IMG/VR virus record: IMGVR_UViG_3300009011_000002
Coordinates: 62,001-126,000 of that record
Source of the DNA: a virus
DNA length: 64,000 nt
Reading direction: 5' to 3' (one strand)
Shown one piece after another: positions 1-64,000 of the stretch. The notes under the pieces were generated by a model. That model had not been told where the DNA came from. It saw only the letters and a list, made by a program, of their open reading frames with translations, and ran no database searches. The first letter of the stretch is position 1; the number at the start of each line of letters is the position of its first letter. The position numbers and the translations under genes are program-made.

Positions 1-674
1 CCTACGGTGACGCTAGGGGCACGATAAACGATTCCCTTCGTCGCACTACCACCTTGGTCCAAAAGACCGTGTAACAGCGCGATGCGGTCTTCCAGAGCAC
101 CGTCGAGGTACTCATGTGGCAAACCGTGTTTAACGTCGAAGTTAATCTCCGCACCGTTCAGACGGCGAATGATCCGTTGGTCACCTTCACCGATCAGCTC
201 GTAACCTTCCGGTAGGTGTTCCCGGACGTAGGTGTCTTGAGCAACGCCGTGGCTGGTGTAGTACAACCGACCTTTCGATTGCCAGGCGGTGTACATCAGA
301 CCCATGATGTACGGATGGATCTTCAGCTTCTTCTTGGGCCCGTCAATGGGTGCTACCAACGGGACTTCGAAACGACGTCTCCCACCCTTCTTGTCCAGTT
401 CCAACGCCAAACGAGCGGTACTGAAGTCACCGGTGATCCCGTCCTTGTTGTCGAACAAGGTCCACAAGTGTTCAGCCCCCACTTGGGTAATACGGCCGTC
501 ACTCATGGTGACGTTGTACAGACGCATGACACCTTGTGGATGGATGCCCATCACACGGCTGGTCTTACCATGACGGTTCCAGATCTCGTCGCCAGTACGG
601 AGTTCGGAGATCTTCTTCCAGCTAACGTTACCGTCTTCACCCACCACAGCCACTTCGTTCTGATCCCACTGCAT
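1..674 (-). other. Intein (5' part) inside terminase P-loop
   Basis: The intein starts at codon 183 of the terminase (672-674). Block A looks like NGEDGNVSWKKISELRTGDE-type sequence (VVGEDGNVSWKKISELRTGD). Block B is SDGRITQVGAEHLWTLFD, with His and Trp as in intein block B. The first residue is Met, not the usual Cys or Ser, so standard class 1 splicing chemistry cannot apply. The block B Trp fits the Trp of the class 3 WCT signature. The block F Cys and the +1 Thr lie beyond the edge. About 224 intein residues are visible; a homing endonuclease domain cannot be judged from this part. Confidence 0.85.
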
Positions 675-1220
675 CTTGCCTTGCTGACGCGGCATGATCA
701 TGTACGTGGTGATGTGGTTCAGGTAAGTCCAGATGAAACTGATGTTACCCCGGTTGGCCATGAAGTTCAGTTCAGGCTTCAACCGACACACCTCTCGCAG
801 GAAGTACCAAAAGTTAGCTCGGCATTCTTCTGCAATCCAGGTGCGTTGTTCGTTGGTCAAATCCTCAGCGTAAGGATCCACCCCTTTCAACATAGGGTTG
901 TTCAGCTGGAGGAGGAAGTAGTAGTTCTTGATTCCTTGCTTCCGGAAGACTTCGGCTGTCCGGAGGAAACTGGCGTTCTTGGTAGAAAGGTCAGCCGCTG
1001 CTTTGTAGCGAGCAAAGTCTTTCAGGAAACGGACGGTCTTGATACTGCTCAGACTGTCTTCGTTGAAGTGTGCCATGATGAGTTCATCACGGGTACGCTT
1101 GGTGTGATCGATCCGCAACCTGCGATCATCGATCAGCTCGGTTGGAAGATTCTGACAGCCCAGGTAGTCCACCAGGTCCGTCGCGAACTTCAGTACGGGA
1201 TTGTCAGATTCTGAAGTCAT
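1..1220 (-). CDS. terL: Terminase large subunit, partial, interrupted by an intein
   Basis: The gene runs off the left edge on the minus strand; 406 codons are open from the ATG at 1220. The N-terminal extein (residues 1-182) ends in an ATPase P-loop-like motif PRQQGK, preceded by the NFWYFLREVCRLKPE and ANRGNISFIWTYLNH stretches typical of tailed-phage TerL. Directly after that lysine the sequence changes to an intein beginning MQWDQNEVAVVGEDG. The C-terminal extein with Walker B and nuclease domain lies outside the window. TerL is the motor that pumps DNA into proheads. Position next to two large virion proteins, sheath and tube agrees with phiKZ gp25-gp30 as recalled. It starts upstream of a small gene's terminator hairpin. 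Confidence 0.88.
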   Translation of the reverse strand, partial: MTSESDNPVLKFATDLVDYLGCQNLPTELIDDRRLRIDHTKRTRDELIMAHFNEDSLSSIKTVRFLKDFARYKAAADLSTKNASFLRTAEVFRKQGIKNYYFLLQLNNPMLKGVDPYAEDLTNEQRTWIAEECRANFWYFLREVCRLKPELNFMANRGNISFIWTYLNHITTYMIMPRQQGKMQWDQNEVAVVGEDGNVSWKKISELRTGDEIWNRHGKTSRVMGIHPQGVMRLYNVTMSDGRITQVGAEHLWTLFDNKDGITGDFSTARLALELDKKGGRRRFEVPLVAPIDGPKKKLKIHPYIMGLMYTAWQSKGRLYYTSHGVAQDTYVREHLPEGYELIGEGDQRIIRRLNGAEINFDVKHGLPHEYLDGALEDRIALLHGLLDQGGSATKGIVYRAPSVTV

Positions 1221-1252
1221 GCGTAACTCCGACAAAAGCGGAATGATGAAAA

Positions 1253-1281
1253 GGTAGCCTAGGCCACTGGCCTAGGCTACC
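1253..1281 (-). terminator. Terminator hairpin
   Basis: A perfect 13-bp stem (GGTAGCCTAGGCC and its complement) with a 3-nt loop is followed on the minus strand by TTTTC. It lies directly after the 1292-1516 gene and before terL. Confidence 0.8.
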
Positions 1282-1291
1282 CAAGGGGGTG

Positions 1292-1516
1292 TTACTCGCT
1301 CGCTTCGTCAGCGTCACTGATATCAGTGATCTCGGCACAGTCCTTACGGCGCTCGTAAGTCAAGACGCCGAGGTCGTCGTAGATGTGAACGTCGCGGTGC
1401 TCACCGTTCTGGAGTACAAACTCCTCGCGGGTTTCCTGCGTTGCTACGTTGTACATACGCACGACAACTTCTTTGTCATCGCTGCAATGCGCTTGAACTT
1501 TTACGGCTGAGGTCAT
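1292..1516 (-). CDS. Small acidic conserved phage protein
   Basis: This is a 74-residue soluble acidic protein with a central FVLQNGEHRDVHIYDD segment and an acidic tail. Short proteins of this look are common in large phages, but I know no function. The start is supported by AGGAG 7 nt upstream of ATG. It stands alone between two terminator hairpins (1253-1281 and 1542-1565), so it may be a separate transcription unit upstream of terL. Confidence 0.7.
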   Translation of the reverse strand: MTSAVKVQAHCSDDKEVVVRMYNVATQETREEFVLQNGEHRDVHIYDDLGVLTYERRKDCAEITDISDADEASE

Positions 1517-1541
1517 ACGCTTCTCCTACGTTAAAGACAGA

Positions 1542-1565
1542 GCAGCCGGGTCGTAACCCGGGCTG
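1542..1565 (-). terminator. Terminator hairpin
   Basis: A GCAGCC(C)GGG stem with TTACGA-type loop follows the 1581-3314 gene on the minus strand. The U-tract is weak (TCTGTCTTTA). Confidence 0.6.
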
Positions 1566-1580
1566 CCCCCACTGTAGAAT

Positions 1581-3314
1581 TTAAACCTCTACAGTGACAC
1601 CTGTGGTAGCCAGCTGAAGTTCAGTGCCATTGGCCGCTTTATTTACCCAGTTGATATACCACGTTTTACCTTTCTGCAACTCGATGTTGATCGGGTTGTT
1701 CTTGTTCCAGTCGGCGATCGCAAAGCGCCAGCGACGACCATCTTCGTGCATAAAGTCGAAGTGGGTCGGGTTTGGAGCTTTGTCTTCGTCGTAGGTGTCG
1801 TAGCTCGGGTTGACCTTCCAGAACAGCGCATCCAGCCACGCTGCTTGGTTGGCCATGCCGTTGGTGAGGTTGAAGGTAGACGACGTACCATTGTTGACAG
1901 CCTTGACGGTGAGTGCGTCGTAGGCAGCCTTGGCAGCATCGAAACCAACCGTCCAGCGGGTACCTGGGCCGTTGACATCTTTGTTCAGGATGATCTCCGT
2001 GTACTGGACGTACGTGACACTCTCGTACGTCTGTGCGACGTTCTTGAGGTTCAGGTTGAAGATCATGTTCTGAGCCACCCCGTACGACTTCGGACGGAAC
2101 GCAGGGCTCTTGTCGTTCAGCGTAACCATGGCGGTCACATCGATGAGCGTCTTGCGGTCCAAGTCGAACAGGAAGTGTTGGAGCTTGTAACCCCCGATCG
2201 TCGCGTCCCATTGCGGGTACGTGTAGATCTTCGGCGAGTAAGCACCTTTAACCGAACCGGCCGTGATGGTGTACAACCGGGCCTTGTGGTTCGGACTGCC
2301 TGGTTGGGCAATGTAGTGCTGCTCGTTGTCAGCGAAGTTGTAGTTGAGCGACAGCTCACCCACCATACCCGGTGCCTTCGGACGCCACTCACGCAACCCG
2401 TACAGCGAGAACTTCGTCCCGTTGACTGGCAGAGCATCGGTCTTGGTACCGTCGGAGAAATGCGCCACTGCGCGCAGCTCCACCGCCAACAGCGGTACGT
2501 TGATCGGTACCATGATGTTGTCGGGATCGCTGGTGTTGGAGAACCATGGCGACAGGAGCTCGATCTCGGTCACGTACTTCATGCCGATCTCGTGGTCCTT
2601 CATGTACGCGCAGTCCTGCACCATCAACATCTGCACAGGCGGAATGAACTGACCACCCTGGTCGTAGAAGACCACGGTGCAACGCGAACCATCCGGCAGG
2701 GCTTCTTTGTTCATGGTGACACTGAACGGCCCGGTGGTCATGATGGTCTGGTTGTTGAGGTCTTTGATCGCTGCCAGCTTGCACGGTACTTGCTTGCTGA
2801 TCATAACTTGACCGGCGTTGTACTGCGCGCTGATGATCTTACCCGTGTCCTTGTCGAGGTTGTTCCCGTAGAACAACAGGGCGTAGGCTGCATCAGGGCG
2901 CATGATGGTCGCGTCGATACGCGCCACCGGAGGACGCACGCTGTAGTCGATTGCCAGCAGCGCCTCACCGGCCATTGGACCACCCCGCAGACCGAACAGG
3001 GCATCCTGGTCAGCAGTGTTACCTGCATTCCCATTCTGCAGCGCCCAAGGACTCAGGGTAGACTTCAGGGTAGCTTCCCAGTCGACCTTCTCCACAACAA
3101 GGATCAGACCATTAGGTTGGTCGAAGACCAGCTCCCCTTCTTGCGGGACCACGTAACGATCACGCTCTTCGATCGGGTGCTTGTCCGGATCGTAGATGTG
3201 TTCGATGTAGTGGAAGGCACGCCGCTCACCCGCGTTATACGGAGTGATCGACGTACCAGCAACGGCATTGGTAGCCGAGCTGTTGGGGGAACTATCGAAC
3301 TGTGTTGTTGACAT
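1581..3314 (-). CDS. Virion structural protein (phiKZ gp26 position)
   Basis: A 577-residue soluble protein with no signal peptide or membrane segment. The N-terminus is Ser/Thr/Asn-rich and followed by a beta-rich body. I recognise no catalytic motif. ATG at 3314 is chosen over the upstream 3335 start because GAGGGG lies about 9 nt before it; its first 23 nt overlap the end of the 890-residue gene. It lies between terminase and a second large virion protein, the place of phiKZ gp26, which suggests a virion or tail/baseplate component. The function is inferred from context only. Confidence 0.65.
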   Translation of the reverse strand: MSTTQFDSSPNSSATNAVAGTSITPYNAGERRAFHYIEHIYDPDKHPIEERDRYVVPQEGELVFDQPNGLILVVEKVDWEATLKSTLSPWALQNGNAGNTADQDALFGLRGGPMAGEALLAIDYSVRPPVARIDATIMRPDAAYALLFYGNNLDKDTGKIISAQYNAGQVMISKQVPCKLAAIKDLNNQTIMTTGPFSVTMNKEALPDGSRCTVVFYDQGGQFIPPVQMLMVQDCAYMKDHEIGMKYVTEIELLSPWFSNTSDPDNIMVPINVPLLAVELRAVAHFSDGTKTDALPVNGTKFSLYGLREWRPKAPGMVGELSLNYNFADNEQHYIAQPGSPNHKARLYTITAGSVKGAYSPKIYTYPQWDATIGGYKLQHFLFDLDRKTLIDVTAMVTLNDKSPAFRPKSYGVAQNMIFNLNLKNVAQTYESVTYVQYTEIILNKDVNGPGTRWTVGFDAAKAAYDALTVKAVNNGTSSTFNLTNGMANQAAWLDALFWKVNPSYDTYDEDKAPNPTHFDFMHEDGRRWRFAIADWNKNNPINIELQKGKTWYINWVNKAANGTELQLATTGVTVEV

Positions 3315-5964
3315 TGAAATGCCCCTCAATGGCACAAGCAGATTCCAGGTACATATCGTTCACCTGCTTAATGAAAAGAAGCTCCTTGGCCGTCACCACC
3401 AGCTTACCGAAGTTCGCATAGGGCATGATTGCAAAGTAGCGTGGGTCATACTTCATGATGACAGGGTCGAACTCCAGCCACCACATGTAGGCTTTCACCG
3501 CGTCCTGGACGTCTTGACCGCTGTACGCAGTCTCACTGCCCTTGAGGGTAGGGAGTTTGATGAAGCCGTTGATCAAGCCGTTTACCACCACGCTCAAGAA
3601 CGGGCTGAACACCCGGTACTTGTCTTGCAGGTTCGGCAACACCGGAACGTTAGGCCCTGGTGGTTGAGCAGGACCACCCGGTTCCCAAGTGATCTCTTCC
3701 GCCGCTGTGGTGGGCTTAGGGAGGTACTTGGTCAGGTAATCACTCACCCGTTGGTCGACTTCCCGACTGCGTTGCCGCAGGTAGTACGTGTCGTAGTCCT
3801 TGACGAACCGAATCGGACAGAAGACGTGCTTCACCATGTAAGGCAACCCGTTGAGGATGCTCCACTGGTTGTCCGGTACTTCACGTTCAGCGCGAGGAAC
3901 CTCGTCGCTCATGTAAAGCGCTCCGCCAATAACCGTACGAGTAACTCGATCACCGCGCAGGTTATAACGACTAACACGGCCAATGACACCACCGTCAATA
4001 AACCCCAGTTCAGTTTCCGAATTCGGGTTATCCACGTCCGTATGGAAGCCATGCGCCCTCACTGTGATGGTCTGGGGACCGTCAACAATGAACTGCTTAT
4101 TGACGATGTAGCAGTACTTATCCTTGTACACCCAATCCACTTTGTCGATCAGTGGATGGCCATTCAACCAGATGTCGATCTGGGCAAACGAGATCGGGAA
4201 GATCAACCCGCCGTCTTCGTAGATGTGCGTCAGCGCAAACGCCAAGCTGTGATCGAGGTGATCCAACTGGAACGTATACGCCAAGCTACCTCGGTTACGG
4301 CAGATGATGCCCCGCTGGTTGGTTTTGTCCAAACCCGTCCAGATGAGCTTACCGTTCTCGATCTTGTAGATCGCGGTATTCCCAGTGACGTTGGTCAACG
4401 GACCTACCAACTTGCCCGTCGAGATGGCGTATGCACTGGTAAAGACTTCGTAGTCCCAGTTACGGTCTACCACTTGGTCGGTGTTGACGATCACGTAGTC
4501 GAGCTTACGGGCTGCATGACCGATGGTGAATTCCACCATGGCACACGTCGGGTTGACCGGTGCGTAGTAACGGGCGTTGGTCTGGTTGTAGTAACCCAGG
4601 AACTGTCCGTTCGCATCGTGTTCCCACGCTGTGAACAACTCACGGTAGGAAACCGGCACTTCAATGCCCCGACCCCCTGCCTCGTAGGTAGCCCGCATCG
4701 GCGTTTCACTGAGGACCCGCGTAGCCGCGTTGTAACCCACCGACAAGATCGCGTCTTCCCGGTTGATCATCATGTACTGCCTGCGGAGCAAACTCATCAC
4801 AGGGCCGCTCTCCAGCGCGTTAGCGGTCCACTCAGCCATGTTAGCCCGAGCCCCGGTAAACGCCAGCAGGATGTTTGCGTCCGTCATACGGTACAGGTAG
4901 CGAATGCGGTGGTGCTCATTCGGCCACTGGTATTCCCAATCCGTTTTCCGAACCAAGATCCGGATACGAATCTTCGACACCACGTTGAGGTCTGGGTGGA
5001 ACGCCGACTGGTTGGCAATCGCGTCACTGGCAATCGCCACGTCAACGTGGGTCAACTGACGTACCGTGCTCACGTCATTGCGGTGGAGGTACAACCCGTT
5101 CTTCCCAGCCCCCAGCAGGAAGTAATCATTGTCGTCGAAGTAACGCAGTGTGAAATCCCCTTTCCGTTTGGTCGGGTGGAGGATCACCTTGCGTTTCTTG
5201 TCGAGGTCCGAGTAATAGTCCCGCAGGCTGGAGTAGTTGTACGTTTCCGTACGGATCACAGTAGGGTCATGCCAGAACTCGACAATGTCCCCCACCTTGA
5301 TCCCGGTGATGGTGTTAGGCGCCCCATCGAAGAAGGCCCCGTTCCAATACACACCGGTGAACCCTGCCTTTGCCTTGAACTTGTTGTAGCGGGTCATGAA
5401 GGTCGCCAGTTCAGCCTGACTCTCATAGACCATCGTTTCATAGACAAAGGGGTTACCGGTTTCAGCCAACGCCAGATCACCCACGTCAACCTTCTGACTC
5501 GGGCCGTAGGTACGGAAGTACATCTGCGTACCGTCTGGCATTGGGTAGCCTTCCAACTTCTCGAAGGCAATGAAAGTCAAGCCGTCCTGGGTGGTCATGA
5601 ACCACGAGTGGCTACGGCTGTACTGGTAACCCTTTTCGTTGTAGAGGTCCAGCTGCAGACCCCGTACCTTGGCAGTTGCACCTAGGTTAACCCAACGGTC
5701 CAATGGGTTACGGCGGAGGATGTGATTCTGGAAGTTCCAAAACCCTGACTCCAAGCCACCCACATGGAAGATGTGGAAGTAACGGTTCCGCTTAGGGAGG
5801 TCCCGCCACTTGTTCATGAACGGGAAGTTACCGATACCACCGAAGTAGTCGGTAACGCGCACAAGCTTTACTTGATACTGCTGGTTTTCTTCAGGGTTCG
5901 CCCAGAGGTTCTGTTCGATGTAGTCAACCAGTGGTGTATCGTCTTCTGGTGTCCGACGCGCCAT
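3292..5964 (-). CDS. Large virion structural protein (phiKZ gp27 position)
   Basis: An 890-residue protein rich in aromatic residues and Asn/Thr, without membrane segments, consistent with a beta-rich tail or baseplate protein. A proline-rich linker (GGPAQPPGPNVPVLPN, around residues 765-780) separates the main body from a C-terminal domain of about 100 residues. Its 3' end overlaps the downstream gene by 23 nt, and its start lies 5 nt after the upstream gene stops, so the three genes are one operon. Gene order matches phiKZ gp26-gp28 as recalled. No enzymatic motif was seen. Confidence 0.65.
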   Translation of the reverse strand: MARRTPEDDTPLVDYIEQNLWANPEENQQYQVKLVRVTDYFGGIGNFPFMNKWRDLPKRNRYFHIFHVGGLESGFWNFQNHILRRNPLDRWVNLGATAKVRGLQLDLYNEKGYQYSRSHSWFMTTQDGLTFIAFEKLEGYPMPDGTQMYFRTYGPSQKVDVGDLALAETGNPFVYETMVYESQAELATFMTRYNKFKAKAGFTGVYWNGAFFDGAPNTITGIKVGDIVEFWHDPTVIRTETYNYSSLRDYYSDLDKKRKVILHPTKRKGDFTLRYFDDNDYFLLGAGKNGLYLHRNDVSTVRQLTHVDVAIASDAIANQSAFHPDLNVVSKIRIRILVRKTDWEYQWPNEHHRIRYLYRMTDANILLAFTGARANMAEWTANALESGPVMSLLRRQYMMINREDAILSVGYNAATRVLSETPMRATYEAGGRGIEVPVSYRELFTAWEHDANGQFLGYYNQTNARYYAPVNPTCAMVEFTIGHAARKLDYVIVNTDQVVDRNWDYEVFTSAYAISTGKLVGPLTNVTGNTAIYKIENGKLIWTGLDKTNQRGIICRNRGSLAYTFQLDHLDHSLAFALTHIYEDGGLIFPISFAQIDIWLNGHPLIDKVDWVYKDKYCYIVNKQFIVDGPQTITVRAHGFHTDVDNPNSETELGFIDGGVIGRVSRYNLRGDRVTRTVIGGALYMSDEVPRAEREVPDNQWSILNGLPYMVKHVFCPIRFVKDYDTYYLRQRSREVDQRVSDYLTKYLPKPTTAAEEITWEPGGPAQPPGPNVPVLPNLQDKYRVFSPFLSVVVNGLINGFIKLPTLKGSETAYSGQDVQDAVKAYMWWLEFDPVIMKYDPRYFAIMPYANFGKLVVTAKELLFIKQVNDMYLESACAIEGHFNVNNTVR

Positions 5965-5969
5965 AGCGA

Positions 5970-6851
5970 TTACCCATTGAGGTTGTAGGTATAGTCAATG
6001 TTCTTTACGAACGACTCGAGGGTGTTCTTGTTGTACTTGGGATCCAACGCCGTCCCAAGCGGGGTCTTCTGGTAAGCACGGAAGCGAGTGCAACCGTACA
6101 CCATCGCCGTCATCAAGCACGGCAGTTCACACGCAGCACCCACCACACGCGGACCGATCGACATGAACATGATGGTACTGATCAGTGCGGTGAAGTCTTT
6201 CAGGGTAACCGTCTTCAGCTTGTACAGCCGAGGGTTAGCGTGGATGGCATCGAGGAGTTCTTCCAGCGTACGCAGTTGCGGAAGTTCTTCGATCACACCC
6301 AGGATGTAACCTTTCTCCGCACCGTAGATGGTCCGGATCACGTTGGTCGCCACGAACTGGAGGTCCGTGTTGTTCTCTTCTTCCAAGCAGATGAAGAAGA
6401 ACGCCAGCAACATGTTGAGGGTCATGACCTCATCGGGCAGCAGGTGGGCTTTACTGGCCATCTTGCTACGCACCGCTTCGGTGAACGCCTTGGTCACTTG
6501 GATACGACCGTTCTTCAGCGGGGTCAGGTTACCCTCGGCCACGTCTTGTTGCAGGAACGCCGCCAGCCGCATGATGGTGATCTCGTTGGGAGAGGTCACC
6601 TGGTTGTTGCCTTTGTTGCGGTAAGGACGCTCATCGTAGACGGTAATGGTCTGACGGTTGTACGCCTGGAAGGTCATCGGGAAGGCGAAAACATTCACCC
6701 CCAGATCCGTTTCATGGGTGATAACGAACACGTTATCTTTCTTGGTGGGAGTCAGGCTACGACTGACGTGCAGTGCCGCCAGTGTGCTCTCCACGTTGTC
6801 CGTGGACTTGCTGAGTCTTCCGACCGTCGAATCATAGCCATTGAGAAGCAT
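5970..6851 (-). CDS. Virion-associated protein (phiKZ gp28 position)
   Basis: A 293-residue, mainly helical protein. A hydrophobic helix lies at about residues 145-157 (LNMLLAFFFICLEE) and another at about 225-260 (ALISTIMFMSIGP then a Cys-containing apolar run). It is the first gene of the minus-strand operon running to 1581 and is divergent from the sheath gene across 118 nt. I do not recognise the family. Context between terminase-block virion genes and the sheath suggests a tail assembly or virion role. Confidence 0.6.
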   Translation of the reverse strand: MLLNGYDSTVGRLSKSTDNVESTLAALHVSRSLTPTKKDNVFVITHETDLGVNVFAFPMTFQAYNRQTITVYDERPYRNKGNNQVTSPNEITIMRLAAFLQQDVAEGNLTPLKNGRIQVTKAFTEAVRSKMASKAHLLPDEVMTLNMLLAFFFICLEEENNTDLQFVATNVIRTIYGAEKGYILGVIEELPQLRTLEELLDAIHANPRLYKLKTVTLKDFTALISTIMFMSIGPRVVGAACELPCLMTAMVYGCTRFRAYQKTPLGTALDPKYNKNTLESFVKNIDYTYNLNG

Positions 6852-6969
6852 GCGAAAAACCCCTAAAAATAATATGTTATGTGCCAGTGGAATATCACAC
6901 TGAATGGCCCAGAAATGGCTTGCATACGATTGTTTTAGGACCCCTTCTCAGAACTCATGAGGTTCTCCC
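6852..6969. promoter_or_regulatory. Divergent intergenic region, probable late promoters
   Basis: These 118 nt separate the minus-strand gp28-like gene from the plus-strand sheath gene and must hold promoters for both. An AT-rich patch near 6866-6882 includes AATAATATGTTATG. phiKZ late promoters are described as a short TATG-type element; the two TATG-like words here are compatible but too short to be convincing alone. Confidence 0.35.
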
Positions 6970-9141
6970 ATGACCATCGCTTCCCAAATCGTAGCGGGGA
7001 AAACGGTAAACAACGGGATCAACGATCAATCGATCCCCCCGTATTCCGTGTCTTCCCCTACATTCCCGCTTCATATGCCGGTTGTTACTCTGGTTACACC
7101 AAAGGGTCCACTGGCAAAGGATAAGGGTACTACCTGGATCAACCTCGCCGACTTCACCGCAATGTTCGGCAACGTTACTGACCACACCTCGCCGTACTAC
7201 AACCCAAGCGCACTGCTGATTCAGCAACTGCGTGCGGGTGGTCAGTCGACCATCGGTGTTCGTCGCGTAGCGGCCAACGACAAAGTGGCGCGTACCGCAC
7301 TGTCTGCCTTCGTGCAGAAGAAAACCGTGCAGGACTACGAGCGTGACCTGGCTGGCAACTTCAAGCGCAATGCGCAAGGTGCCAAGATCGCGACCGCCAA
7401 GACCTACACCGACGGTTTCACCATCGTCATCAAGCCGGACCCGGATGCGGCCACCAAAGCGGTGGGTGGTCTGACCGTCCGCACCATCCCGGCCGTTCCT
7501 GCGGCTGGCGGTAACCCTGCAGTGCCGGAGACCTATGTCTTCCCACTGTTCGAAGGTATCGCCGGTGTGGGTGAAGCCTACAACTCCAGCGGCCTGATGG
7601 CTGGTGTTCGCGATGATTCGGTTAACTACCGCGCCATCGCCGAGTTCGTGAAGGCGACCGGTGTTTATCCGTTCGACCTGAAGGAGTTCACCGAGTCGGC
7701 TTCGGGTACCCGTACCTTCGCCAAAACCGCCGATCGTCGTGAGACTGTTCCGTTCACCCTGATCCAGGTTGACTACAAAGGCGAGCAGTACAACGTCAAG
7801 CGTGGCTTCGGCGCGTACACCGGCACCAACGTGAACCGCAAGGTGACCCCACGTGCCGCGCCGTACAACGACGTGCACGTTTACACCGACAGCATCAACG
7901 CGCTGCTGCAGACCATGTACGCGGTCGAGAAGAAGTACAACACCACCCTGCTGAGCGTTACCCAGCTGGGCTTCGAGCAGATGAACCCGTTCACCTGCGT
8001 TAACCACACTGGCGCGCCGTACTACGCCATCGAAGTGGGCACCGGTGGCAACACCTGGGACCTGAGTGGTTCGGTCCGTGCTTCCGGCGGTGTTCACCCG
8101 TTCTACGACAACGCTGGCAAGCTGCCAACCTACGTGACCGTTGACCCTCTGGTCGACCCACTGGGTGTGCTGGCTGCAGTGAAGTTCCCGATCACCGCCA
8201 AGCAAGCCTGGCAAGTGACCAACGAACTGATGGTAGGCGACTTGACCGAGTACCTCGCCGGTACCGAGACCAAGAACTACACCCGCAACCGTCAGTCGTT
8301 CTTCTGGGACGTTGGTTACACCCAGCCGGTGAAAGACCTGGCCGTCCAGCTGCTCGCCAGCCGGAAGGACATCATCGTCGCGGGTTGCGCCACCGTTTGG
8401 AAGCCGGGTGCGGCGAACACCCTCTCCGAGATCTACAGCCGTGCTACCGGCCTGGTTAACGCCATGCGTCTGTACCCGGAATCGGAGAAGTGGGGTACGC
8501 CTACCTGCCGTGCGTCGATCAACCTCATCGAGGCCAAACTGATCGATGAGAAGACCGATGGCTTCTTCTCGATGAACCTGGACCTGGCTTACGCGTTCGC
8601 GCTGTTCGCCGGTAACGCCCAGGGTGTCGTCAAGCCAGCGTTCTCGCCGGACAGCAAGAAGAACCGCGAGCTGCGCACCATGCACACCCCGAACATCGAG
8701 TTCGAGGAAGATTTCACCGCAGCGAACAACTTCGACATCGGCGCACTCACGCTCCGTGTCAAGGACTCCGAGCAGCTGTTCCGCCCGGCGTTGGTCACCG
8801 TGTACAACAACCCGGACTCCGTGTTGAAAGACCTGGTCACCACCTTCCTCTGCGTTTGCATCGAGAAGATCGCGCAGGACAAGTGGAACGAAGTGTGCGG
8901 CGACACCACGCTCAGCGCCTCGAACTACGTCGCTACCTTCAAGGACGAGTCCGAGAAGGATTGCCGCAACCGTCTCGGCGGTATGGCAAAACGCATTACC
9001 TTTGACGGTTCCTACAACGAGACCGCCCCAGGCGGCCGCGCTGTGATGAACGCCATTGGCCACGCTTACTTCAACAAGGGTAAGTACATGATGAACCTGG
9101 ATCTGTTCGCGTACAACGAACAAGATCTCGAAGCCGCCTAA
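6970..9141 (+). CDS. Contractile tail sheath protein
   Basis: A 723-residue sheath protein, close to phiKZ gp29 in size and position. The N-terminus carries PGV-like sheath features, and the C-terminal third contains the usual conserved sheath fold (VCIEKIAQDKWNEVCGDTT, then NRLGGMAKRITFDGSY). Sheath subunits form the outer contractile tube that drives the inner tube through the host envelope. Codons are strongly biased to C-ending forms (GCC, ACC, AAC), as expected of a very highly expressed virion gene. Start: AGG 9 nt before ATG. The tail tube gene follows 13 nt downstream. Confidence 0.88.
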   Translation: MTIASQIVAGKTVNNGINDQSIPPYSVSSPTFPLHMPVVTLVTPKGPLAKDKGTTWINLADFTAMFGNVTDHTSPYYNPSALLIQQLRAGGQSTIGVRRVAANDKVARTALSAFVQKKTVQDYERDLAGNFKRNAQGAKIATAKTYTDGFTIVIKPDPDAATKAVGGLTVRTIPAVPAAGGNPAVPETYVFPLFEGIAGVGEAYNSSGLMAGVRDDSVNYRAIAEFVKATGVYPFDLKEFTESASGTRTFAKTADRRETVPFTLIQVDYKGEQYNVKRGFGAYTGTNVNRKVTPRAAPYNDVHVYTDSINALLQTMYAVEKKYNTTLLSVTQLGFEQMNPFTCVNHTGAPYYAIEVGTGGNTWDLSGSVRASGGVHPFYDNAGKLPTYVTVDPLVDPLGVLAAVKFPITAKQAWQVTNELMVGDLTEYLAGTETKNYTRNRQSFFWDVGYTQPVKDLAVQLLASRKDIIVAGCATVWKPGAANTLSEIYSRATGLVNAMRLYPESEKWGTPTCRASINLIEAKLIDEKTDGFFSMNLDLAYAFALFAGNAQGVVKPAFSPDSKKNRELRTMHTPNIEFEEDFTAANNFDIGALTLRVKDSEQLFRPALVTVYNNPDSVLKDLVTTFLCVCIEKIAQDKWNEVCGDTTLSASNYVATFKDESEKDCRNRLGGMAKRITFDGSYNETAPGGRAVMNAIGHAYFNKGKYMMNLDLFAYNEQDLEAA

Positions 9142-9154
9142 GGAGTGAGTGGTT

Positions 9155-10054
9155 ATGGCTAACACCAACCTGCCGCACCGTACGCCCACTACCCTGATGC
9201 CGTCTTCGGACCCGTTCGTTACCGCGATGGACATGCAAAACCGTCCGGTGATCAACGGTGAAGAAGGGGGCATGTACGGGTGGGCTGGTAACGTTTTCGA
9301 ATACCTGTCGGCCCAACCGCACGTCAGCCAGCAAGCCTGGTGCATCGTGCTGTCCACCCCGGCCATGTTCTCCCGCCTCCCAGGCGGTGACCGTCTGCAC
9401 TCCCTGTGCAAGGCGTTCTTCGAGAACCGTTCGCAGTCGTTCGAAGGCCTCCGTGACCAGACCGAGATCCAGTTCGGTTCGATGGAATGGACTGGTCACA
9501 AAATGTCCATCCCCGTCGGGGCAACCCGCCAGCTGGGCCCAGTGACCCACACCGTCTACGACGTCGAAGGTGAACCATTCACCAAGATGTTGAAGATCTG
9601 GTCGCAGTGGGGTCTGATGGACCCAGAAATCCTCAACGCCAAACTGGTGTTGCTGGACGATCCGGGCGACATGCTGCTGGATGAAACCTCCTACTCGGCT
9701 ATCTACTTCGAGCCGACTCGCAACATGCGGGACATCGCGCACGCCGCGATCGTTGTGGGCGGCCAGCCGCTGAACACTGTGCCGATCGAGCTGAAGCGCA
9801 ACAAGTCGGAAGAGAACCAGATCCGCCAGATCCAGATGGAGTTCACTGGCGTGATCGAGTTCGACACCTACGCGGTGAAGCAGATCGCGCGTCAGATGCT
9901 CCAACTGCTGCCGACCTACAACCCGGATGCCGTTGCTGCTCCGACTGGCTTCCAGCAGCGTACCTCGATCCTGGAGTCGCTCACCAACTCCGGTACCATC
10001 GAGCGTATGACCACTGCGAAGTCGCAGGTCGTAGATCCAAACTACATGGGTTAA
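9155..10054 (+). CDS. Tail tube protein
   Basis: A 299-residue protein directly downstream of the sheath gene, the standard position of the tube protein (phiKZ gp30). The sequence is beta-rich with segments such as TRNMRDIAHAAIVVGG and PIELKRNKSEENQIRQIQ. It forms the inner hollow tube for DNA passage. ATG at 9155 has GGAG about 9 nt upstream; an in-frame GTG two codons earlier is less likely. Codon bias matches the sheath gene. It ends before a strong palindromic terminator at 10087. Confidence 0.82.
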   Translation: MANTNLPHRTPTTLMPSSDPFVTAMDMQNRPVINGEEGGMYGWAGNVFEYLSAQPHVSQQAWCIVLSTPAMFSRLPGGDRLHSLCKAFFENRSQSFEGLRDQTEIQFGSMEWTGHKMSIPVGATRQLGPVTHTVYDVEGEPFTKMLKIWSQWGLMDPEILNAKLVLLDDPGDMLLDETSYSAIYFEPTRNMRDIAHAAIVVGGQPLNTVPIELKRNKSEENQIRQIQMEFTGVIEFDTYAVKQIARQMLQLLPTYNPDAVAAPTGFQQRTSILESLTNSGTIERMTTAKSQVVDPNYMG

Positions 10055-10086
10055 TCCCACGTAGAAAAAGAAACACAGTTGACAGC

Positions 10087-10116
10087 CCCTACTACCGCCC
10101 TAGGGCGGTAGTAGGG
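10087..10116. terminator. Bidirectional terminator palindrome
   Basis: A 30-nt perfect inverted repeat built on CCCTACTACCGCCC lies between the convergent tail tube and 10126-10578 genes. There is no U-tract on either side. Confidence 0.75.
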
Positions 10117-10125
10117 TTATGTCTG

Positions 10126-10578
10126 CTACTTGGAATTTCTGAAACGGTAAGGTCTGAAATCGTTGTTGTCATACACAAAGATTTGACCATTGATGGACAC
10201 GAGTGCATCGTTGTGGTTGTTCACCACTTCGTTAAAGATTAACAAGTCCTTGGAATGCGACTTGTGTTTCTGGGCGACTGGGAGTTGGAACGCAATGTAC
10301 TGGAGCATGTCACGGTTGGTAAACTCGACAGGGAATTTACATTCCCAACCAAACACATGACCAGCAAGGTGAGGGTCTTTGGTTTCTGGGTCACGTATCA
10401 AAGACACCCGCCCTGCGTACACGCCCAGTTGGTACTTAAAGATAAGACCTTCTGGGACCTGTTCCAAGGAGAACCAAAACCCTCGACTTTCCCGCAGTCT
10501 ACATACCAGCAGCAGTCCTGCCAATGCCCAGACCACCGTCAATAGTAGGTTCAGCACGATCTCTGGAATCTCGAACAT
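10126..10578 (-). CDS. Membrane-anchored protein of unknown function
   Basis: A 150-residue protein with one N-terminal transmembrane helix (about residues 6-26, IVLNLLLTVVWALAGLLLV), followed by a soluble domain. The likely ATG at 10578 has AAGG about 9 nt upstream and places the helix at the start. It overlaps the upstream 10499-11326 gene by 80 nt in another frame, which is long for this genome, so the start is less certain than others. The family is not recognised. Confidence 0.6.
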   Translation of the reverse strand: MFEIPEIVLNLLLTVVWALAGLLLVCRLRESRGFWFSLEQVPEGLIFKYQLGVYAGRVSLIRDPETKDPHLAGHVFGWECKFPVEFTNRDMLQYIAFQLPVAQKHKSHSKDLLIFNEVVNNHNDALVSINGQIFVYDNNDFRPYRFRNSK

Positions 10579-11326
10579 TGTGAGGTACCTTCTTACCAAA
10601 TATCCGTGTGTAGTTGTCTCTGACGAGTGTACCAATCAAAGCTGGATTATCCGCCACTGCCATGAAGTCCGCAATACTGCCTGGCTTGCTTTTTAAGACG
10701 GCTGCAGGAATACTCTGCCAGATGGTACCGTTTCTACCGTACATCGCTGAGAAGCCTTCTGAGAGCCTGTCACACCACTCTTCAGGGGAGACGGGTTCCT
10801 CAGTGATGACAGTGTTCTCCCGCACGTACTCCACCACCGCTTTCGCCGGGTTGGAAAACAGTACGTCGGTCATTACCCGTACTTCGTGAGCAATGGTAAT
10901 GGCTTCAGTGTCTACCGAGAGCCGGAAGGCCGACATACTCCGACGACGGCAGCTGTTCTGTATCTGTTTGATCTCTGTGTCGTCAAAGAATTCTCCAGCC
11001 TCCTCATTCAGGAACACCATGGCAAATGCCGAAGATGCATCATGCGGATGTTGACCTTGGTACGTCCTTCCCGTTTCCATCAAGAAGGTAACTGCATAGA
11101 TAAGCGACCGACGGTCCTCTTCAACCTCATGGATGTCACACATGTCGCGTGTGACTAAAACGGCATTCCGTAGCCAGTGATGATCGAATCCTTCAGGGTT
11201 ACTCTTCATGCGGTTAAACAACTTCATGATGAAGTTTAGAGGAAGGTACGTTCCCGCTGTTGTTAAGATGTCCTGGAAGGATTCCAGGTCCTTTAGATCT
11301 TGTGCGCGAAAACGACGTCCTGACAT
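10499..11326 (-). CDS. Unknown soluble protein
   Basis: A 275-residue, mostly helical, charged protein. ATG at 11326 has AGGAG 6-7 nt upstream. The C-terminal 27 residues are encoded in DNA shared with the start of the downstream membrane protein gene. I recognise no motif. It is in a minus-strand group with the secreted protein at 11381, separated from it by a terminator hairpin. Confidence 0.6.
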   Translation of the reverse strand: MSGRRFRAQDLKDLESFQDILTTAGTYLPLNFIMKLFNRMKSNPEGFDHHWLRNAVLVTRDMCDIHEVEEDRRSLIYAVTFLMETGRTYQGQHPHDASSAFAMVFLNEEAGEFFDDTEIKQIQNSCRRRSMSAFRLSVDTEAITIAHEVRVMTDVLFSNPAKAVVEYVRENTVITEEPVSPEEWCDRLSEGFSAMYGRNGTIWQSIPAAVLKSKPGSIADFMAVADNPALIGTLVRDNYTRIFGKKVPHNVRDSRDRAEPTIDGGLGIGRTAAGM

Positions 11327-11359
11327 AACCAACTCCTAAGAAACAAAAATAAAAAGAAG

Positions 11360-11377
11360 CGAGGCCCGAAGGCCTCG
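11360..11377 (-). terminator. Intrinsic terminator
   Basis: CGAGGCC-TTCG-GGCCTCG on the minus strand (UUCG-type tetraloop), followed by CTTCTTTTTATTTTTG. It ends the 11381-11848 gene. Confidence 0.9.
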
Positions 11378-11380
11378 TGC

Positions 11381-11848
11381 TCAATCAACTTCCGTGAGGT
11401 TCTCGAAGTACTCGTCACGGTCAAAGTGATTCACAAGCTTCTCTGGCTTGCATTCGGCGTTGAGCGTTTTCACCATCTCCACTTGTTCGTAGAGGTAGCC
11501 AGTGATCACGCCACGCTGATCGTTTACTCCTACGGTCGTCATGCTTCTGCCTGCCACGATGTAGATCTCGCGGTTATCGACGCCTTCTTCTGCAGAGTAA
11601 CGGAATGACTTACCTATGTTGTTACCAGCGGCCGCTACGCTGTACTCAGGTTTACGGAGGTCCTCCCCATACAGAATGGTGAAGACATCGGTCACGGGGT
11701 TACGCGAAACTTGAAGGTGTTTCCCTTCCTTGGTTTCACATTTCAACACGAGGTCTTCAGGCACAGTAACCACTTGGTTTGCAGAGGCATTGACCGCAAA
11801 ACCCAGCACCATCAGAACAGCCATGTAGAACGAAGTAAACAGTTTCAT
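11381..11848 (-). CDS. Secreted/periplasmic protein with Sec signal peptide
   Basis: A 155-residue protein whose N-terminus is a clear Sec signal peptide: MKLF start, hydrophobic core YMAVLMVLGFAV, and a signal peptidase I site after Ala-Ser-Ala (residues 21-23). The mature part is about 132 residues with two Cys (LKCETKEGK and LNAECKPEK) that could form a disulfide. It is exported by the infected cell. A role in modifying the host envelope or superinfection exclusion is possible, but no family was recognised. Confidence 0.7.
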   Translation of the reverse strand: MKLFTSFYMAVLMVLGFAVNASANQVVTVPEDLVLKCETKEGKHLQVSRNPVTDVFTILYGEDLRKPEYSVAAAGNNIGKSFRYSAEEGVDNREIYIVAGRSMTTVGVNDQRGVITGYLYEQVEMVKTLNAECKPEKLVNHFDRDEYFENLTEVD

Positions 11849-11885
11849 GTCATCTCCAAAGATTGATTAGTCAATCTCCCCAAAA

Positions 11886-11919
11886 AATAAAGACTGAGGA
11901 ATTACCCCCAGTCTTTATT
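11886..11919 (-). terminator. Intrinsic terminator
   Basis: An 11-bp stem (AATAAAGACTG and complement) is followed on the minus strand by TTTTGG. It ends the 11941-12444 gene. Confidence 0.75.
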
Positions 11920-11940
11920 GATAGAGAAGTTGCATAGTGG

Positions 11941-12444
11941 TTAGATCATGCTGCCGCGAGGGATCGGGTTCTGGGAAGCGCTAATCGGCATGATGTGGGT
12001 GGTGCTGTTCGCCACACCGATGTGGTTGGTCTTGCATTTGACCATAGCACCGTAAAGGCTCTCGAGGTAGGAACCGATGTTCTCCTCGATGTCCCAGCTG
12101 GTCACCACCAGGCTGAACTGCGCCAGCGACAGCGCGCTATTACCAAGCAGCAGGGCCAGTTGTTTGTGCGAGTTGTGGACCAGCACGAACTTCTGACCGG
12201 TCCTGGGTGCATGGCGTTCAAACACCACCACGGTACCCAAGCAGGTGCCGACCAGGATCAGTCGACGTTCAGTGTGGGTGCACACCGACTTGACAACTTT
12301 GCCAGCTTCCAGAGGGAAGTCCATGGCGTTCTCGAAGTAACCGTTCTCGCTGCGCCAGGCCGAATTGAAAGGAACGGATTCCTTGATCTTCAGCAGGGCG
12401 TATTCAAAGGCTTTTTCGATTTCGATAGAAGGATCGTTACGCAT
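11941..12444 (-). CDS. Unknown soluble protein under an early-type promoter
   Basis: A 167-residue protein with a beta-rich centre (RRLILVGTCLGTVVVF) and no membrane segment predicted with confidence. ATG at 12444 (AGGA 8-9 nt upstream) is preferred to the in-frame ATG at 12495, which lies too close to the promoter-like element at 12504-12511. It is transcribed alone, ending at the hairpin 11886-11919. The function is unknown. Confidence 0.65.
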   Translation of the reverse strand: MRNDPSIEIEKAFEYALLKIKESVPFNSAWRSENGYFENAMDFPLEAGKVVKSVCTHTERRLILVGTCLGTVVVFERHAPRTGQKFVLVHNSHKQLALLLGNSALSLAQFSLVVTSWDIEENIGSYLESLYGAMVKCKTNHIGVANSTTHIMPISASQNPIPRGSMI

Positions 12445-12503
12445 GATTTGTTTTCCTATATAGGACAAAGGGTTAGTAGACTTTAATAGTCTCATTCACC
12501 CTA

Positions 12504-12511
12504 GTTATATA
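12504..12511 (-). promoter_or_regulatory. phiKZ-type early promoter element
   Basis: On the minus strand this reads TCAGACCTATATAAC, preceded by the T-run TTCTTTTT. It shares its core with elements at 17881, 41836, 60001 and 63695. It is 60 nt upstream of the 12444 start and directly after the terminator of the thymidylate kinase gene. Confidence 0.7.
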
Positions 12512-12540
12512 GGTCTGAAAAAGAATGTAACTTAAATATA

Positions 12541-12570
12541 ACCCGCACAGGCCAAAAGGCCTGTACGGGT
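12541..12570 (-). terminator. Terminator hairpin
   Basis: ACCCG-ACAGGCC stem with AAAA loop. It follows the thymidylate kinase stop codon. The downstream minus strand is AT-rich (TTATATTTAAG) and runs into the next promoter element. Confidence 0.75.
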
Positions 12571-12581
12571 TATAATCAGGA

Positions 12582-13325
12582 TCAGGACATCAGGTGGCTT
12601 GGAATCTTGATGCTGGGTACACGGGGTTTCACACAGTCAGGGCAACCACCCTTACACTGACCCTTTACTGGCTTGGTCAGTGGGCGGATGATCTTCATCA
12701 GGTGCGGGAACAGTTGCTCGCGCACTTCATCGAGACCATACGAAGCGTCGATGAGGGTGTAACGGTCAGCATCGGTCTTGTACAGGTCCAGGAAGACCTG
12801 CTGCATGGCTTCCTGCTGTTCCAGACTTGCCCGGTCGAACTTGTCACTCTGTTTCTCAGCGTCGCTGATACGCGATGCTGCGATGTACGGAGGGCAGGTG
12901 AAGATGAACGTCTTGTCTGGGTTGACCCCTACCACCAACTCGTGTAGCTGTTTCAGCTTCTCGAGTGGTAACCCGTCGTAGGTCGACTGGTAGGCAAACG
13001 TGGTATCACAGTAACGGTCGGAGACCACAACCCGACCGGATTCAATGGAAGGACGAATCACCTTGTTAACGTGATCCACCCGCGCAGCGTTAAACAGCAA
13101 CGCCACAGCCATGGGATCCAGCACGTCCAAAGGTTCTTTCGGATTAGCTCCTGGGAACCCCTCACGCACCAGCTTACGCAGATGCTCCGCGCAAAGGGTA
13201 CCACCAGGCTCACGGGTTAACACAGGATCGAGGTGGTGATCCTGGAACAACTTACCGATGTAATTACGAGCAGTGGACTTGCCCGTGCCTCCGATCCCTT
13301 CGAGGGTGATGAATGGCGCTGTCAT
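12582..13325 (-). CDS. tmk: Thymidylate kinase with C-terminal Cys cluster
   Basis: dTMP kinase makes dTDP from dTMP and ATP for phage DNA synthesis. The 247-residue protein has the P-loop GIGGTGKS (residues 10-17), the LTREPGGT motif (about 37-43) that binds substrate, and SDRYCDTTFAYQ (the DRY/DRH motif). ATG at 13325 is chosen by AGGA 5 nt upstream and by family length (about 210 residues). The last ~35 residues exceed the family norm and contain C-x3-C-x2-C (Cys224, 228, 231), a possible metal site. It is preceded closely by a 58-residue gene and ends at a terminator hairpin. Confidence 0.92.
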   Translation of the reverse strand: MTAPFITLEGIGGTGKSTARNYIGKLFQDHHLDPVLTREPGGTLCAEHLRKLVREGFPGANPKEPLDVLDPMAVALLFNAARVDHVNKVIRPSIESGRVVVSDRYCDTTFAYQSTYDGLPLEKLKQLHELVVGVNPDKTFIFTCPPYIAASRISDAEKQSDKFDRASLEQQEAMQQVFLDLYKTDADRYTLIDASYGLDEVREQLFPHLMKIIRPLTKPVKGQCKGGCPDCVKPRVPSIKIPSHLMS

Positions 13326-13332
13326 GATATCC

Positions 13333-13509
13333 TTACTTCTTTGGAGGCGTGAGATCAATCCCAAACTCGTAGGCACGAGGTGGGTTAAGGGGTTTAACAA
13401 TCCCGCCAGCGTCGAGACTGTCGTAGGTAGGACGCTCAGGTGGAACCGCCGAGACAACACGTCCCAGCGATTTCAAGAGCTCCGGGCTAGGTCCTGCTTC
13501 TTTGGCCAT
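13333..13509 (-). CDS. Small unknown protein (58 aa)
   Basis: A short gene starting MAKEAGPSPELLKSLGRV and ending in ITPPKK-like residues (IDLTPPKK). It is proline-rich (nine Pro) and probably largely unstructured. GGAG lies 7-8 nt upstream of ATG. The stop is 7 nt before the thymidylate kinase start, so the two are co-transcribed. It fills what would otherwise be a 217-nt gap. Confidence 0.7.
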   Translation of the reverse strand: MAKEAGPSPELLKSLGRVVSAVPPERPTYDSLDAGGIVKPLNPPRAYEFGIDLTPPKK

Positions 13510-13542
13510 GGAAGGTGCTCCTATTGATTATTTTCAATAGGA

Positions 13543-14838
13543 TTACCCGCAGAAGTCACGACCCTGAGCAGGCAGTTCTATTTCTTCCAATAAGTGGACG
13601 GGGTTCACTTTGTCGACCTCATCGACCAATGCACACGCAGGTTCATCAGAACCATCCTGGAGTACTTCTACTTGCCCCCGGAGTTTCTCTTCTAGCTGCT
13701 TCTTCTGGTAGACGCGTGCTTCTTCGATCAGTTCGGCGTCGGCAGTTTCAACGATTGTGTCACCGACCAGGATAAAGACCTTGTCATCTTTTTCACGAAC
13801 CTCAACCTTACGTGGCGTGTAAGCTTTCAGTTCCTTTTTGACCAAGGCCAGGGCTTCCTCTTCCTTGGTCGGGTACTTGATGCCCTTCGCGTTGAGCATG
13901 TCAACTAGGCAGCGGGTCCAATTAAGGAACTGGTTTTCAACCTCGTGTAGGTCTTTGGTAGGACCAGGGGACACCCTTAAACCATAGCCTTGTGCTACGT
14001 CCATGGCGAACTGGTCAGCCTCAGGCGGCAGTTTGATATCCGCTGCAGTGACTTCATCGGCCAACAGACGATAACGGAGAGGAATTTCTGAGAGTTTGTA
14101 TTCCCAGTGCTCACCGCACAGTTCGTTCTTCATCTTCGAAGCACGCCATTCGATGCGTTTGGCTTCGGTGATGTTGTAAACGATCTTGCTGTCGTCACCA
14201 AGACCACGGAAGACCTTCGCCTGACCCGTGTGGATAACGAACGGGTGTAGCTCAGGCGGGATCATGTCGAACACTTGTTGCTTGGATAATTCCCACAACG
14301 GAGCACGGTAAACAGTGCCGGTACGGTCAGCCACCGCCAAACGACCCAGTTTCTTTGGCAGTTCGAGCAGGTCGCGGTAGTCTTCTTCTGTGTGGTCGTA
14401 TTCGAGGTTACTGAATTCAGCGGCATCTTGTTTCAACCAACCGATCCAAACACCTGGGTATTCAGACAATACATTCCAGCGACGCAGGTCCAACATACCC
14501 ACAACAGTGGCGAACTGCTGGGTAATGGTGCTCACAACCATGTCACCATGGTCGTCGTAATGGTTCATAAGTCTACGGCTGTTTTTCTGGCACGGGGCCC
14601 AAGGACAACGTACCGATTGGTAGATGTTCTTGATGGAGCCCTTAAAGCCCAGCGCTTCCATGTTCTCTTTAACGTACTCGACGAACTTAACCGTGTTATA
14701 CAACTCGAACAGGAAGGTGTCGCGGTTGTTGCTTACGTTGATCACGCAGAGGTTCAGGGTGTGCCCGTCACGCAATCCCTTGGTTACCATTGCAACTGAT
14801 TCCAAACCACTGCTGAACGCTACGTTGATAGTTGCCAT
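13543..14838 (-). CDS. PP-loop (QueC/adenine nucleotide alpha hydrolase-like) protein
   Basis: A 431-residue protein. Its N-terminus has a P-P-loop-like motif, FSSGLESVAM (residues 8-17), in place of SGGLDS, after a beta strand and before a helix as in QueC/N-type ATP pyrophosphatases. A later PLWELSKQQVFDMIP matches the 'PL..lsK.ei' segment of QueC-type proteins. The four-Cys zinc site of QueC is not evident, so preQ0 synthesis is not certain; an ATP-dependent nucleotide or thiolation role is equally open. It lies 11 nt after a two-helix membrane protein gene. The C-terminal ~150 residues are unassigned. Confidence 0.65.
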   Translation of the reverse strand: MATINVAFSSGLESVAMVTKGLRDGHTLNLCVINVSNNRDTFLFELYNTVKFVEYVKENMEALGFKGSIKNIYQSVRCPWAPCQKNSRRLMNHYDDHGDMVVSTITQQFATVVGMLDLRRWNVLSEYPGVWIGWLKQDAAEFSNLEYDHTEEDYRDLLELPKKLGRLAVADRTGTVYRAPLWELSKQQVFDMIPPELHPFVIHTGQAKVFRGLGDDSKIVYNITEAKRIEWRASKMKNELCGEHWEYKLSEIPLRYRLLADEVTAADIKLPPEADQFAMDVAQGYGLRVSPGPTKDLHEVENQFLNWTRCLVDMLNAKGIKYPTKEEEALALVKKELKAYTPRKVEVREKDDKVFILVGDTIVETADAELIEEARVYQKKQLEEKLRGQVEVLQDGSDEPACALVDEVDKVNPVHLLEEIELPAQGRDFCG

Positions 14839-14849
14839 TCCCTTTCCCC

Positions 14850-15083
14850 TTAGAACCAACTAAAAATGAATTTGATAACACACGCAAACACGTAGGCAAT
14901 GGAACCCCAAACGAAGACGATCAGGCACTTTGCCTGAAACAGAATCCATTTGAGGGTCCGAATGTCTTCATCGGCCACTGCCAGTCGGCGCATGTGGTCG
15001 TAATAGGCTTTAAGCTCGTTTACCTTGTAGGACATTACCATCAGGACAATGAACAACCCGAATCCGATCCAGTAGTTCAGCAT
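14850..15083 (-). CDS. Small two-helix membrane protein
   Basis: A 77-residue protein with transmembrane helices at about residues 4-19 (YWIGFGLFIVLMVMSY) and 53-75 (CLIVFVWGSIAYVFACVIKF), separated by a charged loop. This resembles holin-like topology, but it lies with nucleotide metabolism genes and far from the endolysin, so a holin call is not supported. It is co-transcribed with the PP-loop gene. Confidence 0.65.
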   Translation of the reverse strand: MLNYWIGFGLFIVLMVMSYKVNELKAYYDHMRRLAVADEDIRTLKWILFQAKCLIVFVWGSIAYVFACVIKFIFSWF

Positions 15084-15107
15084 TTTTACCCCCGAAGCAA
15101 AAATAAA

Positions 15108-15132
15108 ACAGGGAGCCCGAAGGCCCCCTGTT
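15108..15132 (-). terminator. Intrinsic terminator
   Basis: An ACAGGG stem extended by GGCC, with a TTCG loop, is followed on the minus strand by TTTATTTTTG. It ends the Nudix-like gene. Confidence 0.85.
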
Positions 15133-15136
15133 ACGA

Positions 15137-16498
15137 TCAGCCTGCGCGCGACTGGATGCGATCCACGAGGTTGTGCAGGTTATGGATGATGTACTGTGAC
15201 CACGGTTCGAAGTCGCCTTCCAGGAACTGCTTGTACTCCGGCGCATCCAGATCGGTCTTGTTGCCAAGAAGGCTGACGTTGGCAACGTTCAGGATGTCGC
15301 CGCACGGGAACTGGACTTCGGCCAGGCCTTTGACATGGGCACGGGCGAAGATCAAGTCGACCAGGGTGTCGTGATCCAGCCAGGCTACTTCGTCGAGATT
15401 CGGCTCGTTCATTTCGAAGGTGGCGTTGGAAGGCGCTTCGGCCGCGTAGACGATACCGAAGTGGCTGTTGCCGACGAAACCTTGGACATCAGACGAGTCG
15501 CAAACGAAACCAACCGGGGTGCCCGTCTTCATCACTTGAGCCGTGACGTCAACGTCGCCTTGGTAGATGGTGACTTCTTCAGGGCCTTCACGGTGGTAGG
15601 AGGCGTCCGTGGTGGTGTGGAGGTCCATGATGTTGGTGTGCGTTACCTGGGTATCGCGGGCGTCGGTGACATTGCTGTCGTCATAGGACATGTAGTCCAT
15701 GAAATCCGGGATAGGCTCCGCATGGCCGCCGATGGCGATGGAGAACACCGATACCATCTGCTTCTCGCCGTTCAGCTTGTTGCGCTTGTAGACGAGGAAT
15801 TCGACCTTGCCTTCACGGACACGGAACACCAGGCCGTAAGCGATCAGCTGGCGAACCAGGTCGTTCTTAGCGATGTACTCACGGCGACCACCCATGGCAG
15901 CGCGCTCGAGCACTTTCAGACGCTTGAGGACCTCGGCCTTTTCCATGCCGACATCACAGAAGTGCGGTGCTAGCACTTCGGTTACAAATGGAGCGTGAAC
16001 GCCGAGGGTGAATTCGGCTTTTGCAGGTACTTCAGATTTGGCGATCAAAGTCACGAGACGATCCTTTTCGGGTGTGGTTGGAATTTTGTTAGTAAGAGTA
16101 TCACCTTCCCAGTCGTTTTTAACGAACTGGGTGATGATGGTCATGATGTCTTTCATTGCCGCGCGGAGATCGTCTTCACAGAAGACCGCCACGTTAAGCA
16201 TGACCACCTCGAGTGAGATGTCCTTGCTAGTTTCTGGTAAACGGCATTGCACTAACGGCTCAAGGCCGTCAGCAGAAATCCAGAACGCCGTGCTCGGGTA
16301 AACATAACCACCCGGAACAAAACGGCGCATGGGGAAGATGACCATGAAGGTCGACAACTCGTCAGGCTTTGCTTTGGTCTTTAACGTGAAAGTACGTTTC
16401 ATGTTCACGTTTTCTGCCAGCTCGGTTCGTAGACCTGCAAACCACGCATCTTTAAGTTGTGGATTGCCGAAGGATGGATCATTTAGTCTTTCAAACAT
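15137..16498 (-). CDS. Nudix-like hydrolase with large N-terminal domain
   Basis: A 453-residue protein. The C-terminal ~240 residues resemble the COG4112-type Nudix family: FLVYKRNK (about 234-241), SIAIGGHAEP (253-262), REGPEE (303-308) standing for the RExxEE of the Nudix box, and VGNSHFGIVY downstream. The spacing between GG and RE is longer than the classical box (an insertion of about 25 residues), so catalysis is uncertain. The first ~190 residues are unrelated to Nudix and not recognised. Nudix enzymes cleave nucleoside diphosphate-linked compounds. It heads a small operon with 16508 and 16885. Confidence 0.65.
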   Translation of the reverse strand: MFERLNDPSFGNPQLKDAWFAGLRTELAENVNMKRTFTLKTKAKPDELSTFMVIFPMRRFVPGGYVYPSTAFWISADGLEPLVQCRLPETSKDISLEVVMLNVAVFCEDDLRAAMKDIMTIITQFVKNDWEGDTLTNKIPTTPEKDRLVTLIAKSEVPAKAEFTLGVHAPFVTEVLAPHFCDVGMEKAEVLKRLKVLERAAMGGRREYIAKNDLVRQLIAYGLVFRVREGKVEFLVYKRNKLNGEKQMVSVFSIAIGGHAEPIPDFMDYMSYDDSNVTDARDTQVTHTNIMDLHTTTDASYHREGPEEVTIYQGDVDVTAQVMKTGTPVGFVCDSSDVQGFVGNSHFGIVYAAEAPSNATFEMNEPNLDEVAWLDHDTLVDLIFARAHVKGLAEVQFPCGDILNVANVSLLGNKTDLDAPEYKQFLEGDFEPWSQYIIHNLHNLVDRIQSRAG

Positions 16499-16507
16499 AT
16501 TTCCCCC

Positions 16508-16888
16508 CTATGCTTTCTGTCGTTGCCTACGAAGGTTTTCCACCCCGTTGACGTGAACCTGTTCGTAGGTTGTGTGAATACCCGCCGTAATACCAACATT
16601 ACGCATAAAGATCACCCAGGCCAGTGACAGATCACCTGAGGGTGTTGTAATGGGAGGTTCTTCAATCTCGTGGACTTCAGCCAACGTGTACTGTTCGGTG
16701 CGGAGGTGTTTGATCAGCTGCTGGCGGAGATAACGGCCATGACCAAGATTGTTCTCAGGCTGACGGTTGGCCCATGCATCCCAAACGTTGTCGAGCAGTT
16801 CCTCCAATGATTTGCCAAAACAAGAAGGTTCGTCATGGCGGCACACGTAAGCTTTACCGTAACGCTCAAACATGGACTTACGACTCAT
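16508..16888 (-). CDS. Unknown protein (126 aa)
   Basis: A soluble protein of mixed charge with three Trp (including WDAWANRQPENNLGHG and LSLAWVIFM). Its ATG overlaps the stop of the upstream 16885-17250 gene (ATGA), indicating translational coupling, and it ends 9 nt before the Nudix-like gene. No family recognised. Confidence 0.65.
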   Translation of the reverse strand: MSRKSMFERYGKAYVCRHDEPSCFGKSLEELLDNVWDAWANRQPENNLGHGRYLRQQLIKHLRTEQYTLAEVHEIEEPPITTPSGDLSLAWVIFMRNVGITAGIHTTYEQVHVNGVENLRRQRQKA

Positions 16889-17250
16889 TGGGATTTCCCC
16901 GCCTCAGCCATTGCAAGACCAGCTACGTGTAAAACTTCGGAACGAACTGCAAAGAGGACATTCCGAATGGTCTCAAAAGTGTAACCCTGCGGGATAACAA
17001 AATCAGAAGAAACAATCTTCATGAAAGGTCCGGATGAAATAGCGCATGGACCAAGGTGAGTGATCTCGATCTCCCAACCTGGCGCCGGATGACACTTGAC
17101 CAAGAACTCTGCGGTTATCGGTGGCCGTTTCCAAGCGAGATCGTAAAGAGCTACTTCTACTTGATGTTCACCCTTGCCATTGAACGCCCCGTAGTTAAGG
17201 AGGTCGTGGTAGAGCAGTCCAATTTCTGCCTTCTCTGAAATGTGCGACAT
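16885..17250 (-). CDS. Unknown protein (121 aa)
   Basis: A soluble protein with no known motif. ATG at 17250 is used; an upstream in-frame TTG adds two residues. Shine-Dalgarno is weak. Coupled by ATGA to the 16508-16888 gene. It follows the terminator of the 17328-17771 gene, whose T-tract overlaps its leader. Confidence 0.6.
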   Translation of the reverse strand: MSHISEKAEIGLLYHDLLNYGAFNGKGEHQVEVALYDLAWKRPPITAEFLVKCHPAPGWEIEITHLGPCAISSGPFMKIVSSDFVIPQGYTFETIRNVLFAVRSEVLHVAGLAMAEAGKSQ

Positions 17251-17287
17251 AATCAAGTACCAAAAAAAAAGAAAGGGGCTTGCAGAA

Positions 17288-17311
17288 TGGCTAGAGACGA
17301 ATCCCTAGCCA
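17288..17311 (-). terminator. Terminator hairpin
   Basis: TGGCTAG and its complement with a 10-nt loop; a run of nine T lies 20 nt further on the minus strand. It ends the 17328-17771 gene. Confidence 0.65.
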
Positions 17312-17327
17312 CCCTGACCGTTATTTG

Positions 17328-17771
17328 TTAGCCGAAGAGCTTAGTAGCTTCCGCGACGCTGGTTTCACGTTGCTGGGTCAGCCAGGTAGTTTGTTCGTCG
17401 CTGTGGACGTAGCTGACTGCGGTGGTGCTTTCGCCGAAGACCCATTCGTCCCCGCCGACTTGTTGACGCAGGTGATGTTGCGAGTTGATGTTGACACCGC
17501 CGATGTGGTAAGAGCCGTCAACAGTCGACAGCTTGTCGTTGTTGCCGTGTTGTTCGCGGGCGATGAGTGCAGTTGCGGTTTCCAGCTGGCCGGAGGTCTC
17601 GTTGATGAAATCGACGTGTTGCTTCATCGATTCCTCGGTGATGCCTTCGGGAAGAGTTACAGCGTCGGCGCCGAAGGTGATGTGGTTGGTCAGGGCGTCG
17701 AACTTACCCTTTTCCTTCATCTGGTCCACAGCCTTCTGCATACGTTCGCTGAAATCTTTATTCAAGCTCAT
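17328..17771 (-). CDS. Unknown protein (147 aa) under an early-type promoter
   Basis: A soluble, mostly helical, Gln/Glu/Thr-rich protein without membrane segments. ATG at 17771 is supported by GAGG about 9 nt upstream. Transcription likely starts at the element 17881-17888, giving a leader of about 110 nt with a strong stem-loop (17817-17865). It stands alone between promoter and terminator. Its codon use is C-ending and biased, suggesting strong expression. Function unknown. Confidence 0.68.
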   Translation of the reverse strand: MSLNKDFSERMQKAVDQMKEKGKFDALTNHITFGADAVTLPEGITEESMKQHVDFINETSGQLETATALIAREQHGNNDKLSTVDGSYHIGGVNINSQHHLRQQVGGDEWVFGESTTAVSYVHSDEQTTWLTQQRETSVAEATKLFG

Positions 17772-17816
17772 TGTGAGAAACCTCTTCTCTGTAGTAGTTA
17801 TAGATAAACACCCAAT

Positions 17817-17865
17817 AGGACTACCAACGGAAAGGTGGGTTACCCGTCCGCCAGGAGGTAGTCCT
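17817..17865 (-). promoter_or_regulatory. Structured 5' leader stem-loop
   Basis: On the minus strand AGGACTACC pairs with GGTAGTCCT 31 nt later. Inside, CGGA pairs with TCCG around a GGGTAACCC hairpin. It lies between the promoter-like element and the 17771 start and has no U-tract, so it is more likely a leader structure than a terminator. Confidence 0.5.
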
Positions 17866-17880
17866 GTTCGGTTCATGCAA

Positions 17881-17888
17881 GTGATATA
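17881..17888 (-). promoter_or_regulatory. phiKZ-type early promoter element
   Basis: Minus-strand TTTCAGACCTATATCAC, one base from the TATATTAC consensus. Upstream of the 17328-17771 gene and immediately after the stop of 17914-19137. Confidence 0.65.
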
Positions 17889-17913
17889 GGTCTGAAATAT
17901 TCTTACCTAGTTA

Positions 17914-19137
17914 TCACTCAAGCCAATTGATACCGCGGTTGGTGAGGAAGGCAGCACGCACTACCTCGGCCACGGACAGATTGGCATCATCCAGCAGGAC
18001 CTGTAGATCCGGATTGGCTTCGTAGAACTTGGCGCGGTTTTCTGGCGCTGCCTCGAAGTACTTGGTCATCCGGTCAACCTTTTCTTTCTCGTCGTCAGAC
18101 ACGACGTCGGCGAGACCCATTTCTTCAATACCGGCGTAGCGGCTGAGTGGATCACGGCCTACGGGTTTATCACCCGCATGGAACTGGGTAGCCTTAGCAC
18201 CGGCGATGTACAACTTGCGGGCTTCTGCCAGCGCGGCGAAGCAGTCGACATTCGGACCAGGCTTGGTACCGGTGAGTTGTTCCAGAGCGAAACGCGCTTG
18301 GCGTTCTTCACGCGTAGGAATGCGGCTGATCACGCCGCCTTTGTGGACGTAGTGGGAGCCGTCAGGGCCGGTGACGCTGATGGATTCGAAACCTTGCTTG
18401 ACCAGCTCGTTAATGGTCAACGACGGATCAGGATCAGCTTCGTCGATGGTCACTTGGATCCAGTGCTTGTCGAAGACTTCCAGCATGTCGAGGAAGTCAG
18501 GCTTGACGTTCTGATGTGGGTACTGCGAGATGTTCAGCGCCAAGCGGTCGAAGTAGCTGGAGTTCAGGAACTTGCCGTCCAGCAGGTCTTCGAAGTACAT
18601 CACCGACGCTGGGTATTTGCCCAGTGCGTCTTCGAAGTTGTCGGCTAGATCGAAACGCTGAGCCATGTAGGCTACCAGATGACGCGCTTGTTCTTTGACG
18701 TCGTCGATGACGGCCATGTCCACCAGACTGTCGTCCAGGCCGATCAGACGCGTTGCCACGATCTTGAACAGGTCGTAGTTGGTCTGGAATTCGATCGCGC
18801 CGATACGGTTGCTGATGGCCACGTTGGTGTCGTTGTCGCTGGCAATGGTGCCCTTCGACCACGCCGTCGCGCGCACACCGGTGGAACGCATGTACTGGGC
18901 GATCAGTTTGGAGATGTAGACACGGACCACGTCAGTTTTACGGCTGCTGACGAAGACGCCCTTGATCAGGTGGGTGTCCGGGTCATTGACGTCGAACATG
19001 TTGGCCCATTCCTTTTCCGCGGTCGCGTACAGCGCTTGAATCACTGTGGCGGCACCGATAGCATCGCGCAGGCTGGTCAGGAAAGTCAGGTGATCCAACC
19101 ACAGGTTCTGCTGTTGCACGAGAGCTTGATCTTGCAT
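17914..19137 (-). CDS. Unknown 407-residue protein
   Basis: A large, mostly helical acidic protein without recognised motif. Start: AGGAG about 7 nt before ATG. A degenerate promoter-like element (19173-19180) lies 36 nt upstream of the start. It is placed next to the prohead protease block but separated from it by a terminator, so it is probably its own unit. It could be a virion or an early protein; I cannot decide. Confidence 0.6.
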   Translation of the reverse strand: MQDQALVQQQNLWLDHLTFLTSLRDAIGAATVIQALYATAEKEWANMFDVNDPDTHLIKGVFVSSRKTDVVRVYISKLIAQYMRSTGVRATAWSKGTIASDNDTNVAISNRIGAIEFQTNYDLFKIVATRLIGLDDSLVDMAVIDDVKEQARHLVAYMAQRFDLADNFEDALGKYPASVMYFEDLLDGKFLNSSYFDRLALNISQYPHQNVKPDFLDMLEVFDKHWIQVTIDEADPDPSLTINELVKQGFESISVTGPDGSHYVHKGGVISRIPTREERQARFALEQLTGTKPGPNVDCFAALAEARKLYIAGAKATQFHAGDKPVGRDPLSRYAGIEEMGLADVVSDDEKEKVDRMTKYFEAAPENRAKFYEANPDLQVLLDDANLSVAEVVRAAFLTNRGINWLE

Positions 19138-19172
19138 GGGGTGTTACTCCTAATAGTCAATTAACGTCCAAC

Positions 19173-19180
19173 CACATATA
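19173..19180 (-). promoter_or_regulatory. Possible degenerate early promoter
   Basis: Minus-strand AATCTATATGTGG is similar to the CCTATATTAC core but lacks the TCARA half. Located 36 nt upstream of the 19137 start and just after a terminator. Confidence 0.35.
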
Positions 19181-19211
19181 GATTAGCCGTAAGTACAAAA
19201 ACATAATAAAC

Positions 19212-19239
19212 CCAGGACCAGGGTTTCCCCCAGTCCTGG
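19212..19239 (-). terminator. Terminator hairpin
   Basis: A CCAGGAC/GTCCTGG stem with a G-rich inner part (GGGGG-AAA-CCC) is followed by GTTTATTATGTTTTTG on the minus strand. It ends the protease operon. Confidence 0.75.
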
Positions 19240-19244
19240 TGATC

Positions 19245-20105
19245 TCAACGGAACAAACCGAGGGCGCTGCTGCTACGGATAACGGCAACTTTGTCGTTGT
19301 GGTGGTGGCGACGCTTGAGGTCCTTAACCATGTCCATGACACGGTTGTGGCTTTCAGTGCCTGCAAAGCGAGCCATCACAGCATCCTTCGCCAGATCACG
19401 CTCCATGACGTAAAGGAACTCGTCAAAGGAAGCGGTCATCTCAGCATTCACATCCGACACAGCCAACTGACTGGTCAGGAGGTCTTCCAGACCTGCGGTA
19501 CGGTGTTTGCAGGCGTGCAGCATGCCTTGCTCAATCACCATGTCGTAAGTCGAGAAGTACTCCACCTCCCGCACCATGTCGCCCAGTTTCTGTGGCTTGG
19601 TAACGGTACGGATGGAGAAGGCAGTGTTCATGTCAGGGTCTTCGAGCGAATCCTGCATGACCTGCTTGTGAATACCGAACGGGCGTACTTCGATCTTGTT
19701 GAAGACCGGGTCACGTGGACCGCCGGTTACTTCCCAGTGGATCTTCCGGATGGAACCACAGACATGCGGCTCCAACACAGTACGCAAACGGTGGATCCAG
19801 GCGAACACTTCAGTGATGGCCGTCTGGACGATAACACCGTTCTTGTACTCGAAGTAGTACTGTGGAGGGTGGCCCAGTTCACACTGGACCTGACCTTCAC
19901 TGACGCGGCGGTTCAAGTCACTGTCCTCGCCCATGCACTCACGCACATAGTCGTTGAAGGTGTACTTGATCCCCATGCGGTTAGGGATGTTAAACCCACC
20001 CGCGTTCAGCAGGTAGTAATGACCACCCGGCTCCATTGGTTTGAGGATACCGCGTTTACCACTTTTCGGAAGGATGGTGTTACCGAAAGACAGAACTTGA
20101 CTCAT
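19245..20105 (-). CDS. Prohead (capsid maturation) protease
   Basis: A 286-residue protein resembling phiKZ gp175 / T4 gp21-type prohead serine proteases. The N-terminal half has NRRVSEGQVQCELGHP, matching the 'NGRvy...GElgHP' motif of the fold with catalytic His79. A TEVFAWIHRLRTVLEP segment then precedes a Cys-Gly-Ser (residues about 117-119) that may supply the Ser. The enzyme cleaves scaffold, inner body and capsid proteins before DNA packaging. Its ATG overlaps the stop of the 20102 gene (ATGA), and it is last in an operon with virion proteins, as in phiKZ gp175-gp177. Confidence 0.72.
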   Translation of the reverse strand: MSQVLSFGNTILPKSGKRGILKPMEPGGHYYLLNAGGFNIPNRMGIKYTFNDYVRECMGEDSDLNRRVSEGQVQCELGHPPQYYFEYKNGVIVQTAITEVFAWIHRLRTVLEPHVCGSIRKIHWEVTGGPRDPVFNKIEVRPFGIHKQVMQDSLEDPDMNTAFSIRTVTKPQKLGDMVREVEYFSTYDMVIEQGMLHACKHRTAGLEDLLTSQLAVSDVNAEMTASFDEFLYVMERDLAKDAVMARFAGTESHNRVMDMVKDLKRRHHHNDKVAVIRSSSALGLFR

Positions 20106-20827
20106 TCAGGCACCCCCTTAATAACTTTTTCCATGTCGGTAACTTTCGTATCCGGGTTGACGATAGCGGCAATGGTGTTGTCCTGAAGGTAGCCGCCGGT
20201 GAGTTTGGAGAACGTGCCGTCGATCAGCAGAGCGCTGTTATTCAAACCAACAATGATCGGCTCACGTCCTTCCAGCATTGCTTTGCTGTTTCGGTACGGG
20301 TTGTTCAGGTTATCAGGATCCCTGTACATCAGCGAGTTGAAGACCCGTTTCACCTGGGGGCTGCTCCCCACCTTACCACCGCACTCGTACTCCGCGTAGT
20401 CGACCATGGACGACAGGTCTTCTTTGTTGAGGTACCACGGCTTCTTGGCGTAGAAGTCAAACTCCAGGTAATACTGGTAGGGTTTGTTTGGATCTTCCAG
20501 CACATCCAAACTCTCGATCACGGTATCACCTTTGGTGAACTCCAAGATCAAGTACTGCACCCCACCAATAGCCACCTCACGCATGCCGAGAGGTTCAAGG
20601 GTGATGTCCATCAAGGCCACCAGGGGTGCGTAGCACACCCCTGGTACGACAATCCCCAACACCGCCACTGACTGAACCTTTTCACCCACCGTAGCAAACC
20701 CGTTATCCACGAAGCGCTTCGGCAGATGGATCTCAAGATCCCGTGCAGCGGTCACAGACGAATCTGCGTTGATGATGAGAGACTTGTCGATGGCATCCCC
20801 ATCACGTTTGAGATTGCCGAGTTCCAT
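20102..20827 (-). CDS. Virion-associated protein (phiKZ gp176 position)
   Basis: A 241-residue protein with mixed alpha/beta character and an apolar segment VQSVAVLGIVVPGVCYAPLV around residues 51-70. That segment is broken by Pro and Cys and is unlikely to be a membrane helix. It starts 6 nt after the 513-residue gene and is coupled to the protease gene. No family recognised; role inferred from position. Confidence 0.6.
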   Translation of the reverse strand: MELGNLKRDGDAIDKSLIINADSSVTAARDLEIHLPKRFVDNGFATVGEKVQSVAVLGIVVPGVCYAPLVALMDITLEPLGMREVAIGGVQYLILEFTKGDTVIESLDVLEDPNKPYQYYLEFDFYAKKPWYLNKEDLSSMVDYAEYECGGKVGSSPQVKRVFNSLMYRDPDNLNNPYRNSKAMLEGREPIIVGLNNSALLIDGTFSKLTGGYLQDNTIAAIVNPDTKVTDMEKVIKGVPE

Positions 20828-20833
20828 GTAGAC

Positions 20834-22375
20834 TTACCCCAAGCACTTGTCGACGATGAGATTCACCACAGCCACGGCCATACGTTCGCGCTTGTCGCCA
20901 ACGTTGTCTTCGGCCGTTTGGATGTAGGTGGACGAGATCAAGTCTGCCGCGAGGTTGCAACCGATAGCACGCAGGAACTGCGGCACCAGTTGGGTTTCCA
21001 TCAGGATGTCTACACGATCGCCATCCGGATCCTCACCTTCGGCAATAGGCCGGGTATCATCACCACCGCAACGGGAAGCCAGCAGGTGATACGCAGCACC
21101 CAGTTCCTGGTGGAACTTGCCCCGCAACCAGTTGTCGTAGACCACACCTTGACGGTTGGTGGCTTCGATCACACGGTCACGGATCGCTGGGTGTTCCTGG
21201 ATGAACTCGTGGATGGCCTTCAAGCCGTCCTTGGTGAAACCTTCATACCCGTCTTGGATCAGGGTATTGTGGACCGACTTGTAGTACTCCTGCGCCAACG
21301 CACCCATACGCTGCGGGTTGGAGATCGCCGCCATCAGGTCGACACCCTTGCCGGACAGACTACCGAAGTAGTAGCCGATGACCAGCTCCTGGAAGCCCAG
21401 ATTGTCGCGGGTGATCGATTCCAGCATGTCGTTGGTGTAGAACACCTTGACCGAACCGGTGAGGATCTTGGCCTTCTTGTAGCTGGACATGATGGCCGAG
21501 TTAGGGCCATTAAACGCCACAGCCTTTTCCTGCACCAACACCAGTTTCTGACGACGGTACGCGGTGACCACGTTCTTCAGTTGCAGCAGGTACGCGGTCA
21601 CGCCGTTCCACAGCAGGTTGACGTAAGCACGGTAAGCGCTCAATTCACCCCGTGCCAGCCATGGGACTGGGTTCTCGCTGTGGTACATCTTGGTGAGGAT
21701 GGTGTACAGCTTCAGCAGGCGACAGATACGAACTTCTTTCACCTTCTGGAAGTTGAAAGAGTTCTCGCTGTTGATAGCGAACATGTCCGCCAGCATGTGG
21801 TTGTTGCCGATGAACTCAGCGACGAAGGTAGTGTCCTCGTCGGGGTTGTTCATGATCTCCAGGATATCCGGGTGGTTGGAATCCATGAAGGTCTCGATCT
21901 GCTCGCGGCTTGGGTAGTTGAATTCCAAGCTCTTGCCAACGCTCAGGTCGATCGCGGTGTAGGTCAACACCTGGTCCCGCACAGCCGTCGGGAACAGGTC
22001 AGAATCGAAGAACGGATCATCGACGTTGGTGTACTGGATGTACAGGGCGCCGTTGGCGACGTTCTGCAGTTCTTCCGGCGAGTACAGGATCTTGGTGCCT
22101 GCAACGACCTTGGCTGCCATCGGAACACCGTAGTCCTTGATGGTATCCATGGTGGCGCGGACGATCTCGGCCAGACGGGTACTGGTCGCATCGAGGATAG
22201 CGCTGTGCTCGTTGTCGCCGGTGACGAACAGGACACCCTCTTTCCAGCTTTCGTTGGTGTACTGCAGCGAACCATACGAAAGGTTGTTCAGGCCCTGGAT
22301 GATGTCCGTCGGTTGCAGCGAACCACCGCCGGTAACGATGAGTTCAGCAATGCCCAGACTTTCTTTACGAATCAT
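20834..22375 (-). CDS. Virion structural protein (phiKZ gp177 position)
   Basis: A 513-residue soluble helical protein. The acidic loop PIAEGEDPDGDRVD (about residues 440-455) is notable. No catalytic motif. It begins 2 nt after a 56-residue gene stops and sits between endolysin/RNA polymerase genes and the protease. Codons are C-ending and biased as in other virion genes. Structural role inferred from synteny. Confidence 0.62.
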   Translation of the reverse strand: MIRKESLGIAELIVTGGGSLQPTDIIQGLNNLSYGSLQYTNESWKEGVLFVTGDNEHSAILDATSTRLAEIVRATMDTIKDYGVPMAAKVVAGTKILYSPEELQNVANGALYIQYTNVDDPFFDSDLFPTAVRDQVLTYTAIDLSVGKSLEFNYPSREQIETFMDSNHPDILEIMNNPDEDTTFVAEFIGNNHMLADMFAINSENSFNFQKVKEVRICRLLKLYTILTKMYHSENPVPWLARGELSAYRAYVNLLWNGVTAYLLQLKNVVTAYRRQKLVLVQEKAVAFNGPNSAIMSSYKKAKILTGSVKVFYTNDMLESITRDNLGFQELVIGYYFGSLSGKGVDLMAAISNPQRMGALAQEYYKSVHNTLIQDGYEGFTKDGLKAIHEFIQEHPAIRDRVIEATNRQGVVYDNWLRGKFHQELGAAYHLLASRCGGDDTRPIAEGEDPDGDRVDILMETQLVPQFLRAIGCNLAADLISSTYIQTAEDNVGDKRERMAVAVVNLIVDKCLG

Positions 22376-22377
22376 CT

Positions 22378-22548
22378 TCAGGCTTCCTTCTTGACGTGGC
22401 GGTTGATCGCCTTGCTGATCTTCTCTTCCACGATTGGATCAGGAAGAGGCTTGAGGTACACGTAACCCACTTTAACGAGGGTCCGCTTGGTGAGTTCCAC
22501 CACGTTCGCTGCCGTGATGGCATTCCGGATGAATGCTTCGTTGGTCAT
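22378..22548 (-). CDS. Small basic protein (56 aa)
   Basis: A short gene, MTNEAFIRNAITAANVVEL at the start and a Lys-rich C-terminus (NRHVKKEA). GGAG lies 6 nt before ATG. The stop is 2 nt before the 513-residue gene, and the start is 18 nt after the endolysin stop. Spacing and Shine-Dalgarno support a real gene; function unknown. Confidence 0.75.
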   Translation of the reverse strand: MTNEAFIRNAITAANVVELTKRTLVKVGYVYLKPLPDPIVEEKISKAINRHVKKEA

Positions 22549-22566
22549 TGCTGGCTCCTGGAAGAA

Positions 22567-23496
22567 TCAGTACTGCGTAGCCGCTACAAACCGATTGGTC
22601 GGCAACAGGCCTTCGTAGTAGGCGGTGTAGATGAGGGTGTTGATCTCACCCACAGTGATCTTTCCGTCCTTGTTGAAATCGAAGCCACGGTTTTGGGTAT
22701 AGCCGAGCTTTTCTTTCTCAACGTCTTGACGGAAGATAATCTCATCCGGCTTCTTGCCTACCGCAGCAGGGTAGAAGATGGTGAGGTAGAAATCTTCGAG
22801 GCGAGTGAAACGTTTACCACGCTTCATCCACATCTCGAAATACTTGAAGACCCACTCCAGCTGCTCGAGCTGGGACAGAGTGATCAGCCACTCCACAGTG
22901 ACCCGTGGGTCATTGTAGGTCTGGGCGAGGTCTTGTGCCGCGGCCTTACCGAATTGGATCAGACCGAAGTAGTACGCGCCCGCACCATTACGAATGGTGG
23001 GGGAGAAGGTACGACCCGTTTCGAAGGCAATGCAACCCATGACAGCAGAAGGTGCATCTGCCCACAGATTGTGCTTCTTGCACCAAGCCTTGATCTTGGC
23101 CAGGAATTCAGCCGGCACGTGGGCTGACCAGCCGATGTCGTAGAACTTCAGCTTGTTGTAAGCCCGGAAGCTGGAGAACACCCGGTAGAACCCTGCATAG
23201 GTATTGGTACCCATGCCAGAGATGCCGTCAATCTCGCCGCCATACAGCTTGTACGACTTGAGGTTGCTCTGAATGTTCTTGATACCTTGCAAGGCACCTG
23301 CTTCGCCCGTACCCGCAGAGATCGGCAGCGGGGTGGTGCGACCGCCGTTCACCCGTTGGTCGTAGTCCTGGAACAACGAGGTCACCCCCGCTGCGGTGTT
23401 CTTACCCCAAGCACCGTCGATGGAGCCGGCGTAAACGCCGGCCTCCTTCAACAACACCTGGATGTCTCGTACAGCGTTGAGCATCCGGTAGTTCAT
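22567..23496 (-). CDS. Modular endolysin (peptidoglycan-binding plus lysozyme-like domain)
   Basis: 309 residues. Two peptidoglycan-binding-like repeats occupy about residues 10-45 (GVYAGSIDGAWGKNT) and 72-108 (YGGEIDGISGMGTNT). A lysozyme/transglycosylase-like domain follows with CIAFETGRTFSP (Glu159 likely catalytic) and GAGAYYFGLIQF. An EF-hand-like loop DFNKDGKITVGE (273-284) near the end suggests Ca binding. The order matches phiKZ gp144 and EL gp188 endolysins, which cut murein to lyse the host. Its ATG overlaps the RNA polymerase beta stop (TAATG). No signal peptide, so export would need a holin, or it acts as a virion enzyme. Confidence 0.85.
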   Translation of the reverse strand: MNYRMLNAVRDIQVLLKEAGVYAGSIDGAWGKNTAAGVTSLFQDYDQRVNGGRTTPLPISAGTGEAGALQGIKNIQSNLKSYKLYGGEIDGISGMGTNTYAGFYRVFSSFRAYNKLKFYDIGWSAHVPAEFLAKIKAWCKKHNLWADAPSAVMGCIAFETGRTFSPTIRNGAGAYYFGLIQFGKAAAQDLAQTYNDPRVTVEWLITLSQLEQLEWVFKYFEMWMKRGKRFTRLEDFYLTIFYPAAVGKKPDEIIFRQDVEKEKLGYTQNRGFDFNKDGKITVGEINTLIYTAYYEGLLPTNRFVAATQY

Positions 23497-26400
23497 TACT
23501 TGATACCTCTGTATACCTTGACAGCCTTCAACGAGAACTGCGTCGAGAGCTCGTTGCTCGCCAGCTTGTCGCGTAGGCTCAATACCATTCGGTTGAACAT
23601 ACCCTTAAAGCTCACTTTCGCATCGACCTTACGACCGTCCAAGGTGAATATCGGCTTCTCCATGATGTAGCCAGCGGTACCTTTCATTTGGTTACCGATG
23701 ACATATTTGTCGGCAGTGGTGCTGTAGTCCATCGACTCCACGTACACGGTGACCAACACTTTCTCAGGCGACAACGTCGGTTTGTTAACGTTCAGGCTGT
23801 TTGACACAGAACCCGACTTGACGGTGCTGCCCTCGATCGAGGCGGTGCGTTTGCGATCCTTGTCAGCGTGGGCAATGAACTTACGCACACTGTCCGACAT
23901 CTGTTCAGGGGTCGCGTTGTACTTGACGTCGATGTGAATGATCTTGCCGTGATGGTTAGACCGTTGCTGCTTGATCCCCAAACGGTTGACATCTTCCATA
24001 AGGGAATTTTCTGCCGCGCCACCCACGAGGTGGTCGTCTTCGACTTCGCATAAAATCGAGTCATAGTCGACCTCATCACCGATCTTCACTTTCCAGTTAA
24101 TGATCTGTTTCGAACCCATCAAGAACTGTTTCTTCTTGATGAATGGGGTGATGGATTCCATGGCCAGTTCTTTCGTAATGGCAATGGAGTCTTCATAGGT
24201 GTCTTGGTCTTCTACCATCACTACACGGATCATGCGACCCGCTTTCCAGACCACCTGACCCGGACAGAACACATCCCGATCAAACCACTGGCGGTCCCAA
24301 CCGACCACGTCACCGGCTTTGAACTTATCACCCACCTTCAGGTCAGTGACACGGGTATGGCGGTGGTACTCACCGCTGGCCTCACCAATCTTCAACCCCA
24401 ACGGATAAACGTCAGTGGTCTTGTCGGTGTAGGTCACGGTCATCGAGTCTTCAGTAACCTCGGTCACCTTACCGTCGTCGCGTGCTACCTTACTGTAGAG
24501 TTCCGACGTGCGATGAGCAATCATCGAATCGTAACCCGTCCGGGTAATGTTCGGGGTGTAGTTCTCAGCACTCACAGCTTGCGAAGCCTGAGTACTGGTG
24601 AACATGCCTCGCTTAGGGTCGTCTTTCGACATACCGAAGGCCAGGTTACCCGTTACCGATGCCAAACCTGTCAGAGTCGGTTTCTCTTTCACGGCGATGT
24701 TGCCACGGTAGTCTTCGATGCACGGGTCAGACGTCAGGTAGGTAACGAAACCTACTTTACCGCTGTCCTTGTTCGCCTCGGAGATCTTGCCCTTGTAGCT
24801 GTCCAACTGTACTCGGGCACGTTTCACCATGGAGATCTCACCACGACCCCCAACACCACCGAAGGTCAACTCTTCCTGATCCTTCAGCTGGTGGATCGGG
24901 TTCACCTCTTCCACCAAGTTCACCGAAGTGTCCGTGATGATGTTCATGGTGACGGCTTCAGGGTTAAAGTCGATCTTCTGCTTACGACCCTTGCCCTTGT
25001 TCCGGTACATCCGGATAGCCTTGACCCACTCGCGGTACATATGGCCTGCAAAGCGCTCATACCCCACGATACGCTGTTCTTCCAGTTCCACCTCATGACG
25101 GGTCCAGTCCGTCTCCAACAGCTTCACAGCGTCAATCAGGAGGTAATGGAAGGACTCCGAATAGCCCAACTTCTTCAGTTCCCCTTTGGTGATCGGGTCA
25201 ATGAACAAATCGAACAGGTTCTTCATTTCGAGGAACTGTTTCGGGCGTACCTTGTCGTCACCCATCAGTGGAACCCAGACACCCTTTTCGTTCAGGTTAC
25301 TGCGGCTGAAGTTACTGATGTTGTTCAGACGTGGCATCCCACCGAAGATCAAGGTGGTCAGCTTCTCACGGCGGTTGAAGATCAGGTACTCGTCGTTGAA
25401 GGTAATGGCGTATTCGTCTTCACTCAGTTTCGGACGGTTACCCATCGGTACGGAGCGAGTGGTGGCCTTAATCACCTGCAACAGTTTGTCGATACCGAAG
25501 TAGTAGCACAGCACTACACCCATCGGGAACAGATACCCGCCGATGTTGATCACTGCATACTCGGTAGGCGCTTTTGCCGTACTGATGCCCAGCAGGTTCT
25601 CAACGGTGTTAAACTCCACACCATCGAGGTACAGGTTGCCGTAGCCGTCCACGGTCACTGGCTTGTCGTTCTTCACGCCAATCAGGAAGTCATCCTTCTT
25701 GGTGTGCTTGGAGAACTGCGGGTGTTCAGCCAACAGTTTGTCAATACGGAAGTCAAAGGTTACACCCTTGTCACCACCCGCATTGATCCACTGGAACTTC
25801 GAGGCCAGGATCGAATAGACCCGGGGGCTGTCGTACTTACCGCTCAATGAACTACCACGGTTGTACGTGATGTCTGAACCCGAACGGTTACCACGGCTTG
25901 CCACCTGCTTAACCAACCACGCACCCAGGTCGTCTACCTTCTTCAGGCTACGACTCACCATGAGCTTGCGGTCATAGTAGCTGGTCAATGCTACCTTGAA
26001 CTTGTTGATCTTGCGGATCGGCAATTCCATGCGTTGCAGCTGCATGTGCGACTTCACACCGTCAACGGTAAAGGTACCGTCTTTACCCACCCGTGGCATA
26101 CGGATGTGGTGGGTGGTCTGATCGCCATCTACCGGGTGGACCTGGATGGTGTAGACGTCGTAGCTGCCTTCGACACCCTCAACCACCTCATGCTTGAAGT
26201 CGTTGATGGCGACACCGGCGTTCTGCAAACCAAGCAGCATCATCACGGTGTCTTTGTGGAGGAACTTGTCCACGTAACCTTGCTTGAGCACTTTCGCCCG
26301 GCTACGCTTCATGGACTCGTCCAGCACCACCGGCAGATCAGCTTTGATCTCGGCGTCAGCTTTGAGGGCCTTGTACTCCTCTGGCTTCACCTGGATAAAC

Positions 26401-27890
26401 TCTTCCAGGCTTTGCCCGTTGGCCAACTCGATGTGCTTGAACTGAGTAGCCTTCCGCATGAAGAACTGTTGTTCCGCTACGGTCAGTACCCCTTCCTTCG
26501 CACGCTCTTCCAACGCCAGCGCCACACCGCTTTCGTACGTCGGGAACGGATCCTTCGCCACCGACGTATCGGTAGTGATCTTCTCCTGTTCCAGCAATGC
26601 ATCGTCTACTTCTGCGGTCCAGTCTTCAGCTGCTTCAGAATTATCTCGAGTTCCCTCTTCTCCCGCCCCTTGAACAGATCCTCCGTCAGGTTCTTCGCTA
26701 TTATCGAAAACAGCAAGCATAGGAGCAGTAGTACGAGCAGCTGTGGCATTGTCATCCTTACCAGAAACCCGTCCTTCTTTGGTTTCCCGTTGGGATCCTT
26801 TTGCCGCGCCAGCTCCCTTCGCTCCTGTAGCCACTTGGGTATCCGCCGTGGCTTCTTCTCGGTTCTCATCCTTGGCTTCCTCGACTTCTCCCTCAGAGAG
26901 ACTACCATTTCTGGTAAGGTTCATGAGGGCAAGGTAAACACGCTTCGTGACAGCGAAACGCTTGGGGTGGCTTTCCCGGTGGCTGCCGACGTCTGGAGTT
27001 TTATCCTTGGCCAACTTCTCGAGGAAACGTTTATCGTCCAACTCATTCAGCCAGCCCTTGAGGGTGGCCAGGTTGATGATGAGGGAACGGCTGTTCGACA
27101 CAAAGATCAGATGGAGGGATTGCTCGGCCTTGGGTGTCAGCTTGCTGAACAGGCTGTACTTCCAGTCGCCAAACAGCAAGGCAATCCAGTCCAGCAACCA
27201 ATACGAACTCTCCGCCTTGTTCACCCGCACGGTCTGGTTAGACGGAACAGGCAAACCATTCTTGAAGCTCTTGACATAATGGTCAAAGTCAATCAGCAAC
27301 TCAGACCACGATGGCATGTGAAGTGGTAGGTCGATACGGAAGAACTGTTTACGCTCTTTCGATTTCGCCGCTTCTTCGTTGATGCGGTCCATCAACATCG
27401 AGTACTGGTTGTAATGCCGCTCGAAGTTAACGAACATCGTTGGACGCGGCAACCACATCTTGTTGATCAAGCCGTAGTTGTTGACCACCAACACGTTGTC
27501 TTTGTTGTAGACAGTGTTGATGTCTTTGGTCCAGTTGAAGTTGTAGTGGCTCGCGCGGTACGCCTGGATCGCCTTACGGACATCCATGGCCAACATACGA
27601 CCATTACCGATGACGGGTTCAAACTCCGTCTTAAAGTTGATGAAAACATCACCAGTGAAGTTACTGATGAAAGCTTCCGACGTGGCAGGGCCGTAGTCTT
27701 CCGTGTTCTTTGGGAAGAAGTGGATCAGGCTCGCACGGGGCAGGCTGATCTCCCCGATGCCGATGTAGTTGGGGGTGACCAGCTCTTGCCTTTTGCGTTG
27801 TACGTACCACTTGAAAAACTCGGGATATGTCGCTGCAAGGGCTTCTTCGCCTGTGACAGCTGACAAAGCGGGATTCGCTCCGTTCAGCAT
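23496..27890 (-). CDS. Virion RNA polymerase beta subunit, N-terminal and central part
   Basis: 1464 residues. The C-terminal third follows bacterial beta: ASQAVSAENY (compare MQRQAVPTL), VVMVEDQDTYEDSIAI (compare NGYNFEDSI) and VIGNQMKGTAGYIMEKPIF (compare AGRHGNKGVISKI), then the FNRM...LASNE end. It stops before the beta C-terminal clamp region, which is encoded separately at 43660-44343. Residues about 330-440 form an acidic low-complexity linker. In phiKZ relatives this packaged polymerase transcribes early genes after injection. ATG at 27890 is chosen because GGAGG lies 7 nt upstream; ATG at 27896 is too close. The stop is coupled to the endolysin start. Confidence 0.85.
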   Translation of the reverse strand: MLNGANPALSAVTGEEALAATYPEFFKWYVQRKRQELVTPNYIGIGEISLPRASLIHFFPKNTEDYGPATSEAFISNFTGDVFINFKTEFEPVIGNGRMLAMDVRKAIQAYRASHYNFNWTKDINTVYNKDNVLVVNNYGLINKMWLPRPTMFVNFERHYNQYSMLMDRINEEAAKSKERKQFFRIDLPLHMPSWSELLIDFDHYVKSFKNGLPVPSNQTVRVNKAESSYWLLDWIALLFGDWKYSLFSKLTPKAEQSLHLIFVSNSRSLIINLATLKGWLNELDDKRFLEKLAKDKTPDVGSHRESHPKRFAVTKRVYLALMNLTRNGSLSEGEVEEAKDENREEATADTQVATGAKGAGAAKGSQRETKEGRVSGKDDNATAARTTAPMLAVFDNSEEPDGGSVQGAGEEGTRDNSEAAEDWTAEVDDALLEQEKITTDTSVAKDPFPTYESGVALALEERAKEGVLTVAEQQFFMRKATQFKHIELANGQSLEEFIQVKPEEYKALKADAEIKADLPVVLDESMKRSRAKVLKQGYVDKFLHKDTVMMLLGLQNAGVAINDFKHEVVEGVEGSYDVYTIQVHPVDGDQTTHHIRMPRVGKDGTFTVDGVKSHMQLQRMELPIRKINKFKVALTSYYDRKLMVSRSLKKVDDLGAWLVKQVASRGNRSGSDITYNRGSSLSGKYDSPRVYSILASKFQWINAGGDKGVTFDFRIDKLLAEHPQFSKHTKKDDFLIGVKNDKPVTVDGYGNLYLDGVEFNTVENLLGISTAKAPTEYAVINIGGYLFPMGVVLCYYFGIDKLLQVIKATTRSVPMGNRPKLSEDEYAITFNDEYLIFNRREKLTTLIFGGMPRLNNISNFSRSNLNEKGVWVPLMGDDKVRPKQFLEMKNLFDLFIDPITKGELKKLGYSESFHYLLIDAVKLLETDWTRHEVELEEQRIVGYERFAGHMYREWVKAIRMYRNKGKGRKQKIDFNPEAVTMNIITDTSVNLVEEVNPIHQLKDQEELTFGGVGGRGEISMVKRARVQLDSYKGKISEANKDSGKVGFVTYLTSDPCIEDYRGNIAVKEKPTLTGLASVTGNLAFGMSKDDPKRGMFTSTQASQAVSAENYTPNITRTGYDSMIAHRTSELYSKVARDDGKVTEVTEDSMTVTYTDKTTDVYPLGLKIGEASGEYHRHTRVTDLKVGDKFKAGDVVGWDRQWFDRDVFCPGQVVWKAGRMIRVVMVEDQDTYEDSIAITKELAMESITPFIKKKQFLMGSKQIINWKVKIGDEVDYDSILCEVEDDHLVGGAAENSLMEDVNRLGIKQQRSNHHGKIIHIDVKYNATPEQMSDSVRKFIAHADKDRKRTASIEGSTVKSGSVSNSLNVNKPTLSPEKVLVTVYVESMDYSTTADKYVIGNQMKGTAGYIMEKPIFTLDGRKVDAKVSFKGMFNRMVLSLRDKLASNELSTQFSLKAVKVYRGIK
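26606..26869 (-). CDS. Overprinted ORF: basic single-pass membrane protein candidate
   Basis: An 87-residue ORF inside the RNA polymerase beta gene, same strand, other frame. ATG at 26869 has GAGG 9 nt upstream. The product has a basic N-terminus (RTEKKPRRIPKW, then NGKPKKDG), one strong transmembrane helix (residues about 42-58, PQLLVLLLLCLLFSIIA) and an amphipathic charged C-terminal helix (GREKRELEIILKQL). The frame it overlaps encodes the low-complexity linker of beta (residues about 341-429), where protein constraint is weakest. Nested small membrane proteins in phages can be spanins or lysis regulators, but no family was recognised. It could be chance; the combination of site, Shine-Dalgarno and topology argues otherwise. 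Confidence 0.5.
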   Translation of the reverse strand: MRTEKKPRRIPKWLQERRELARQKDPNGKPKKDGFLVRMTMPQLLVLLLLCLLFSIIAKNLTEDLFKGREKRELEIILKQLKTGPQK

Positions 27891-27892
27891 CC

Positions 27893-29509
27893 TCATTCCT
27901 CCATGCCACTGGTCATGGCTTTCAACATAAACAAGATGGGTTCGTTGACAGGGTCATACAGGAAACGACCACTGCCACTGATGTAGTACTCGCGCTTACC
28001 GAACAACTCACGCACCTGGGCCTTACTGTCTTCAGCGCACACGCTGTTACAGTTCAACTGGTCACCGTCGTGGTCGGAGTCGTAACCGGCTTCACGGGAA
28101 GGGTCCACCGACATGGCGTCGAAGTAGTCCGGGTTAGCTTGCTTGTGGGGATAGCGCATGCACACTTCCTGGACGTTCCATTCGGAGTCCATGACGTTAC
28201 GCTTAGTCGCCCCTACCACGGTCAGCAGGTTAACTTCTGCTGGCACAATGGAACCGATACCAATGATCGGGTAACGCGTTTGCTGAGCAATCTGATCCAT
28301 GATCGTGCTGTGGCACGACAGGTAGAACAGCTCCATGTACGTCATCGGTGTAACCAACCGACGGTCTTTGCCCTCAGGGAGGTCATTGATGTCATGGAGC
28401 ACACAGACGTCAGTGCCGTCGTCATACACCAGCGCCAGGTAATGGCCACTGATCATAATAGGCTTGTGACGCAAGTGGGTGTTGGAGAAGCCATTGAACA
28501 ATTTGGTCAAGCCGGTAGCCGTGGTCCACTTCTCAGCCGTGTTCGGCGAGACTTCCACGTACTCGTATTCAAACGTCTTCGGGTTAACCAAACGCGCGGA
28601 GTTGGAACCTGCGGTAAACACCGTATCCAGGTACTTCGTCAACAACGCGTTGATACACGAGTACGAGAAGTTCAACATCGCCTGGTACAGACCTACGTCG
28701 GTACTGTTCGGCGATACACCCGTCGACTCAAACAGATGCGGGCGGGAAACCTTACGGGCGGTAATAACGTTACGGGTACCGTTCGCTACACCACGGGTCG
28801 ACACACGACGCTGGAACAGACCACCCTTGCCATCCATCAGGCTGAACAGGTACTGGTCGATCTCGTTGTACGAGTTCTGCAGCCCCCACCTTACGTTGTC
28901 GTAAAGTGGATTGTCCCGATCTTCTTGACTCCCGATGGCGACGACTCGCGTGCGGAAGAGAAGCTTTCGATAATACTCGGTGAGTTCAGGCTCAACCGTC
29001 GCCCCGTTGGGCTGAAATTGGATGTCGCGAAGACCAGCTGGAGGAACGAGGACTTTAGCAGCTGACGCGATGGCTTTGAAACGCTCGACAAGTTGGACAC
29101 GTTGTTTCCTTTTGTGTGATTCGGTCATTGCCAGAATCAATTGAGGGAAATGGGACATAAAGAAACTATATCCGGTTTGCCCTTCAATGATGTTGGATTT
29201 TATGAAATCCTTGGCGTCTTTATCCCATACCGCGTATTCCGTTCCCTTGAGAATTCCAAGGTACAGGCCCTTCAGCTGAGTGATGGATTTGAAATACGAA
29301 GGGTTAAAAATTTCCAGCTTGGTATCGATGAAGGCTTCGGTCTCGTCGCGCTCTTTGCTACCGAGTTTACCGAAGATACCAACCGAGTATAACCCTTCAT
29401 CGTTGAGATTCTGGGTCATCCCTTCGAAAGCGTCTGTCGAGGTTACCTCTTTGTAGATACCCGGAATGACCTTTCGAAAGTCCAACAATGTTAGGTTAGT
29501 TGGATTCAT
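27893..29509 (-). CDS. Virion RNA polymerase beta-prime subunit, N-terminal part
   Basis: 538 residues. Near the C-terminus is YDSDHDGDQLNCN (residues about 476-488), the NADFDGD active-site motif with its three Mg-binding Asp kept. It is followed by SGSGRFLYDPVNEPILFMLKAMTSG, matching the region after the motif in cellular beta-prime (NILSPANGEPI...). The protein ends there, so the rest of beta-prime must be a separate polypeptide outside the window, as in phiKZ (gp180 plus gp80). Its stop overlaps the beta gene region, and 23 nt separate its start from the divergent giant tail gene. Confidence 0.87.
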   Translation of the reverse strand: MNPTNLTLLDFRKVIPGIYKEVTSTDAFEGMTQNLNDEGLYSVGIFGKLGSKERDETEAFIDTKLEIFNPSYFKSITQLKGLYLGILKGTEYAVWDKDAKDFIKSNIIEGQTGYSFFMSHFPQLILAMTESHKRKQRVQLVERFKAIASAAKVLVPPAGLRDIQFQPNGATVEPELTEYYRKLLFRTRVVAIGSQEDRDNPLYDNVRWGLQNSYNEIDQYLFSLMDGKGGLFQRRVSTRGVANGTRNVITARKVSRPHLFESTGVSPNSTDVGLYQAMLNFSYSCINALLTKYLDTVFTAGSNSARLVNPKTFEYEYVEVSPNTAEKWTTATGLTKLFNGFSNTHLRHKPIMISGHYLALVYDDGTDVCVLHDINDLPEGKDRRLVTPMTYMELFYLSCHSTIMDQIAQQTRYPIIGIGSIVPAEVNLLTVVGATKRNVMDSEWNVQEVCMRYPHKQANPDYFDAMSVDPSREAGYDSDHDGDQLNCNSVCAEDSKAQVRELFGKREYYISGSGRFLYDPVNEPILFMLKAMTSGMEE

Positions 29510-29532
29510 TAGTTTGCCTTTAGGAGTTTGAG

Positions 29533-32500
29533 ATGTCCGATGATTTTGACGATTGGGGCGACGACCCCTTCGGTGGTGATCTGGACTTCGACGACGATTT
29601 TGATAAACCGGCGTCCAGTAAGGGCTTCATTCGCAGTTTCGCCACAGGGTTCCTCTCCGGTCTGGTAGAGAAAACGGTGGGGGATACCGATGCCCGCATC
29701 AACACACTGAAGATGGCGCTGCCACGTACCTGGATCGGTACGTTCAGCAACCTCCGCACCTTAAACGACCGTCGTCGTGAGGTGTTGGAAGACATCAAAG
29801 CAGAAAGTTTTACCACCGTACAGGACCTGCAATATTTGGCGGGCCGTGCCGCCAAAAAGTTGTCCGGTGGAGCTACTAATAAAATCTCGGAGCAGCTTAC
29901 CCGGTTCAGTGATCACGACTTCTCTGATTGGGAAAAGCAAGACGGTTCGGTTGATGACTCCGTCAGTATGGAGGACACGTCTGACGAAGACGTAGCCAAC
30001 ATCCTCCAGAATGAAGACGCCAACTCCATGCTCGAACGCGAGACAGTGGAGTCGGTGGGTCGTCGTACCATCAGCGCAATGAACGAAGTCGGTGGTCGTC
30101 AGATCGCCGGTCTCCACCAGCTTGCGTCGGAGATGGTCCGCACCAACAACCATCTGCAAAACCTGGTCGACTACCAACGGAAGGTACAAGCCCGTAACGA
30201 CGCAATGATGCTGAACGTTACGGCACGGCATTACCTGACCAGTGCCAAGTTCTACAAGTTCATGGAAGCGAGCCAACACCGGTCGATCCAAGAACTGAAG
30301 ATGATCACCAAGTTTTCCCGGATGTCCGATTACGAGAAGACCTCCACCGGTGACGCCTTCAAACGTTCCATGCGTGAGTCGATCTTCAACACCGCCAAGA
30401 GTTCCTTTGGTGGTATCCGTGATTTCATCATGGATAAGTTCGGCAAGGACACACGGGACGGTGCAATCAGTTCGGTAGGTGAGATTGCCGGTGCACTTCG
30501 GATGGCGTCTGAGATGTCCGAAGGCATGCCGATGGATTACGGCAACATGCTGGGTAACGCAGCAGCCGGTATCTTCATCAACAACTTGCCGAAGATGATC
30601 AAGTCGGATACTGGTCAGAAGTACCTCGACAAGTTCAAGAAGCAGTTCCCGAAACAAGCGAAGTGGGCGGAAGACGCTTACATCCGTATCGAGGACTTGG
30701 GTAACGTCGCGACCTACTTCACGGGTAATGCCGAGGGTACGGTTAACACCATGGCGAAGCATTACCGCTCCGACATGATGAACGACGAACCCGAGACCTA
30801 CGAAGAGTACGTAGACAGCCTGGACGATCCAGAGAAGGCTATCTCGAAGCTGGACTGGACCCTGACCCACCATGGACGTAAGGTGGCTAACAAGGGCTTG
30901 TCGAGCGTTCTGGAGAACATGTGGAACAGCGACGGCAGTAGCTACTCGTTGACCAAGCGTTCCCTCAAGGACAGCTTCGAGCGTCACTGGTGGACCCGTC
31001 AGTCTGACCGTACCCTGAACGAGATCATCCCGGCATGGTTCTCCAAGCTGCACCTGTCGCTGGAACAGATCCGGACTGGTAGTGATACTGTCCAGGCGGA
31101 GTCTTACGACTACGTCAAGGGTAAGTTCATCAGTGAGAAGCAGAAGGTTGCCACCGCTGTTAACACGGTACTGAATCACGACCAGTTCAGCATGCAGGCC
31201 AATGCGGCGAAAGACCTGGTTACCAACATCGACGTCGACAACGCATTGAGCCCGAAGGCTAAAGAAGCACTGGCCTTCCGCTTGGCGCGGGACACCGACA
31301 AGAAGTTGGGCTTCAACCCGTACAACTACCTCCGCTTCGAAGACGACGATGAACTCGACCGCATGCCTAAAAAGGTGCAGGACGAGATCCGTAAGGTCAT
31401 GATGGCGAACTTCGGTATTACCGAAGACCACATGAAGACCTTCTTCGAGACGGGTACGAACTACGACGTAGGCAAGATGTTGAACTACATGCCTACTGAA
31501 GAAGGTCGTAAGTTGCTGGCCAACGTATTCGAGCAGGCAAACACCCTGTCCGAGTTTGTACCAGATGTCAGTAACTCGTTGGACGTGATGCGTTCTACCG
31601 GGAGTTACGATGCCCTGAAACAAGCGGGTATCATCCGGACGAACGAACACGGCCAGGAGGAGGTTTCGAATGACCTGCTGTGGAACACCTTCCGTCAGTA
31701 CATCAAAGATCCAACCCGTAAGTCGGCAGCCATGCCGAAGGACCAACCAGTCCTGCCTACCAGGCCGTGGGGAGGCCACAACGGTGGACCTGATGCATTG
31801 CCACCGGTTCCAGGCAATCCTTCTCCTAATGGCCCTGGCGGCGCTCCTGCTGCTATCCAAGTGGAAGGGATGGACAAGGTCGTTGAGTCGTTGGGTAACC
31901 TCGACCAACTGAAGCAAGTACTGGCTGGTTTCCAAGGATTCCCGTCGGCTTCTCAGCTTGACCTGACCCCGGTTTCGACTGGGTTGGAAAGTCTTAACAC
32001 CAAGATCGCGGAGATCGTTACCCTCAACGGGGTGAACAACGATCTGTTGACCAAGATCCTGGAACGCCAACCGATTGCTCCGACAGGGGGTGGGCCTACC
32101 CCTCAAGAAGAATCGACCATCCAGAAAGCCAAACGAAGCCTGATTGAAAAGATTAAAGGGTTCTCGGTGAAAGACACCTTCAACAAGGGTGTCGAGATGC
32201 TGCTGGACCACGAACCAATGATCTTGGGTGGTCTGTTGGGTGGTATGGGTATGCTGGCCTTCCACAACCCTAAAGCGGCTGCTTTGATAGGCGGCGGTGC
32301 AGCGGTTGCGTTGGCGTACGGCAAGATCCGTAACTTGGCGATGGCCCGCAATGCGGATGACTCGGAAGACCTTTACGAGGAAGGGAGTACCACACCTATC
32401 CTCGAAGCTAACAAACTGGCCAACAAGAACTACTACGACGCGACGAAAGGTTTCCTCATCGAGAGCTGGAGTCAGATCACTGGTAGTGTACGGGACGCAA

Positions 32501-35500
32501 CCAACGACACCGTGATTGGTGCACGTCGCTTGGCAGGTAAGTTGTTCACTGCCGAGAACAAGGAAGTGTTCCTGAAAGGTTTGGACAAGGTGCGGGAGTG
32601 GATGGTCAAGGCCTTCCACATGATCGATCCATTCGGTCGCATGACCCGCATGAAGGACAAGTTGGTCGGTCGCTTCAAACAGATGGACGTCTATAAGGAA
32701 GGGGATGATGAGCCTACCTTGCTCGGTAAGAGTTTTGCGGGCGGTGCTTACTACAAGCAAGTAGACGGCAACATGGTCGTGTTGAATGGGTGGGATGAAA
32801 TTGACGGACCGGTCTATGATCGAGACGGCAATATGCTGATCACTCAGGAAGACTACGACCGTGGGCTGAAAACGTCCATGGGTGTTAGCATCAACAAACT
32901 GGGCGCCCTTGGTAAGCGCTCAATGGGTCTTCTGAAACAACTGGGTCTGAAGATCAAGGAGAAGGCTGCACCTTACGCTGGGAAAGCGAAAGACGGTGTG
33001 GTCAGTGCCTTCAAAGCCGACTACTCCCCTATCATTACCTCGGTTGACCGCATTCATAACCTGCTGTTGAAACACTGGGGTTATCAATCCGAAGCGCTGC
33101 CAAAAGCAGATGCCAACGAGGAAGTGGATCAGGACGGTAACCCGAGTCAAGAGGTTCCTCCTGAGGAAGCGGCTCGTCGTGAGGAGGAGGACAAAACGCC
33201 GAAGGGTGAAGCGGGTAAAGGGTTCCTGGGTAACATCACTGATGCGGTACGCCAGTCCGTGACTAACCGGCTTAACTCTGCTGCTGACAAAGAGCAGAAG
33301 GCCAAGGACGCCAAAACCGAAGAAGCCCAAGATGCCCTCATCAACATCAGCAAGAACTTTGCTGGTATGGGTGGGAAAGAAGATAAGAAGAAGAAGACCG
33401 GATTCTTCGGTATGCTTTCGAGTATCTTCAGTGGCATGACCTCCGCGATGCTCGGTATCTCCAAGTTCATGTTTGGCCCGATGTGGGGCGCCCTGAAACT
33501 GATGGGGACCTTTGCGTCGGTGGGTATCAAGGCGCTGCCGTTCATTGCAACGGGTATCGGTGCTTTGACCAAGGGGATCTTCGCACTGCTCAGTAAAGGG
33601 GGTGGGGTTGCAGGTGACCTGCTGGGTGGTATCACCGGTAAGGGTCGTCGGGGTCAACCACCACGGACGAATAAGAGCCGGATGTTGTCTGGCGCTAAAG
33701 GTGTGGGGATTGGTCTGGCAGTACTGGGGGCTACTGATGCCCTGGCTGCTAGCGGTGCAGTGGATCCAAATGGTGTGGTAGGCAGCGTACTGGATGGTGT
33801 GGGCACTGCCGCGAACATTTACGGTGGTGTTCAACTGGCTAGTGCGGCTGCAGGCTTGGCTGGTACCAGCCTGACGGGTATTGCAACTACAGCGGCTGGT
33901 TTTGCTGCGCCGTTGCTGTTCAACCCGATCACGTTGGGCGCGTTGGCGATAGGTGCTGCGGGTTACGGGATCTACAAATTCGTGACGCGTGGTGCAGGGA
34001 AACAACTCGAGATCCGGATGGCGCAGTACGGCTGTCAGGACATCGAGAGTGAACTGGCGAAGAAGATCCTCAAAGCGGAAGAGATGTTGACGGAGTTCGT
34101 GGTGATTGGTAATGCCCGAGCGTCGATGGACCGTCGCGCCCCACTGGAAGAGGTCATCAAGCTGTTCGTTGAAGATCCAAAGAACAACAAGGAAGTAGGC
34201 TCTGTCTACACCTGGTTCAATGGTCGCTTCAAGCCAGTCTTCCTGACGTACATGGCATGCCTCGATGTGGTCAAGATGAAGTCGTTGAAAGAATACGACG
34301 AGTCGAAAGACCGCAACGTGTACAACGTGGCGAAGCAAACCCACCAAGCGCTGTCTGCTGTGATGCCTTTCCCGTATGGGGTCGTGGCAAAGGTCGATCG
34401 GGATACTCCTATCATGGGAGAGAAGGCGACGGTCATTCGGATTAACAATCTGTTGCCGGAGCTTAAGGCTTACATCGACCGCCACACCTCGAAGAAGGAT
34501 GAGATCAAACCAGTCGACACCCCAGCAAGTATTCCCGTCTTGCAACAAGAGAAGGCGAAGCTGGAAGAGGCCCTGAAGAACCCTGCCAAGAACTTCGGCT
34601 CTGGTGTGGAATCCATCAAGCGGCAGGACGAAGCCCGTAACCGGTTGGCGACGATTGATAATCAGCTTAAACAACTGAACAACAATTACAAAGCCGGTAG
34701 TGTAGTGGCGGGTGTGTTCATCAAGGACTTGCTCCCTGAAGACCGTGCGATGGACCTGATGACCGCCATTCGTGTGGCGTGCTACGGTAACGATCAGGAT
34801 GTCCCATGGCGTGTCGAAGCTGTCCTGCGGTTGGAGCGTTACTCGGAGCAGTACCTCGTGTACAACGGGGATAAGGTAACCTTCAATGGACAGATCGGTG
34901 ATTTGTTCGGGCAGTTCAAAGATGCGTTCCGCTTGGACGATGGGGATGCAGAGGACTGGTGCAAGTGGTACCGTGATCGTTTCCTGCCGGTGTTCCTCAA
35001 CTACGCGCAGACGATGATGCAGTACCGTAAGGGTCGTCCAGGTTTGGTGTGGAAGTCCCTGTCGGCCACGGCACGTTACGAAATCAGCCGAGCCCTGATC
35101 GAAACCAAGGCGGAGATCACGAAGGCATTGATCGTTCCTATTTGGAACGTGAAGGTCTCTCCGTTCAAGGAAGGCGGTCGTTCGGCGGATCGCTACGACA
35201 AAATCGACCGTATGCTGAAACTGCTGGGTGAGGCCAGCACACAGGCTAAGCTCCGTGATCCTGAGGCGGAAGCAGGTCGTACCAACAGCAGCACGTGGGC
35301 CAATGCCATCTCCCCCCACAAGACGGGCGGTGGTTACACTGAGAAGCAGTTCAACACCATGACTGCAGATCAGGCACAGAACAAACGTGATGTAGCTGCG
35401 GGTGGGATGTACGGAACGAACACAGTTCGGGGCGCTGGCACCGGGAACACCTTCGGGGGCGGTGGGGTTTACAATACCCCCGCAACTCAATACGGTTATA

Positions 35501-37311
35501 AGCCGTTGACAGGTGACTCGGACACTAGCCACCTCGACATGAGTGGTGTTAAACCGCACGGTGCTCAGGGATCTGACACCGGGGTTAAAGTTCCGAAGAA
35601 GTTGGCGGAACAGCTTGTCATTCGCGAGATGTTGAAACAAGGCTTCACTGACCCTCGCGAAATCGCCATGTTGTTGGCACTCACCAACTACGAATCGGGC
35701 GGTTACTCCCAGACTGTTGAGAACATGAAGTACAGCAGTCCGGATCGTTTGGTCAAGATGTTCAAAGAAGTAACCAGCATCGAGCAAGCGAAGCAACTGA
35801 TTGCCGGTGGTGAAGTAGCCATTGCGAACGCGGTGTACGGTGGGGCTAAAGGTGCAAGCCTTGGCAACAACGAACCGGGTGACGGGTACAAGTTCCGGGG
35901 TCGTGGCTTCAACCACCTCACCGGTAAGGCTAACTACGCGAAGTATGCGAGGGCCTTGGGCGTTGACCTGGTTAACAAGCCAGAGTTGCTGTCGACTGAT
36001 CCTAACGTAATGGCTGCAGTAGCTGTCGAGTTCTACAAGAACAGCAAGCAGATGCAAGCGATCAAGGCTAACGGTGACTTCGGGTATGCTGCCAAGGGCT
36101 TGAACGGCGGCAATGCGCTCCCAGGCATGGACAAGCGTTACTCCATGTACTTGGACTACCTGAAGCAACTGGAGTCTGGCACTCTGAAGGCGGACCAAGA
36201 CAGTGCGGCTGGAGTGAATGCTCCAGATCCTGCTGCTGATCCGGGTGCGGGGGGTATGTACGCACCGATACCGAAGAGTGCTGCTCCGATGTTGGGAAGT
36301 GGCGCTGCACCGATGGTGGGTGCTGCTCCTGGTGGCGGGATGATGGGTGGAGGGCAGTACACCACACCATCTTCTGCTGGAGGGGGTGCCCCTGCGGGTG
36401 GTGGGGCTTACAGCGGCAACTACGGCAACCAAGGTGGCCCTGCTCCTTTGGGTACAGGCGCACCGGGTAGTGGGGCGGGTCTCCGTCTCAAGTCGCCGGA
36501 AGCGGTTGCTGGTGGTGCTCACCATCCGGGTGTAGACGCAGCGTGCAAAATGATTCAGCAGCGGGTGCCTAACTTCCGCTACTGGTCTGCATTGAACGAC
36601 GCGTACCATGTGCAGAAAGGTTCGAAGGGCGCCCACCCTAAAGGCCTGGCTGCGGACTTCACGTTAACGAACGGTGCTGCGGGCAGTGATGTTGCTGTTC
36701 GTATTGTTCAAGAGATCTTCGGACAGGCTGGGTTAACCGGTGCTGACGTAATGGTCATCAATGAATACCGGACGAAAACAGCCATTGGTACCGGCGGGCA
36801 CGTACACTTCCACTTCAAGTCGCCACAAGCAGCGCAGAAGTTCCTTGCAGCTGCTGGAGGATCGCAAGAGAACGGACAAGACACCACACCGGCCGGTGGA
36901 GGCCCAGTACAGGAACAGGACCGCGGGCAACCCGCAGCCCCTCCTGAGCAACCTACCGGGACAGTCCCAGCAGACACGGCGCAGCAGATGGCAGCGAACA
37001 ACGCCGCCGCTAATGCTCCAGCTGCTGCGGCTAGCCCTGCAGGCCAAGCCTCCAATGTTCCACCAGCCCCAAGCCCTGCACCTCAACAGGCCGCTGCTCC
37101 AACGCCAGCACCTCCTCCGCGAGCGAAAGCTCCTGAGCCGGCACCGGCGCCACAAGCAGCACCGCCGATTGATACGGCAGCCTTAACCCAAGCCATTGCG
37201 CAAGCAGTGTCTGCGGGTGACCAAGCAACGGTGGTGCTCCTTAAGGGTATCCTTGAGGAGTTGAAGAAATTCAACGCCAACGCTTCGAAAGCCAGCAGGG
37301 TGACAGTCTAG
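29533..37311 (+). CDS. Giant tail protein (tape-measure-like) with GH19 and M15-like hydrolase domains
   Basis: 2592 residues. A long helical region with hydrophobic stretches at about 895-930, 1290-1360 and 1455-1490 is typical of tape-measure proteins. Residues about 2020-2215 form a GH19 chitinase/lysozyme-like domain (LTNYESGGYSQ with catalytic Glu; NNEPGDGYKFRGRGFNHLTG). Residues about 2325-2440 form a peptidase M15-like domain (AHPKGLAADF, GGHVHFHF with zinc-site His/Asp). Pro/Ala-rich linkers separate and follow these. It likely sets or spans tail length and cuts murein during injection. Position next to beta-prime matches phiKZ gp181, a virion lysozyme-type protein. Start: GGAG 6 nt upstream. 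Confidence 0.8.
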   Translation: MSDDFDDWGDDPFGGDLDFDDDFDKPASSKGFIRSFATGFLSGLVEKTVGDTDARINTLKMALPRTWIGTFSNLRTLNDRRREVLEDIKAESFTTVQDLQYLAGRAAKKLSGGATNKISEQLTRFSDHDFSDWEKQDGSVDDSVSMEDTSDEDVANILQNEDANSMLERETVESVGRRTISAMNEVGGRQIAGLHQLASEMVRTNNHLQNLVDYQRKVQARNDAMMLNVTARHYLTSAKFYKFMEASQHRSIQELKMITKFSRMSDYEKTSTGDAFKRSMRESIFNTAKSSFGGIRDFIMDKFGKDTRDGAISSVGEIAGALRMASEMSEGMPMDYGNMLGNAAAGIFINNLPKMIKSDTGQKYLDKFKKQFPKQAKWAEDAYIRIEDLGNVATYFTGNAEGTVNTMAKHYRSDMMNDEPETYEEYVDSLDDPEKAISKLDWTLTHHGRKVANKGLSSVLENMWNSDGSSYSLTKRSLKDSFERHWWTRQSDRTLNEIIPAWFSKLHLSLEQIRTGSDTVQAESYDYVKGKFISEKQKVATAVNTVLNHDQFSMQANAAKDLVTNIDVDNALSPKAKEALAFRLARDTDKKLGFNPYNYLRFEDDDELDRMPKKVQDEIRKVMMANFGITEDHMKTFFETGTNYDVGKMLNYMPTEEGRKLLANVFEQANTLSEFVPDVSNSLDVMRSTGSYDALKQAGIIRTNEHGQEEVSNDLLWNTFRQYIKDPTRKSAAMPKDQPVLPTRPWGGHNGGPDALPPVPGNPSPNGPGGAPAAIQVEGMDKVVESLGNLDQLKQVLAGFQGFPSASQLDLTPVSTGLESLNTKIAEIVTLNGVNNDLLTKILERQPIAPTGGGPTPQEESTIQKAKRSLIEKIKGFSVKDTFNKGVEMLLDHEPMILGGLLGGMGMLAFHNPKAAALIGGGAAVALAYGKIRNLAMARNADDSEDLYEEGSTTPILEANKLANKNYYDATKGFLIESWSQITGSVRDATNDTVIGARRLAGKLFTAENKEVFLKGLDKVREWMVKAFHMIDPFGRMTRMKDKLVGRFKQMDVYKEGDDEPTLLGKSFAGGAYYKQVDGNMVVLNGWDEIDGPVYDRDGNMLITQEDYDRGLKTSMGVSINKLGALGKRSMGLLKQLGLKIKEKAAPYAGKAKDGVVSAFKADYSPIITSVDRIHNLLLKHWGYQSEALPKADANEEVDQDGNPSQEVPPEEAARREEEDKTPKGEAGKGFLGNITDAVRQSVTNRLNSAADKEQKAKDAKTEEAQDALINISKNFAGMGGKEDKKKKTGFFGMLSSIFSGMTSAMLGISKFMFGPMWGALKLMGTFASVGIKALPFIATGIGALTKGIFALLSKGGGVAGDLLGGITGKGRRGQPPRTNKSRMLSGAKGVGIGLAVLGATDALAASGAVDPNGVVGSVLDGVGTAANIYGGVQLASAAAGLAGTSLTGIATTAAGFAAPLLFNPITLGALAIGAAGYGIYKFVTRGAGKQLEIRMAQYGCQDIESELAKKILKAEEMLTEFVVIGNARASMDRRAPLEEVIKLFVEDPKNNKEVGSVYTWFNGRFKPVFLTYMACLDVVKMKSLKEYDESKDRNVYNVAKQTHQALSAVMPFPYGVVAKVDRDTPIMGEKATVIRINNLLPELKAYIDRHTSKKDEIKPVDTPASIPVLQQEKAKLEEALKNPAKNFGSGVESIKRQDEARNRLATIDNQLKQLNNNYKAGSVVAGVFIKDLLPEDRAMDLMTAIRVACYGNDQDVPWRVEAVLRLERYSEQYLVYNGDKVTFNGQIGDLFGQFKDAFRLDDGDAEDWCKWYRDRFLPVFLNYAQTMMQYRKGRPGLVWKSLSATARYEISRALIETKAEITKALIVPIWNVKVSPFKEGGRSADRYDKIDRMLKLLGEASTQAKLRDPEAEAGRTNSSTWANAISPHKTGGGYTEKQFNTMTADQAQNKRDVAAGGMYGTNTVRGAGTGNTFGGGGVYNTPATQYGYKPLTGDSDTSHLDMSGVKPHGAQGSDTGVKVPKKLAEQLVIREMLKQGFTDPREIAMLLALTNYESGGYSQTVENMKYSSPDRLVKMFKEVTSIEQAKQLIAGGEVAIANAVYGGAKGASLGNNEPGDGYKFRGRGFNHLTGKANYAKYARALGVDLVNKPELLSTDPNVMAAVAVEFYKNSKQMQAIKANGDFGYAAKGLNGGNALPGMDKRYSMYLDYLKQLESGTLKADQDSAAGVNAPDPAADPGAGGMYAPIPKSAAPMLGSGAAPMVGAAPGGGMMGGGQYTTPSSAGGGAPAGGGAYSGNYGNQGGPAPLGTGAPGSGAGLRLKSPEAVAGGAHHPGVDAACKMIQQRVPNFRYWSALNDAYHVQKGSKGAHPKGLAADFTLTNGAAGSDVAVRIVQEIFGQAGLTGADVMVINEYRTKTAIGTGGHVHFHFKSPQAAQKFLAAAGGSQENGQDTTPAGGGPVQEQDRGQPAAPPEQPTGTVPADTAQQMAANNAAANAPAAAASPAGQASNVPPAPSPAPQQAAAPTPAPPPRAKAPEPAPAPQAAPPIDTAALTQAIAQAVSAGDQATVVLLKGILEELKKFNANASKASRVTV

Positions 37312-37321
37312 TCCTTGAACC

Positions 37322-37343
37322 GGGTGGGGGTCACTCCCCACCC
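37322..37343 (+). terminator. Terminator or attenuator hairpin
   Basis: GGGTGGGG/CCCCACCC stem then TTCCTTTT on the plus strand, between the giant tail gene and the next virion gene. It may reduce read-through from one to the other. Confidence 0.65.
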
Positions 37344-37368
37344 TTCCTTTTACATAAGCGAGAAAACC

Positions 37369-39534
37369 ATGGCTACGGTGAGTACGCGAGATAAAGACAT
37401 TATCACCAAATCCTTTCGCATGCTCACGAGAGGTGCCCCGCCCAGCGACTTGCTTGAAATGCTCGACTGGGACAAGTATTTCAACGTCTTCAGTACCGCT
37501 ACTGGAGATAACCGTTATGTTAACACGGTAGCCCAATCCAGCCCTGCCACCGACCCTCGTTATGGGCGGATGATGCAGACCCGTGAAGGCGGGATGGGTA
37601 GCATGCACAAAGCCACCATTGAGGACAACGTTACCCTGCTGACGTTAACCCCCGGTGTTCCTCAGTTTGCTGGCTTGCTCAGTTTCATTACCAACATGTT
37701 CAGCCCCACTGCAGCGATCATTGCGAACAAAGGTCGCGCACCGAGCTGGGCGTTCTATTTGGGTCAAGCAGCAGGTTCGTTCGTATTTGCTCCAATGCAG
37801 TTGGCGAGCATTGGTGTGCAGACCTTGGCCTTCTTGTTCGATTCGCCACGTAACAACTTCTACACCGTTAAACCAGCCATGGGTGCGTACACCATGGCGG
37901 CAACTGGTGTGCTGAACGACCTCTGTGTTAAACTGGGTTACATTGACCCTGTGTTGCCGAAGAAAGCCCAAGAACAACAAGACCCGCTGTACGGTCTACG
38001 TCCTGACTACGACAACAGCAAGTCCGTCTCTGACCTCAGCATGTTCATGCCGGATGTCGTCAACGAGAATGGCACGATTGACTTCATGCGTCTGTTGATG
38101 AAGGGTACCCGTAAGCACCGTGTGATGTTGCGGGAACTGGCGCGTATGGACAACATGATTGACCTGTACACGCCGGATCAGAAACTCCAGCGTGCGCAAC
38201 AGTTGATCGAGACCGTGCAGTTTGACGACACGGTTAACTCGGGCGATCCAACTCAAGAGTTCATTGAGAAGGAAATGCAAACGGTAGGTCGCTACCGTGG
38301 TGAGGGGGAAGGCAACTACACCGAACAGGACAGTGCGTACTACAACCAGTCTGCTTACGAGAACATGAACAACACTGCAGCCGGTGTTGTGAGTGTGGGT
38401 GAGAGTGGCGGGTCATCGGCTCCGGTACCAACCGGACCGACTACCATGGGTAACGCCATGCAGACGGGAGCAACCCCTCCCCTGAACCCGAACGACCCCG
38501 CTGGTCGTCCTGTTGCATCTACCCCGAGCAACAATACCGGTGTAGCAGGCGGAGAGCAGATCTTCTACGAGGATAACCCCAAAGACCGTACGTGGTTAGG
38601 GGATGTGTCTGACCTCGTTCAAACGGCCTTTTACGGCGGTCTGGATGCATTGACCTTTCGGGTTGATGGTAGTGTGGGCCCGGTTACCGACAGCTTCTCC
38701 AGTTCCCACTCGCCATCCCCAATGGCGGAGAAGTTCAACTCCGTGGTGAAAGCAGTCAACGACTTCAAGTTTGACGTCGCTGGCGGCGCAACCGGTATTG
38801 GCATTATCGATACCTTCATCGGCACCATCAAGGAAGGTGCTATCGGTGCATTGTCGGGTACGGTGATCGGTAACATCCCTCTGGCCTTGGCAGGTAACTC
38901 CTATGTCAAGATCGCCGACCACTGGGACGGTTCTACCAGCAACCTGCACAAAGAGAACTACACCATCTATTCTGACTGCACGTACGCTCACCCGTATGAA
39001 CAGATCATGAAGATCTGGGTGCTATTCGCTGCGTTCTTGCCAATGGTGGCTCCGTTCACTGCGGGTGGTTCTACTTACACCTCGCCGTTCCTGGTGCGTG
39101 CGTTCTGTCAGTCGCGTTCGATCATCCGTACGGGTTTGATTACCCAGGCCACCTTCACCTTTGGTGCGGGTGATGCGGGTTGGACCCGTGACCGTAAACC
39201 GTTGAACCTGAAGATTGAATTCGAAGTCACTGACTTGGAACCAATCCTCTCCATTCCAATCGACCGCTCCATGAGTCTGTTGGACCTGACCAACCCTGCG
39301 GCAGTGGTACAACGTCTGTTCAGCGATGACACAGCGTACAACAACTACCTCGGTCGTTTGACCGGTCTGACTTACCTCGACACTGTACTGCGTTACAACA
39401 AGCTGAACCGTGCCCTGACCGGCATTGTGTTGGACATGCAGACCAGTATCCGCGCTGACAACATCGCGGCTAAAGTGAGTGACTCGATTGTGGGTGACTT
39501 GGGTCGTATCTTTACAAAACCAGTAGCACGTTGA
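37369..39534 (+). CDS. Large virion protein downstream of the giant tail gene
   Basis: A 721-residue protein. Apolar stretches occur at about residues 110-145 (around FITNMFSPTAAII) and 480-515 (the GAIGALSGTVIGNIPLALA region); a disordered Ser/Pro/Gly/Asn-rich linker lies at about 345-410, and a conserved-looking C-terminal domain carries FLPMVAPFTAGGSTYTSPF. No enzyme motif. ATG at 37369 follows a hairpin; Shine-Dalgarno is weak. It is probably a tail or baseplate component acting with the upstream protein. It ends at a bidirectional terminator. Confidence 0.62.
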   Translation: MATVSTRDKDIITKSFRMLTRGAPPSDLLEMLDWDKYFNVFSTATGDNRYVNTVAQSSPATDPRYGRMMQTREGGMGSMHKATIEDNVTLLTLTPGVPQFAGLLSFITNMFSPTAAIIANKGRAPSWAFYLGQAAGSFVFAPMQLASIGVQTLAFLFDSPRNNFYTVKPAMGAYTMAATGVLNDLCVKLGYIDPVLPKKAQEQQDPLYGLRPDYDNSKSVSDLSMFMPDVVNENGTIDFMRLLMKGTRKHRVMLRELARMDNMIDLYTPDQKLQRAQQLIETVQFDDTVNSGDPTQEFIEKEMQTVGRYRGEGEGNYTEQDSAYYNQSAYENMNNTAAGVVSVGESGGSSAPVPTGPTTMGNAMQTGATPPLNPNDPAGRPVASTPSNNTGVAGGEQIFYEDNPKDRTWLGDVSDLVQTAFYGGLDALTFRVDGSVGPVTDSFSSSHSPSPMAEKFNSVVKAVNDFKFDVAGGATGIGIIDTFIGTIKEGAIGALSGTVIGNIPLALAGNSYVKIADHWDGSTSNLHKENYTIYSDCTYAHPYEQIMKIWVLFAAFLPMVAPFTAGGSTYTSPFLVRAFCQSRSIIRTGLITQATFTFGAGDAGWTRDRKPLNLKIEFEVTDLEPILSIPIDRSMSLLDLTNPAAVVQRLFSDDTAYNNYLGRLTGLTYLDTVLRYNKLNRALTGIVLDMQTSIRADNIAAKVSDSIVGDLGRIFTKPVAR

Positions 39535-39536
39535 AC

Positions 39537-39572
39537 TATACCCTACGGCCCTTGTGGGGGCCGTAGGGTATA
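39537..39572. terminator. Bidirectional terminator palindrome
   Basis: TATACCCTACGGCCC inverted repeat with a short loop between convergent genes 37369-39534 and 39579-40682. Confidence 0.75.
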
Positions 39573-39578
39573 GGTTAC

Positions 39579-40682
39579 TTAGAACGGGTACTTCGCTGCG
39601 TCTTTGAACTGACGACGTAACTCCGCAAGGGTGTTAACGTCTTCGTACATACCCGCCATGGCTACCAACGGAATGATCTCGTCCCACTGGATCAGCAACT
39701 TCTTCATGTCGGCGCTGACACGGTTCATTACTGCCAGGTTGTACACCTTGCCAAATGAGGTCGTCTTCAAGTACCACTCAGCGCCGAGCACCTGGTTAAG
39801 GACGATCTGTACCTTGGCCAAGATAGCAGGGTAATCTTCAGGGTAAACGTCATCGTCGAACTTGAAGTTACCGAACAGTTGTTCTACAAAGTTCGGGTAC
39901 TTACTCAGTAGAACGTTACGTCCTTCTTCACCGATCAACCCGATGATGGCTTGGAGACTTTCGATGTCACCATTGGTAATGGCCAACCGAGCGGCTTCCA
40001 AAAAGGCGTCCCGACGAATCAGTTCCATCCCTTTCGGGTAAGAACCCCACAGCGTGCCATACGCGTTTGACATGCCATAGCCAACAGTCTCGTAAAGGAT
40101 GGAGTTGTACAACGCCCCCTTCACGCTGACGTCAACAAACTCGTCAATCCCCACGTAGTTACCCAGCATGTTGAGTAACTGGTTACCTACTTGACCCCGC
40201 CAGTTCTTGTTAACCCGGAAGGTCTTGCCGTCAGTGGTCAACAGTGAACCGATGTTTACACCGGTCAACTTCTTGAACTCTGCAGTTGCCTGGCTGGCAA
40301 TACGCCGCATGGCACCGGTCTTACCGTTGACGGGGTAACCGATCTCGCTACCCACTGCACCCAGGATTGCGTCATCGCTGAAGGTAATGCCATCACGACC
40401 CACCCGTACCGCTTTGGTCAGGTCCTTGGTGTTCAACAACCCACCTGACATGGCGCCGATGATACCGTCCAGCTCGTTCACAACCCGGTCTTTATAACTG
40501 GTCATGCCGGTGGTAGCGCTGGTGTCACGAGCCGTCTTGAGAGCAATACCTTCTTTCAGACGCTTACCGGTCGTATCAGCCGGGGTAAGGGTGTTCTCCT
40601 TAACGCCTGACATTGCTTGGGTGGTGGTTTGCTTAAAACTTGAAAGCTCCTTCCCCAGATCGAGACCACCGAAAATATCCAT
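39579..40682 (-). CDS. Putative virion protein (367 aa)
   Basis: A soluble protein beginning MDIFGGLDLGKELSSFKQT, with helical content and no membrane segment. GAGGAT lies about 8 nt upstream of ATG. It follows the terminator of the 40755-41210 gene. Resemblance to small tail/baseplate components is only general (Gly/Thr/Asn-rich N-terminal third). Family not recognised. Confidence 0.58.
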   Translation of the reverse strand: MDIFGGLDLGKELSSFKQTTTQAMSGVKENTLTPADTTGKRLKEGIALKTARDTSATTGMTSYKDRVVNELDGIIGAMSGGLLNTKDLTKAVRVGRDGITFSDDAILGAVGSEIGYPVNGKTGAMRRIASQATAEFKKLTGVNIGSLLTTDGKTFRVNKNWRGQVGNQLLNMLGNYVGIDEFVDVSVKGALYNSILYETVGYGMSNAYGTLWGSYPKGMELIRRDAFLEAARLAITNGDIESLQAIIGLIGEEGRNVLLSKYPNFVEQLFGNFKFDDDVYPEDYPAILAKVQIVLNQVLGAEWYLKTTSFGKVYNLAVMNRVSADMKKLLIQWDEIIPLVAMAGMYEDVNTLAELRRQFKDAAKYPF

Positions 40683-40718
40683 AGGTCATCCTCAAAAAAC
40701 AAAAAATAAAAGAAGTAA

Positions 40719-40738
40719 GGCTGGGGATTACCCCAGCC
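40719..40738 (-). terminator. Intrinsic terminator
   Basis: GGCTGGGG/CCCCAGCC stem with a TAAT loop is followed on the minus strand by TTACTTCTTTTATTTTTTG. It ends the 40755-41210 gene. Confidence 0.88.
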
Positions 40739-40754
40739 TGTAACTTCAAACCTG

Positions 40755-41210
40755 TCAGTCTTCCGGAGGCTCTTCAACGATTGGAGAACCCCTGTCTTGA
40801 CCCATGATGCGAATCTCTTCAGAGACCTCGATCACGTGACCCTGTTTGTCTTTGGCACGGATGATAATCTCGCACGAATCCATCTGTAAAATTGAGAGCC
40901 CTTCCAAAAGCTTGCCAAAGGTCAGCGAAGGTTTCTGGAAGTAGGTGTCCTTGATGTTACCCGTGCGGGTGGTACGTTCAGCCCTGGCCTTCTCACGGTC
41001 AGGGGTAGTGACGACCCAGTCCAGATAATCCCGCAGATAGTTACCCCAACGTACAGGGTTCATATCCAGTTTGTTCAGAATGGCTCTGTACAACCGGGCT
41101 GGTGGGTCTCGTAGGTCTGCGTCTTCGACGTACTTCTTCGAGACGTTTCTGAGTTGTGCAGATCTAAGTCGACGTTTAGGATCTATTGCGACCTTTTTGG
41201 GCTTTAGCAT
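40755..41210 (-). CDS. Unknown basic protein (151 aa)
   Basis: The N-terminal half is Arg/Lys-rich (MLKPKKVAIDPKRRLRSAQLR), suggesting nucleic acid contact; the C-terminus is acidic and Pro-rich. ATG at 41210 has GGAGG 4 nt upstream. It overlaps the end of the upstream gene by 35 nt. Both genes are downstream of the promoter element at 41836. Confidence 0.62.
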   Translation of the reverse strand: MLKPKKVAIDPKRRLRSAQLRNVSKKYVEDADLRDPPARLYRAILNKLDMNPVRWGNYLRDYLDWVVTTPDREKARAERTTRTGNIKDTYFQKPSLTFGKLLEGLSILQMDSCEIIIRAKDKQGHVIEVSEEIRIMGQDRGSPIVEEPPED

Positions 41211-41808
41211 CCAGCCTCCTGATATTTGAGTCCAAGGCAAGACGAACCATGGTGACCAAATCATCGATCATCATTTTGAAATACGGACCGTTACAAAACT
41301 CCGCTGCCCCATTACGCCACCTGATTTGATCGCCCAGTTCGAACTGGGGTCCTAGCTCAGGGTCCCGCGGCTTATGGTAGCAATAGTTCTCCAACACAAC
41401 CAACATCAAGGTAATGAAACCCTGATAATCGTTTGCGTGACTGTACCAGTTTATGAACGGAGTTTCTTTGGCGTGGTCCGTTTGGCGGAGATGGTCTTCT
41501 GCCTTCAGGAAGACATAACCCTCTACCACCTTTCTAACGAGTTCGTAAGCCTCTGCTGCGGTTTTTGTGTGAGTGGAGATACCAAGACCATGGAACCACC
41601 TGAAGTCTTCATACAGCGCAATTTCAGCGCCTTTCAGGCAATCGTATAGATCATGTACCGTGTCAACAAAACGGGCTGTTGCAGAGTTAAACCTTTCATG
41701 CACCCGTTGTACTTCTGTGAGGAGCTCTCGCTGATAGGCGGCAGCCACCCAACGCTTCATGAACGTGTTGTTCAGGAAACCAAGGATCTTCAGCTTCGTT
41801 ACTTCCAT
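41176..41808 (-). CDS. Unknown helical protein (210 aa)
   Basis: A helical, His/Tyr/Trp-rich soluble protein with no recognised motif. Its start lies about 28 nt downstream of the promoter-like element 41836-41843, so it heads a short early-type unit with 40755-41210, ended by the terminator at 40719. Confidence 0.62.
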   Translation of the reverse strand: MEVTKLKILGFLNNTFMKRWVAAAYQRELLTEVQRVHERFNSATARFVDTVHDLYDCLKGAEIALYEDFRWFHGLGISTHTKTAAEAYELVRKVVEGYVFLKAEDHLRQTDHAKETPFINWYSHANDYQGFITLMLVVLENYCYHKPRDPELGPQFELGDQIRWRNGAAEFCNGPYFKMMIDDLVTMVRLALDSNIRRLDAKAQKGRNRS

Positions 41809-41835
41809 GAAAACACTCCAGGTCTAATCTCTTTA

Positions 41836-41843
41836 GTAATATA
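41836..41843 (-). promoter_or_regulatory. phiKZ-type early promoter element
   Basis: Minus-strand TTTTTCAAACCTATATTAC, an exact TATATTAC. It is 28 nt upstream of the 41808 start. The same DNA is immediately upstream of the plus-strand 41857 gene, so it may sit inside that gene's leader. Confidence 0.72.
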
Positions 41844-41856
41844 GGTTTGAAAAACT

Positions 41857-42441
41857 ATGGACACCCCAACTCCAGCCCCGGTAGCACCGGCGGCTAAGCC
41901 TGCTCCGGTCGACCTTCTGTTGCTGGAGGAAATCGGACCCCGTGAACCTTCTCCTACCAAGATGGTACCCGCCATTGGCCACGACGAAGTCGGTGAAGCC
42001 ATGGAGAAGATCCGTACCGCTTTGGTAAAGAAGGTTGAAGACGAAGACCAGACCCAACTGGTAGACGCCATTCAAGAACACCGTACTCTGTTGCTGAAAT
42101 ACGTGACACAGCAGTACCTGTCTAACCCGAAGAGTGCGTCTTTGCTCATCGGCCTCATCTCCCTGATCAACGACATGGAAAAGACTGTCCGTGACGACCG
42201 TAAAGAGAAGATGAAGAAAGAGGACAGCCAGAACAACATCGTGGCGTTCAACCAGATGGTCGACGCGATGAAGTCTATCTCGGCGGGCAAGATCGATCTG
42301 CCGGTGTTCGACATGCAGGCGTTTATCCTTGACCCTACCAAGTCCCTGATTACCCCAGGCATGGAAGGGATCAACCCGATCACCGAGCAAGAGCTGGTGC
42401 AGGGCAACGCCATCGTCGATATTGATGGTAAAGCGGTTTAA
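41857..42441 (+). CDS. Unknown protein with Pro/Ala-rich N-terminus (194 aa)
   Basis: Residues 1-20 are a Pro/Ala-rich, likely disordered arm (TPTPAPVAPAAKPAPV), followed by a helical acidic/basic body with a DDRKEKMKKEDS stretch. It starts 14 nt from the divergent promoter element and has no clear Shine-Dalgarno. Single plus-strand gene between minus-strand blocks, ended by a palindromic terminator. Could be a virion or scaffold-like protein; unproven. Confidence 0.6.
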   Translation: MDTPTPAPVAPAAKPAPVDLLLLEEIGPREPSPTKMVPAIGHDEVGEAMEKIRTALVKKVEDEDQTQLVDAIQEHRTLLLKYVTQQYLSNPKSASLLIGLISLINDMEKTVRDDRKEKMKKEDSQNNIVAFNQMVDAMKSISAGKIDLPVFDMQAFILDPTKSLITPGMEGINPITEQELVQGNAIVDIDGKAV

Positions 42442-42465
42442 AAGATAGCTAGCCCACTGAAGAAT

Positions 42466-42498
42466 TACTACCGTCCTGGCACTGCCAGGACGGTAGTA
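42466..42498. terminator. Bidirectional terminator palindrome
   Basis: TACTACCGTCCTGGC inverted repeat with a 3-nt loop between convergent genes 41857-42441 and 42510-43250. Its CTACTACCG arm resembles the palindrome at 10087. Confidence 0.72.
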
Positions 42499-42509
42499 TA
42501 CAGGGTCTA

Positions 42510-43250
42510 TTACGCTTCCCGGTAATCGTAGAACGCATGTGCGACCGGCACCATCTTCACCACCAATGCCAGCACCTTGGCCACCGCATGGATACGGTCA
42601 GAGATCAACCCGATGATATGCTCCGATTCTTCAATCAGGATATCAGGGATGACAATGGTGGTATCTGGAATCGGGGTTTCGGACAGCGTTGCGTTAAACG
42701 CTTCAGACGCTTGGCTCATCATCAGGTCGTACTTGAACACGTACGCAAACTGACGGTAGAACAACGGCGTGAGGTTGGTGTTGTTGACACTGATGACCTT
42801 CACATCCGCCAACCCCTTGAACGCACTCTTTGCGTACTTGATGAAGTCGGCTTCGGTTTCCTCGTCGAACTGGTAAGGCCAGATGTTGACGTGGAGATCA
42901 ATACCCTGGATGTTGATGGGTTTCTCCGACAGCCCTTCTTGGTCGAGGATGACCTTGATCATGTCGTCCATGAAGTTCGTCGGGTAGTACATCAGGAAGT
43001 GTTGCAGGCTGCGTTTCTCGAACAACTCGTCGAACCGTTTCCGGTTGATGTTGAAGTCCGGGTATTCGAAGAAGTCGAAACGACGTTCTTTGTAGCTCTT
43101 GGCGAAGTGCACGTCCCACAGACGATCGCCTTCCGCTTTACGTGCTTCGTCACTCCCTTGGAAGTCTTCGGTTAAGAGCCACTGGATCAACCCCCGACGG
43201 TAATCGTAGAGGGTATGGAGTTCTGCATAGACGTTCAGGCGACGGTTCAT
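42510..43250 (-). CDS. Unknown protein (246 aa)
   Basis: A soluble alpha/beta protein, aromatic-rich, without recognised motif. The last ~35 residues are apolar (RIHAVAKVLALVVKMVPVAHAF) and may form an amphipathic helix. Its start overlaps the stop of 43247-43657 (ATGA), so it is the last gene of an operon starting at 46227 or 44734. Confidence 0.6.
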   Translation of the reverse strand: MNRRLNVYAELHTLYDYRRGLIQWLLTEDFQGSDEARKAEGDRLWDVHFAKSYKERRFDFFEYPDFNINRKRFDELFEKRSLQHFLMYYPTNFMDDMIKVILDQEGLSEKPINIQGIDLHVNIWPYQFDEETEADFIKYAKSAFKGLADVKVISVNNTNLTPLFYRQFAYVFKYDLMMSQASEAFNATLSETPIPDTTIVIPDILIEESEHIIGLISDRIHAVAKVLALVVKMVPVAHAFYDYREA

Positions 43251-43657
43251 GCTGCAGGTTCCTCCGGTTCAACTTGGAGAATCAGCTGGTCACCGTAGAC
43301 CTTGATCATCAGCAGGATGGTGTGACTCACGGTAGCCCAATCATCATGGACAACGACTACCTCATCACCCAAGGTGCCCTTGTAGACGTCGGTCATGCAG
43401 GCCCTGAATTTATTCAGGAGCTCGGTACGCGTAGGACCAAGGTCAGTGTACACCTGCATCTGGATCGTCATCCAGCGGTGCATGGCGTCAGAGCTATCAC
43501 TGACACTCTTCATGAAGTTCGAATACCCGCCCGCAAACTCGATCAGGGGTACCGAGGCCAGACTGAACAAAGGACCCTTGATCGATTGGCGGGTATCCTC
43601 TTTCAGGTCCTTAAAGAGTTCTGCAATTACCTGCTTGGCGTGGATCAAGTCTTCCAT
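43247..43657 (-). CDS. Unknown protein (136 aa)
   Basis: A helical N-terminal half (ELFKDLKEDTRQSIKG) and a C-terminal beta-rich segment. It is coupled with 42510-43250 by ATGA overlap and begins 2 nt after the RNA polymerase beta C-terminal segment gene ends. Family not recognised. Its tight linkage might indicate a role with the polymerase or virion, but this is only context. Confidence 0.58.
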   Translation of the reverse strand: MEDLIHAKQVIAELFKDLKEDTRQSIKGPLFSLASVPLIEFAGGYSNFMKSVSDSSDAMHRWMTIQMQVYTDLGPTRTELLNKFRACMTDVYKGTLGDEVVVVHDDWATVSHTILLMIKVYGDQLILQVEPEEPAA

Positions 43658-43659
43658 TG

Positions 43660-44343
43660 TTAGCCGTACCGTTTGTGAAGGTTGTTATCGATACCACGAG
43701 CCCGGAGCAGGAAGTGAGCGGTGCTCAGTACCTTGGCAATCGAGCCACGACGCAAGCTGGCGTTCGTGGTGGTTTTACCCGTCGTCAAGATGTCGTTCTT
43801 GTATGCCTTCAATGCATCCAAGTCACCGCCCTTGACGTTGTACAGTTCGTTGGCCATGATCGTAAGCCCCAAGTTCCGCAGTACGGTGATCTCGGGCATA
43901 CTGATACCGGTGGAGCGACTGTCGCCCATAACCTGGCCAGTAAGGTCGTCGATTTGACTGTCATCTTTCGATGCACTGAATTTCTTCACGAGCATCTGAC
44001 GCTGTTTACGGAACTCGACCATTCCGACCACTACCTTGTGGGGGGTAACGGATTTGATGCCAGTGTCTTCGTCATAGATGACGAGGTGTTGTTCCAACGA
44101 GACCCCGTACTTGTCTGCTAGCTTCAGCAGATTTTCGTACTTGATCATTTCTTTCGGGTTGTAATTGCTCGCCCAAACTGCCAGCGGCATGCCCTGTTCC
44201 ATCCTGACGACAAACTCTTCGATCTGCTTGTCGTTCATCTGGCCGAACAGGTTTTGGTAAATGGTACGATTACCGCCGCCGTCGGTCAGAGCTCCCATGA
44301 AATCGTACACGTATTCTTCGAAAGCTTTCCGATGGGCAGCCAT
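43660..44343 (-). CDS. Virion RNA polymerase beta subunit, C-terminal part
   Basis: 227 residues. The C-terminal half follows the end of bacterial beta: ISMPEITVLRNLGLTIMANEL (compare GEMEVWALEAYGAAYTLQE), ALKAYKNDILTTG (compare TKMYKNIVDG) and a final LLRARGIDNNL (compare EIRSLGINIEL). It therefore supplies the clamp-connecting tail missing from the 1464-residue beta protein at 23496-27890. In phiKZ this piece is gp149, as I recall. ATG at 44343 has GGA 9 nt upstream; the longer in-frame ORF start is unlikely because it overlaps the preceding gene. Confidence 0.82.
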   Translation of the reverse strand: MAAHRKAFEEYVYDFMGALTDGGGNRTIYQNLFGQMNDKQIEEFVVRMEQGMPLAVWASNYNPKEMIKYENLLKLADKYGVSLEQHLVIYDEDTGIKSVTPHKVVVGMVEFRKQRQMLVKKFSASKDDSQIDDLTGQVMGDSRSTGISMPEITVLRNLGLTIMANELYNVKGGDLDALKAYKNDILTTGKTTTNASLRRGSIAKVLSTAHFLLRARGIDNNLHKRYG

Positions 44344-44347
44344 GGTG

Positions 44348-44734
44348 TTAGTCCTTTTTGCGTTCGTACTTGTATTGGGTGAGGATCTTGCTGGTGGACG
44401 TACCCACTTCACGTACCATCGACATGTAGGGATCGTCCGGGGTGTTGCTGATGACCACGAGCTCTTCGAAGAGCATCGAAGCGTTTTCCAGCGTTTGACC
44501 AAACGCGGTTTTGTTCTTGTCGTCAATGTCGATGACATTCAACGAACGGTCGAGGTTGCTGAGACCGTATTTGCCCGAGACTGTAAACAGACTGAACACA
44601 CAGGCCATGCGTTCAGCGCGTGCTGCCAATACCTGACGCAGGCGGTTGATGTAATCCACCGGGTCCTTGCACAGGTTCATGAAGTTGCTGTCTGCCAGCA
44701 CCAGTACTACACTCGGGGTTTGAATAGCTTCCAT
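44348..44734 (-). CDS. Unknown protein (128 aa)
   Basis: A soluble alpha/beta protein starting with a beta-like strand (PSVVLVLADSNFM) and ending in a basic tail (YKYERKKD). 4 nt separate its stop from the RNA polymerase beta C-terminal gene, indicating one operon. Family not recognised. Confidence 0.6.
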   Translation of the reverse strand: MEAIQTPSVVLVLADSNFMNLCKDPVDYINRLRQVLAARAERMACVFSLFTVSGKYGLSNLDRSLNVIDIDDKNKTAFGQTLENASMLFEELVVISNTPDDPYMSMVREVGTSTSKILTQYKYERKKD

Positions 44735-44763
44735 TTTGTCCTTTCCTCATGACGGGGGTGAAT

Positions 44764-44785
44764 GGGGACCAGAAAAGAAGTCCCC
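44764..44785 (-). terminator. Weak terminator-like hairpin
   Basis: GGGGAC/GTCCCC stem with a 10-nt loop after the 44800-46227 gene. No U-tract follows, so some read-through into the next genes is likely. Confidence 0.5.
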
Positions 44786-44799
44786 TTTATAGATTGAAA

Positions 44800-46227
44800 T
44801 TACTTCACCCAGTACGCTTCACGTTCGCCCAAGGCTACCTTGAGCAGTTCCATGGTGGAGACAGTTTTCTTGTCGATCTCCGGGTTGATGAACCAGTAGT
44901 CCACCGTGTTCTCCAGGATGTCATTCCAGTCCAACCCGAGGTCTTTGATCTTGGTGTACAGTTCTTGCGGAGTGATGCGGTACTTCTTGTCCATGCCGAG
45001 CCAGAAGTATTGCATGAACCACATCTGGTAGCAGATGGTCAATGCACGTTCCAGCTTACGGTCTTCGAGGATCTTCTTCCGGATGGTGGTGCGTCCCACC
45101 TTGCAGTCCGGGTAAAGCACGCAGGCGTGACTGATCGCGCTACCTTCCAACCCGAACATATTGTTGGTTTTCATAGCATGATACATCGTCAGGCCTTCTT
45201 GGATCCCTAGTGACTGGGAACCAATAAAGAAGAAATTGCCACCACTACTGCCATTCTTGTTGCGGTATGGAGTAAGGGTGTAATAAATGAGATCAGGGTT
45301 TTCACGTGCATCTGCATCGATTACTACGTCCTTGCCAAATGGATCGGGGTACATCCATTCTTGGCCTTGCTTGAGTGCGGAACCCCGGATGATTTCGAGC
45401 CCAATCGGCGGACGACGCATGAGCGACTTCGGTGCCTTGAGCTTCTTGCCTTGACGGATGAACACCGACTCTTTCTCGAGCGGCTTACCCGTCATGTTGA
45501 TGATGTCGACTACTTGAGCCAACCAGAACTGGAACATCCCACAGGTAGCCCCCATGGTGTCACAGTCTTCGTAGACGATACGGCGCATGTTGCCGATCTT
45601 CATGTCACGGGTGTTCTGCGTACCACCGGCGTCGACGTCTTCGTCCTGGAAGTGTTCGGAGACCTTGATGAATTCCATTTCGGAGATGGAGTCAACCACT
45701 GGCATACACGGGTTGAGGATCTTGAGGTTACCACCCTCGTTGTCCGGGTACGGTGTGGTGATGTACACGTCTTCCTTGTTCTTGATCGACAGCTTGACCT
45801 GCTCACAATAGTTCTTGAAGAAGTTGTGAGTCCAAGTGCCGTCGTAGTCGTCTTTACGACTGAAGTAGAAGAAGCGCTGGTCGAACAGCTTGTCGTAGAA
45901 GTAACCCGGAATGCCGATCTCACGGTCAACGAAGTCAGCCAGGCGCTTCATGTTGAACGTGCCTTCTTGGTCGATGAGGAACACGACCGAGGTATGGATA
46001 CGGAGCAACATCCGCGCCATGTTCAAAACCGTCCACCCAGTCTTCTGAGTGTTGTTACCGCCAATGATGGCGTTGTTGCTGCATGCACCACCGTTCAGGT
46101 AGGTGACCCCATCAGGACCTACAACGTACTCCCCCGTGATCATGTCCGTAACCGGCGAGGTGTTAATCGACGGATTGATCATGTCGGACGATTTAAATTT
46201 CTTCAAGAACTCGTAAGGCGTCGCCAT
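44800..46227 (-). CDS. RecA/UvsX-like ATPase with altered P-loop
   Basis: 475 residues. The RecA-fold core is suggested by a P-loop-like GGNNTQKT (residues 56-63), where the usual G before K is Gln, followed by a helix and VVFLIDQEGTF (81-91), similar to the VxxxDTEg Walker A'/B region of RecA and UvsX. The position next to the beta C-terminal gene recalls phiKZ gp149-gp152, where gp152 is a RecA-like protein. RecA-type proteins form filaments on single-stranded DNA for recombination and replication. Whether the Q-substituted P-loop binds ATP cannot be read from sequence. Confidence 0.65.
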   Translation of the reverse strand: MATPYEFLKKFKSSDMINPSINTSPVTDMITGEYVVGPDGVTYLNGGACSNNAIIGGNNTQKTGWTVLNMARMLLRIHTSVVFLIDQEGTFNMKRLADFVDREIGIPGYFYDKLFDQRFFYFSRKDDYDGTWTHNFFKNYCEQVKLSIKNKEDVYITTPYPDNEGGNLKILNPCMPVVDSISEMEFIKVSEHFQDEDVDAGGTQNTRDMKIGNMRRIVYEDCDTMGATCGMFQFWLAQVVDIINMTGKPLEKESVFIRQGKKLKAPKSLMRRPPIGLEIIRGSALKQGQEWMYPDPFGKDVVIDADARENPDLIYYTLTPYRNKNGSSGGNFFFIGSQSLGIQEGLTMYHAMKTNNMFGLEGSAISHACVLYPDCKVGRTTIRKKILEDRKLERALTICYQMWFMQYFWLGMDKKYRITPQELYTKIKDLGLDWNDILENTVDYWFINPEIDKKTVSTMELLKVALGEREAYWVK

Positions 46228-46340
46228 TTGATCATTCTTCCTGATATTTTATGAACTTTAACCACAAGGGCTTTATTGCCTGTTTTTAGGGCAACTCTCA
46301 AAACTGCCCTCCCCAAACTATACCGATACCGAGGACAGTA
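46228..46340. promoter_or_regulatory. Divergent intergenic region
   Basis: 113 nt between the RecA-like gene and the plus-strand 46341 gene, with AT-rich patches (TGATATTTTATG near the minus start, AACTATACC near the plus start). No exact early element was seen, so late promoters are likely. This is inferred only. Confidence 0.3.
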
Positions 46341-47147
46341 ATGGAAAATTTTATCCAGCTGGTTAAACACCCTGAGCCACTCTCTGTTCAAGGCTTCGAA
46401 GCACTGAGCATTGGCGAGAGCTTCAACCTCTTCTTCAAAGAGATGGCCAACTCCATCGACAAGAAGATGGCTACCCTCAGCAAGAGCATTCATCCCGTGG
46501 ATATTGATCACGTCCGGAAATACCTGACCAAGAACAATATCCTCTACGTGAAGAACACCCACACCGAAATCCTGACCCCGGAAGCCTTCACCCCGGGCAT
46601 GGGTAATATGATGGCACACACCAAAGCCATCACCGAGGGTGTGTACGTTATCACCACCCTGAAGACCGAAGCTGCAAGGCTATATGATTGGCTGAAACAG
46701 ATCATCAAGAACGGGCGTATGTCGGCACAGTTCTCGTGGTCTGTGGGTGACTTCGGCAATGCGGTTACCAAAGCCGAGAACTTCATCAAGAACCTGCCTG
46801 ACAGCGGGCGGCAGTCGCGTTATACCCTGGGTCAGGTGTACATCAACTTCGAAGAGTTCTACGAAGCGACCAACCTGTTCAACCACTACGTCAAGACCAT
46901 CGGTGGCCGTGACATCGAGCTGATGGCAAAGGACCTGGGTAACGTTTACGACCTCGGCCAACTGCTGGTGAAGAAGATCCATGCCAACGACATTCGTTTC
47001 TCGCAACAGGCGATTGACGACATCGAAGCCGTGGTGAACAAGTTCATCGAGCTCACCAACATCAGCGGTGCCCTCATGGTGCTCCTGAATGAGCTCACAG
47101 CGGTGTTCAACGCACAAGCCGAGACCCTGATGAAGCTGAAGTACTAA
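46341..47147 (+). CDS. Putative virion protein (268 aa)
   Basis: An almost entirely helical, Lys/Asn-rich soluble protein, with ENFIKNLPDSGR and LGNVYDLGQLLVKK segments. Codons are C-ending and biased. In phiKZ the gene next to gp152 encodes a virion protein as recalled, so an inner-body or head protein is plausible. No motif proves it. It is followed by a bidirectional terminator. Confidence 0.58.
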   Translation: MENFIQLVKHPEPLSVQGFEALSIGESFNLFFKEMANSIDKKMATLSKSIHPVDIDHVRKYLTKNNILYVKNTHTEILTPEAFTPGMGNMMAHTKAITEGVYVITTLKTEAARLYDWLKQIIKNGRMSAQFSWSVGDFGNAVTKAENFIKNLPDSGRQSRYTLGQVYINFEEFYEATNLFNHYVKTIGGRDIELMAKDLGNVYDLGQLLVKKIHANDIRFSQQAIDDIEAVVNKFIELTNISGALMVLLNELTAVFNAQAETLMKLKY

Positions 47148-47159
47148 GCGGCTATAAGC

Positions 47160-47192
47160 CTACCCCTACGGGCTCTGAGCCCGTAGGGGTAG
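47160..47192. terminator. Bidirectional terminator palindrome
   Basis: CTACCCCTACGGGC inverted repeat with a 5-nt centre between convergent genes 46341-47147 and 47203-48711. Confidence 0.75.
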
Positions 47193-47202
47193 TTACCTAT
47201 AG

Positions 47203-48711
47203 TTACTTCCGACCTTGATCTGCCAAACTCAGGATCTTCAGTCCAGCTGCTGCACTGGTATGGATGTAGATGAATTCTTCCGTCTCCACCAACGTGCAGT
47301 AACGAATACCCGTGTCATTCCGAGTGTCCGTTGCTACCCATACCCGCACTTCTGGATCTTCCACCGAGTTGAACGCGTTCCGCTCAGGGATATCCAAACC
47401 GACCGACAACATGATCTCTACCGGCCGCACTGCTTTCGGGTGTTCAACCTTGACCTTGAACACTGTTTTCAGTTGATTGAAGTCAGGATGAAGCTTGAGC
47501 TTCTTCACACCCTTGGCGTTCTCTTCCTTCACGTAGATCTGATCCGTGATGTCGTAGAACTTGGTGTAACCGAAGGTGTTGTTCTCGTCGCGTTTCAAGA
47601 ACGCTTCGAACGTCACGTCAATGCTCACCAAGAAGTCGCGGATACGGTACGACATCAACACTGGCTTAATCAGCTCGATCAGCACAGGTCGTCCGTTGTT
47701 CTTGGTAATTGGCGAAACGAGGTTTTGTTTCTGCGGAATGGCTGGGAAGGTATCCAACAACCGCGCCACATCTTTCCGCACAAGGTTGTTCAAGTCCCCT
47801 GCACTCAAGTACCCGTCCGGGTTCTTGATCTTCTCACAAGTGAACGAGAACAACTTGTCCAGCAACTGGATAGGTCGTTTCGAATACAACTTGGAGTAGG
47901 TGACGTCAGGGGTGAGCTTCCCGTAATAGTTCTTGTCAGGCTCTACCTTGCCGAACCCGTACACCCGATAGCCCTCGTACTCGTTAAAGAACTCTTCCTT
48001 GTTGTTCGAGTTGAAGTACCACCGGGACGCACTGACAATCTTGTTAAAGTCAGATTCTGGATTCTCGTATTCCTTACGAGACATGATCGACACAGCAGGG
48101 TCGGTTTCTTTCGACCACACTGACGCCACTTCTGCCAGTTCGAGTTGGTCGTGGGCTTTCCGGTTACCCAGTCCACCCTCAGCCGAGCCGTGCAGGTCCA
48201 CGATAACCTTTTTGTCCAAGGACGCCATGGTTTCGAGGTGGCCAATGCATTCCAGGATCAATTGAAGTTCGGACGTACTGGGGATGTGTGTGCCCAGCTT
48301 GAAACCTTCCTTCTCTGCCGTGGAGCGTTTCAGTTTCAGCAGAGCATCCAACTCCTTATGCGGAGTGATTATGCACAGGTTCTTATAGACGGACCCGTGG
48401 ACCACGAACGGACGAATGGCTTCTCGGAAACCCTTCAATACCGCCTCGAGGTGACTGGCTGCATTAGGCACAACCATGGACACAATGTCTTGTACCACGA
48501 CCACTGTGTTCGCTCGTTGTTTGTTGCCTGTGTAGTAACCGTTGGAAGTGGCAACGTCTTTTGCCAGCTTCTTTTTGCCTTCCTCGTTAAGGTCGTAGGT
48601 GTACCCATGACCCCCGAGGTAATGAAGTTTCTTGGGCTTACCCCCAGTGACTTCCAAGACATTTGCAATCAGGTAAACAACCATGTTTACCGTCGGAGTA
48701 ATTTCTTCCAT
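47203..48711 (-). CDS. Unknown 502-residue protein
   Basis: A soluble protein with an N-terminal alpha/beta region, a central KVIVDLHGSAEGGLG segment (about residues 170-185), and a beta-rich C-terminal third. No family recognised. A single gene with terminator behind it and a divergent Kelch gene in front (104 nt spacer). It could be a virion protein given its neighbours, but no motif decides. Confidence 0.6.
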   Translation of the reverse strand: MEEITPTVNMVVYLIANVLEVTGGKPKKLHYLGGHGYTYDLNEEGKKKLAKDVATSNGYYTGNKQRANTVVVVQDIVSMVVPNAASHLEAVLKGFREAIRPFVVHGSVYKNLCIITPHKELDALLKLKRSTAEKEGFKLGTHIPSTSELQLILECIGHLETMASLDKKVIVDLHGSAEGGLGNRKAHDQLELAEVASVWSKETDPAVSIMSRKEYENPESDFNKIVSASRWYFNSNNKEEFFNEYEGYRVYGFGKVEPDKNYYGKLTPDVTYSKLYSKRPIQLLDKLFSFTCEKIKNPDGYLSAGDLNNLVRKDVARLLDTFPAIPQKQNLVSPITKNNGRPVLIELIKPVLMSYRIRDFLVSIDVTFEAFLKRDENNTFGYTKFYDITDQIYVKEENAKGVKKLKLHPDFNQLKTVFKVKVEHPKAVRPVEIMLSVGLDIPERNAFNSVEDPEVRVWVATDTRNDTGIRYCTLVETEEFIYIHTSAAAGLKILSLADQGRK

Positions 48712-48815
48712 CTGTGCGGCCTCTAAGAGGTGAAGTCTACGTTAAGATTGCACTGGGGTAAAACTTCACTTCTTCAAATTTTATACACTAAGACTAACCC
48801 TACAGCGGTGTAGCC
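48712..48815. promoter_or_regulatory. Divergent intergenic region
   Basis: 104 nt between the 47203-48711 gene and the Kelch gene at 48816. It contains an AT-rich patch (TTCAAATTTTATACACTAAG) suited to a plus-strand promoter and a near-repeat pair GTGAAGTCTACG / AACTTCAC. No early-type element seen. Confidence 0.3.
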
Positions 48816-49757
48816 ATGATTGAATTATTAGGAGTTGGCCGGGTGCAAAAACGGCCAAAAGGGTTTGTTGTAAAAGAACCTGTCGCGATACCAACCGGCG
48901 TTAACGGCGCCATGGCGTGTGTCCACAACGACGACCTCTTTTTAGCAGGAGGCGCTAATGGAACCGTCACACTCACGTCTTTCAGGAAGTTTAACCTGCT
49001 GACCCGAAAGTGGACAGACTTGGCATTGCTTCCAAGAGGATTAGAAGGAGGCGTGCTTTCGGTTGTTGGTGGTAACATCTACCTGTTTGGCGGTGGTGTT
49101 ATGGTCAACGGGGCTATCTCTACTTATAACGCAAACCTCTACAAATACGACATCGAAAATAACGTGTGGTCTACGTTATCGGCGAGTCCTCTCGGTGGAC
49201 GTCGGTTGTTCACGGGTGAAGCCATCGGTAGAGTCCTGTATTACTTTGGTGGGTGGAACGGGGCAGAGATCAGCCGCGTTGAATCTTTCAACCTTGACAC
49301 GGGTGCTTGGACCACACTCCCGAACCTACCCGGTATCCGGCATGGCAACTACTGTGCAACCGATGGATCAAAGATTTACATCTTTGGTGGTCTAACAGAC
49401 GGAGGGGGGACAAGCAATAACGACGTTCTTGTATTTGACCCTTCCGTGAGCACGTCTGTCACTACACTGGTGACTACGCTTGCGAAACCACCTGTACGCA
49501 GCTATTCAATGCTCTACGTGGAGGAAAATAACCTTTACGTCTACGGCGGGTATGAAAACGGCAACGGCACTGCCGTCCGCAATGATTTCTGGGTATTGAA
49601 TCTGGCCACTAAGGAGTGGAAACAGATACCCCTCAGCGGGACACCGATCGACGGTCGAGGAAGTTCTGCCTACACTTACTGGAAAGGGGAGCTCCACGTC
49701 ATTGGGGGGTATAACCCAACCCGAGGGCGAATCACAGACCATATCTACATCATGTAA
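48816..49757 (+). CDS. Kelch-repeat beta-propeller protein A
   Basis: 313 residues made of about six Kelch repeats. Each has a strand ending in GG (LFLAGG, IYLFGGG, LYYFGGW, IYIFGGL, LYVYGGY, LHVIGGY) and most a later W or F before a loop (RKWTDLALLP, NNVWSTLS, GAWTTLPNLP, KEWKQIPL). It should fold as a six-bladed propeller, a surface for binding protein or glycan. No signal peptide or enzyme motif. It resembles the 57914 gene in design, so the two are paralogues or exchangeable modules. An external virion receptor-binding role is inferred. Confidence 0.8.
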   Translation: MIELLGVGRVQKRPKGFVVKEPVAIPTGVNGAMACVHNDDLFLAGGANGTVTLTSFRKFNLLTRKWTDLALLPRGLEGGVLSVVGGNIYLFGGGVMVNGAISTYNANLYKYDIENNVWSTLSASPLGGRRLFTGEAIGRVLYYFGGWNGAEISRVESFNLDTGAWTTLPNLPGIRHGNYCATDGSKIYIFGGLTDGGGTSNNDVLVFDPSVSTSVTTLVTTLAKPPVRSYSMLYVEENNLYVYGGYENGNGTAVRNDFWVLNLATKEWKQIPLSGTPIDGRGSSAYTYWKGELHVIGGYNPTRGRITDHIYIM

Positions 49758-49766
49758 TAACTATTC

Positions 49767-49798
49767 CCCCACACCCATCCAAAAGGAAGGGTGCGGGG
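49767..49798. terminator. Bidirectional terminator hairpin
   Basis: A C-rich/G-rich 10-bp stem with one mismatch and a 12-nt loop between convergent Kelch A and 49814-50278 genes. Confidence 0.65.
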
Positions 49799-49813
49799 TA
49801 TATAGTTTGATGC

Positions 49814-50278
49814 TTACCGCCGGGGATCTCTAGGCGGTGCGTATTTGTTTAGCAAGGCTCTGTTGTTTTCGCGCAGTAGATCATTTTCCTCGAGGATTTT
49901 TATTAGGTGCAGTCTAAGCCAATGGTTCTCCTCGGTCAACTTAGCATTAGACTTCAACAACAGAATGTTTTCTTGCTTAACTTCATTGTTCTGGGTCGAC
50001 AGCATATCGTTGATCCGGAGGAACCCATTGATGGGGCCCCCACCCTCCGTATCGAACAACATTTTGACTTTAGCCACGCCAACTTCCATGTCAGAGATCT
50101 CAATGCTCTTGTTCAGGTTCGACACAGCCAGTGCGGCCACGGCGCAACCCAAGACAGAGATCAGAAATATACATGACTTCAGTGCTGAAGTTAATTGCTC
50201 TTCTACGGTCTCCCCTTTTACCATTGCCAAGACAAATTCTATGAATCTGTCGGCCAGCTCTTTTATGAGCGCTAACAT
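49814..50278 (-). CDS. Single-pass membrane coiled-coil protein (spanin-like candidate)
   Basis: 154 residues. A transmembrane helix at about residues 33-52 (KSCIFLISVLGCAVAALAV) is followed by a long coiled coil at about 92-140 (NEVKQENILLLKSNAKLTEE onward) and a basic tail. An N-terminal amphipathic helix precedes the membrane segment. This is the topology of inner-membrane spanins or of membrane-tethered structural proteins. No nested or adjacent lipoprotein partner was found, so the spanin call is weak. A monocistronic unit, 32 nt from the divergent 50311 gene. Confidence 0.55.
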   Translation of the reverse strand: MLALIKELADRFIEFVLAMVKGETVEEQLTSALKSCIFLISVLGCAVAALAVSNLNKSIEISDMEVGVAKVKMLFDTEGGGPINGFLRINDMLSTQNNEVKQENILLLKSNAKLTEENHWLRLHLIKILEENDLLRENNRALLNKYAPPRDPRR

Positions 50279-50310
50279 GGGAAATTTCCTTACTTCAGAG
50301 GTGAAGATTT

Positions 50311-51651
50311 ATGAGTGTTGTCTACTTATCGTTTGGCAGCATAGCACAACTCCACAATAACAGTCTACTCAAGACTTCGCCCATTGGCGAGCTGTCGAAC
50401 AAAGCCCGCACTTATGCAAAAGACCCGGGGGTCTTCTCGATTACATCGAGTGCCAGTGCAACAATTCTCTTCAACTTCTTGAGCCAAAAAGATAACGTCG
50501 ACATTGTACTTCCACAAGCCCTAGCGGAAGTTCAGATCGGCATCGTCAACTGGCTTTATGCACAAGCGGTCCTGGGTAACATTACTGGGAACCGCCCCAA
50601 TACGTTGGCACTGCTGAAAGCACAGTTCACCAACAACGTCGAGATTACTGATATCGGCGAGATGGTTACCAACAACACCATTTGGTTGCCGAGTTTCGTT
50701 AAGGGTACCCACACGGTCTCTGGTGCGAAGCAAGACTTCTACGTGTGGTTGGCGGATGCCTACTTCCGGGATCAATATCCGAAAGTACTGTTCACAGTGG
50801 TTCACCCGGTTCCGATTGCGGACATTGACGTCCTGGTTAACCTCAATTACCAGGACCTCGCCACGCGGTTGGCCAAAGAAACACCCGACGTCATTGAAGC
50901 GCGCACGAAGTCGCTGACCAATGGCTCGGAATGGCCGTACACCGAACGGAACGTTATCGGGTTTGATGTCATGGACCTGATCAACACCGGCAAGTCCAAC
51001 AAGGGCTACTGGCGTTATCTGGAATGGGGTAACGGGGACGATGCGGAAGATCAGCTCTTCGACCAGATTCAAGCCGAGATCCTGGCCAAGTCGAAATACC
51101 CCCGCCCTAAGTGGGAAGAAGTAATCCCCGATCTGTTCAACCCGATCGAGTTCTACGTCATTCCGAACTACAACCGTTATGGTCTGACCAACAAGACCAA
51201 CGGTGCAAAATCGCAGTCCCCGATCGTCGATCGAGAAACCATGATGGCCCTCGTCGACAAGTACCTGACACCGAATATGACTTCGGCCCACGTCATAGGA
51301 TCGATGCAGGTTGTTCCATTCCTGTACAAATCCTTCGCAGCGGCTTTCGTAGCCAAGGCAAACAACCGTGCTGAAATGAAGAAGGTGTACAACCTCTTCC
51401 CGGATTATTCCCTGATTCCATCGGGTGATCCAGAAGCCGGTCAAATGAACGCGGGCACCCTCGAGTTCATCATGGGGATGGAGAACCTGTTGGCAGCGGC
51501 TGAAGTGGTCACTCCAATCAGCCTGCCTCCGTCGGGTGTGACTCGTATCGAACGCTTCGGTAAGGTGTACGTTGCCAAGCGTATCGGTAAGGCGAAGTTC
51601 ATCGTGATGACCCGCTGGCAGATGGTCGAAGACAAAGTACTGGTGGATTGA
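50311..51651 (+). CDS. Virion structural protein (446 aa)
   Basis: A soluble alpha/beta protein with no membrane segment and no catalytic motif. Its stop (TGA at 51649-51651) lies 1 nt before the ATG of the next gene, so the two are co-transcribed. It sits in a run of virion-like genes. Structural call by context only. Confidence 0.58.
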   Translation: MSVVYLSFGSIAQLHNNSLLKTSPIGELSNKARTYAKDPGVFSITSSASATILFNFLSQKDNVDIVLPQALAEVQIGIVNWLYAQAVLGNITGNRPNTLALLKAQFTNNVEITDIGEMVTNNTIWLPSFVKGTHTVSGAKQDFYVWLADAYFRDQYPKVLFTVVHPVPIADIDVLVNLNYQDLATRLAKETPDVIEARTKSLTNGSEWPYTERNVIGFDVMDLINTGKSNKGYWRYLEWGNGDDAEDQLFDQIQAEILAKSKYPRPKWEEVIPDLFNPIEFYVIPNYNRYGLTNKTNGAKSQSPIVDRETMMALVDKYLTPNMTSAHVIGSMQVVPFLYKSFAAAFVAKANNRAEMKKVYNLFPDYSLIPSGDPEAGQMNAGTLEFIMGMENLLAAAEVVTPISLPPSGVTRIERFGKVYVAKRIGKAKFIVMTRWQMVEDKVLVD

Positions 51652-51652
51652 T

Positions 51653-52285
51653 ATGGCCGATACCAACATGATCCCCTCGATGAATGCGGCTGGTCGCTTT
51701 GAAGCGATTGCTCCGTTCGATCAGGTAGTGGATCCCGCGAAGTACTATGTGGTGGAGGGCTTGGAAACCATCGGCAAGATGGAGTCCCTGCACGTTAACC
51801 TCTACGACTTGATGTTTGCACCTATCGGTGTCCCGCAGGATCAGTACGGTACGGTACTCAGCCGTGCGCGTTCTCTGGGGGCCGTGGTGGTAACACTGAT
51901 GGACCGCAACCGGGTACCGACGTATGTGTTCAGTACGTACTTCAAATCCTTCCCGGTAACGGACGGTGTGTTGTATGAGAACATGGTACTGACCGCATCC
52001 CTGGGTCCTTGCCATCCTGATATGGCCACCGAACTCACCGACACCATGGAACACGTCAAGCAAACGATCCTGAACCGTCATGGGATCGATGCGACAGTTA
52101 GACTGGGTACGGTACCGCAAGTTGCTTACACCAGCCGCCTGCAACATGAAGCCTTTGAGAACACCCGTAAAGCCAAGATCACTGATAACCAAAGTGACGT
52201 GGCGCGTGTGTACGAGATGGAACAGTTGTTGCTGTCCAAGGATGCCTACATCGCTCAACTGGAAGCCAACCAGGTAAAACCATAA
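51653..52285 (+). CDS. Virion-associated protein (210 aa)
   Basis: A soluble protein with an internal beta-rich domain (MFAPIGVPQDQYGTVLSRA, RNRVPTYVFSTYF) and a C-terminal helix (about residues 175-205) suited to coiled-coil contact. It begins 1 nt after the 446-residue gene stop and ends at a bidirectional terminator. No family recognised. Confidence 0.57.
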   Translation: MADTNMIPSMNAAGRFEAIAPFDQVVDPAKYYVVEGLETIGKMESLHVNLYDLMFAPIGVPQDQYGTVLSRARSLGAVVVTLMDRNRVPTYVFSTYFKSFPVTDGVLYENMVLTASLGPCHPDMATELTDTMEHVKQTILNRHGIDATVRLGTVPQVAYTSRLQHEAFENTRKAKITDNQSDVARVYEMEQLLLSKDAYIAQLEANQVKP

Positions 52286-52297
52286 AGCAGCCATAAG

Positions 52298-52331
52298 CCC
52301 CTACCCCGCCCTTATTGGGTTGGGGTAGGGG
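52298..52331. terminator. Bidirectional terminator palindrome
   Basis: CCCCTACCCC/GGGGTAGGGG arms separated by 14 nt between convergent genes 51653-52285 and 52346-53743. Confidence 0.72.
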
Positions 52332-52345
52332 TTACGGTTGATTGC

Positions 52346-53743
52346 TTAGGCTTGACGGATCGAACCCATCGGGATGCCGTCATTGCCGTCTACCACTTCG
52401 CGGTGGTTGTACGGACGGATGTACGGCGATTGGATGCCCAACAGGAACGCATACAGCGCGTCGATGAAGCTTTGGGTGTAACGCTTGTACAGCTTGGTCT
52501 GGAAGTCGAGCGCTTCTTCCTTCAGCGGTACCGGCAGACCTGGGGCTTCGTAGGAGTAAACCACCCACTCGTTCAGGTCGAGGCCGATGTTGCCACCCTT
52601 GCCGTGCAGCTCTTGCAGGATGTCGTTGGCGGTCGATTCGATCCAGTCCATGCCGAACTTGGCAGAGAAGATGTAGATCGCCTTCATGAAGTGGCTGGAA
52701 GCCAACAGACGGGTCTTCACCACTTGACGCCACAGGTCCAGGATAACCTTGTGGTTGCGCAGACGGTTCTGGTACTTGTCCATCATCCGGTTCATCTGCT
52801 TGTTCATCACCGTGAGGCGACGGACTACCAGTTTAACCGGGTCAGGGAACGTCTGCCAGTCGTCCAGATTCACCGCGTTGTCGCCCAGGATCACTTCACC
52901 CGATTCAGGGAGTTCAGGGAACACACGGTCCAGGCCGATGTTGATGGCCGAGAAGTCGTTGACGCCCTTAAAGGTGAGGTACAGGTCGTGGTCTTTCCGG
53001 GGGATCAGGTCCTTCAAGCCATCCGCCAACTTGGTCGCGTGAGCGATCTTGTCATCGAATTCCTTGTTGAACTGCTTGGCCACACGGTCGAGTTGCAGGA
53101 GGTCTTCTTGCAGGATATCGTCGTCTTCATGCTTGCCCGAGCTACCCAGCCAGTGGAGGGGCAACTCTATAGGAGACAGGAATTCGTGCAGGCCATCGCC
53201 GTACTGATAACGCCACAACAGCTGGTTACGGAAGACGTTGATGATCTCGTCGAAGCGGTGGTGAGCGGCCTGTTCCAAGAACGTTTTATAGTTCTCTTCC
53301 ATGGTCACGTAGGTGTAGGAAGCACCTTCCGCAATGTCGTAACGGACGTAGCGTACGTGACGCTCACCCTTGTAACCCTCGTACAGACTTACCATCGGTA
53401 CGATGCCTTCCATTTCAGGGTGCTTATGGAAGAAGTAGTTGAACACGCCGTCGCACAGTTCACGGAATTCCGGGGTGCGGTTGGATTCCGGGTGGGTAAA
53501 CTCGGTTGGCGAGATGATCTGAATCCGCGGGATGGTGGTCTGCCAGACTTCAGGAATAGGCACGTATTTACCAGGGCTACCCAGGGTAAGGTCTGCCGCC
53601 AACACCCGGCCGTACGTAGACTTCATTTCGTTACCCAGCACGAACTTGTCGCCGCTCAAGGCTTCAGACACAGCAGCCCGATCTTCCTCGACGCCCGCGA
53701 CCAGTTCTTCAACAGTCGGGTATTCCATTTCTTTATCAGACAT
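52346..53743 (-). CDS. Virion structural protein (465 aa)
   Basis: A soluble, mixed alpha/beta protein, Asp/Glu-rich, without catalytic motif. C-ending codons point to strong expression. It is divergent from the intein-bearing helicase gene across 29 nt, so the promoters must overlap coding or be very compact. Virion role inferred from composition and neighbours. Confidence 0.58.
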   Translation of the reverse strand: MSDKEMEYPTVEELVAGVEEDRAAVSEALSGDKFVLGNEMKSTYGRVLAADLTLGSPGKYVPIPEVWQTTIPRIQIISPTEFTHPESNRTPEFRELCDGVFNYFFHKHPEMEGIVPMVSLYEGYKGERHVRYVRYDIAEGASYTYVTMEENYKTFLEQAAHHRFDEIINVFRNQLLWRYQYGDGLHEFLSPIELPLHWLGSSGKHEDDDILQEDLLQLDRVAKQFNKEFDDKIAHATKLADGLKDLIPRKDHDLYLTFKGVNDFSAINIGLDRVFPELPESGEVILGDNAVNLDDWQTFPDPVKLVVRRLTVMNKQMNRMMDKYQNRLRNHKVILDLWRQVVKTRLLASSHFMKAIYIFSAKFGMDWIESTANDILQELHGKGGNIGLDLNEWVVYSYEAPGLPVPLKEEALDFQTKLYKRYTQSFIDALYAFLLGIQSPYIRPYNHREVVDGNDGIPMGSIRQA

Positions 53744-53772
53744 TGCTGTACTCTCTTTTTCAAGGATTCGAT

Positions 53773-56613
53773 ATGTTAACTGACTTTTTCTCGGTAGGTG
53801 TTAAACAGACTGGGAACTACGTGCACATTACCGGAGTTTCCTACAAGGCACTCGAACGCGATATCAGTAAGTTCTACAGCACCAGTCTACTCAACAAGTA
53901 CCAAATTCGTCGTGAGTCGTGGGACACCATCAAGGTCCACAACTTCTTCTTGGTGGAGCTCTATGAGATCCTCCGTGAACTGTTGCAGCTGCGTACAATG
54001 GCCAGCCGCCGTCGGGATCTGGCAGAGCTCAGACACCTGCTGGAAACCGAAACGTGGATCAAGGATACTGTTAACCCAGTAGGCACTCCTTTTGATTTCA
54101 GTAAGCTGGATCGTTTTCAAACCAAGCTCTTTCCGGAACAACGGATGTTCTTGGAACAGTACCCGTTGTTGGTTAAGAGTTTCCACCTGAAAGGTTTCCT
54201 GCTGGACGCAGTACCCGGCAGTGGTAAAGCGATGCCCCTCGACACCAAGGTTAAAGTCCCCGGTGGGTGGCGAGAGATAGGAGACCTTAAAATAGGCGAC
54301 CTAGTAATAGGACCCAAAGGGAACACCACTACGGTCACTGCCGTCTACCCGCAAGGTGAAACGGATGTGTACCGGTTCATCTTAGAAGATGGTCGTACAG
54401 TGGATTCTCACCCTCTGCATTTGTGGGAAGTAGTAGAGACTGACTTCGAGGGTACTACTGAACCTCGTACTGCGGTGACTACAACGATTGATATCGTTAA
54501 CCACTTCAGTCAGTTCAGTTATCACCTCCCCATGGTCGGTGAAATAGGAGGTATTGACCTCTCCACAACCACTGACTGCCTGGGGGTTGCCCAAACCCTT
54601 CTTCGCTCTGACGTAGATATTGGGAGCTCAGTGTTAGAACTCCCGTACAACGATCGCTTCAACATTACCAAGGCCATGCTGGAAGCATCTGGCATTCAAC
54701 TGGACGGTAAAGCGATTGCCTTCTCCAGTGATGGACACCAAGCCGCAGAGAACTTCCGAGACCTCATGTGGAGTCTGGGTGGTCGTGCGATAGTAGGTAC
54801 CTTTGAAGGTAAATCGGTTTGCTGGTTCTTCCACCGTGAAGTGGTCGCGCTAGTGAACAACCTGATCATCGGTGATCCTGCTTTGACCATCAACCTGGAA
54901 GAACACCAACGCACACTGTTGGGTATCCGGGCAGTACACAAGGTAGACCCCGAGGAAACCGTCTGTATTGCGATTGACAGCGAAGATAAGCTGTTTGTGG
55001 TAGATGACTACGTCGTCACCCATAACACGTTCACGTCGCTCGTATGGAGCCAATTGGTGAGTGATGCACCCACCGTGGTATTGGCCCCGCTGAACGTGGT
55101 AGACGAAGTGTGGGTGAAGGAGTTTGTCAAGCACTTCAAGAAGCCACCAAAGGTCTGGACAACCAAGTCCGGGGTAGCCCTTAAAGAGGGTTATGATTAC
55201 TACATCGTGCACCACGACTACTTGCAACGGGAAGGGTTCAACATCCTCTTGCGGTTCCTCGAGACCTACTGCAAGAACAACAAGGTCAAGCCTAAGCTGA
55301 TCATCGACGAGTCCCACAACTTCAACGAGATCAAAGCCAAGCAGACCCAGCGGCTTATTCAGTTGGCGGATGCAAACGTGTTCTCGGATACGTTGCCAAT
55401 GTCGGGTACGTTGTTCAAGGCCTTGGGGAGCGAGCTGTTCCCGATGCAGTGCCTGATCGACAAACACTTCGACACCATTGCCCGTCAGTTCTTCTTGGCG
55501 AGCTACGGTCGTAACCGACCTGCACTGATGACGTTGCTGTCTCACCGGATCGGTAAGGTGAAGTTTACTATTCCTGAACTGGTCGGGATGGGAGCGGCTC
55601 CTCCATTCGAGATCGTCAAGGTCCAAGTACCAGGCAGTGACAAGTACACGCTCGATGCGATCCGCTTGCAAATGCAGACGTACATCGCCGAACGGGTCAA
55701 GTTTTACAACCACCACATGCCTGCGTTTATCACGTTCTACAATGACGTGATCAGTCGTTACGAGTTCTCCATTCGTACTCACCCAAAGGAACTGGAGGAG
55801 CTGCGTCGCTACAAGACAATCGTTCGCCGCTTCCAGACCCAAGGGTACAACAACTTCACTGATGCACAGGACAGTGTGTTCTGTAAAGAGGTGGAGGTAA
55901 ACATTGAGCGAGACCTCAAAGGTAAAGAACTGGCAGATTTCCGTAACGTGAAGTCAGCAGTGAAGTACCTCGGGTTGAAACTCCGTGGGGAGGCATTGGG
56001 TAACGTACTGGGCAGGGCCCGTATCAACGCGATCAAGGATATGATCGAATATGCGGACCTTCCCAAGTACATCGACAACGTGGAGAAGAAGACGGTTATC
56101 TTTACCTCGTACGTCGAATCCCTTCAATTGACGAATGACCATTTGCGAGCGAAGGGTTACAACCCAGTCATGGTGTACGGGGCTACCAACCACGAACGGG
56201 ACATGCTGGTGGAGCAGTTCAAAACGGATCCTCGGGTAAACCCCCTGGGTGCGACCTACTCCAGCTTGAAGGAAGGCTACCCCCTCCTGATGGCCAACCA
56301 GATCATCTCGTTGGATGCACCGTATCGAGACGGGGAGATCAAGCAGGTACAAGCCCGTGTATGGCGAACCGGCCAGGACACCCAGTGTTTCTTCTGGATG
56401 CTCGATCTGGACACCGGCACAAAGCTGAACATCACCACCCGTAGCTTGGACATCTTGGCATGGAGCCGTGACCAAGTAGACACCCTTCTGGGGCGCTTGG
56501 ACACACCTGTAGCGTTCACAAACGTTACCGGGCAGGAGATGTTAGACCTGAGTGAAGAACCCTTCTCTAAACCGCTCCGATCCAGTAACAGCGTTTTGTC
56601 TCTCTTTAACTAG
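53773..56613 (+). CDS. Superfamily 2 (SNF2/UvsW-like) helicase interrupted by an intein
   Basis: 946 codons; 680 residues after removal of the intein. Motif I is AVPGSGK (residues about 146-152) completed by Thr419 after the intein. Motif II is LIIDESHNF (DExH). Later helicase motifs include MSGTLFKAL, IFTSYVESLQL and QVQARVWRTGQ (motif VI, ARxxRxGQ type), as in SNF2 ATPases. It should remodel DNA or DNA-protein complexes using ATP. ATG at 53773 (AGGA 7 nt upstream) is preferred to the longer in-frame start. The exteins are inactive until protein splicing restores GSGKT. It opens a plus-strand run that continues into fibre-like genes. Confidence 0.88.
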   Translation: MLTDFFSVGVKQTGNYVHITGVSYKALERDISKFYSTSLLNKYQIRRESWDTIKVHNFFLVELYEILRELLQLRTMASRRRDLAELRHLLETETWIKDTVNPVGTPFDFSKLDRFQTKLFPEQRMFLEQYPLLVKSFHLKGFLLDAVPGSGKAMPLDTKVKVPGGWREIGDLKIGDLVIGPKGNTTTVTAVYPQGETDVYRFILEDGRTVDSHPLHLWEVVETDFEGTTEPRTAVTTTIDIVNHFSQFSYHLPMVGEIGGIDLSTTTDCLGVAQTLLRSDVDIGSSVLELPYNDRFNITKAMLEASGIQLDGKAIAFSSDGHQAAENFRDLMWSLGGRAIVGTFEGKSVCWFFHREVVALVNNLIIGDPALTINLEEHQRTLLGIRAVHKVDPEETVCIAIDSEDKLFVVDDYVVTHNTFTSLVWSQLVSDAPTVVLAPLNVVDEVWVKEFVKHFKKPPKVWTTKSGVALKEGYDYYIVHHDYLQREGFNILLRFLETYCKNNKVKPKLIIDESHNFNEIKAKQTQRLIQLADANVFSDTLPMSGTLFKALGSELFPMQCLIDKHFDTIARQFFLASYGRNRPALMTLLSHRIGKVKFTIPELVGMGAAPPFEIVKVQVPGSDKYTLDAIRLQMQTYIAERVKFYNHHMPAFITFYNDVISRYEFSIRTHPKELEELRRYKTIVRRFQTQGYNNFTDAQDSVFCKEVEVNIERDLKGKELADFRNVKSAVKYLGLKLRGEALGNVLGRARINAIKDMIEYADLPKYIDNVEKKTVIFTSYVESLQLTNDHLRAKGYNPVMVYGATNHERDMLVEQFKTDPRVNPLGATYSSLKEGYPLLMANQIISLDAPYRDGEIKQVQARVWRTGQDTQCFFWMLDLDTGTKLNITTRSLDILAWSRDQVDTLLGRLDTPVAFTNVTGQEMLDLSEEPFSKPLRSSNSVLSLFN
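54229..55026 (+). other. Class 3-type intein in helicase P-loop
   Basis: 266 residues between GSGK and TFTS. The first residue is Ala instead of Cys/Ser. Block A is MPLDTKVKVPGGWREIGDLK. Block B is DSHPLHLWEV, with Trp. Block F begins ETVCIAIDSEDKLFV, with Cys at the F:4 position. The end is VVTHN, followed by extein Thr. Trp, Cys and Thr together form the WCT signature of class 3 inteins, in which the F-block Cys replaces the N-terminal nucleophile. The middle has an endonuclease-remnant look (SSDGHQAAENFRDLMWSLGG) but no clear LAGLIDADG motif, so mobility may be lost. Confidence 0.88.
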
Positions 56614-56624
56614 GACGATTCCTC

Positions 56625-57047
56625 ATGGTTGACATCGTAGAAAATGCTGAAAGCTTCCCGCCCGTGCCACTGCTCGCGATGGGTGATAAAGCACTCGGTG
56701 GGGGCGAACAAGCACCCGCTAACAAACAGGCTGTTGCACTGGCCAAACGCACCGCAAACGTCAAGAAAAACCTTGATGATTTGATCGGGGTGTCGATTCA
56801 TCTTATTGGGAAGCTCGGGGGTCAAGATGAACTCGAAGCCATCGACACTGACGGCCTTCTCAAGTGGACTGGGTACATCGTTAACGGTGTTCTCACTGTT
56901 TGGGACGGCGCAGAGTGGGTAGGTATTAACGCTTTGGTTAGTGAGGCTCCTGGCAACGCTCTCTCCTTAGGGGAGGACGGTAAGCTGTACGTTTCAAACG
57001 ACATCAATGCTGACATTGTTCAGTCCTACAACGCCGCAAAGGAATAG
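56625..57047 (+). CDS. Fibre/collar-like small virion protein (140 aa)
   Basis: A low-aromatic protein with a C-terminal GNALSLGEDGKLYVSND segment, of the kind found in trimeric phage fibre or collar shafts. AGGA lies 9 nt upstream of ATG. It starts 11 nt after the helicase stop and is followed within 4 nt by 57052-57606, so it belongs to a fibre-like gene train ending with Kelch B. Confidence 0.6.
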   Translation: MVDIVENAESFPPVPLLAMGDKALGGGEQAPANKQAVALAKRTANVKKNLDDLIGVSIHLIGKLGGQDELEAIDTDGLLKWTGYIVNGVLTVWDGAEWVGINALVSEAPGNALSLGEDGKLYVSNDINADIVQSYNAAKE

Positions 57048-57051
57048 TCTC

Positions 57052-57606
57052 ATGTCCCTCGAATTGCAATTGGTTGCACTTGCCCAAGCCGTCGCCGGTG
57101 ACGTCAAAGCCCTGAAAGCCGCCCACGGTGATCTGTCGGCCCTCGACACCACCGCCAAGGACAGCCTGGTTGCCGCCCTGAACGAAATCTTCGCCCTGGC
57201 TCAAGCTGGTGGTGGCGGTGGTGTGGCGATCGACGACGCCGCTGGTAACGGTGATACCACCGTTGTCTGGTCGGCCGACAAAGTCTTCGACGCGATCGAA
57301 GCTGCCAAGACTGCCGTTTCCAACGCAGTCAAATCCGACCTCCTGGGCGGTGCCGGTGAAGCATACGACACCTTCAAGGAACTGCAAGACCTGCTGGTCG
57401 GCCAAGACGACGCCGTCGCTGCACTGACCCAGCTGTTCAACAATGCCGTGCGCTTCGACCAGGCTCAAACCCTGACCGACCCGCAGAAGGCCTTCGCCCG
57501 TGGTAACATCGGCGCTGCTGCTGATGCCGACCTGGATGCTCTGGTCAGCGCTGTTGGCGACACCGAAGTCGACCTGGTTGCTGCGTACACCGCCGCCAAG
57601 GCGTAA
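57052..57606 (+). CDS. Fibre-like Ala-rich protein (184 aa)
   Basis: Very Ala/Asp/Leu-rich with a GGGGG loop at about residues 53-58. It ends with TLTDPQKAFARGNIGAAAD, the 'QkaqARaNIGa' motif common at the start of tail-fibre shafts. GC-rich, C-ending codons distinguish it from its neighbours and suggest very high expression or recent transfer. It lies 4 nt after 56625-57047 and 3 nt before 57610-57834. Confidence 0.65.
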   Translation: MSLELQLVALAQAVAGDVKALKAAHGDLSALDTTAKDSLVAALNEIFALAQAGGGGGVAIDDAAGNGDTTVVWSADKVFDAIEAAKTAVSNAVKSDLLGGAGEAYDTFKELQDLLVGQDDAVAALTQLFNNAVRFDQAQTLTDPQKAFARGNIGAAADADLDALVSAVGDTEVDLVAAYTAAKA

Positions 57607-57609
57607 GCC

Positions 57610-57834
57610 GTGAGCCTCGCCGGTGCGATACTGGCGTTCGTTAGCGCAGTGGGCGCCGACATCAAAACCTTGTTTACCAACAAGGTTGATAAAGTCGCTG
57701 GCAAGGGGTTGTCGAGTAACGATTATACTGATGATGACAAGACTGCGCTTGCGTCGTTGGTATCGGGTGACGAGGTGGTGCAGCAAAAGCTGCTCGATCT
57801 CCAATCCCAGATCGATGCGTTGAAAGGCCCCTGA
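57610..57834 (+). CDS. Small fibre-like protein (74 aa), GTG start
   Basis: Contains KVDKVAGKGLSSNDYTDDDK, the 'VDKvxGKgLStNDyT..eK.kL' repeat found in many phage fibre and host-contact proteins, followed by a short helical C-terminus (QSQIDALKGP). The start is GTG at 57610, 3 nt after the previous stop. It looks like an exchange module of a fibre gene rather than a stand-alone enzyme. Confidence 0.6.
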   Translation: MSLAGAILAFVSAVGADIKTLFTNKVDKVAGKGLSSNDYTDDDKTALASLVSGDEVVQQKLLDLQSQIDALKGP

Positions 57835-57849
57835 CAGGGTTTTATCTAA

Positions 57850-57885
57850 CTATAAGCTCCCTGGCTTAGGCTGGGGAGCTTATAG
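57850..57885 (+). terminator. Terminator hairpin in the fibre gene train
   Basis: CTATAAGCTCCC inverted repeat with a 12-nt loop, between 57610-57834 and Kelch B. No U-tract, so Kelch B may also be transcribed by read-through. Confidence 0.6.
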
Positions 57886-57913
57886 CCACTTCTCAATCCT
57901 GTTGGACACAACT

Positions 57914-58825
57914 ATGATCGAATCACATTTGTACCAGACCAAAGCTGCTCTCCCACCGCCTGTTATTGCGGGTGAATACAAGCAGAAAACTTCAGCTGCT
58001 GTTAACCGTACCGCGCACGCTGCCGTTGCAATTGACAACAAGATCTACGCGTTTGGTGGTAGTCATCAGATTCTTAACAGTGTCATGGAGGTCTATGACA
58101 TTGAAACCGATCAGTGGGCCAATCTTGCCACTCAGGGCACACCTTCCCCGAGACACTCCATTGCCAGTTGCGTCTTGAACGGTAAACTCTACATCTTTGG
58201 TGGTTCGACCACCACTGCTTGGAGTCCTACCGCTGAAGCTTACGTGTTTGACCCAGCCACCAACATCTGGACCAAACTGGCTAACCAACCTGCTGCGTTG
58301 TGTATCCAAACGGCCGTAGCCATCAAAGGTAAGATTTACCTCTTCGGTGGATTTAACGGGGGTAGCTCGGTTAACAGCTTCTACGAGTACGACCCTGTCA
58401 GTAACACGTACCGGACGATCCCTAACAGTCAGTCGGTCAGCCATGGTCACAGGGCAGTTAACATCGCTGACCGGATGTTTGTAGTGGGTGGAGTGGCAGG
58501 CACCCCCTTGTTGAGTCGTTGCGTTGCATACGACCCGACGGCTAATACGTGGGCGACATACGCCTCGTCCCCATTGGCTAACACGTACACGTTTACCGAT
58601 ACATTGGGTGGGTACCTTTACATGTTTGGCGGGAGTCGTAATACAGACACCACCACGCATAACAGGTTATTCAGGTTCCACCCACCCAGCAACACTTGGG
58701 ACGAACTCCCTACCGGGGCTCAAGCGGGTTACTACGGTGTTATGATTCCCGTCGAAGATCGGTTGTATCTGCACGGTGGTCGGAACTCCACCACGTTGTT
58801 CCCTGCGTTGTGGGAAATCACCTAA
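57914..58825 (+). CDS. Kelch-repeat beta-propeller protein B
   Basis: 303 residues with about six Kelch repeats marked by IYAFGG, LYIFGG, IYLFGG, MFVVGG, LYMFGG and LYLHGG, and by W positions (DQWANLATQG, NIWTKLANQ, NTWATYASS, NTWDELPTG). Built like the 48816 protein, 9 kb away. ATG at 57914 is preferred; an in-frame TTG lies 4 codons upstream. As the last gene of the fibre-like train, it is a good candidate for a receptor-binding tip; inference only. Confidence 0.8.
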   Translation: MIESHLYQTKAALPPPVIAGEYKQKTSAAVNRTAHAAVAIDNKIYAFGGSHQILNSVMEVYDIETDQWANLATQGTPSPRHSIASCVLNGKLYIFGGSTTTAWSPTAEAYVFDPATNIWTKLANQPAALCIQTAVAIKGKIYLFGGFNGGSSVNSFYEYDPVSNTYRTIPNSQSVSHGHRAVNIADRMFVVGGVAGTPLLSRCVAYDPTANTWATYASSPLANTYTFTDTLGGYLYMFGGSRNTDTTTHNRLFRFHPPSNTWDELPTGAQAGYYGVMIPVEDRLYLHGGRNSTTLFPALWEIT

Positions 58826-58847
58826 AAGCAAAAAAGAAAACCAATGG

Positions 58848-58875
58848 CCTACCTCTCCCAATTGGGAGAGGTAGG
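58848..58875. terminator. Bidirectional terminator palindrome
   Basis: CCTACCTCTCCCAA inverted repeat. On the minus strand it is followed by a T-rich run (GGTTTTCTTTTTTG). Lies between Kelch B and 58886-59152. Confidence 0.85.
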
Positions 58876-58885
58876 TAAGGAATTC

Positions 58886-59152
58886 TTAGTTGTTTTCTCG
58901 CAACTCTTCCAGTGCCAAGATAAGCTGATCGCGTAACTCGTCAAGCTTATCCATTTCGGGATCGAGGTTAGCCATTTGGATCATCAGCTCGCCGCGCTCT
59001 TTACTGACCGTGCTTTTGTTACGCTGCTTTTCTAGCTCACCCTGCTTCTCGAAAAGGGTGTCAATTTCTCGTGTAAGCTTTTCGATGGCGTCGACGTGTT
59101 CTTGTTCGGTTTCGTAGCCTTCTACAGCATACTGCCTATTTTTCTTTTCCAT
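58886..59152 (-). CDS. Small coiled-coil protein (88 aa)
   Basis: Nearly all helical and highly charged, with heptads across about residues 15-85 (HVDAIEKLTREIDTLFEKQ). Probably a coiled-coil dimer or an adaptor. Last gene of the train below the promoter element at 60001. No family recognised. Confidence 0.6.
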   Translation of the reverse strand: MEKKNRQYAVEGYETEQEHVDAIEKLTREIDTLFEKQGELEKQRNKSTVSKERGELMIQMANLDPEMDKLDELRDQLILALEELRENN

Positions 59153-59180
59153 AATAGGTAGCCTTTAAACAAAAAGAAAT

Positions 59181-59196
59181 GGGGAGTTTCCTCCCC
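59181..59196 (-). terminator. Intrinsic terminator
   Basis: GGGGAG-GAAA-CTCCCC on the minus strand, followed by ATTTCTTTTTGTTT. Ends the 59208-59624 gene. Confidence 0.8.
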
Positions 59197-59207
59197 GTAA
59201 GTTGCAG

Positions 59208-59624
59208 TTAGAAGCGAGCAGCTTCGATCTCTTCTTCCGACAGGTCGTCGTAGTAATGATCGAGCGTTACTGCCTCCTTGGTTACAGCACCACGTTCCCA
59301 CATCATCAAGATGCGAGCCCTGTACTGCACGTCCACACGGTTAGGGCAATCCCCCAGCGTGGCTACCAAGGACAGCGCTTTACCCAAGGGACGGATGTCT
59401 TCCTTGGTGAAAACGTAGACGCTGATCTGCGCAATCGCGTACTGCATGATCAGCTTGAGCTCGGTAAAGAACTCGGGAACTTCTTCCTCGAGTACTTTAA
59501 AACCCAGCTGCTCGGCGCGCCAGTCTTCCATGGCGAACTTGATGCCGCCATGCTCAACCACTACCAATGGACCGAAGTTCAGTTCGATGCCAGAGTCATG
59601 CATACGGATAATATTTTTAACCAT
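59208..59624 (-). CDS. Unknown protein (138 aa)
   Basis: A soluble mixed alpha/beta protein. The N-terminal SGIELNFGPLVVVEHGGIKF is beta-like and the C-terminal DDLSEEEIEAARF is acidic. It is second in the unit started at 60001. Family not recognised. Confidence 0.6.
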   Translation of the reverse strand: MVKNIIRMHDSGIELNFGPLVVVEHGGIKFAMEDWRAEQLGFKVLEEEVPEFFTELKLIMQYAIAQISVYVFTKEDIRPLGKALSLVATLGDCPNRVDVQYRARILMMWERGAVTKEAVTLDHYYDDLSEEEIEAARF

Positions 59625-59635
59625 GGTAAATCTCC

Positions 59636-59953
59636 TTAAATGTAACGGGAATGGAATTGGGGATCTTCGGACATCAACTTAAGCAGAGATGGGCTGGACT
59701 TCACCAACGAACTCATCTCAACGTCGAACTTACCATTCTTCTTCACACGAAGAAGCCCCAACTCGTAGCCAAACTCGATGCTGTCGAATTTGATGAAATC
59801 ACCTTCGTTGCAGTAGGTCATAGCCAACTGCAACATCCGAGGCATGGCGGTGTCGAAATAGCTGTAGCGGCGGACCATGATGACTTCTTTCGAAGTTGCA
59901 CGGTGCATGGTGGCCAGTACACGATAACGAGGGGTGGTGATCTCAATGCTCAT
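59636..59953 (-). CDS. Unknown protein (105 aa), first gene after early promoter
   Basis: A soluble basic protein with an EITTPRYRVLATMHRAT beta-like start. AGGAG lies 8 nt upstream of ATG. 48 nt from the promoter element at 60001-60008, so it heads the unit with 59208 and perhaps 58886. Family not recognised. Confidence 0.6.
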   Translation of the reverse strand: MSIEITTPRYRVLATMHRATSKEVIMVRRYSYFDTAMPRMLQLAMTYCNEGDFIKFDSIEFGYELGLLRVKKNGKFDVEMSSLVKSSPSLLKLMSEDPQFHSRYI

Positions 59954-60000
59954 GTATACAACTCCTAAAGGTGAAAGACTTAGTTGTCTTTATCCTCTTG

Positions 60001-60008
60001 GTAATATA
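60001..60008 (-). promoter_or_regulatory. phiKZ-type early promoter element
   Basis: Minus-strand TTTTTCAGACCTATATTAC, exact TATATTAC. Immediately after the 60031-60061 terminator and 48 nt before the 59953 start. Confidence 0.75.
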
Positions 60009-60030
60009 GGTCTGAAAAAGAATGTAACTT

Positions 60031-60061
60031 AACCTCAGTAGCCCTTAGGGCTACTGAGGTT
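60031..60061 (-). terminator. Terminator hairpin
   Basis: AACCTCAGTAGCCC inverted repeat with a short centre, after the 60074 gene. It is followed on the minus strand by the AAGTTACATTCTTTTT segment that leads into the next promoter element; the arrangement is the same at 12541/12504. Confidence 0.78.
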
Positions 60062-60073
60062 AAACTGATTCAT

Positions 60074-60631
60074 TCAGTTAATGTTGAAATGCGCTTCCAA
60101 GCTTGCGATACCTTCTGACATCTTCCCGAATACACCGTGGTGGTGAACCTTGTTGCCGTCAGATTCGATGACAAAAACAGTCACCTTAATCTTGCCAGCA
60201 TCAGGTCGGGTCTCGATGGTAACACGACGAGACAACTTATCGGCTGCCGCATAAATCGCATCGAGACGCTCGTCGTTAGGTTCGTCAAAGATACCCCAGT
60301 CTTTCTGTGGGAAGTACATGTTCTCGACGTACGCCAACAATTCGTTTAATGTGTCAAACCACTTGTTACGACGAAGCTGACTTTGGTCGGTATAACGAAG
60401 GTCCCACCCACGCCGGGTCAAGTGGCGCTGCATTATCTTCAACCCGAAGGCTTCTGTAGAGAAGGAGTTGTAGCTTGACTCTGCTTGGAAAGCGGCTTCA
60501 ATACCCTTACCCAGCAAACGGTTTAGGAGATCTTGAGCCCGAGCACCGTGTACTGCAACTTCCTTGGCGAAATGGGCTTGAGTTTCCGCTTCGAGTTCTT
60601 CAGCAGTAGGGCAAGGTAGAATTTCTTTCAT
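60074..60631 (-). CDS. Unknown protein (185 aa)
   Basis: A mixed-charge soluble protein with helical N-terminal 60 residues and a beta-rich C-terminal part (VTVFVIESDGNKVHHHGVF). AGGA 6 nt upstream of ATG. Last of a long train of small genes begun at 63640. No family recognised. Confidence 0.62.
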   Translation of the reverse strand: MKEILPCPTAEELEAETQAHFAKEVAVHGARAQDLLNRLLGKGIEAAFQAESSYNSFSTEAFGLKIMQRHLTRRGWDLRYTDQSQLRRNKWFDTLNELLAYVENMYFPQKDWGIFDEPNDERLDAIYAAADKLSRRVTIETRPDAGKIKVTVFVIESDGNKVHHHGVFGKMSEGIASLEAHFNIN

Positions 60632-60639
60632 GGGTATCC

Positions 60640-60834
60640 TTATCGACCTTGGTATTGTTCCCAGAGTTCTTCGATCTCTGCTTTGAGTTTCAGCGAGTCT
60701 TGGAACGGTTTACGGTTTTCCCAGGTGGACTTCTGCCGCAGCTCGTCCATCTCCCGACGGAGCACCACGATACGGGAATAGATGGCTGCTTGGTCCACAG
60801 CACGGTTACCGGTGAGGTTAGTCAGTCTGGCCAT
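60640..60834 (-). CDS. Small helical protein (64 aa)
   Basis: Helical and highly charged throughout (RREMDELRQKSTWENRK). ATG at 60834 is chosen for AGGG 8 nt upstream; the longer in-frame ORF is out-of-context. It overlaps the end of the 60818 gene by 17 nt. Confidence 0.6.
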   Translation of the reverse strand: MARLTNLTGNRAVDQAAIYSRIVVLRREMDELRQKSTWENRKPFQDSLKLKAEIEELWEQYQGR

Positions 60835-61042
60835 GGGTAATCCCTGCGAATTCTTCCTTGATGCCCAGGTGTTCCTCGATGCAGACGATGATGTCCATGA
60901 AACTGCTGCTTTGCAGTTCACGAACACCAGAGATACCTACCGTCCACTCACCGGGGTAATGCCGGATACCGATGTCGATAGGTTTATTTTGCGCTCTGGC
61001 GACTTCGCCGATGCGTTGCATCCGTTCTTCAAACGTTGGCAT
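60818..61042 (-). CDS. Small protein, paralogue of 61617-61808 (74 aa)
   Basis: Residues 5-62 share a pattern with the 61617 product: ERMxxIGExA near the start, a K-x-I-x-I strand, a W-T strand (EWTVGISGV versus VWTAAVNTI), then F-x3-(V/I) and EE-x-L near the end. Neither family is recognised. The overlap with the upstream 61029 gene is 14 nt. Confidence 0.62.
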   Translation of the reverse strand: MPTFEERMQRIGEVARAQNKPIDIGIRHYPGEWTVGISGVRELQSSSFMDIIVCIEEHLGIKEEFAGITHGQTD

Positions 61043-61514
61043 TTGACACTTCCTCCTTACCCGACAGACGTTTCACCAACAACCAGAGTTTCTTCAGGAA
61101 ACCCACCTTCTTCGGACGGTGGCGGGTGTGAACTTCCTCCATCCGTACAGCGTCCTCAGAAGGCCCCAATGGGACGTTTTCCCACGAGACCCCACCGTCA
61201 CGTTCAGCTAAGAGCAGTTGGCGCATGGTGGACTTGTGACGGCGTTTGAAGGCCGCTGCCAGTCGGTGCATATCGCGCTCGTGTACAGCGTAGATACTGG
61301 CTTCCAGTTGGTCAGACAAATAAACCCGCAGCCGTACATGATCGGCGAAGTACTTGACCTTACCCGGCACCAGTTGTGCTTTGAGCAAGATGAGAATTTC
61401 TTTATGGGCTAAGACTTTAATCCCGTCAATAAGACCATTTACCAGAGGACCGTAAGACACAGGGGTACCGTTTGCATGCTTAAGTTTGATGTACTTGTTA
61501 GGGAAACGAGACAT
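61029..61514 (-). CDS. Unknown basic protein (161 aa)
   Basis: Basic, with KRRHKSTMRQ and RHRPKKVGFLKKLWLLVKR segments; the latter may be an amphipathic membrane-contact helix near the C-terminus (about 134-150). AGGAT 7 nt upstream of ATG. No family recognised. Confidence 0.6.
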   Translation of the reverse strand: MSRFPNKYIKLKHANGTPVSYGPLVNGLIDGIKVLAHKEILILLKAQLVPGKVKYFADHVRLRVYLSDQLEASIYAVHERDMHRLAAAFKRRHKSTMRQLLLAERDGGVSWENVPLGPSEDAVRMEEVHTRHRPKKVGFLKKLWLLVKRLSGKEEVSNANV

Positions 61515-61586
61515 TAGACTATCCTTGTAAAAGTGTTGGCATATACAAAAGATAGAAAGTCACGTAACAAAAAATAAAAGGACCAA

Positions 61587-61604
61587 GGGAGTCCGAAGAC
61601 TCCC
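61587..61604 (-). terminator. Intrinsic terminator
   Basis: GGGAGTC-TTCG-GACTCCC on the minus strand, then TTGGTCCTTTTATTTTTTG. It ends the 61617-61808 gene and splits the small-gene train. Confidence 0.88.
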
Positions 61605-61616
61605 AAGGTTTACTGC

Positions 61617-61808
61617 TTACAAATCGAGTGCCTCTTCCATCGCCTCGACCATTTCCAAGAAGGTTGCGTCGTCCGCCACCTGTATCGTGTTAACCGCCGC
61701 GGTCCAGACATTAGAGACAGAATCGAAATAGATGTTGATGTCTTTACAGCAGGCGGACGCGCGCTCTCCGATAGCGAGCATCCGATCTTCCAAAAGTTTA
61801 TTGCTCAT
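61617..61808 (-). CDS. Small acidic protein, paralogue of 60818-61042 (63 aa)
   Basis: Acidic, two adjacent Cys (SACCKDINIYF). See the 60818 entry for shared pattern. Start overlaps the end of 61798-62034. GGAA lies 5-6 nt before ATG. Confidence 0.62.
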   Translation of the reverse strand: MSNKLLEDRMLAIGERASACCKDINIYFDSVSNVWTAAVNTIQVADDATFLEMVEAMEEALDL

Positions 61809-62034
61809 TGCTGTTCCTTACGGCTTGTGGGATGAGTTGAAAGAAAAGACTCCTCAGGCGATCAATCTCGCCATAGATGGAGTCCAAGAAAATGATGTGG
61901 GCACTGCCTTCCAGTTTCAAGTTTTGGATTACCTGATACCATCGCGAGATCTCAAACGGGATATCTGAAATGAGATCTCTGCCTTGGGATTTACGGCGAA
62001 TACGGCATTCCGAAAGATAGACTACCTGGCCCAT
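61798..62034 (-). CDS. Small unknown protein (78 aa)
   Basis: Soluble, mixed charge, ends RLRSLFFQLIPQAVRNSNEQ. GAGGA lies about 11 nt upstream of ATG. It overlaps both neighbours (10-13 nt), typical of the tight packing here. No family recognised. Confidence 0.58.
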   Translation of the reverse strand: MGQVVYLSECRIRRKSQGRDLISDIPFEISRWYQVIQNLKLEGSAHIIFLDSIYGEIDRLRSLFFQLIPQAVRNSNEQ

Positions 62035-62261
62035 GGTGAGACATTCCTCGAAAGGCAGTTGGGATACTTCTGGTAGTAAGCCTCTGCCAAGGCGTCAGCG
62101 TGCTGCTTGACCTGCATTGATGCCTGTTGCAAATCAGCAGCTTGGTGTTCATCAGTGGTGCACGCGCTGAGAGCAAGAAGACCCACTGCCCGGTCTTGAG
62201 TCTGCTGAACGATATGAAGCTGTTGCATGCGAGCGCGCACTTCGGTTACGTTATTAGTCAC
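62022..62261 (-). CDS. Small unknown protein, GTG start (79 aa)
   Basis: Gln/Ala-rich helical protein. GTG at 62261 has a strong AAGGAG 7 nt upstream. It contains AVGLLALSAC, a lipobox-like stretch, but the hydrophobic run is short and starts at residue 25, so lipoprotein export is doubtful. Confidence 0.58.
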   Translation of the reverse strand: MTNNVTEVRARMQQLHIVQQTQDRAVGLLALSACTTDEHQAADLQQASMQVKQHADALAEAYYQKYPNCLSRNVSPWAR

Positions 62262-62294
62262 TTACTGACTCCTTGTAAATGAAAGAGAGGTGGG

Positions 62295-62474
62295 CTAATT
62301 GTTTTGCCCGTAATAAACCGCATAGACAAGATACGACAGTATTAAACCAACGATGCTTGCCAATGCGTAAGTTGTAAATCCATTAACGAAATCACTGTAC
62401 TCCTTGTGGGCCTTTCTGCGGTGTTCTCGAATCTCTTCGATACGCCGCTTCCGTTCCTCCGCGGAGTCTTGCAT
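62295..62474 (-). CDS. Small C-terminally anchored membrane protein (59 aa)
   Basis: A charged helical N-terminus (SAEERKRRIEEIREHRRK) is followed by one transmembrane helix at about residues 34-54 (TYALASIVGLILSYLVYAV). ATG at 62474 overlaps the stop of the upstream gene (ATGA). Topology predicts N-in, with the charged coil in the cytoplasm. No family recognised. Confidence 0.65.
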   Translation of the reverse strand: MQDSAEERKRRIEEIREHRRKAHKEYSDFVNGFTTYALASIVGLILSYLVYAVYYGQNN

Positions 62475-62785
62475 CAAACCACCCTGCACCCAATGTGGGC
62501 TTTCAATTCCTCGTAGCTTTCCCACCCCCAAGGGGCGTCTTCAGGCTTACGAGGCGTGTAGTTAGGATCGGTCAGGAAGTTAAAGTAGCTACGACTACCC
62601 GACCGGGTTAAGAAGAAACGATCCAGCTTGTGGTCATCGCTCACAGTGATCACGTAGACGCGACGCGAAAACTCAGAGTCATTAACCAACCCGAAGACCA
62701 CCGAACCACCCAACTTCTGGTTGTCCTTGATCTCAAGCATGTCCACCAGGATCGGTTTCTTTTGGAGTTCTACCGGTGGGTACAT
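62474..62785 (-). CDS. Unknown protein (103 aa)
   Basis: Soluble beta-rich protein (KLGGSVVFGLVNDS, RRVYVITVSDD) with a Trp-rich C-terminus (APWGWESYEE). Overlaps the upstream gene by 1 nt and the downstream by ATGA. No family recognised. Confidence 0.6.
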   Translation of the reverse strand: MYPPVELQKKPILVDMLEIKDNQKLGGSVVFGLVNDSEFSRRVYVITVSDDHKLDRFFLTRSGSRSYFNFLTDPNYTPRKPEDAPWGWESYEELKAHIGCRVV

Positions 62786-63075
62786 CAGTCTTTCTTCCTT
62801 TCTCTGATGACAAGGTTGTAGCCATTGAGCGCGTCACCATCAGTGATGATTTCGTAACCAATAGCCGCAGCTTCCTTATGCGCTTGTTCCGCCAACTCAG
62901 TGGCTTTGATAACAGCCTTCTCACGCATGTACACAGTCCCTAACCCCGGCATGTCACGCATGGTGATGATACTCTGCCGCATCAGTTCCCCGATGTGACG
63001 AACAGCCGCTTCTGTTGCCACCGGGTTTTCCACCTTCTTGCGAGGGCGGTCGAACATGTTAATCACTTCACCCAT
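62785..63075 (-). CDS. Unknown protein (96 aa)
   Basis: A helical core (AAVRHIGELMRQSIITM, KATELAEQAHKEAAA) with a basic N-terminus and a beta-like end. Overlaps the next gene by 1 nt and is 3 nt from the previous. No family recognised. Confidence 0.6.
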   Translation of the reverse strand: MGEVINMFDRPRKKVENPVATEAAVRHIGELMRQSIITMRDMPGLGTVYMREKAVIKATELAEQAHKEAAAIGYEIITDGDALNGYNLVIRERKKD

Positions 63076-63078
63076 ACA

Positions 63079-63432
63079 TCACCCCGTAATTAACTCGTTA
63101 GAATGCGAGTCGCTAATACGATCAAACAAAGGACGCATGAATTCCTCCGTTGACCGCATGGTGCATTCTTCGAATTCTTCCATCTCCCACAGCACTGTCG
63201 GTAGATCGTCTTGATCCACTACGAAGAAAGGATACGTCTTCCCTTGGTGTTGGAGGAACATACAGAAACCCTTTACGTACTCGGTGGGTTTTGTGTTAGT
63301 CACCTTGTAGACGTCGAACAAGATATCCACTACCCAGGCAATGCCGATGAGTTTGACACCATCCACTTCAAACTCGATCATGTTTCCATCATCGGCTGGC
63401 GAAGGGAAGTGGTGGTTTTTGCCGATCGACAT
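63079..63432 (-). CDS. Unknown protein (117 aa)
   Basis: Soluble, acidic at the C-terminal half, beta-rich centre (FEVDGVKLIGIAWVVDILF). ATG at 63432 with AGGA 7-8 nt upstream is chosen over the longer ORF, which would overlap the 63389 gene almost completely. It overlaps it by 44 nt here. Confidence 0.6.
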   Translation of the reverse strand: MSIGKNHHFPSPADDGNMIEFEVDGVKLIGIAWVVDILFDVYKVTNTKPTEYVKGFCMFLQHQGKTYPFFVVDQDDLPTVLWEMEEFEECTMRSTEEFMRPLFDRISDSHSNELITG

Positions 63433-63640
63433 GGTTAACTCCTTGTTGATTGAAAAGCTTGTCATAGCGAGCTTTGATAATGTTCGCCTGCCGCAACAGC
63501 GCTTTGCTCTCCATTCGGAGGTCACGACGCTCATGGATGTTGTGAGAAGCACATGCCATGCGTGACAACCGACGAGCTTGTTTTTCAAGCTGGGTAATGC
63601 GGTGAGTCATCATATCTTTCAAGTGCTTCAAATGGTCCAT
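63389..63640 (-). CDS. Small basic helical protein (83 aa), first gene of train
   Basis: Highly basic and helical, His/Arg/Lys-rich (KHLKDMMTHRITQLEKQARR), so nucleic acid or coil contacts are possible. GGAG 8 nt upstream of ATG. It lies 55 nt below the promoter element at 63695 and heads the train of small genes to 60074. Confidence 0.62.
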   Translation of the reverse strand: MDHLKHLKDMMTHRITQLEKQARRLSRMACASHNIHERRDLRMESKALLRQANIIKARYDKLFNQQGVNHVDRQKPPLPFASR

Positions 63641-63836
63641 GGTCGTTCTCCGATTAGTAGATAATAAGCGCCTTAATTTGTGGCATTCCTACAGGTAATA
63701 TAGGTTTCAAATCTACTGCAAATTAAACGTCAATCGGCTCTAACAAATAGGACCCGCGGTAAATAAATAAGCGGAGCGGGTTATTTTATTTCGATTTTAT
63801 GTTGCACTCCCTTAAGCCACCCGGAACCTTAAAAAT
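63641..63836. other. AT-rich divergent intergenic region
   Basis: 196 nt without a gene. It holds the minus-strand promoter element (63695), and near 63750-63783 a hairpin-like ACCCGC...GCGGGT with TTATTTTATTT after it on the plus strand. The hairpin would be a plus-strand terminator although no plus gene precedes it; a short RNA could be made here. Otherwise nothing was seen. Confidence 0.4.
63695..63702 (-). promoter_or_regulatory. phiKZ-type early promoter element
   Basis: Minus-strand TTTGAAACCTATATTAC: exact TATATTAC with a slightly different upstream half (TTGAAA instead of TCARA). 55 nt before the 63640 start. Confidence 0.72.
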
Positions 63837-64000
63837 ATGGCCCTTCCAAATGAAAAACTCTTTTTGGATCGGTTTGTCCTTTACAACAATGAACGCTACA
63901 AGGATGAACCCCGAATCGTAAACGCGCTCAACGCCTTGACCGTTGGCAACGTTGTGTTCTCCAACTACCGTAAGGTTCCGCTCGAAGATGGTTCCAGTGA
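63837..64000 (+). CDS. Unknown protein, partial (right edge)
   Basis: ATG at 63837, open to the window end (54 codons). Begins MALPNEKLFLDRFVLYNNER. AT-rich sequence upstream; no clear Shine-Dalgarno. The product cannot be identified from the visible part. Confidence 0.55.
   Translation, partial: MALPNEKLFLDRFVLYNNERYKDEPRIVNALNALTVGNVVFSNYRKVPLEDGSS

Follow-up and report, generated by a model that had tools for sequence, protein, structure and literature searches.

Sequence comparison and modeling point to an EL-like jumbo-phage SNF2 helicase with a Walker A class 3 intein that is probably immobile yet able to splice

We analyzed a window of 64,000 nucleotides, positions 62,001 to 126,000 of the virus record IMGVR_UViG_3300009011_000002, whose full length is 226,773 bases. 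An open reading frame on the plus strand of this window (53773-56610), with an ATG start and AAGGA upstream, encodes a helicase precursor of 946 amino acids (aa). Its N-extein (53773-54228) ends in ...DAVPGSGK, the Walker A motif up to its Lys, and is followed by an intein of 266 aa (54229-55026; precursor residues 153-418), which was recognized by alignment and fold. The C-extein (55027-56610) starts with TFTSLVWSQ, in which the +1 Thr is the Walker A Thr, and carries the SNF2/Helicase_C domains; the joined exteins amount to 680 aa. The positions and lengths proposed in the initial annotation of this DNA (54229-55026; 946 and 680 residues) were exact.

The host protein is an SNF2-family helicase with SNF2 and Helicase_C domains. 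In Pfam scans of its flanks, Helicase_C (PF00271) scored above the cutoff and SNF2 (PF00176) just below it, and an intein-less orthologue matched phrog_62 (DNA helicase) as well as snf2/rad54 structures. The nearest named relatives are those of Pseudomonas phage EL and its kin (56% identity). A comparative study suggested that jumbo-phage SNF2 helicases either play a RapA-like part alongside the RNA polymerase of the phage or act in recombination (PMC7824862), and the orthologue of Pseudomonas phage OBP is annotated as virion associated; the biological role of the extein studied here is one that we can only infer. Elsewhere in the window, a UvsX-like recombinase was recognized on the minus strand (44803-46227) by PHROGs (phrog_97, E value 1.5e-29).

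The insertion point lies between the Lys and the Thr of Walker A, GSGK/T (the slash marks the site), with the flanks ...PGSGK and TFTSLVWSQ.... The orthologues of Erwinia phage Joad, Klebsiella phage Miami, Vibrio phage pTD1, and Pseudomonas phage OBP lack an intein and are continuous across the site. Since these proteins read GSGKT unbroken, the two borders of the intein can be placed exactly and are no chance result, in agreement with the initial placement of the intein exactly between GSGK and T. Moreover, K152 and T419 of the precursor are invariant among 29 aligned orthologues.

Class 3 inteins are defined by the lack of a nucleophile at position 1 together with a Trp at B:12, a Cys at F:4, and a Thr at G:5, the WCT set (PMC3196547; PMC5050341). 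These residues are Trp67, Cys124, and Thr143 in MchDnaB1 (PMC7664689) and Trp67, Cys118, and Thr137 in MsmDnaBi1, where the Thr directly precedes His138-Asn139 (PMC6195587). In the SNF2 helicase intein, the N-terminal HINT half (residues 1 to 100; 54229-54528) contains Ala1 (codon 54229-54231), His61 (B:7), His64 (B:10; 54418-54420), and Trp66 (B:12; 54424-54426). The C-terminal HINT part (residues 229 to 266; 54913-55026) contains Cys246 (F:4; 54964-54966), Thr264 (G:5; 55018-55020), and the final His265 and Asn266, whose codons run to 55026, directly before the +1 Thr. Position 1 is thus neither Cys, Ser, nor Thr, and Ala1 is invariant in all 14 EL-like orthologues. The best PDB matches of the intein profile were 6riz, a WCT-engineered gp41-1 (E value 4e-20), 6bs8 (MsmDnaBi1; 6e-16), and 6rix (MchDnaB1; 5e-15), with 6riz outscoring the native gp41-1 structure 6qaz (2e-15). 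Trp66 aligned with the Trp of 6riz, 6bs8, and 6rix, which places it at B:12, and Cys246 fell on the Cys that was engineered into 6riz at F:4 and on the one in block F of 6bs8. The alignment that the initial annotation had proposed as a check of its class 3 reading, with an Ala start, a block B Trp, and a block F Cys, therefore places both residues inside their blocks. However, the same annotation took the +1 Thr as the T of WCT. By definition, this T is G:5, here Thr264 before the penultimate His; the signature is still complete, as both Thr264 and the +1 Thr are present. The +1 residue (G:8) itself varies: Aeromonas phage CF8 has Ser there, as do 15 of 167 distinct relatives, all 167 of which keep the THN that closes the VVTHN of our intein. 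Among 37 aligned relatives, the sole invariant positions are H64, W66, C246, I247, T264, H265, and N266, that is, the class 3 active site and one neighbor (I247).

Scanned by itself, the intein had no Pfam or NCBIfam match above the cutoff, and few of its relatives were matched by Pfam; alignment and fold were therefore required. The Ala at the start is class 2-like and could also belong to an intein of class 1 or 2 whose first residue was altered, but all known class 2 inteins are those of KlbA orthologues with Cys+1 (PMC4031507), the class 1 nucleophile (Cys, Ser, or Thr at position 1) is missing, and each residue of the WCT set (Trp B:12, Cys F:4, Thr G:5) is present and invariant. We consider such an assignment extremely improbable and treat the intein as class 3. 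Position 7 of block B is His (HxxH; 54409-54411) and is invariant in the EL-like SNF2 inteins; it is Asp in MsmDnaBi1 and Thr in class 1, a difference that counts against the reading favored here.

An AlphaFold2 (AF2) model of the intein, computed from 37 sequences, had a pLDDT of 94.8 and a pTM of 0.91. The model predicts a HINT fold, with HINT strands at both ends of the chain, around a unit in LAGLIDADG order at residues 117 to 228 (54577-54912). We assign this unit to the remnant of a LAGLIDADG homing endonuclease. It comprises one repeat-like alpha-beta-beta-alpha-beta-beta-alpha unit, modeled as a helix (140-154), two strands, a second helix (170-182), two further strands, and a third helix (205-213). 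In Foldseek searches, PI-SceI and TliVMA matched the intein over its full length; the class 3 mini-inteins, which were among the closest mini-inteins, matched its HINT part (TM score 0.83 by target for 6bs8). The model of the whole precursor was less confident (mean pLDDT 76.8), and two of its low-confidence stretches lay exactly at the splice junctions (146-153 and 404-416). This might fit an unformed P-loop, a pattern that we consider too weak to use.

The structurally characterized MsmDnaBi1 (6bs8) and MchDnaB1 (6rix and 6riy) have the class 3 residues, the Walker A insertion, and the HINT fold in common with the SNF2 intein. In contrast, both reside in DnaB and are mini-inteins without an endonuclease fold, and MsmDnaBi1 further differs in its Asp at B:7 and its internal redox trap. 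Compared by description, the Snf2 intein of Deinococcus radiodurans is also a class 3 intein in an SNF2-family protein, although of a bacterial host; it is reported to splice, with detection of the block F intermediate (Brace et al. 2010, as cited in PMC3196547). The bacterial SNF2 class 3 inteins that we found share the GK/T site but lie on another branch of the tree than the EL-like ones. Compared by site, the mycobacteriophage TerL1-a inteins (PMC5050341) likewise split a phage ATPase at the Walker A Lys/Thr, in a terminase instead of a helicase.

The closest known system is gp166 (ORF166) of Pseudomonas phage EL (NC_007623, AJ697969), an orthologous SNF2 helicase with the same GSGK/T site, the class 3 residues, and the endonuclease loss. 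Its intein has 262 aa, compared to 266 aa here, and the two are 42% identical (56% over the whole precursor). The GenBank records of EL annotate no intein, and a literature search found no paper describing one in this phage; it may have been cataloged earlier (e.g., in InBase). Shewanella phage FishSpeaker and Aeromonas phage CF8 also carry class 3 residues at the same P-loop site of the orthologous helicase. Their inteins belong to separate lineages and are longer (355 and 358 aa), and they are probably still mobile, as their LLGDG and DTDG motifs are intact.

We judged the loss of endonuclease motifs by alignment with the inteins of FishSpeaker, CF8, and EL ORF39, which carry LLGDG and DTDG. 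In the SNF2 intein, the block C motif is missing and the block E acid is replaced (LLDTDG to MLEASG), so that the two LAGLIDADG motifs with catalytic acids that mark a mobile intein are not found. The same holds for all 14 EL-like SNF2 inteins, in which block C is absent and the block E acid is lost (DTDG to EASG in the window's own). The catalytic acids are also lost from the inteins of the large terminase (TerL) and of a UvsW-like helicase described below. From the known role of the LAGLIDADG acids, cleavage would be abolished in the EL-like SNF2, TerL, and UvsW inteins, which should therefore not home.

A profile search of the virus's own genome revealed three class 3 inteins, in the SNF2 helicase, TerL, and the UvsW-like helicase, each with the Trp, the Cys, and THN. 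The TerL intein (310 aa; record G000, 61745-62674) starts with Met and interrupts RQQGK/T; it crosses the left edge of the window, so that only its N-terminal part, at window positions 1-674 on the minus strand, lies inside. The UvsW intein (254 aa, at GQGK/T) lies outside the window (G000 27875-28636; L002 1501-2262, minus strand). Both the SNF2 and the TerL intein occur in 14 of 14 EL-like genomes (our own and 13 others). The UvsW intein was found in 10 of the 13 judgeable records, our own included, and is absent from G003, G008, and G009; G014, a 78-kb fragment, was left out of this count. Phage EL has a fourth intein, in ORF39, which is of class 3, retains intact LAGLIDADG motifs, and is inserted at GERNAAGK/S (L279 / L296). 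This intein groups with the SNF2 intein of FishSpeaker (99/95), a placement suggestive of transfer from one kind of ATPase gene to another.

Outside the EL-like clade, each of 18 more distant jumbo-phage records carried none to two inteins. Among 80 SNF2 relatives, 21 had a class 3 intein, always at the same Lys/Thr, and in other jumbo phages this P-loop site has been entered by other class 3 lineages. We further collected 167 distinct relatives of the intein from viral and genome contigs; since these are the sequences most like the SNF2 intein, they do not constitute a survey of class 3. An insertion after GK was seen in 155 of them and one before Thr or Ser in all 167, and their hosts, with names judged from context, are ATPases of many kinds, including DnaB, TerL, and SNF2. 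About 70% of inteins are reported in ATP-binding proteins, and K/T has been called the classic P-loop insertion (PMC5050341). We considered the P-loop preference as a new observation and rejected this, as it was already known from that study. Several intein-bearing jumbo-phage proteins of different kinds are labeled "DarB-like antirestriction" (NC_007623 gp166, NC_042136, NC_042081, and other RefSeq records), a label that may follow the intein and not the host protein.

In a tree of class 3-type inteins only, the EL-like SNF2 inteins formed one clade (100/100), as did the TerL inteins, RisingSun included (100/100). Nine of the 10 UvsW inteins fell into one clade (100/99), and that of EL itself was placed elsewhere. 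The SNF2 intein and extein trees had 9 of 11 splits in common, and the AU test rejected neither (P = 0.33 and 0.12). Because these clades exist and the intein and extein trees do not conflict, the EL-like inteins, except the UvsW intein of EL, were probably resident in an ancestor and passed down.

We estimated dN/dS across six close genomes, with ratios that are rough because dS is about 1, and obtained 0.058 for the N-extein, 0.068 for the C-extein, 0.058 for both HINT parts, and 0.142 for the endonuclease remnant. Constraint on the splicing domain is thus close to that on the helicase itself, an argument that splicing takes place and is important; the ratio for the remnant, too, is well below neutral expectation. 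The corresponding values for the remnants of the TerL and UvsW inteins were 0.150 and 0.043. In the UvsW intein, conservation of the inactivated endonuclease part equals that of the extein and exceeds that of the SNF2 and TerL remnants. A decaying intein that no longer splices, in a helicase gene that is dead or works in pieces, would also have a dead endonuclease, and inactive class 3 inteins do exist, as in Arsp-FB24 Arth_1007 (PMC3196547). Yet Cys F:4 and His B:10, which the SNF2 intein keeps, were both missing from the Arthrobacter pseudogene; all known catalytic residues are intact in 14 of 14 orthologues, and constraint on the splicing blocks equals that on the exteins. Decay is therefore a very improbable account.

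Considering the position, the signature, the predicted fold, the loss of endonuclease motifs, a descent consistent with vertical inheritance, and the purifying selection, we conclude that the Walker A motif of this EL-like SNF2 helicase very probably houses a splicing-competent but immobile class 3 intein that is vertically inherited. Studied class 3 inteins provide the analogy for its chemistry and for an efficient, constitutive reaction starting from a precursor devoid of ATPase activity. Following the published class 3 pathway (PMC4031507), Cys246 (F:4) would attack the peptide bond that links the P-loop Lys to Ala1 and so form a branched thioester at block F. The N-extein would then be transferred to the +1 Thr, and cyclization of Asn266, aided by His265, would free the intein. 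An acyl shift would restore GSGKT and yield the active 680-aa helicase. As to its history, the intein would have arrived as a mobile element with a LAGLIDADG endonuclease and lost its cleavage capacity before the EL-like phages diverged; since then, it would have been inherited vertically. Its retention would be explained by the P-loop, which stays functional only if the intein is spliced out or deleted precisely.

The initial annotation raised the possibility that splicing acts as a switch on activity. The unspliced helicase is likely to lack ATPase activity, by analogy with the P-loop intein of Pyrococcus horikoshii RadA (PMC6195587). Nothing that we found points to regulated splicing, and there is no conserved redox cysteine pair. 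MsmDnaBi1 of Mycobacterium smegmatis is conditional through an intramolecular redox trap within the intein, which needs a second Cys (PMC6195587). In the 14 EL-like SNF2 inteins, we found no conserved partner Cys for the catalytic residue: only Cys246 is present in 14 of 14, and a Cys near position 156 occurs in 10 of them and is absent from the window's own. A broader version of this idea, in which the SNF2 helicase, TerL, and the UvsW-like helicase splice slowly or conditionally and the inteins are kept to time ATPase activity in infection, would fit the retention of three immobile class 3 inteins in three P-loops in 14 of 14, 14 of 14, and 10 of 13 EL-like genomes. It would also fit the constraint on remnants that lack catalytic acids (dN/dS of 0.14 for SNF2, 0.15 for TerL, and 0.04 for UvsW), which implies that they do something besides DNA cutting. 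Furthermore, the P-loop inteins of RadA and MsmDnaBi1 have been reported to splice conditionally (PMC5790916; PMC6195587). However, the remnant may serve folding or splicing only, the second Cys is not conserved, and retention is also to be expected if exact deletion is rare. Moreover, the UvsW intein is absent from three EL-like genomes, and related jumbo phages manage without the SNF2 intein. It is therefore unlikely, in our estimate, that the three ATPases are held off by P-loop inteins that, together with their dead but constrained endonuclease domains, have become domesticated post-translational timers by which the enzymes are set free after translation.

The SNF2 helicase intein is a further class 3 intein at the classic site, orthologous to that of EL gp166, an intein-bearing helicase on which its own records are silent. 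More interesting than any single intein is the presence in one phage clade of three P-loop inteins that are immobile, vertically kept, and still constrained, and the most informative part is the endonuclease remnant, which is under selection despite its lost catalytic acids. With up to three such inteins per genome, a member that can be cultivated (phage EL), relatives that lack the intein, and sister phages whose endonuclease at this site is intact, the EL-like family offers a clean test bed for the long-standing question of whether non-homing inteins are retained for their usefulness or only owing to the rarity of exact deletion.
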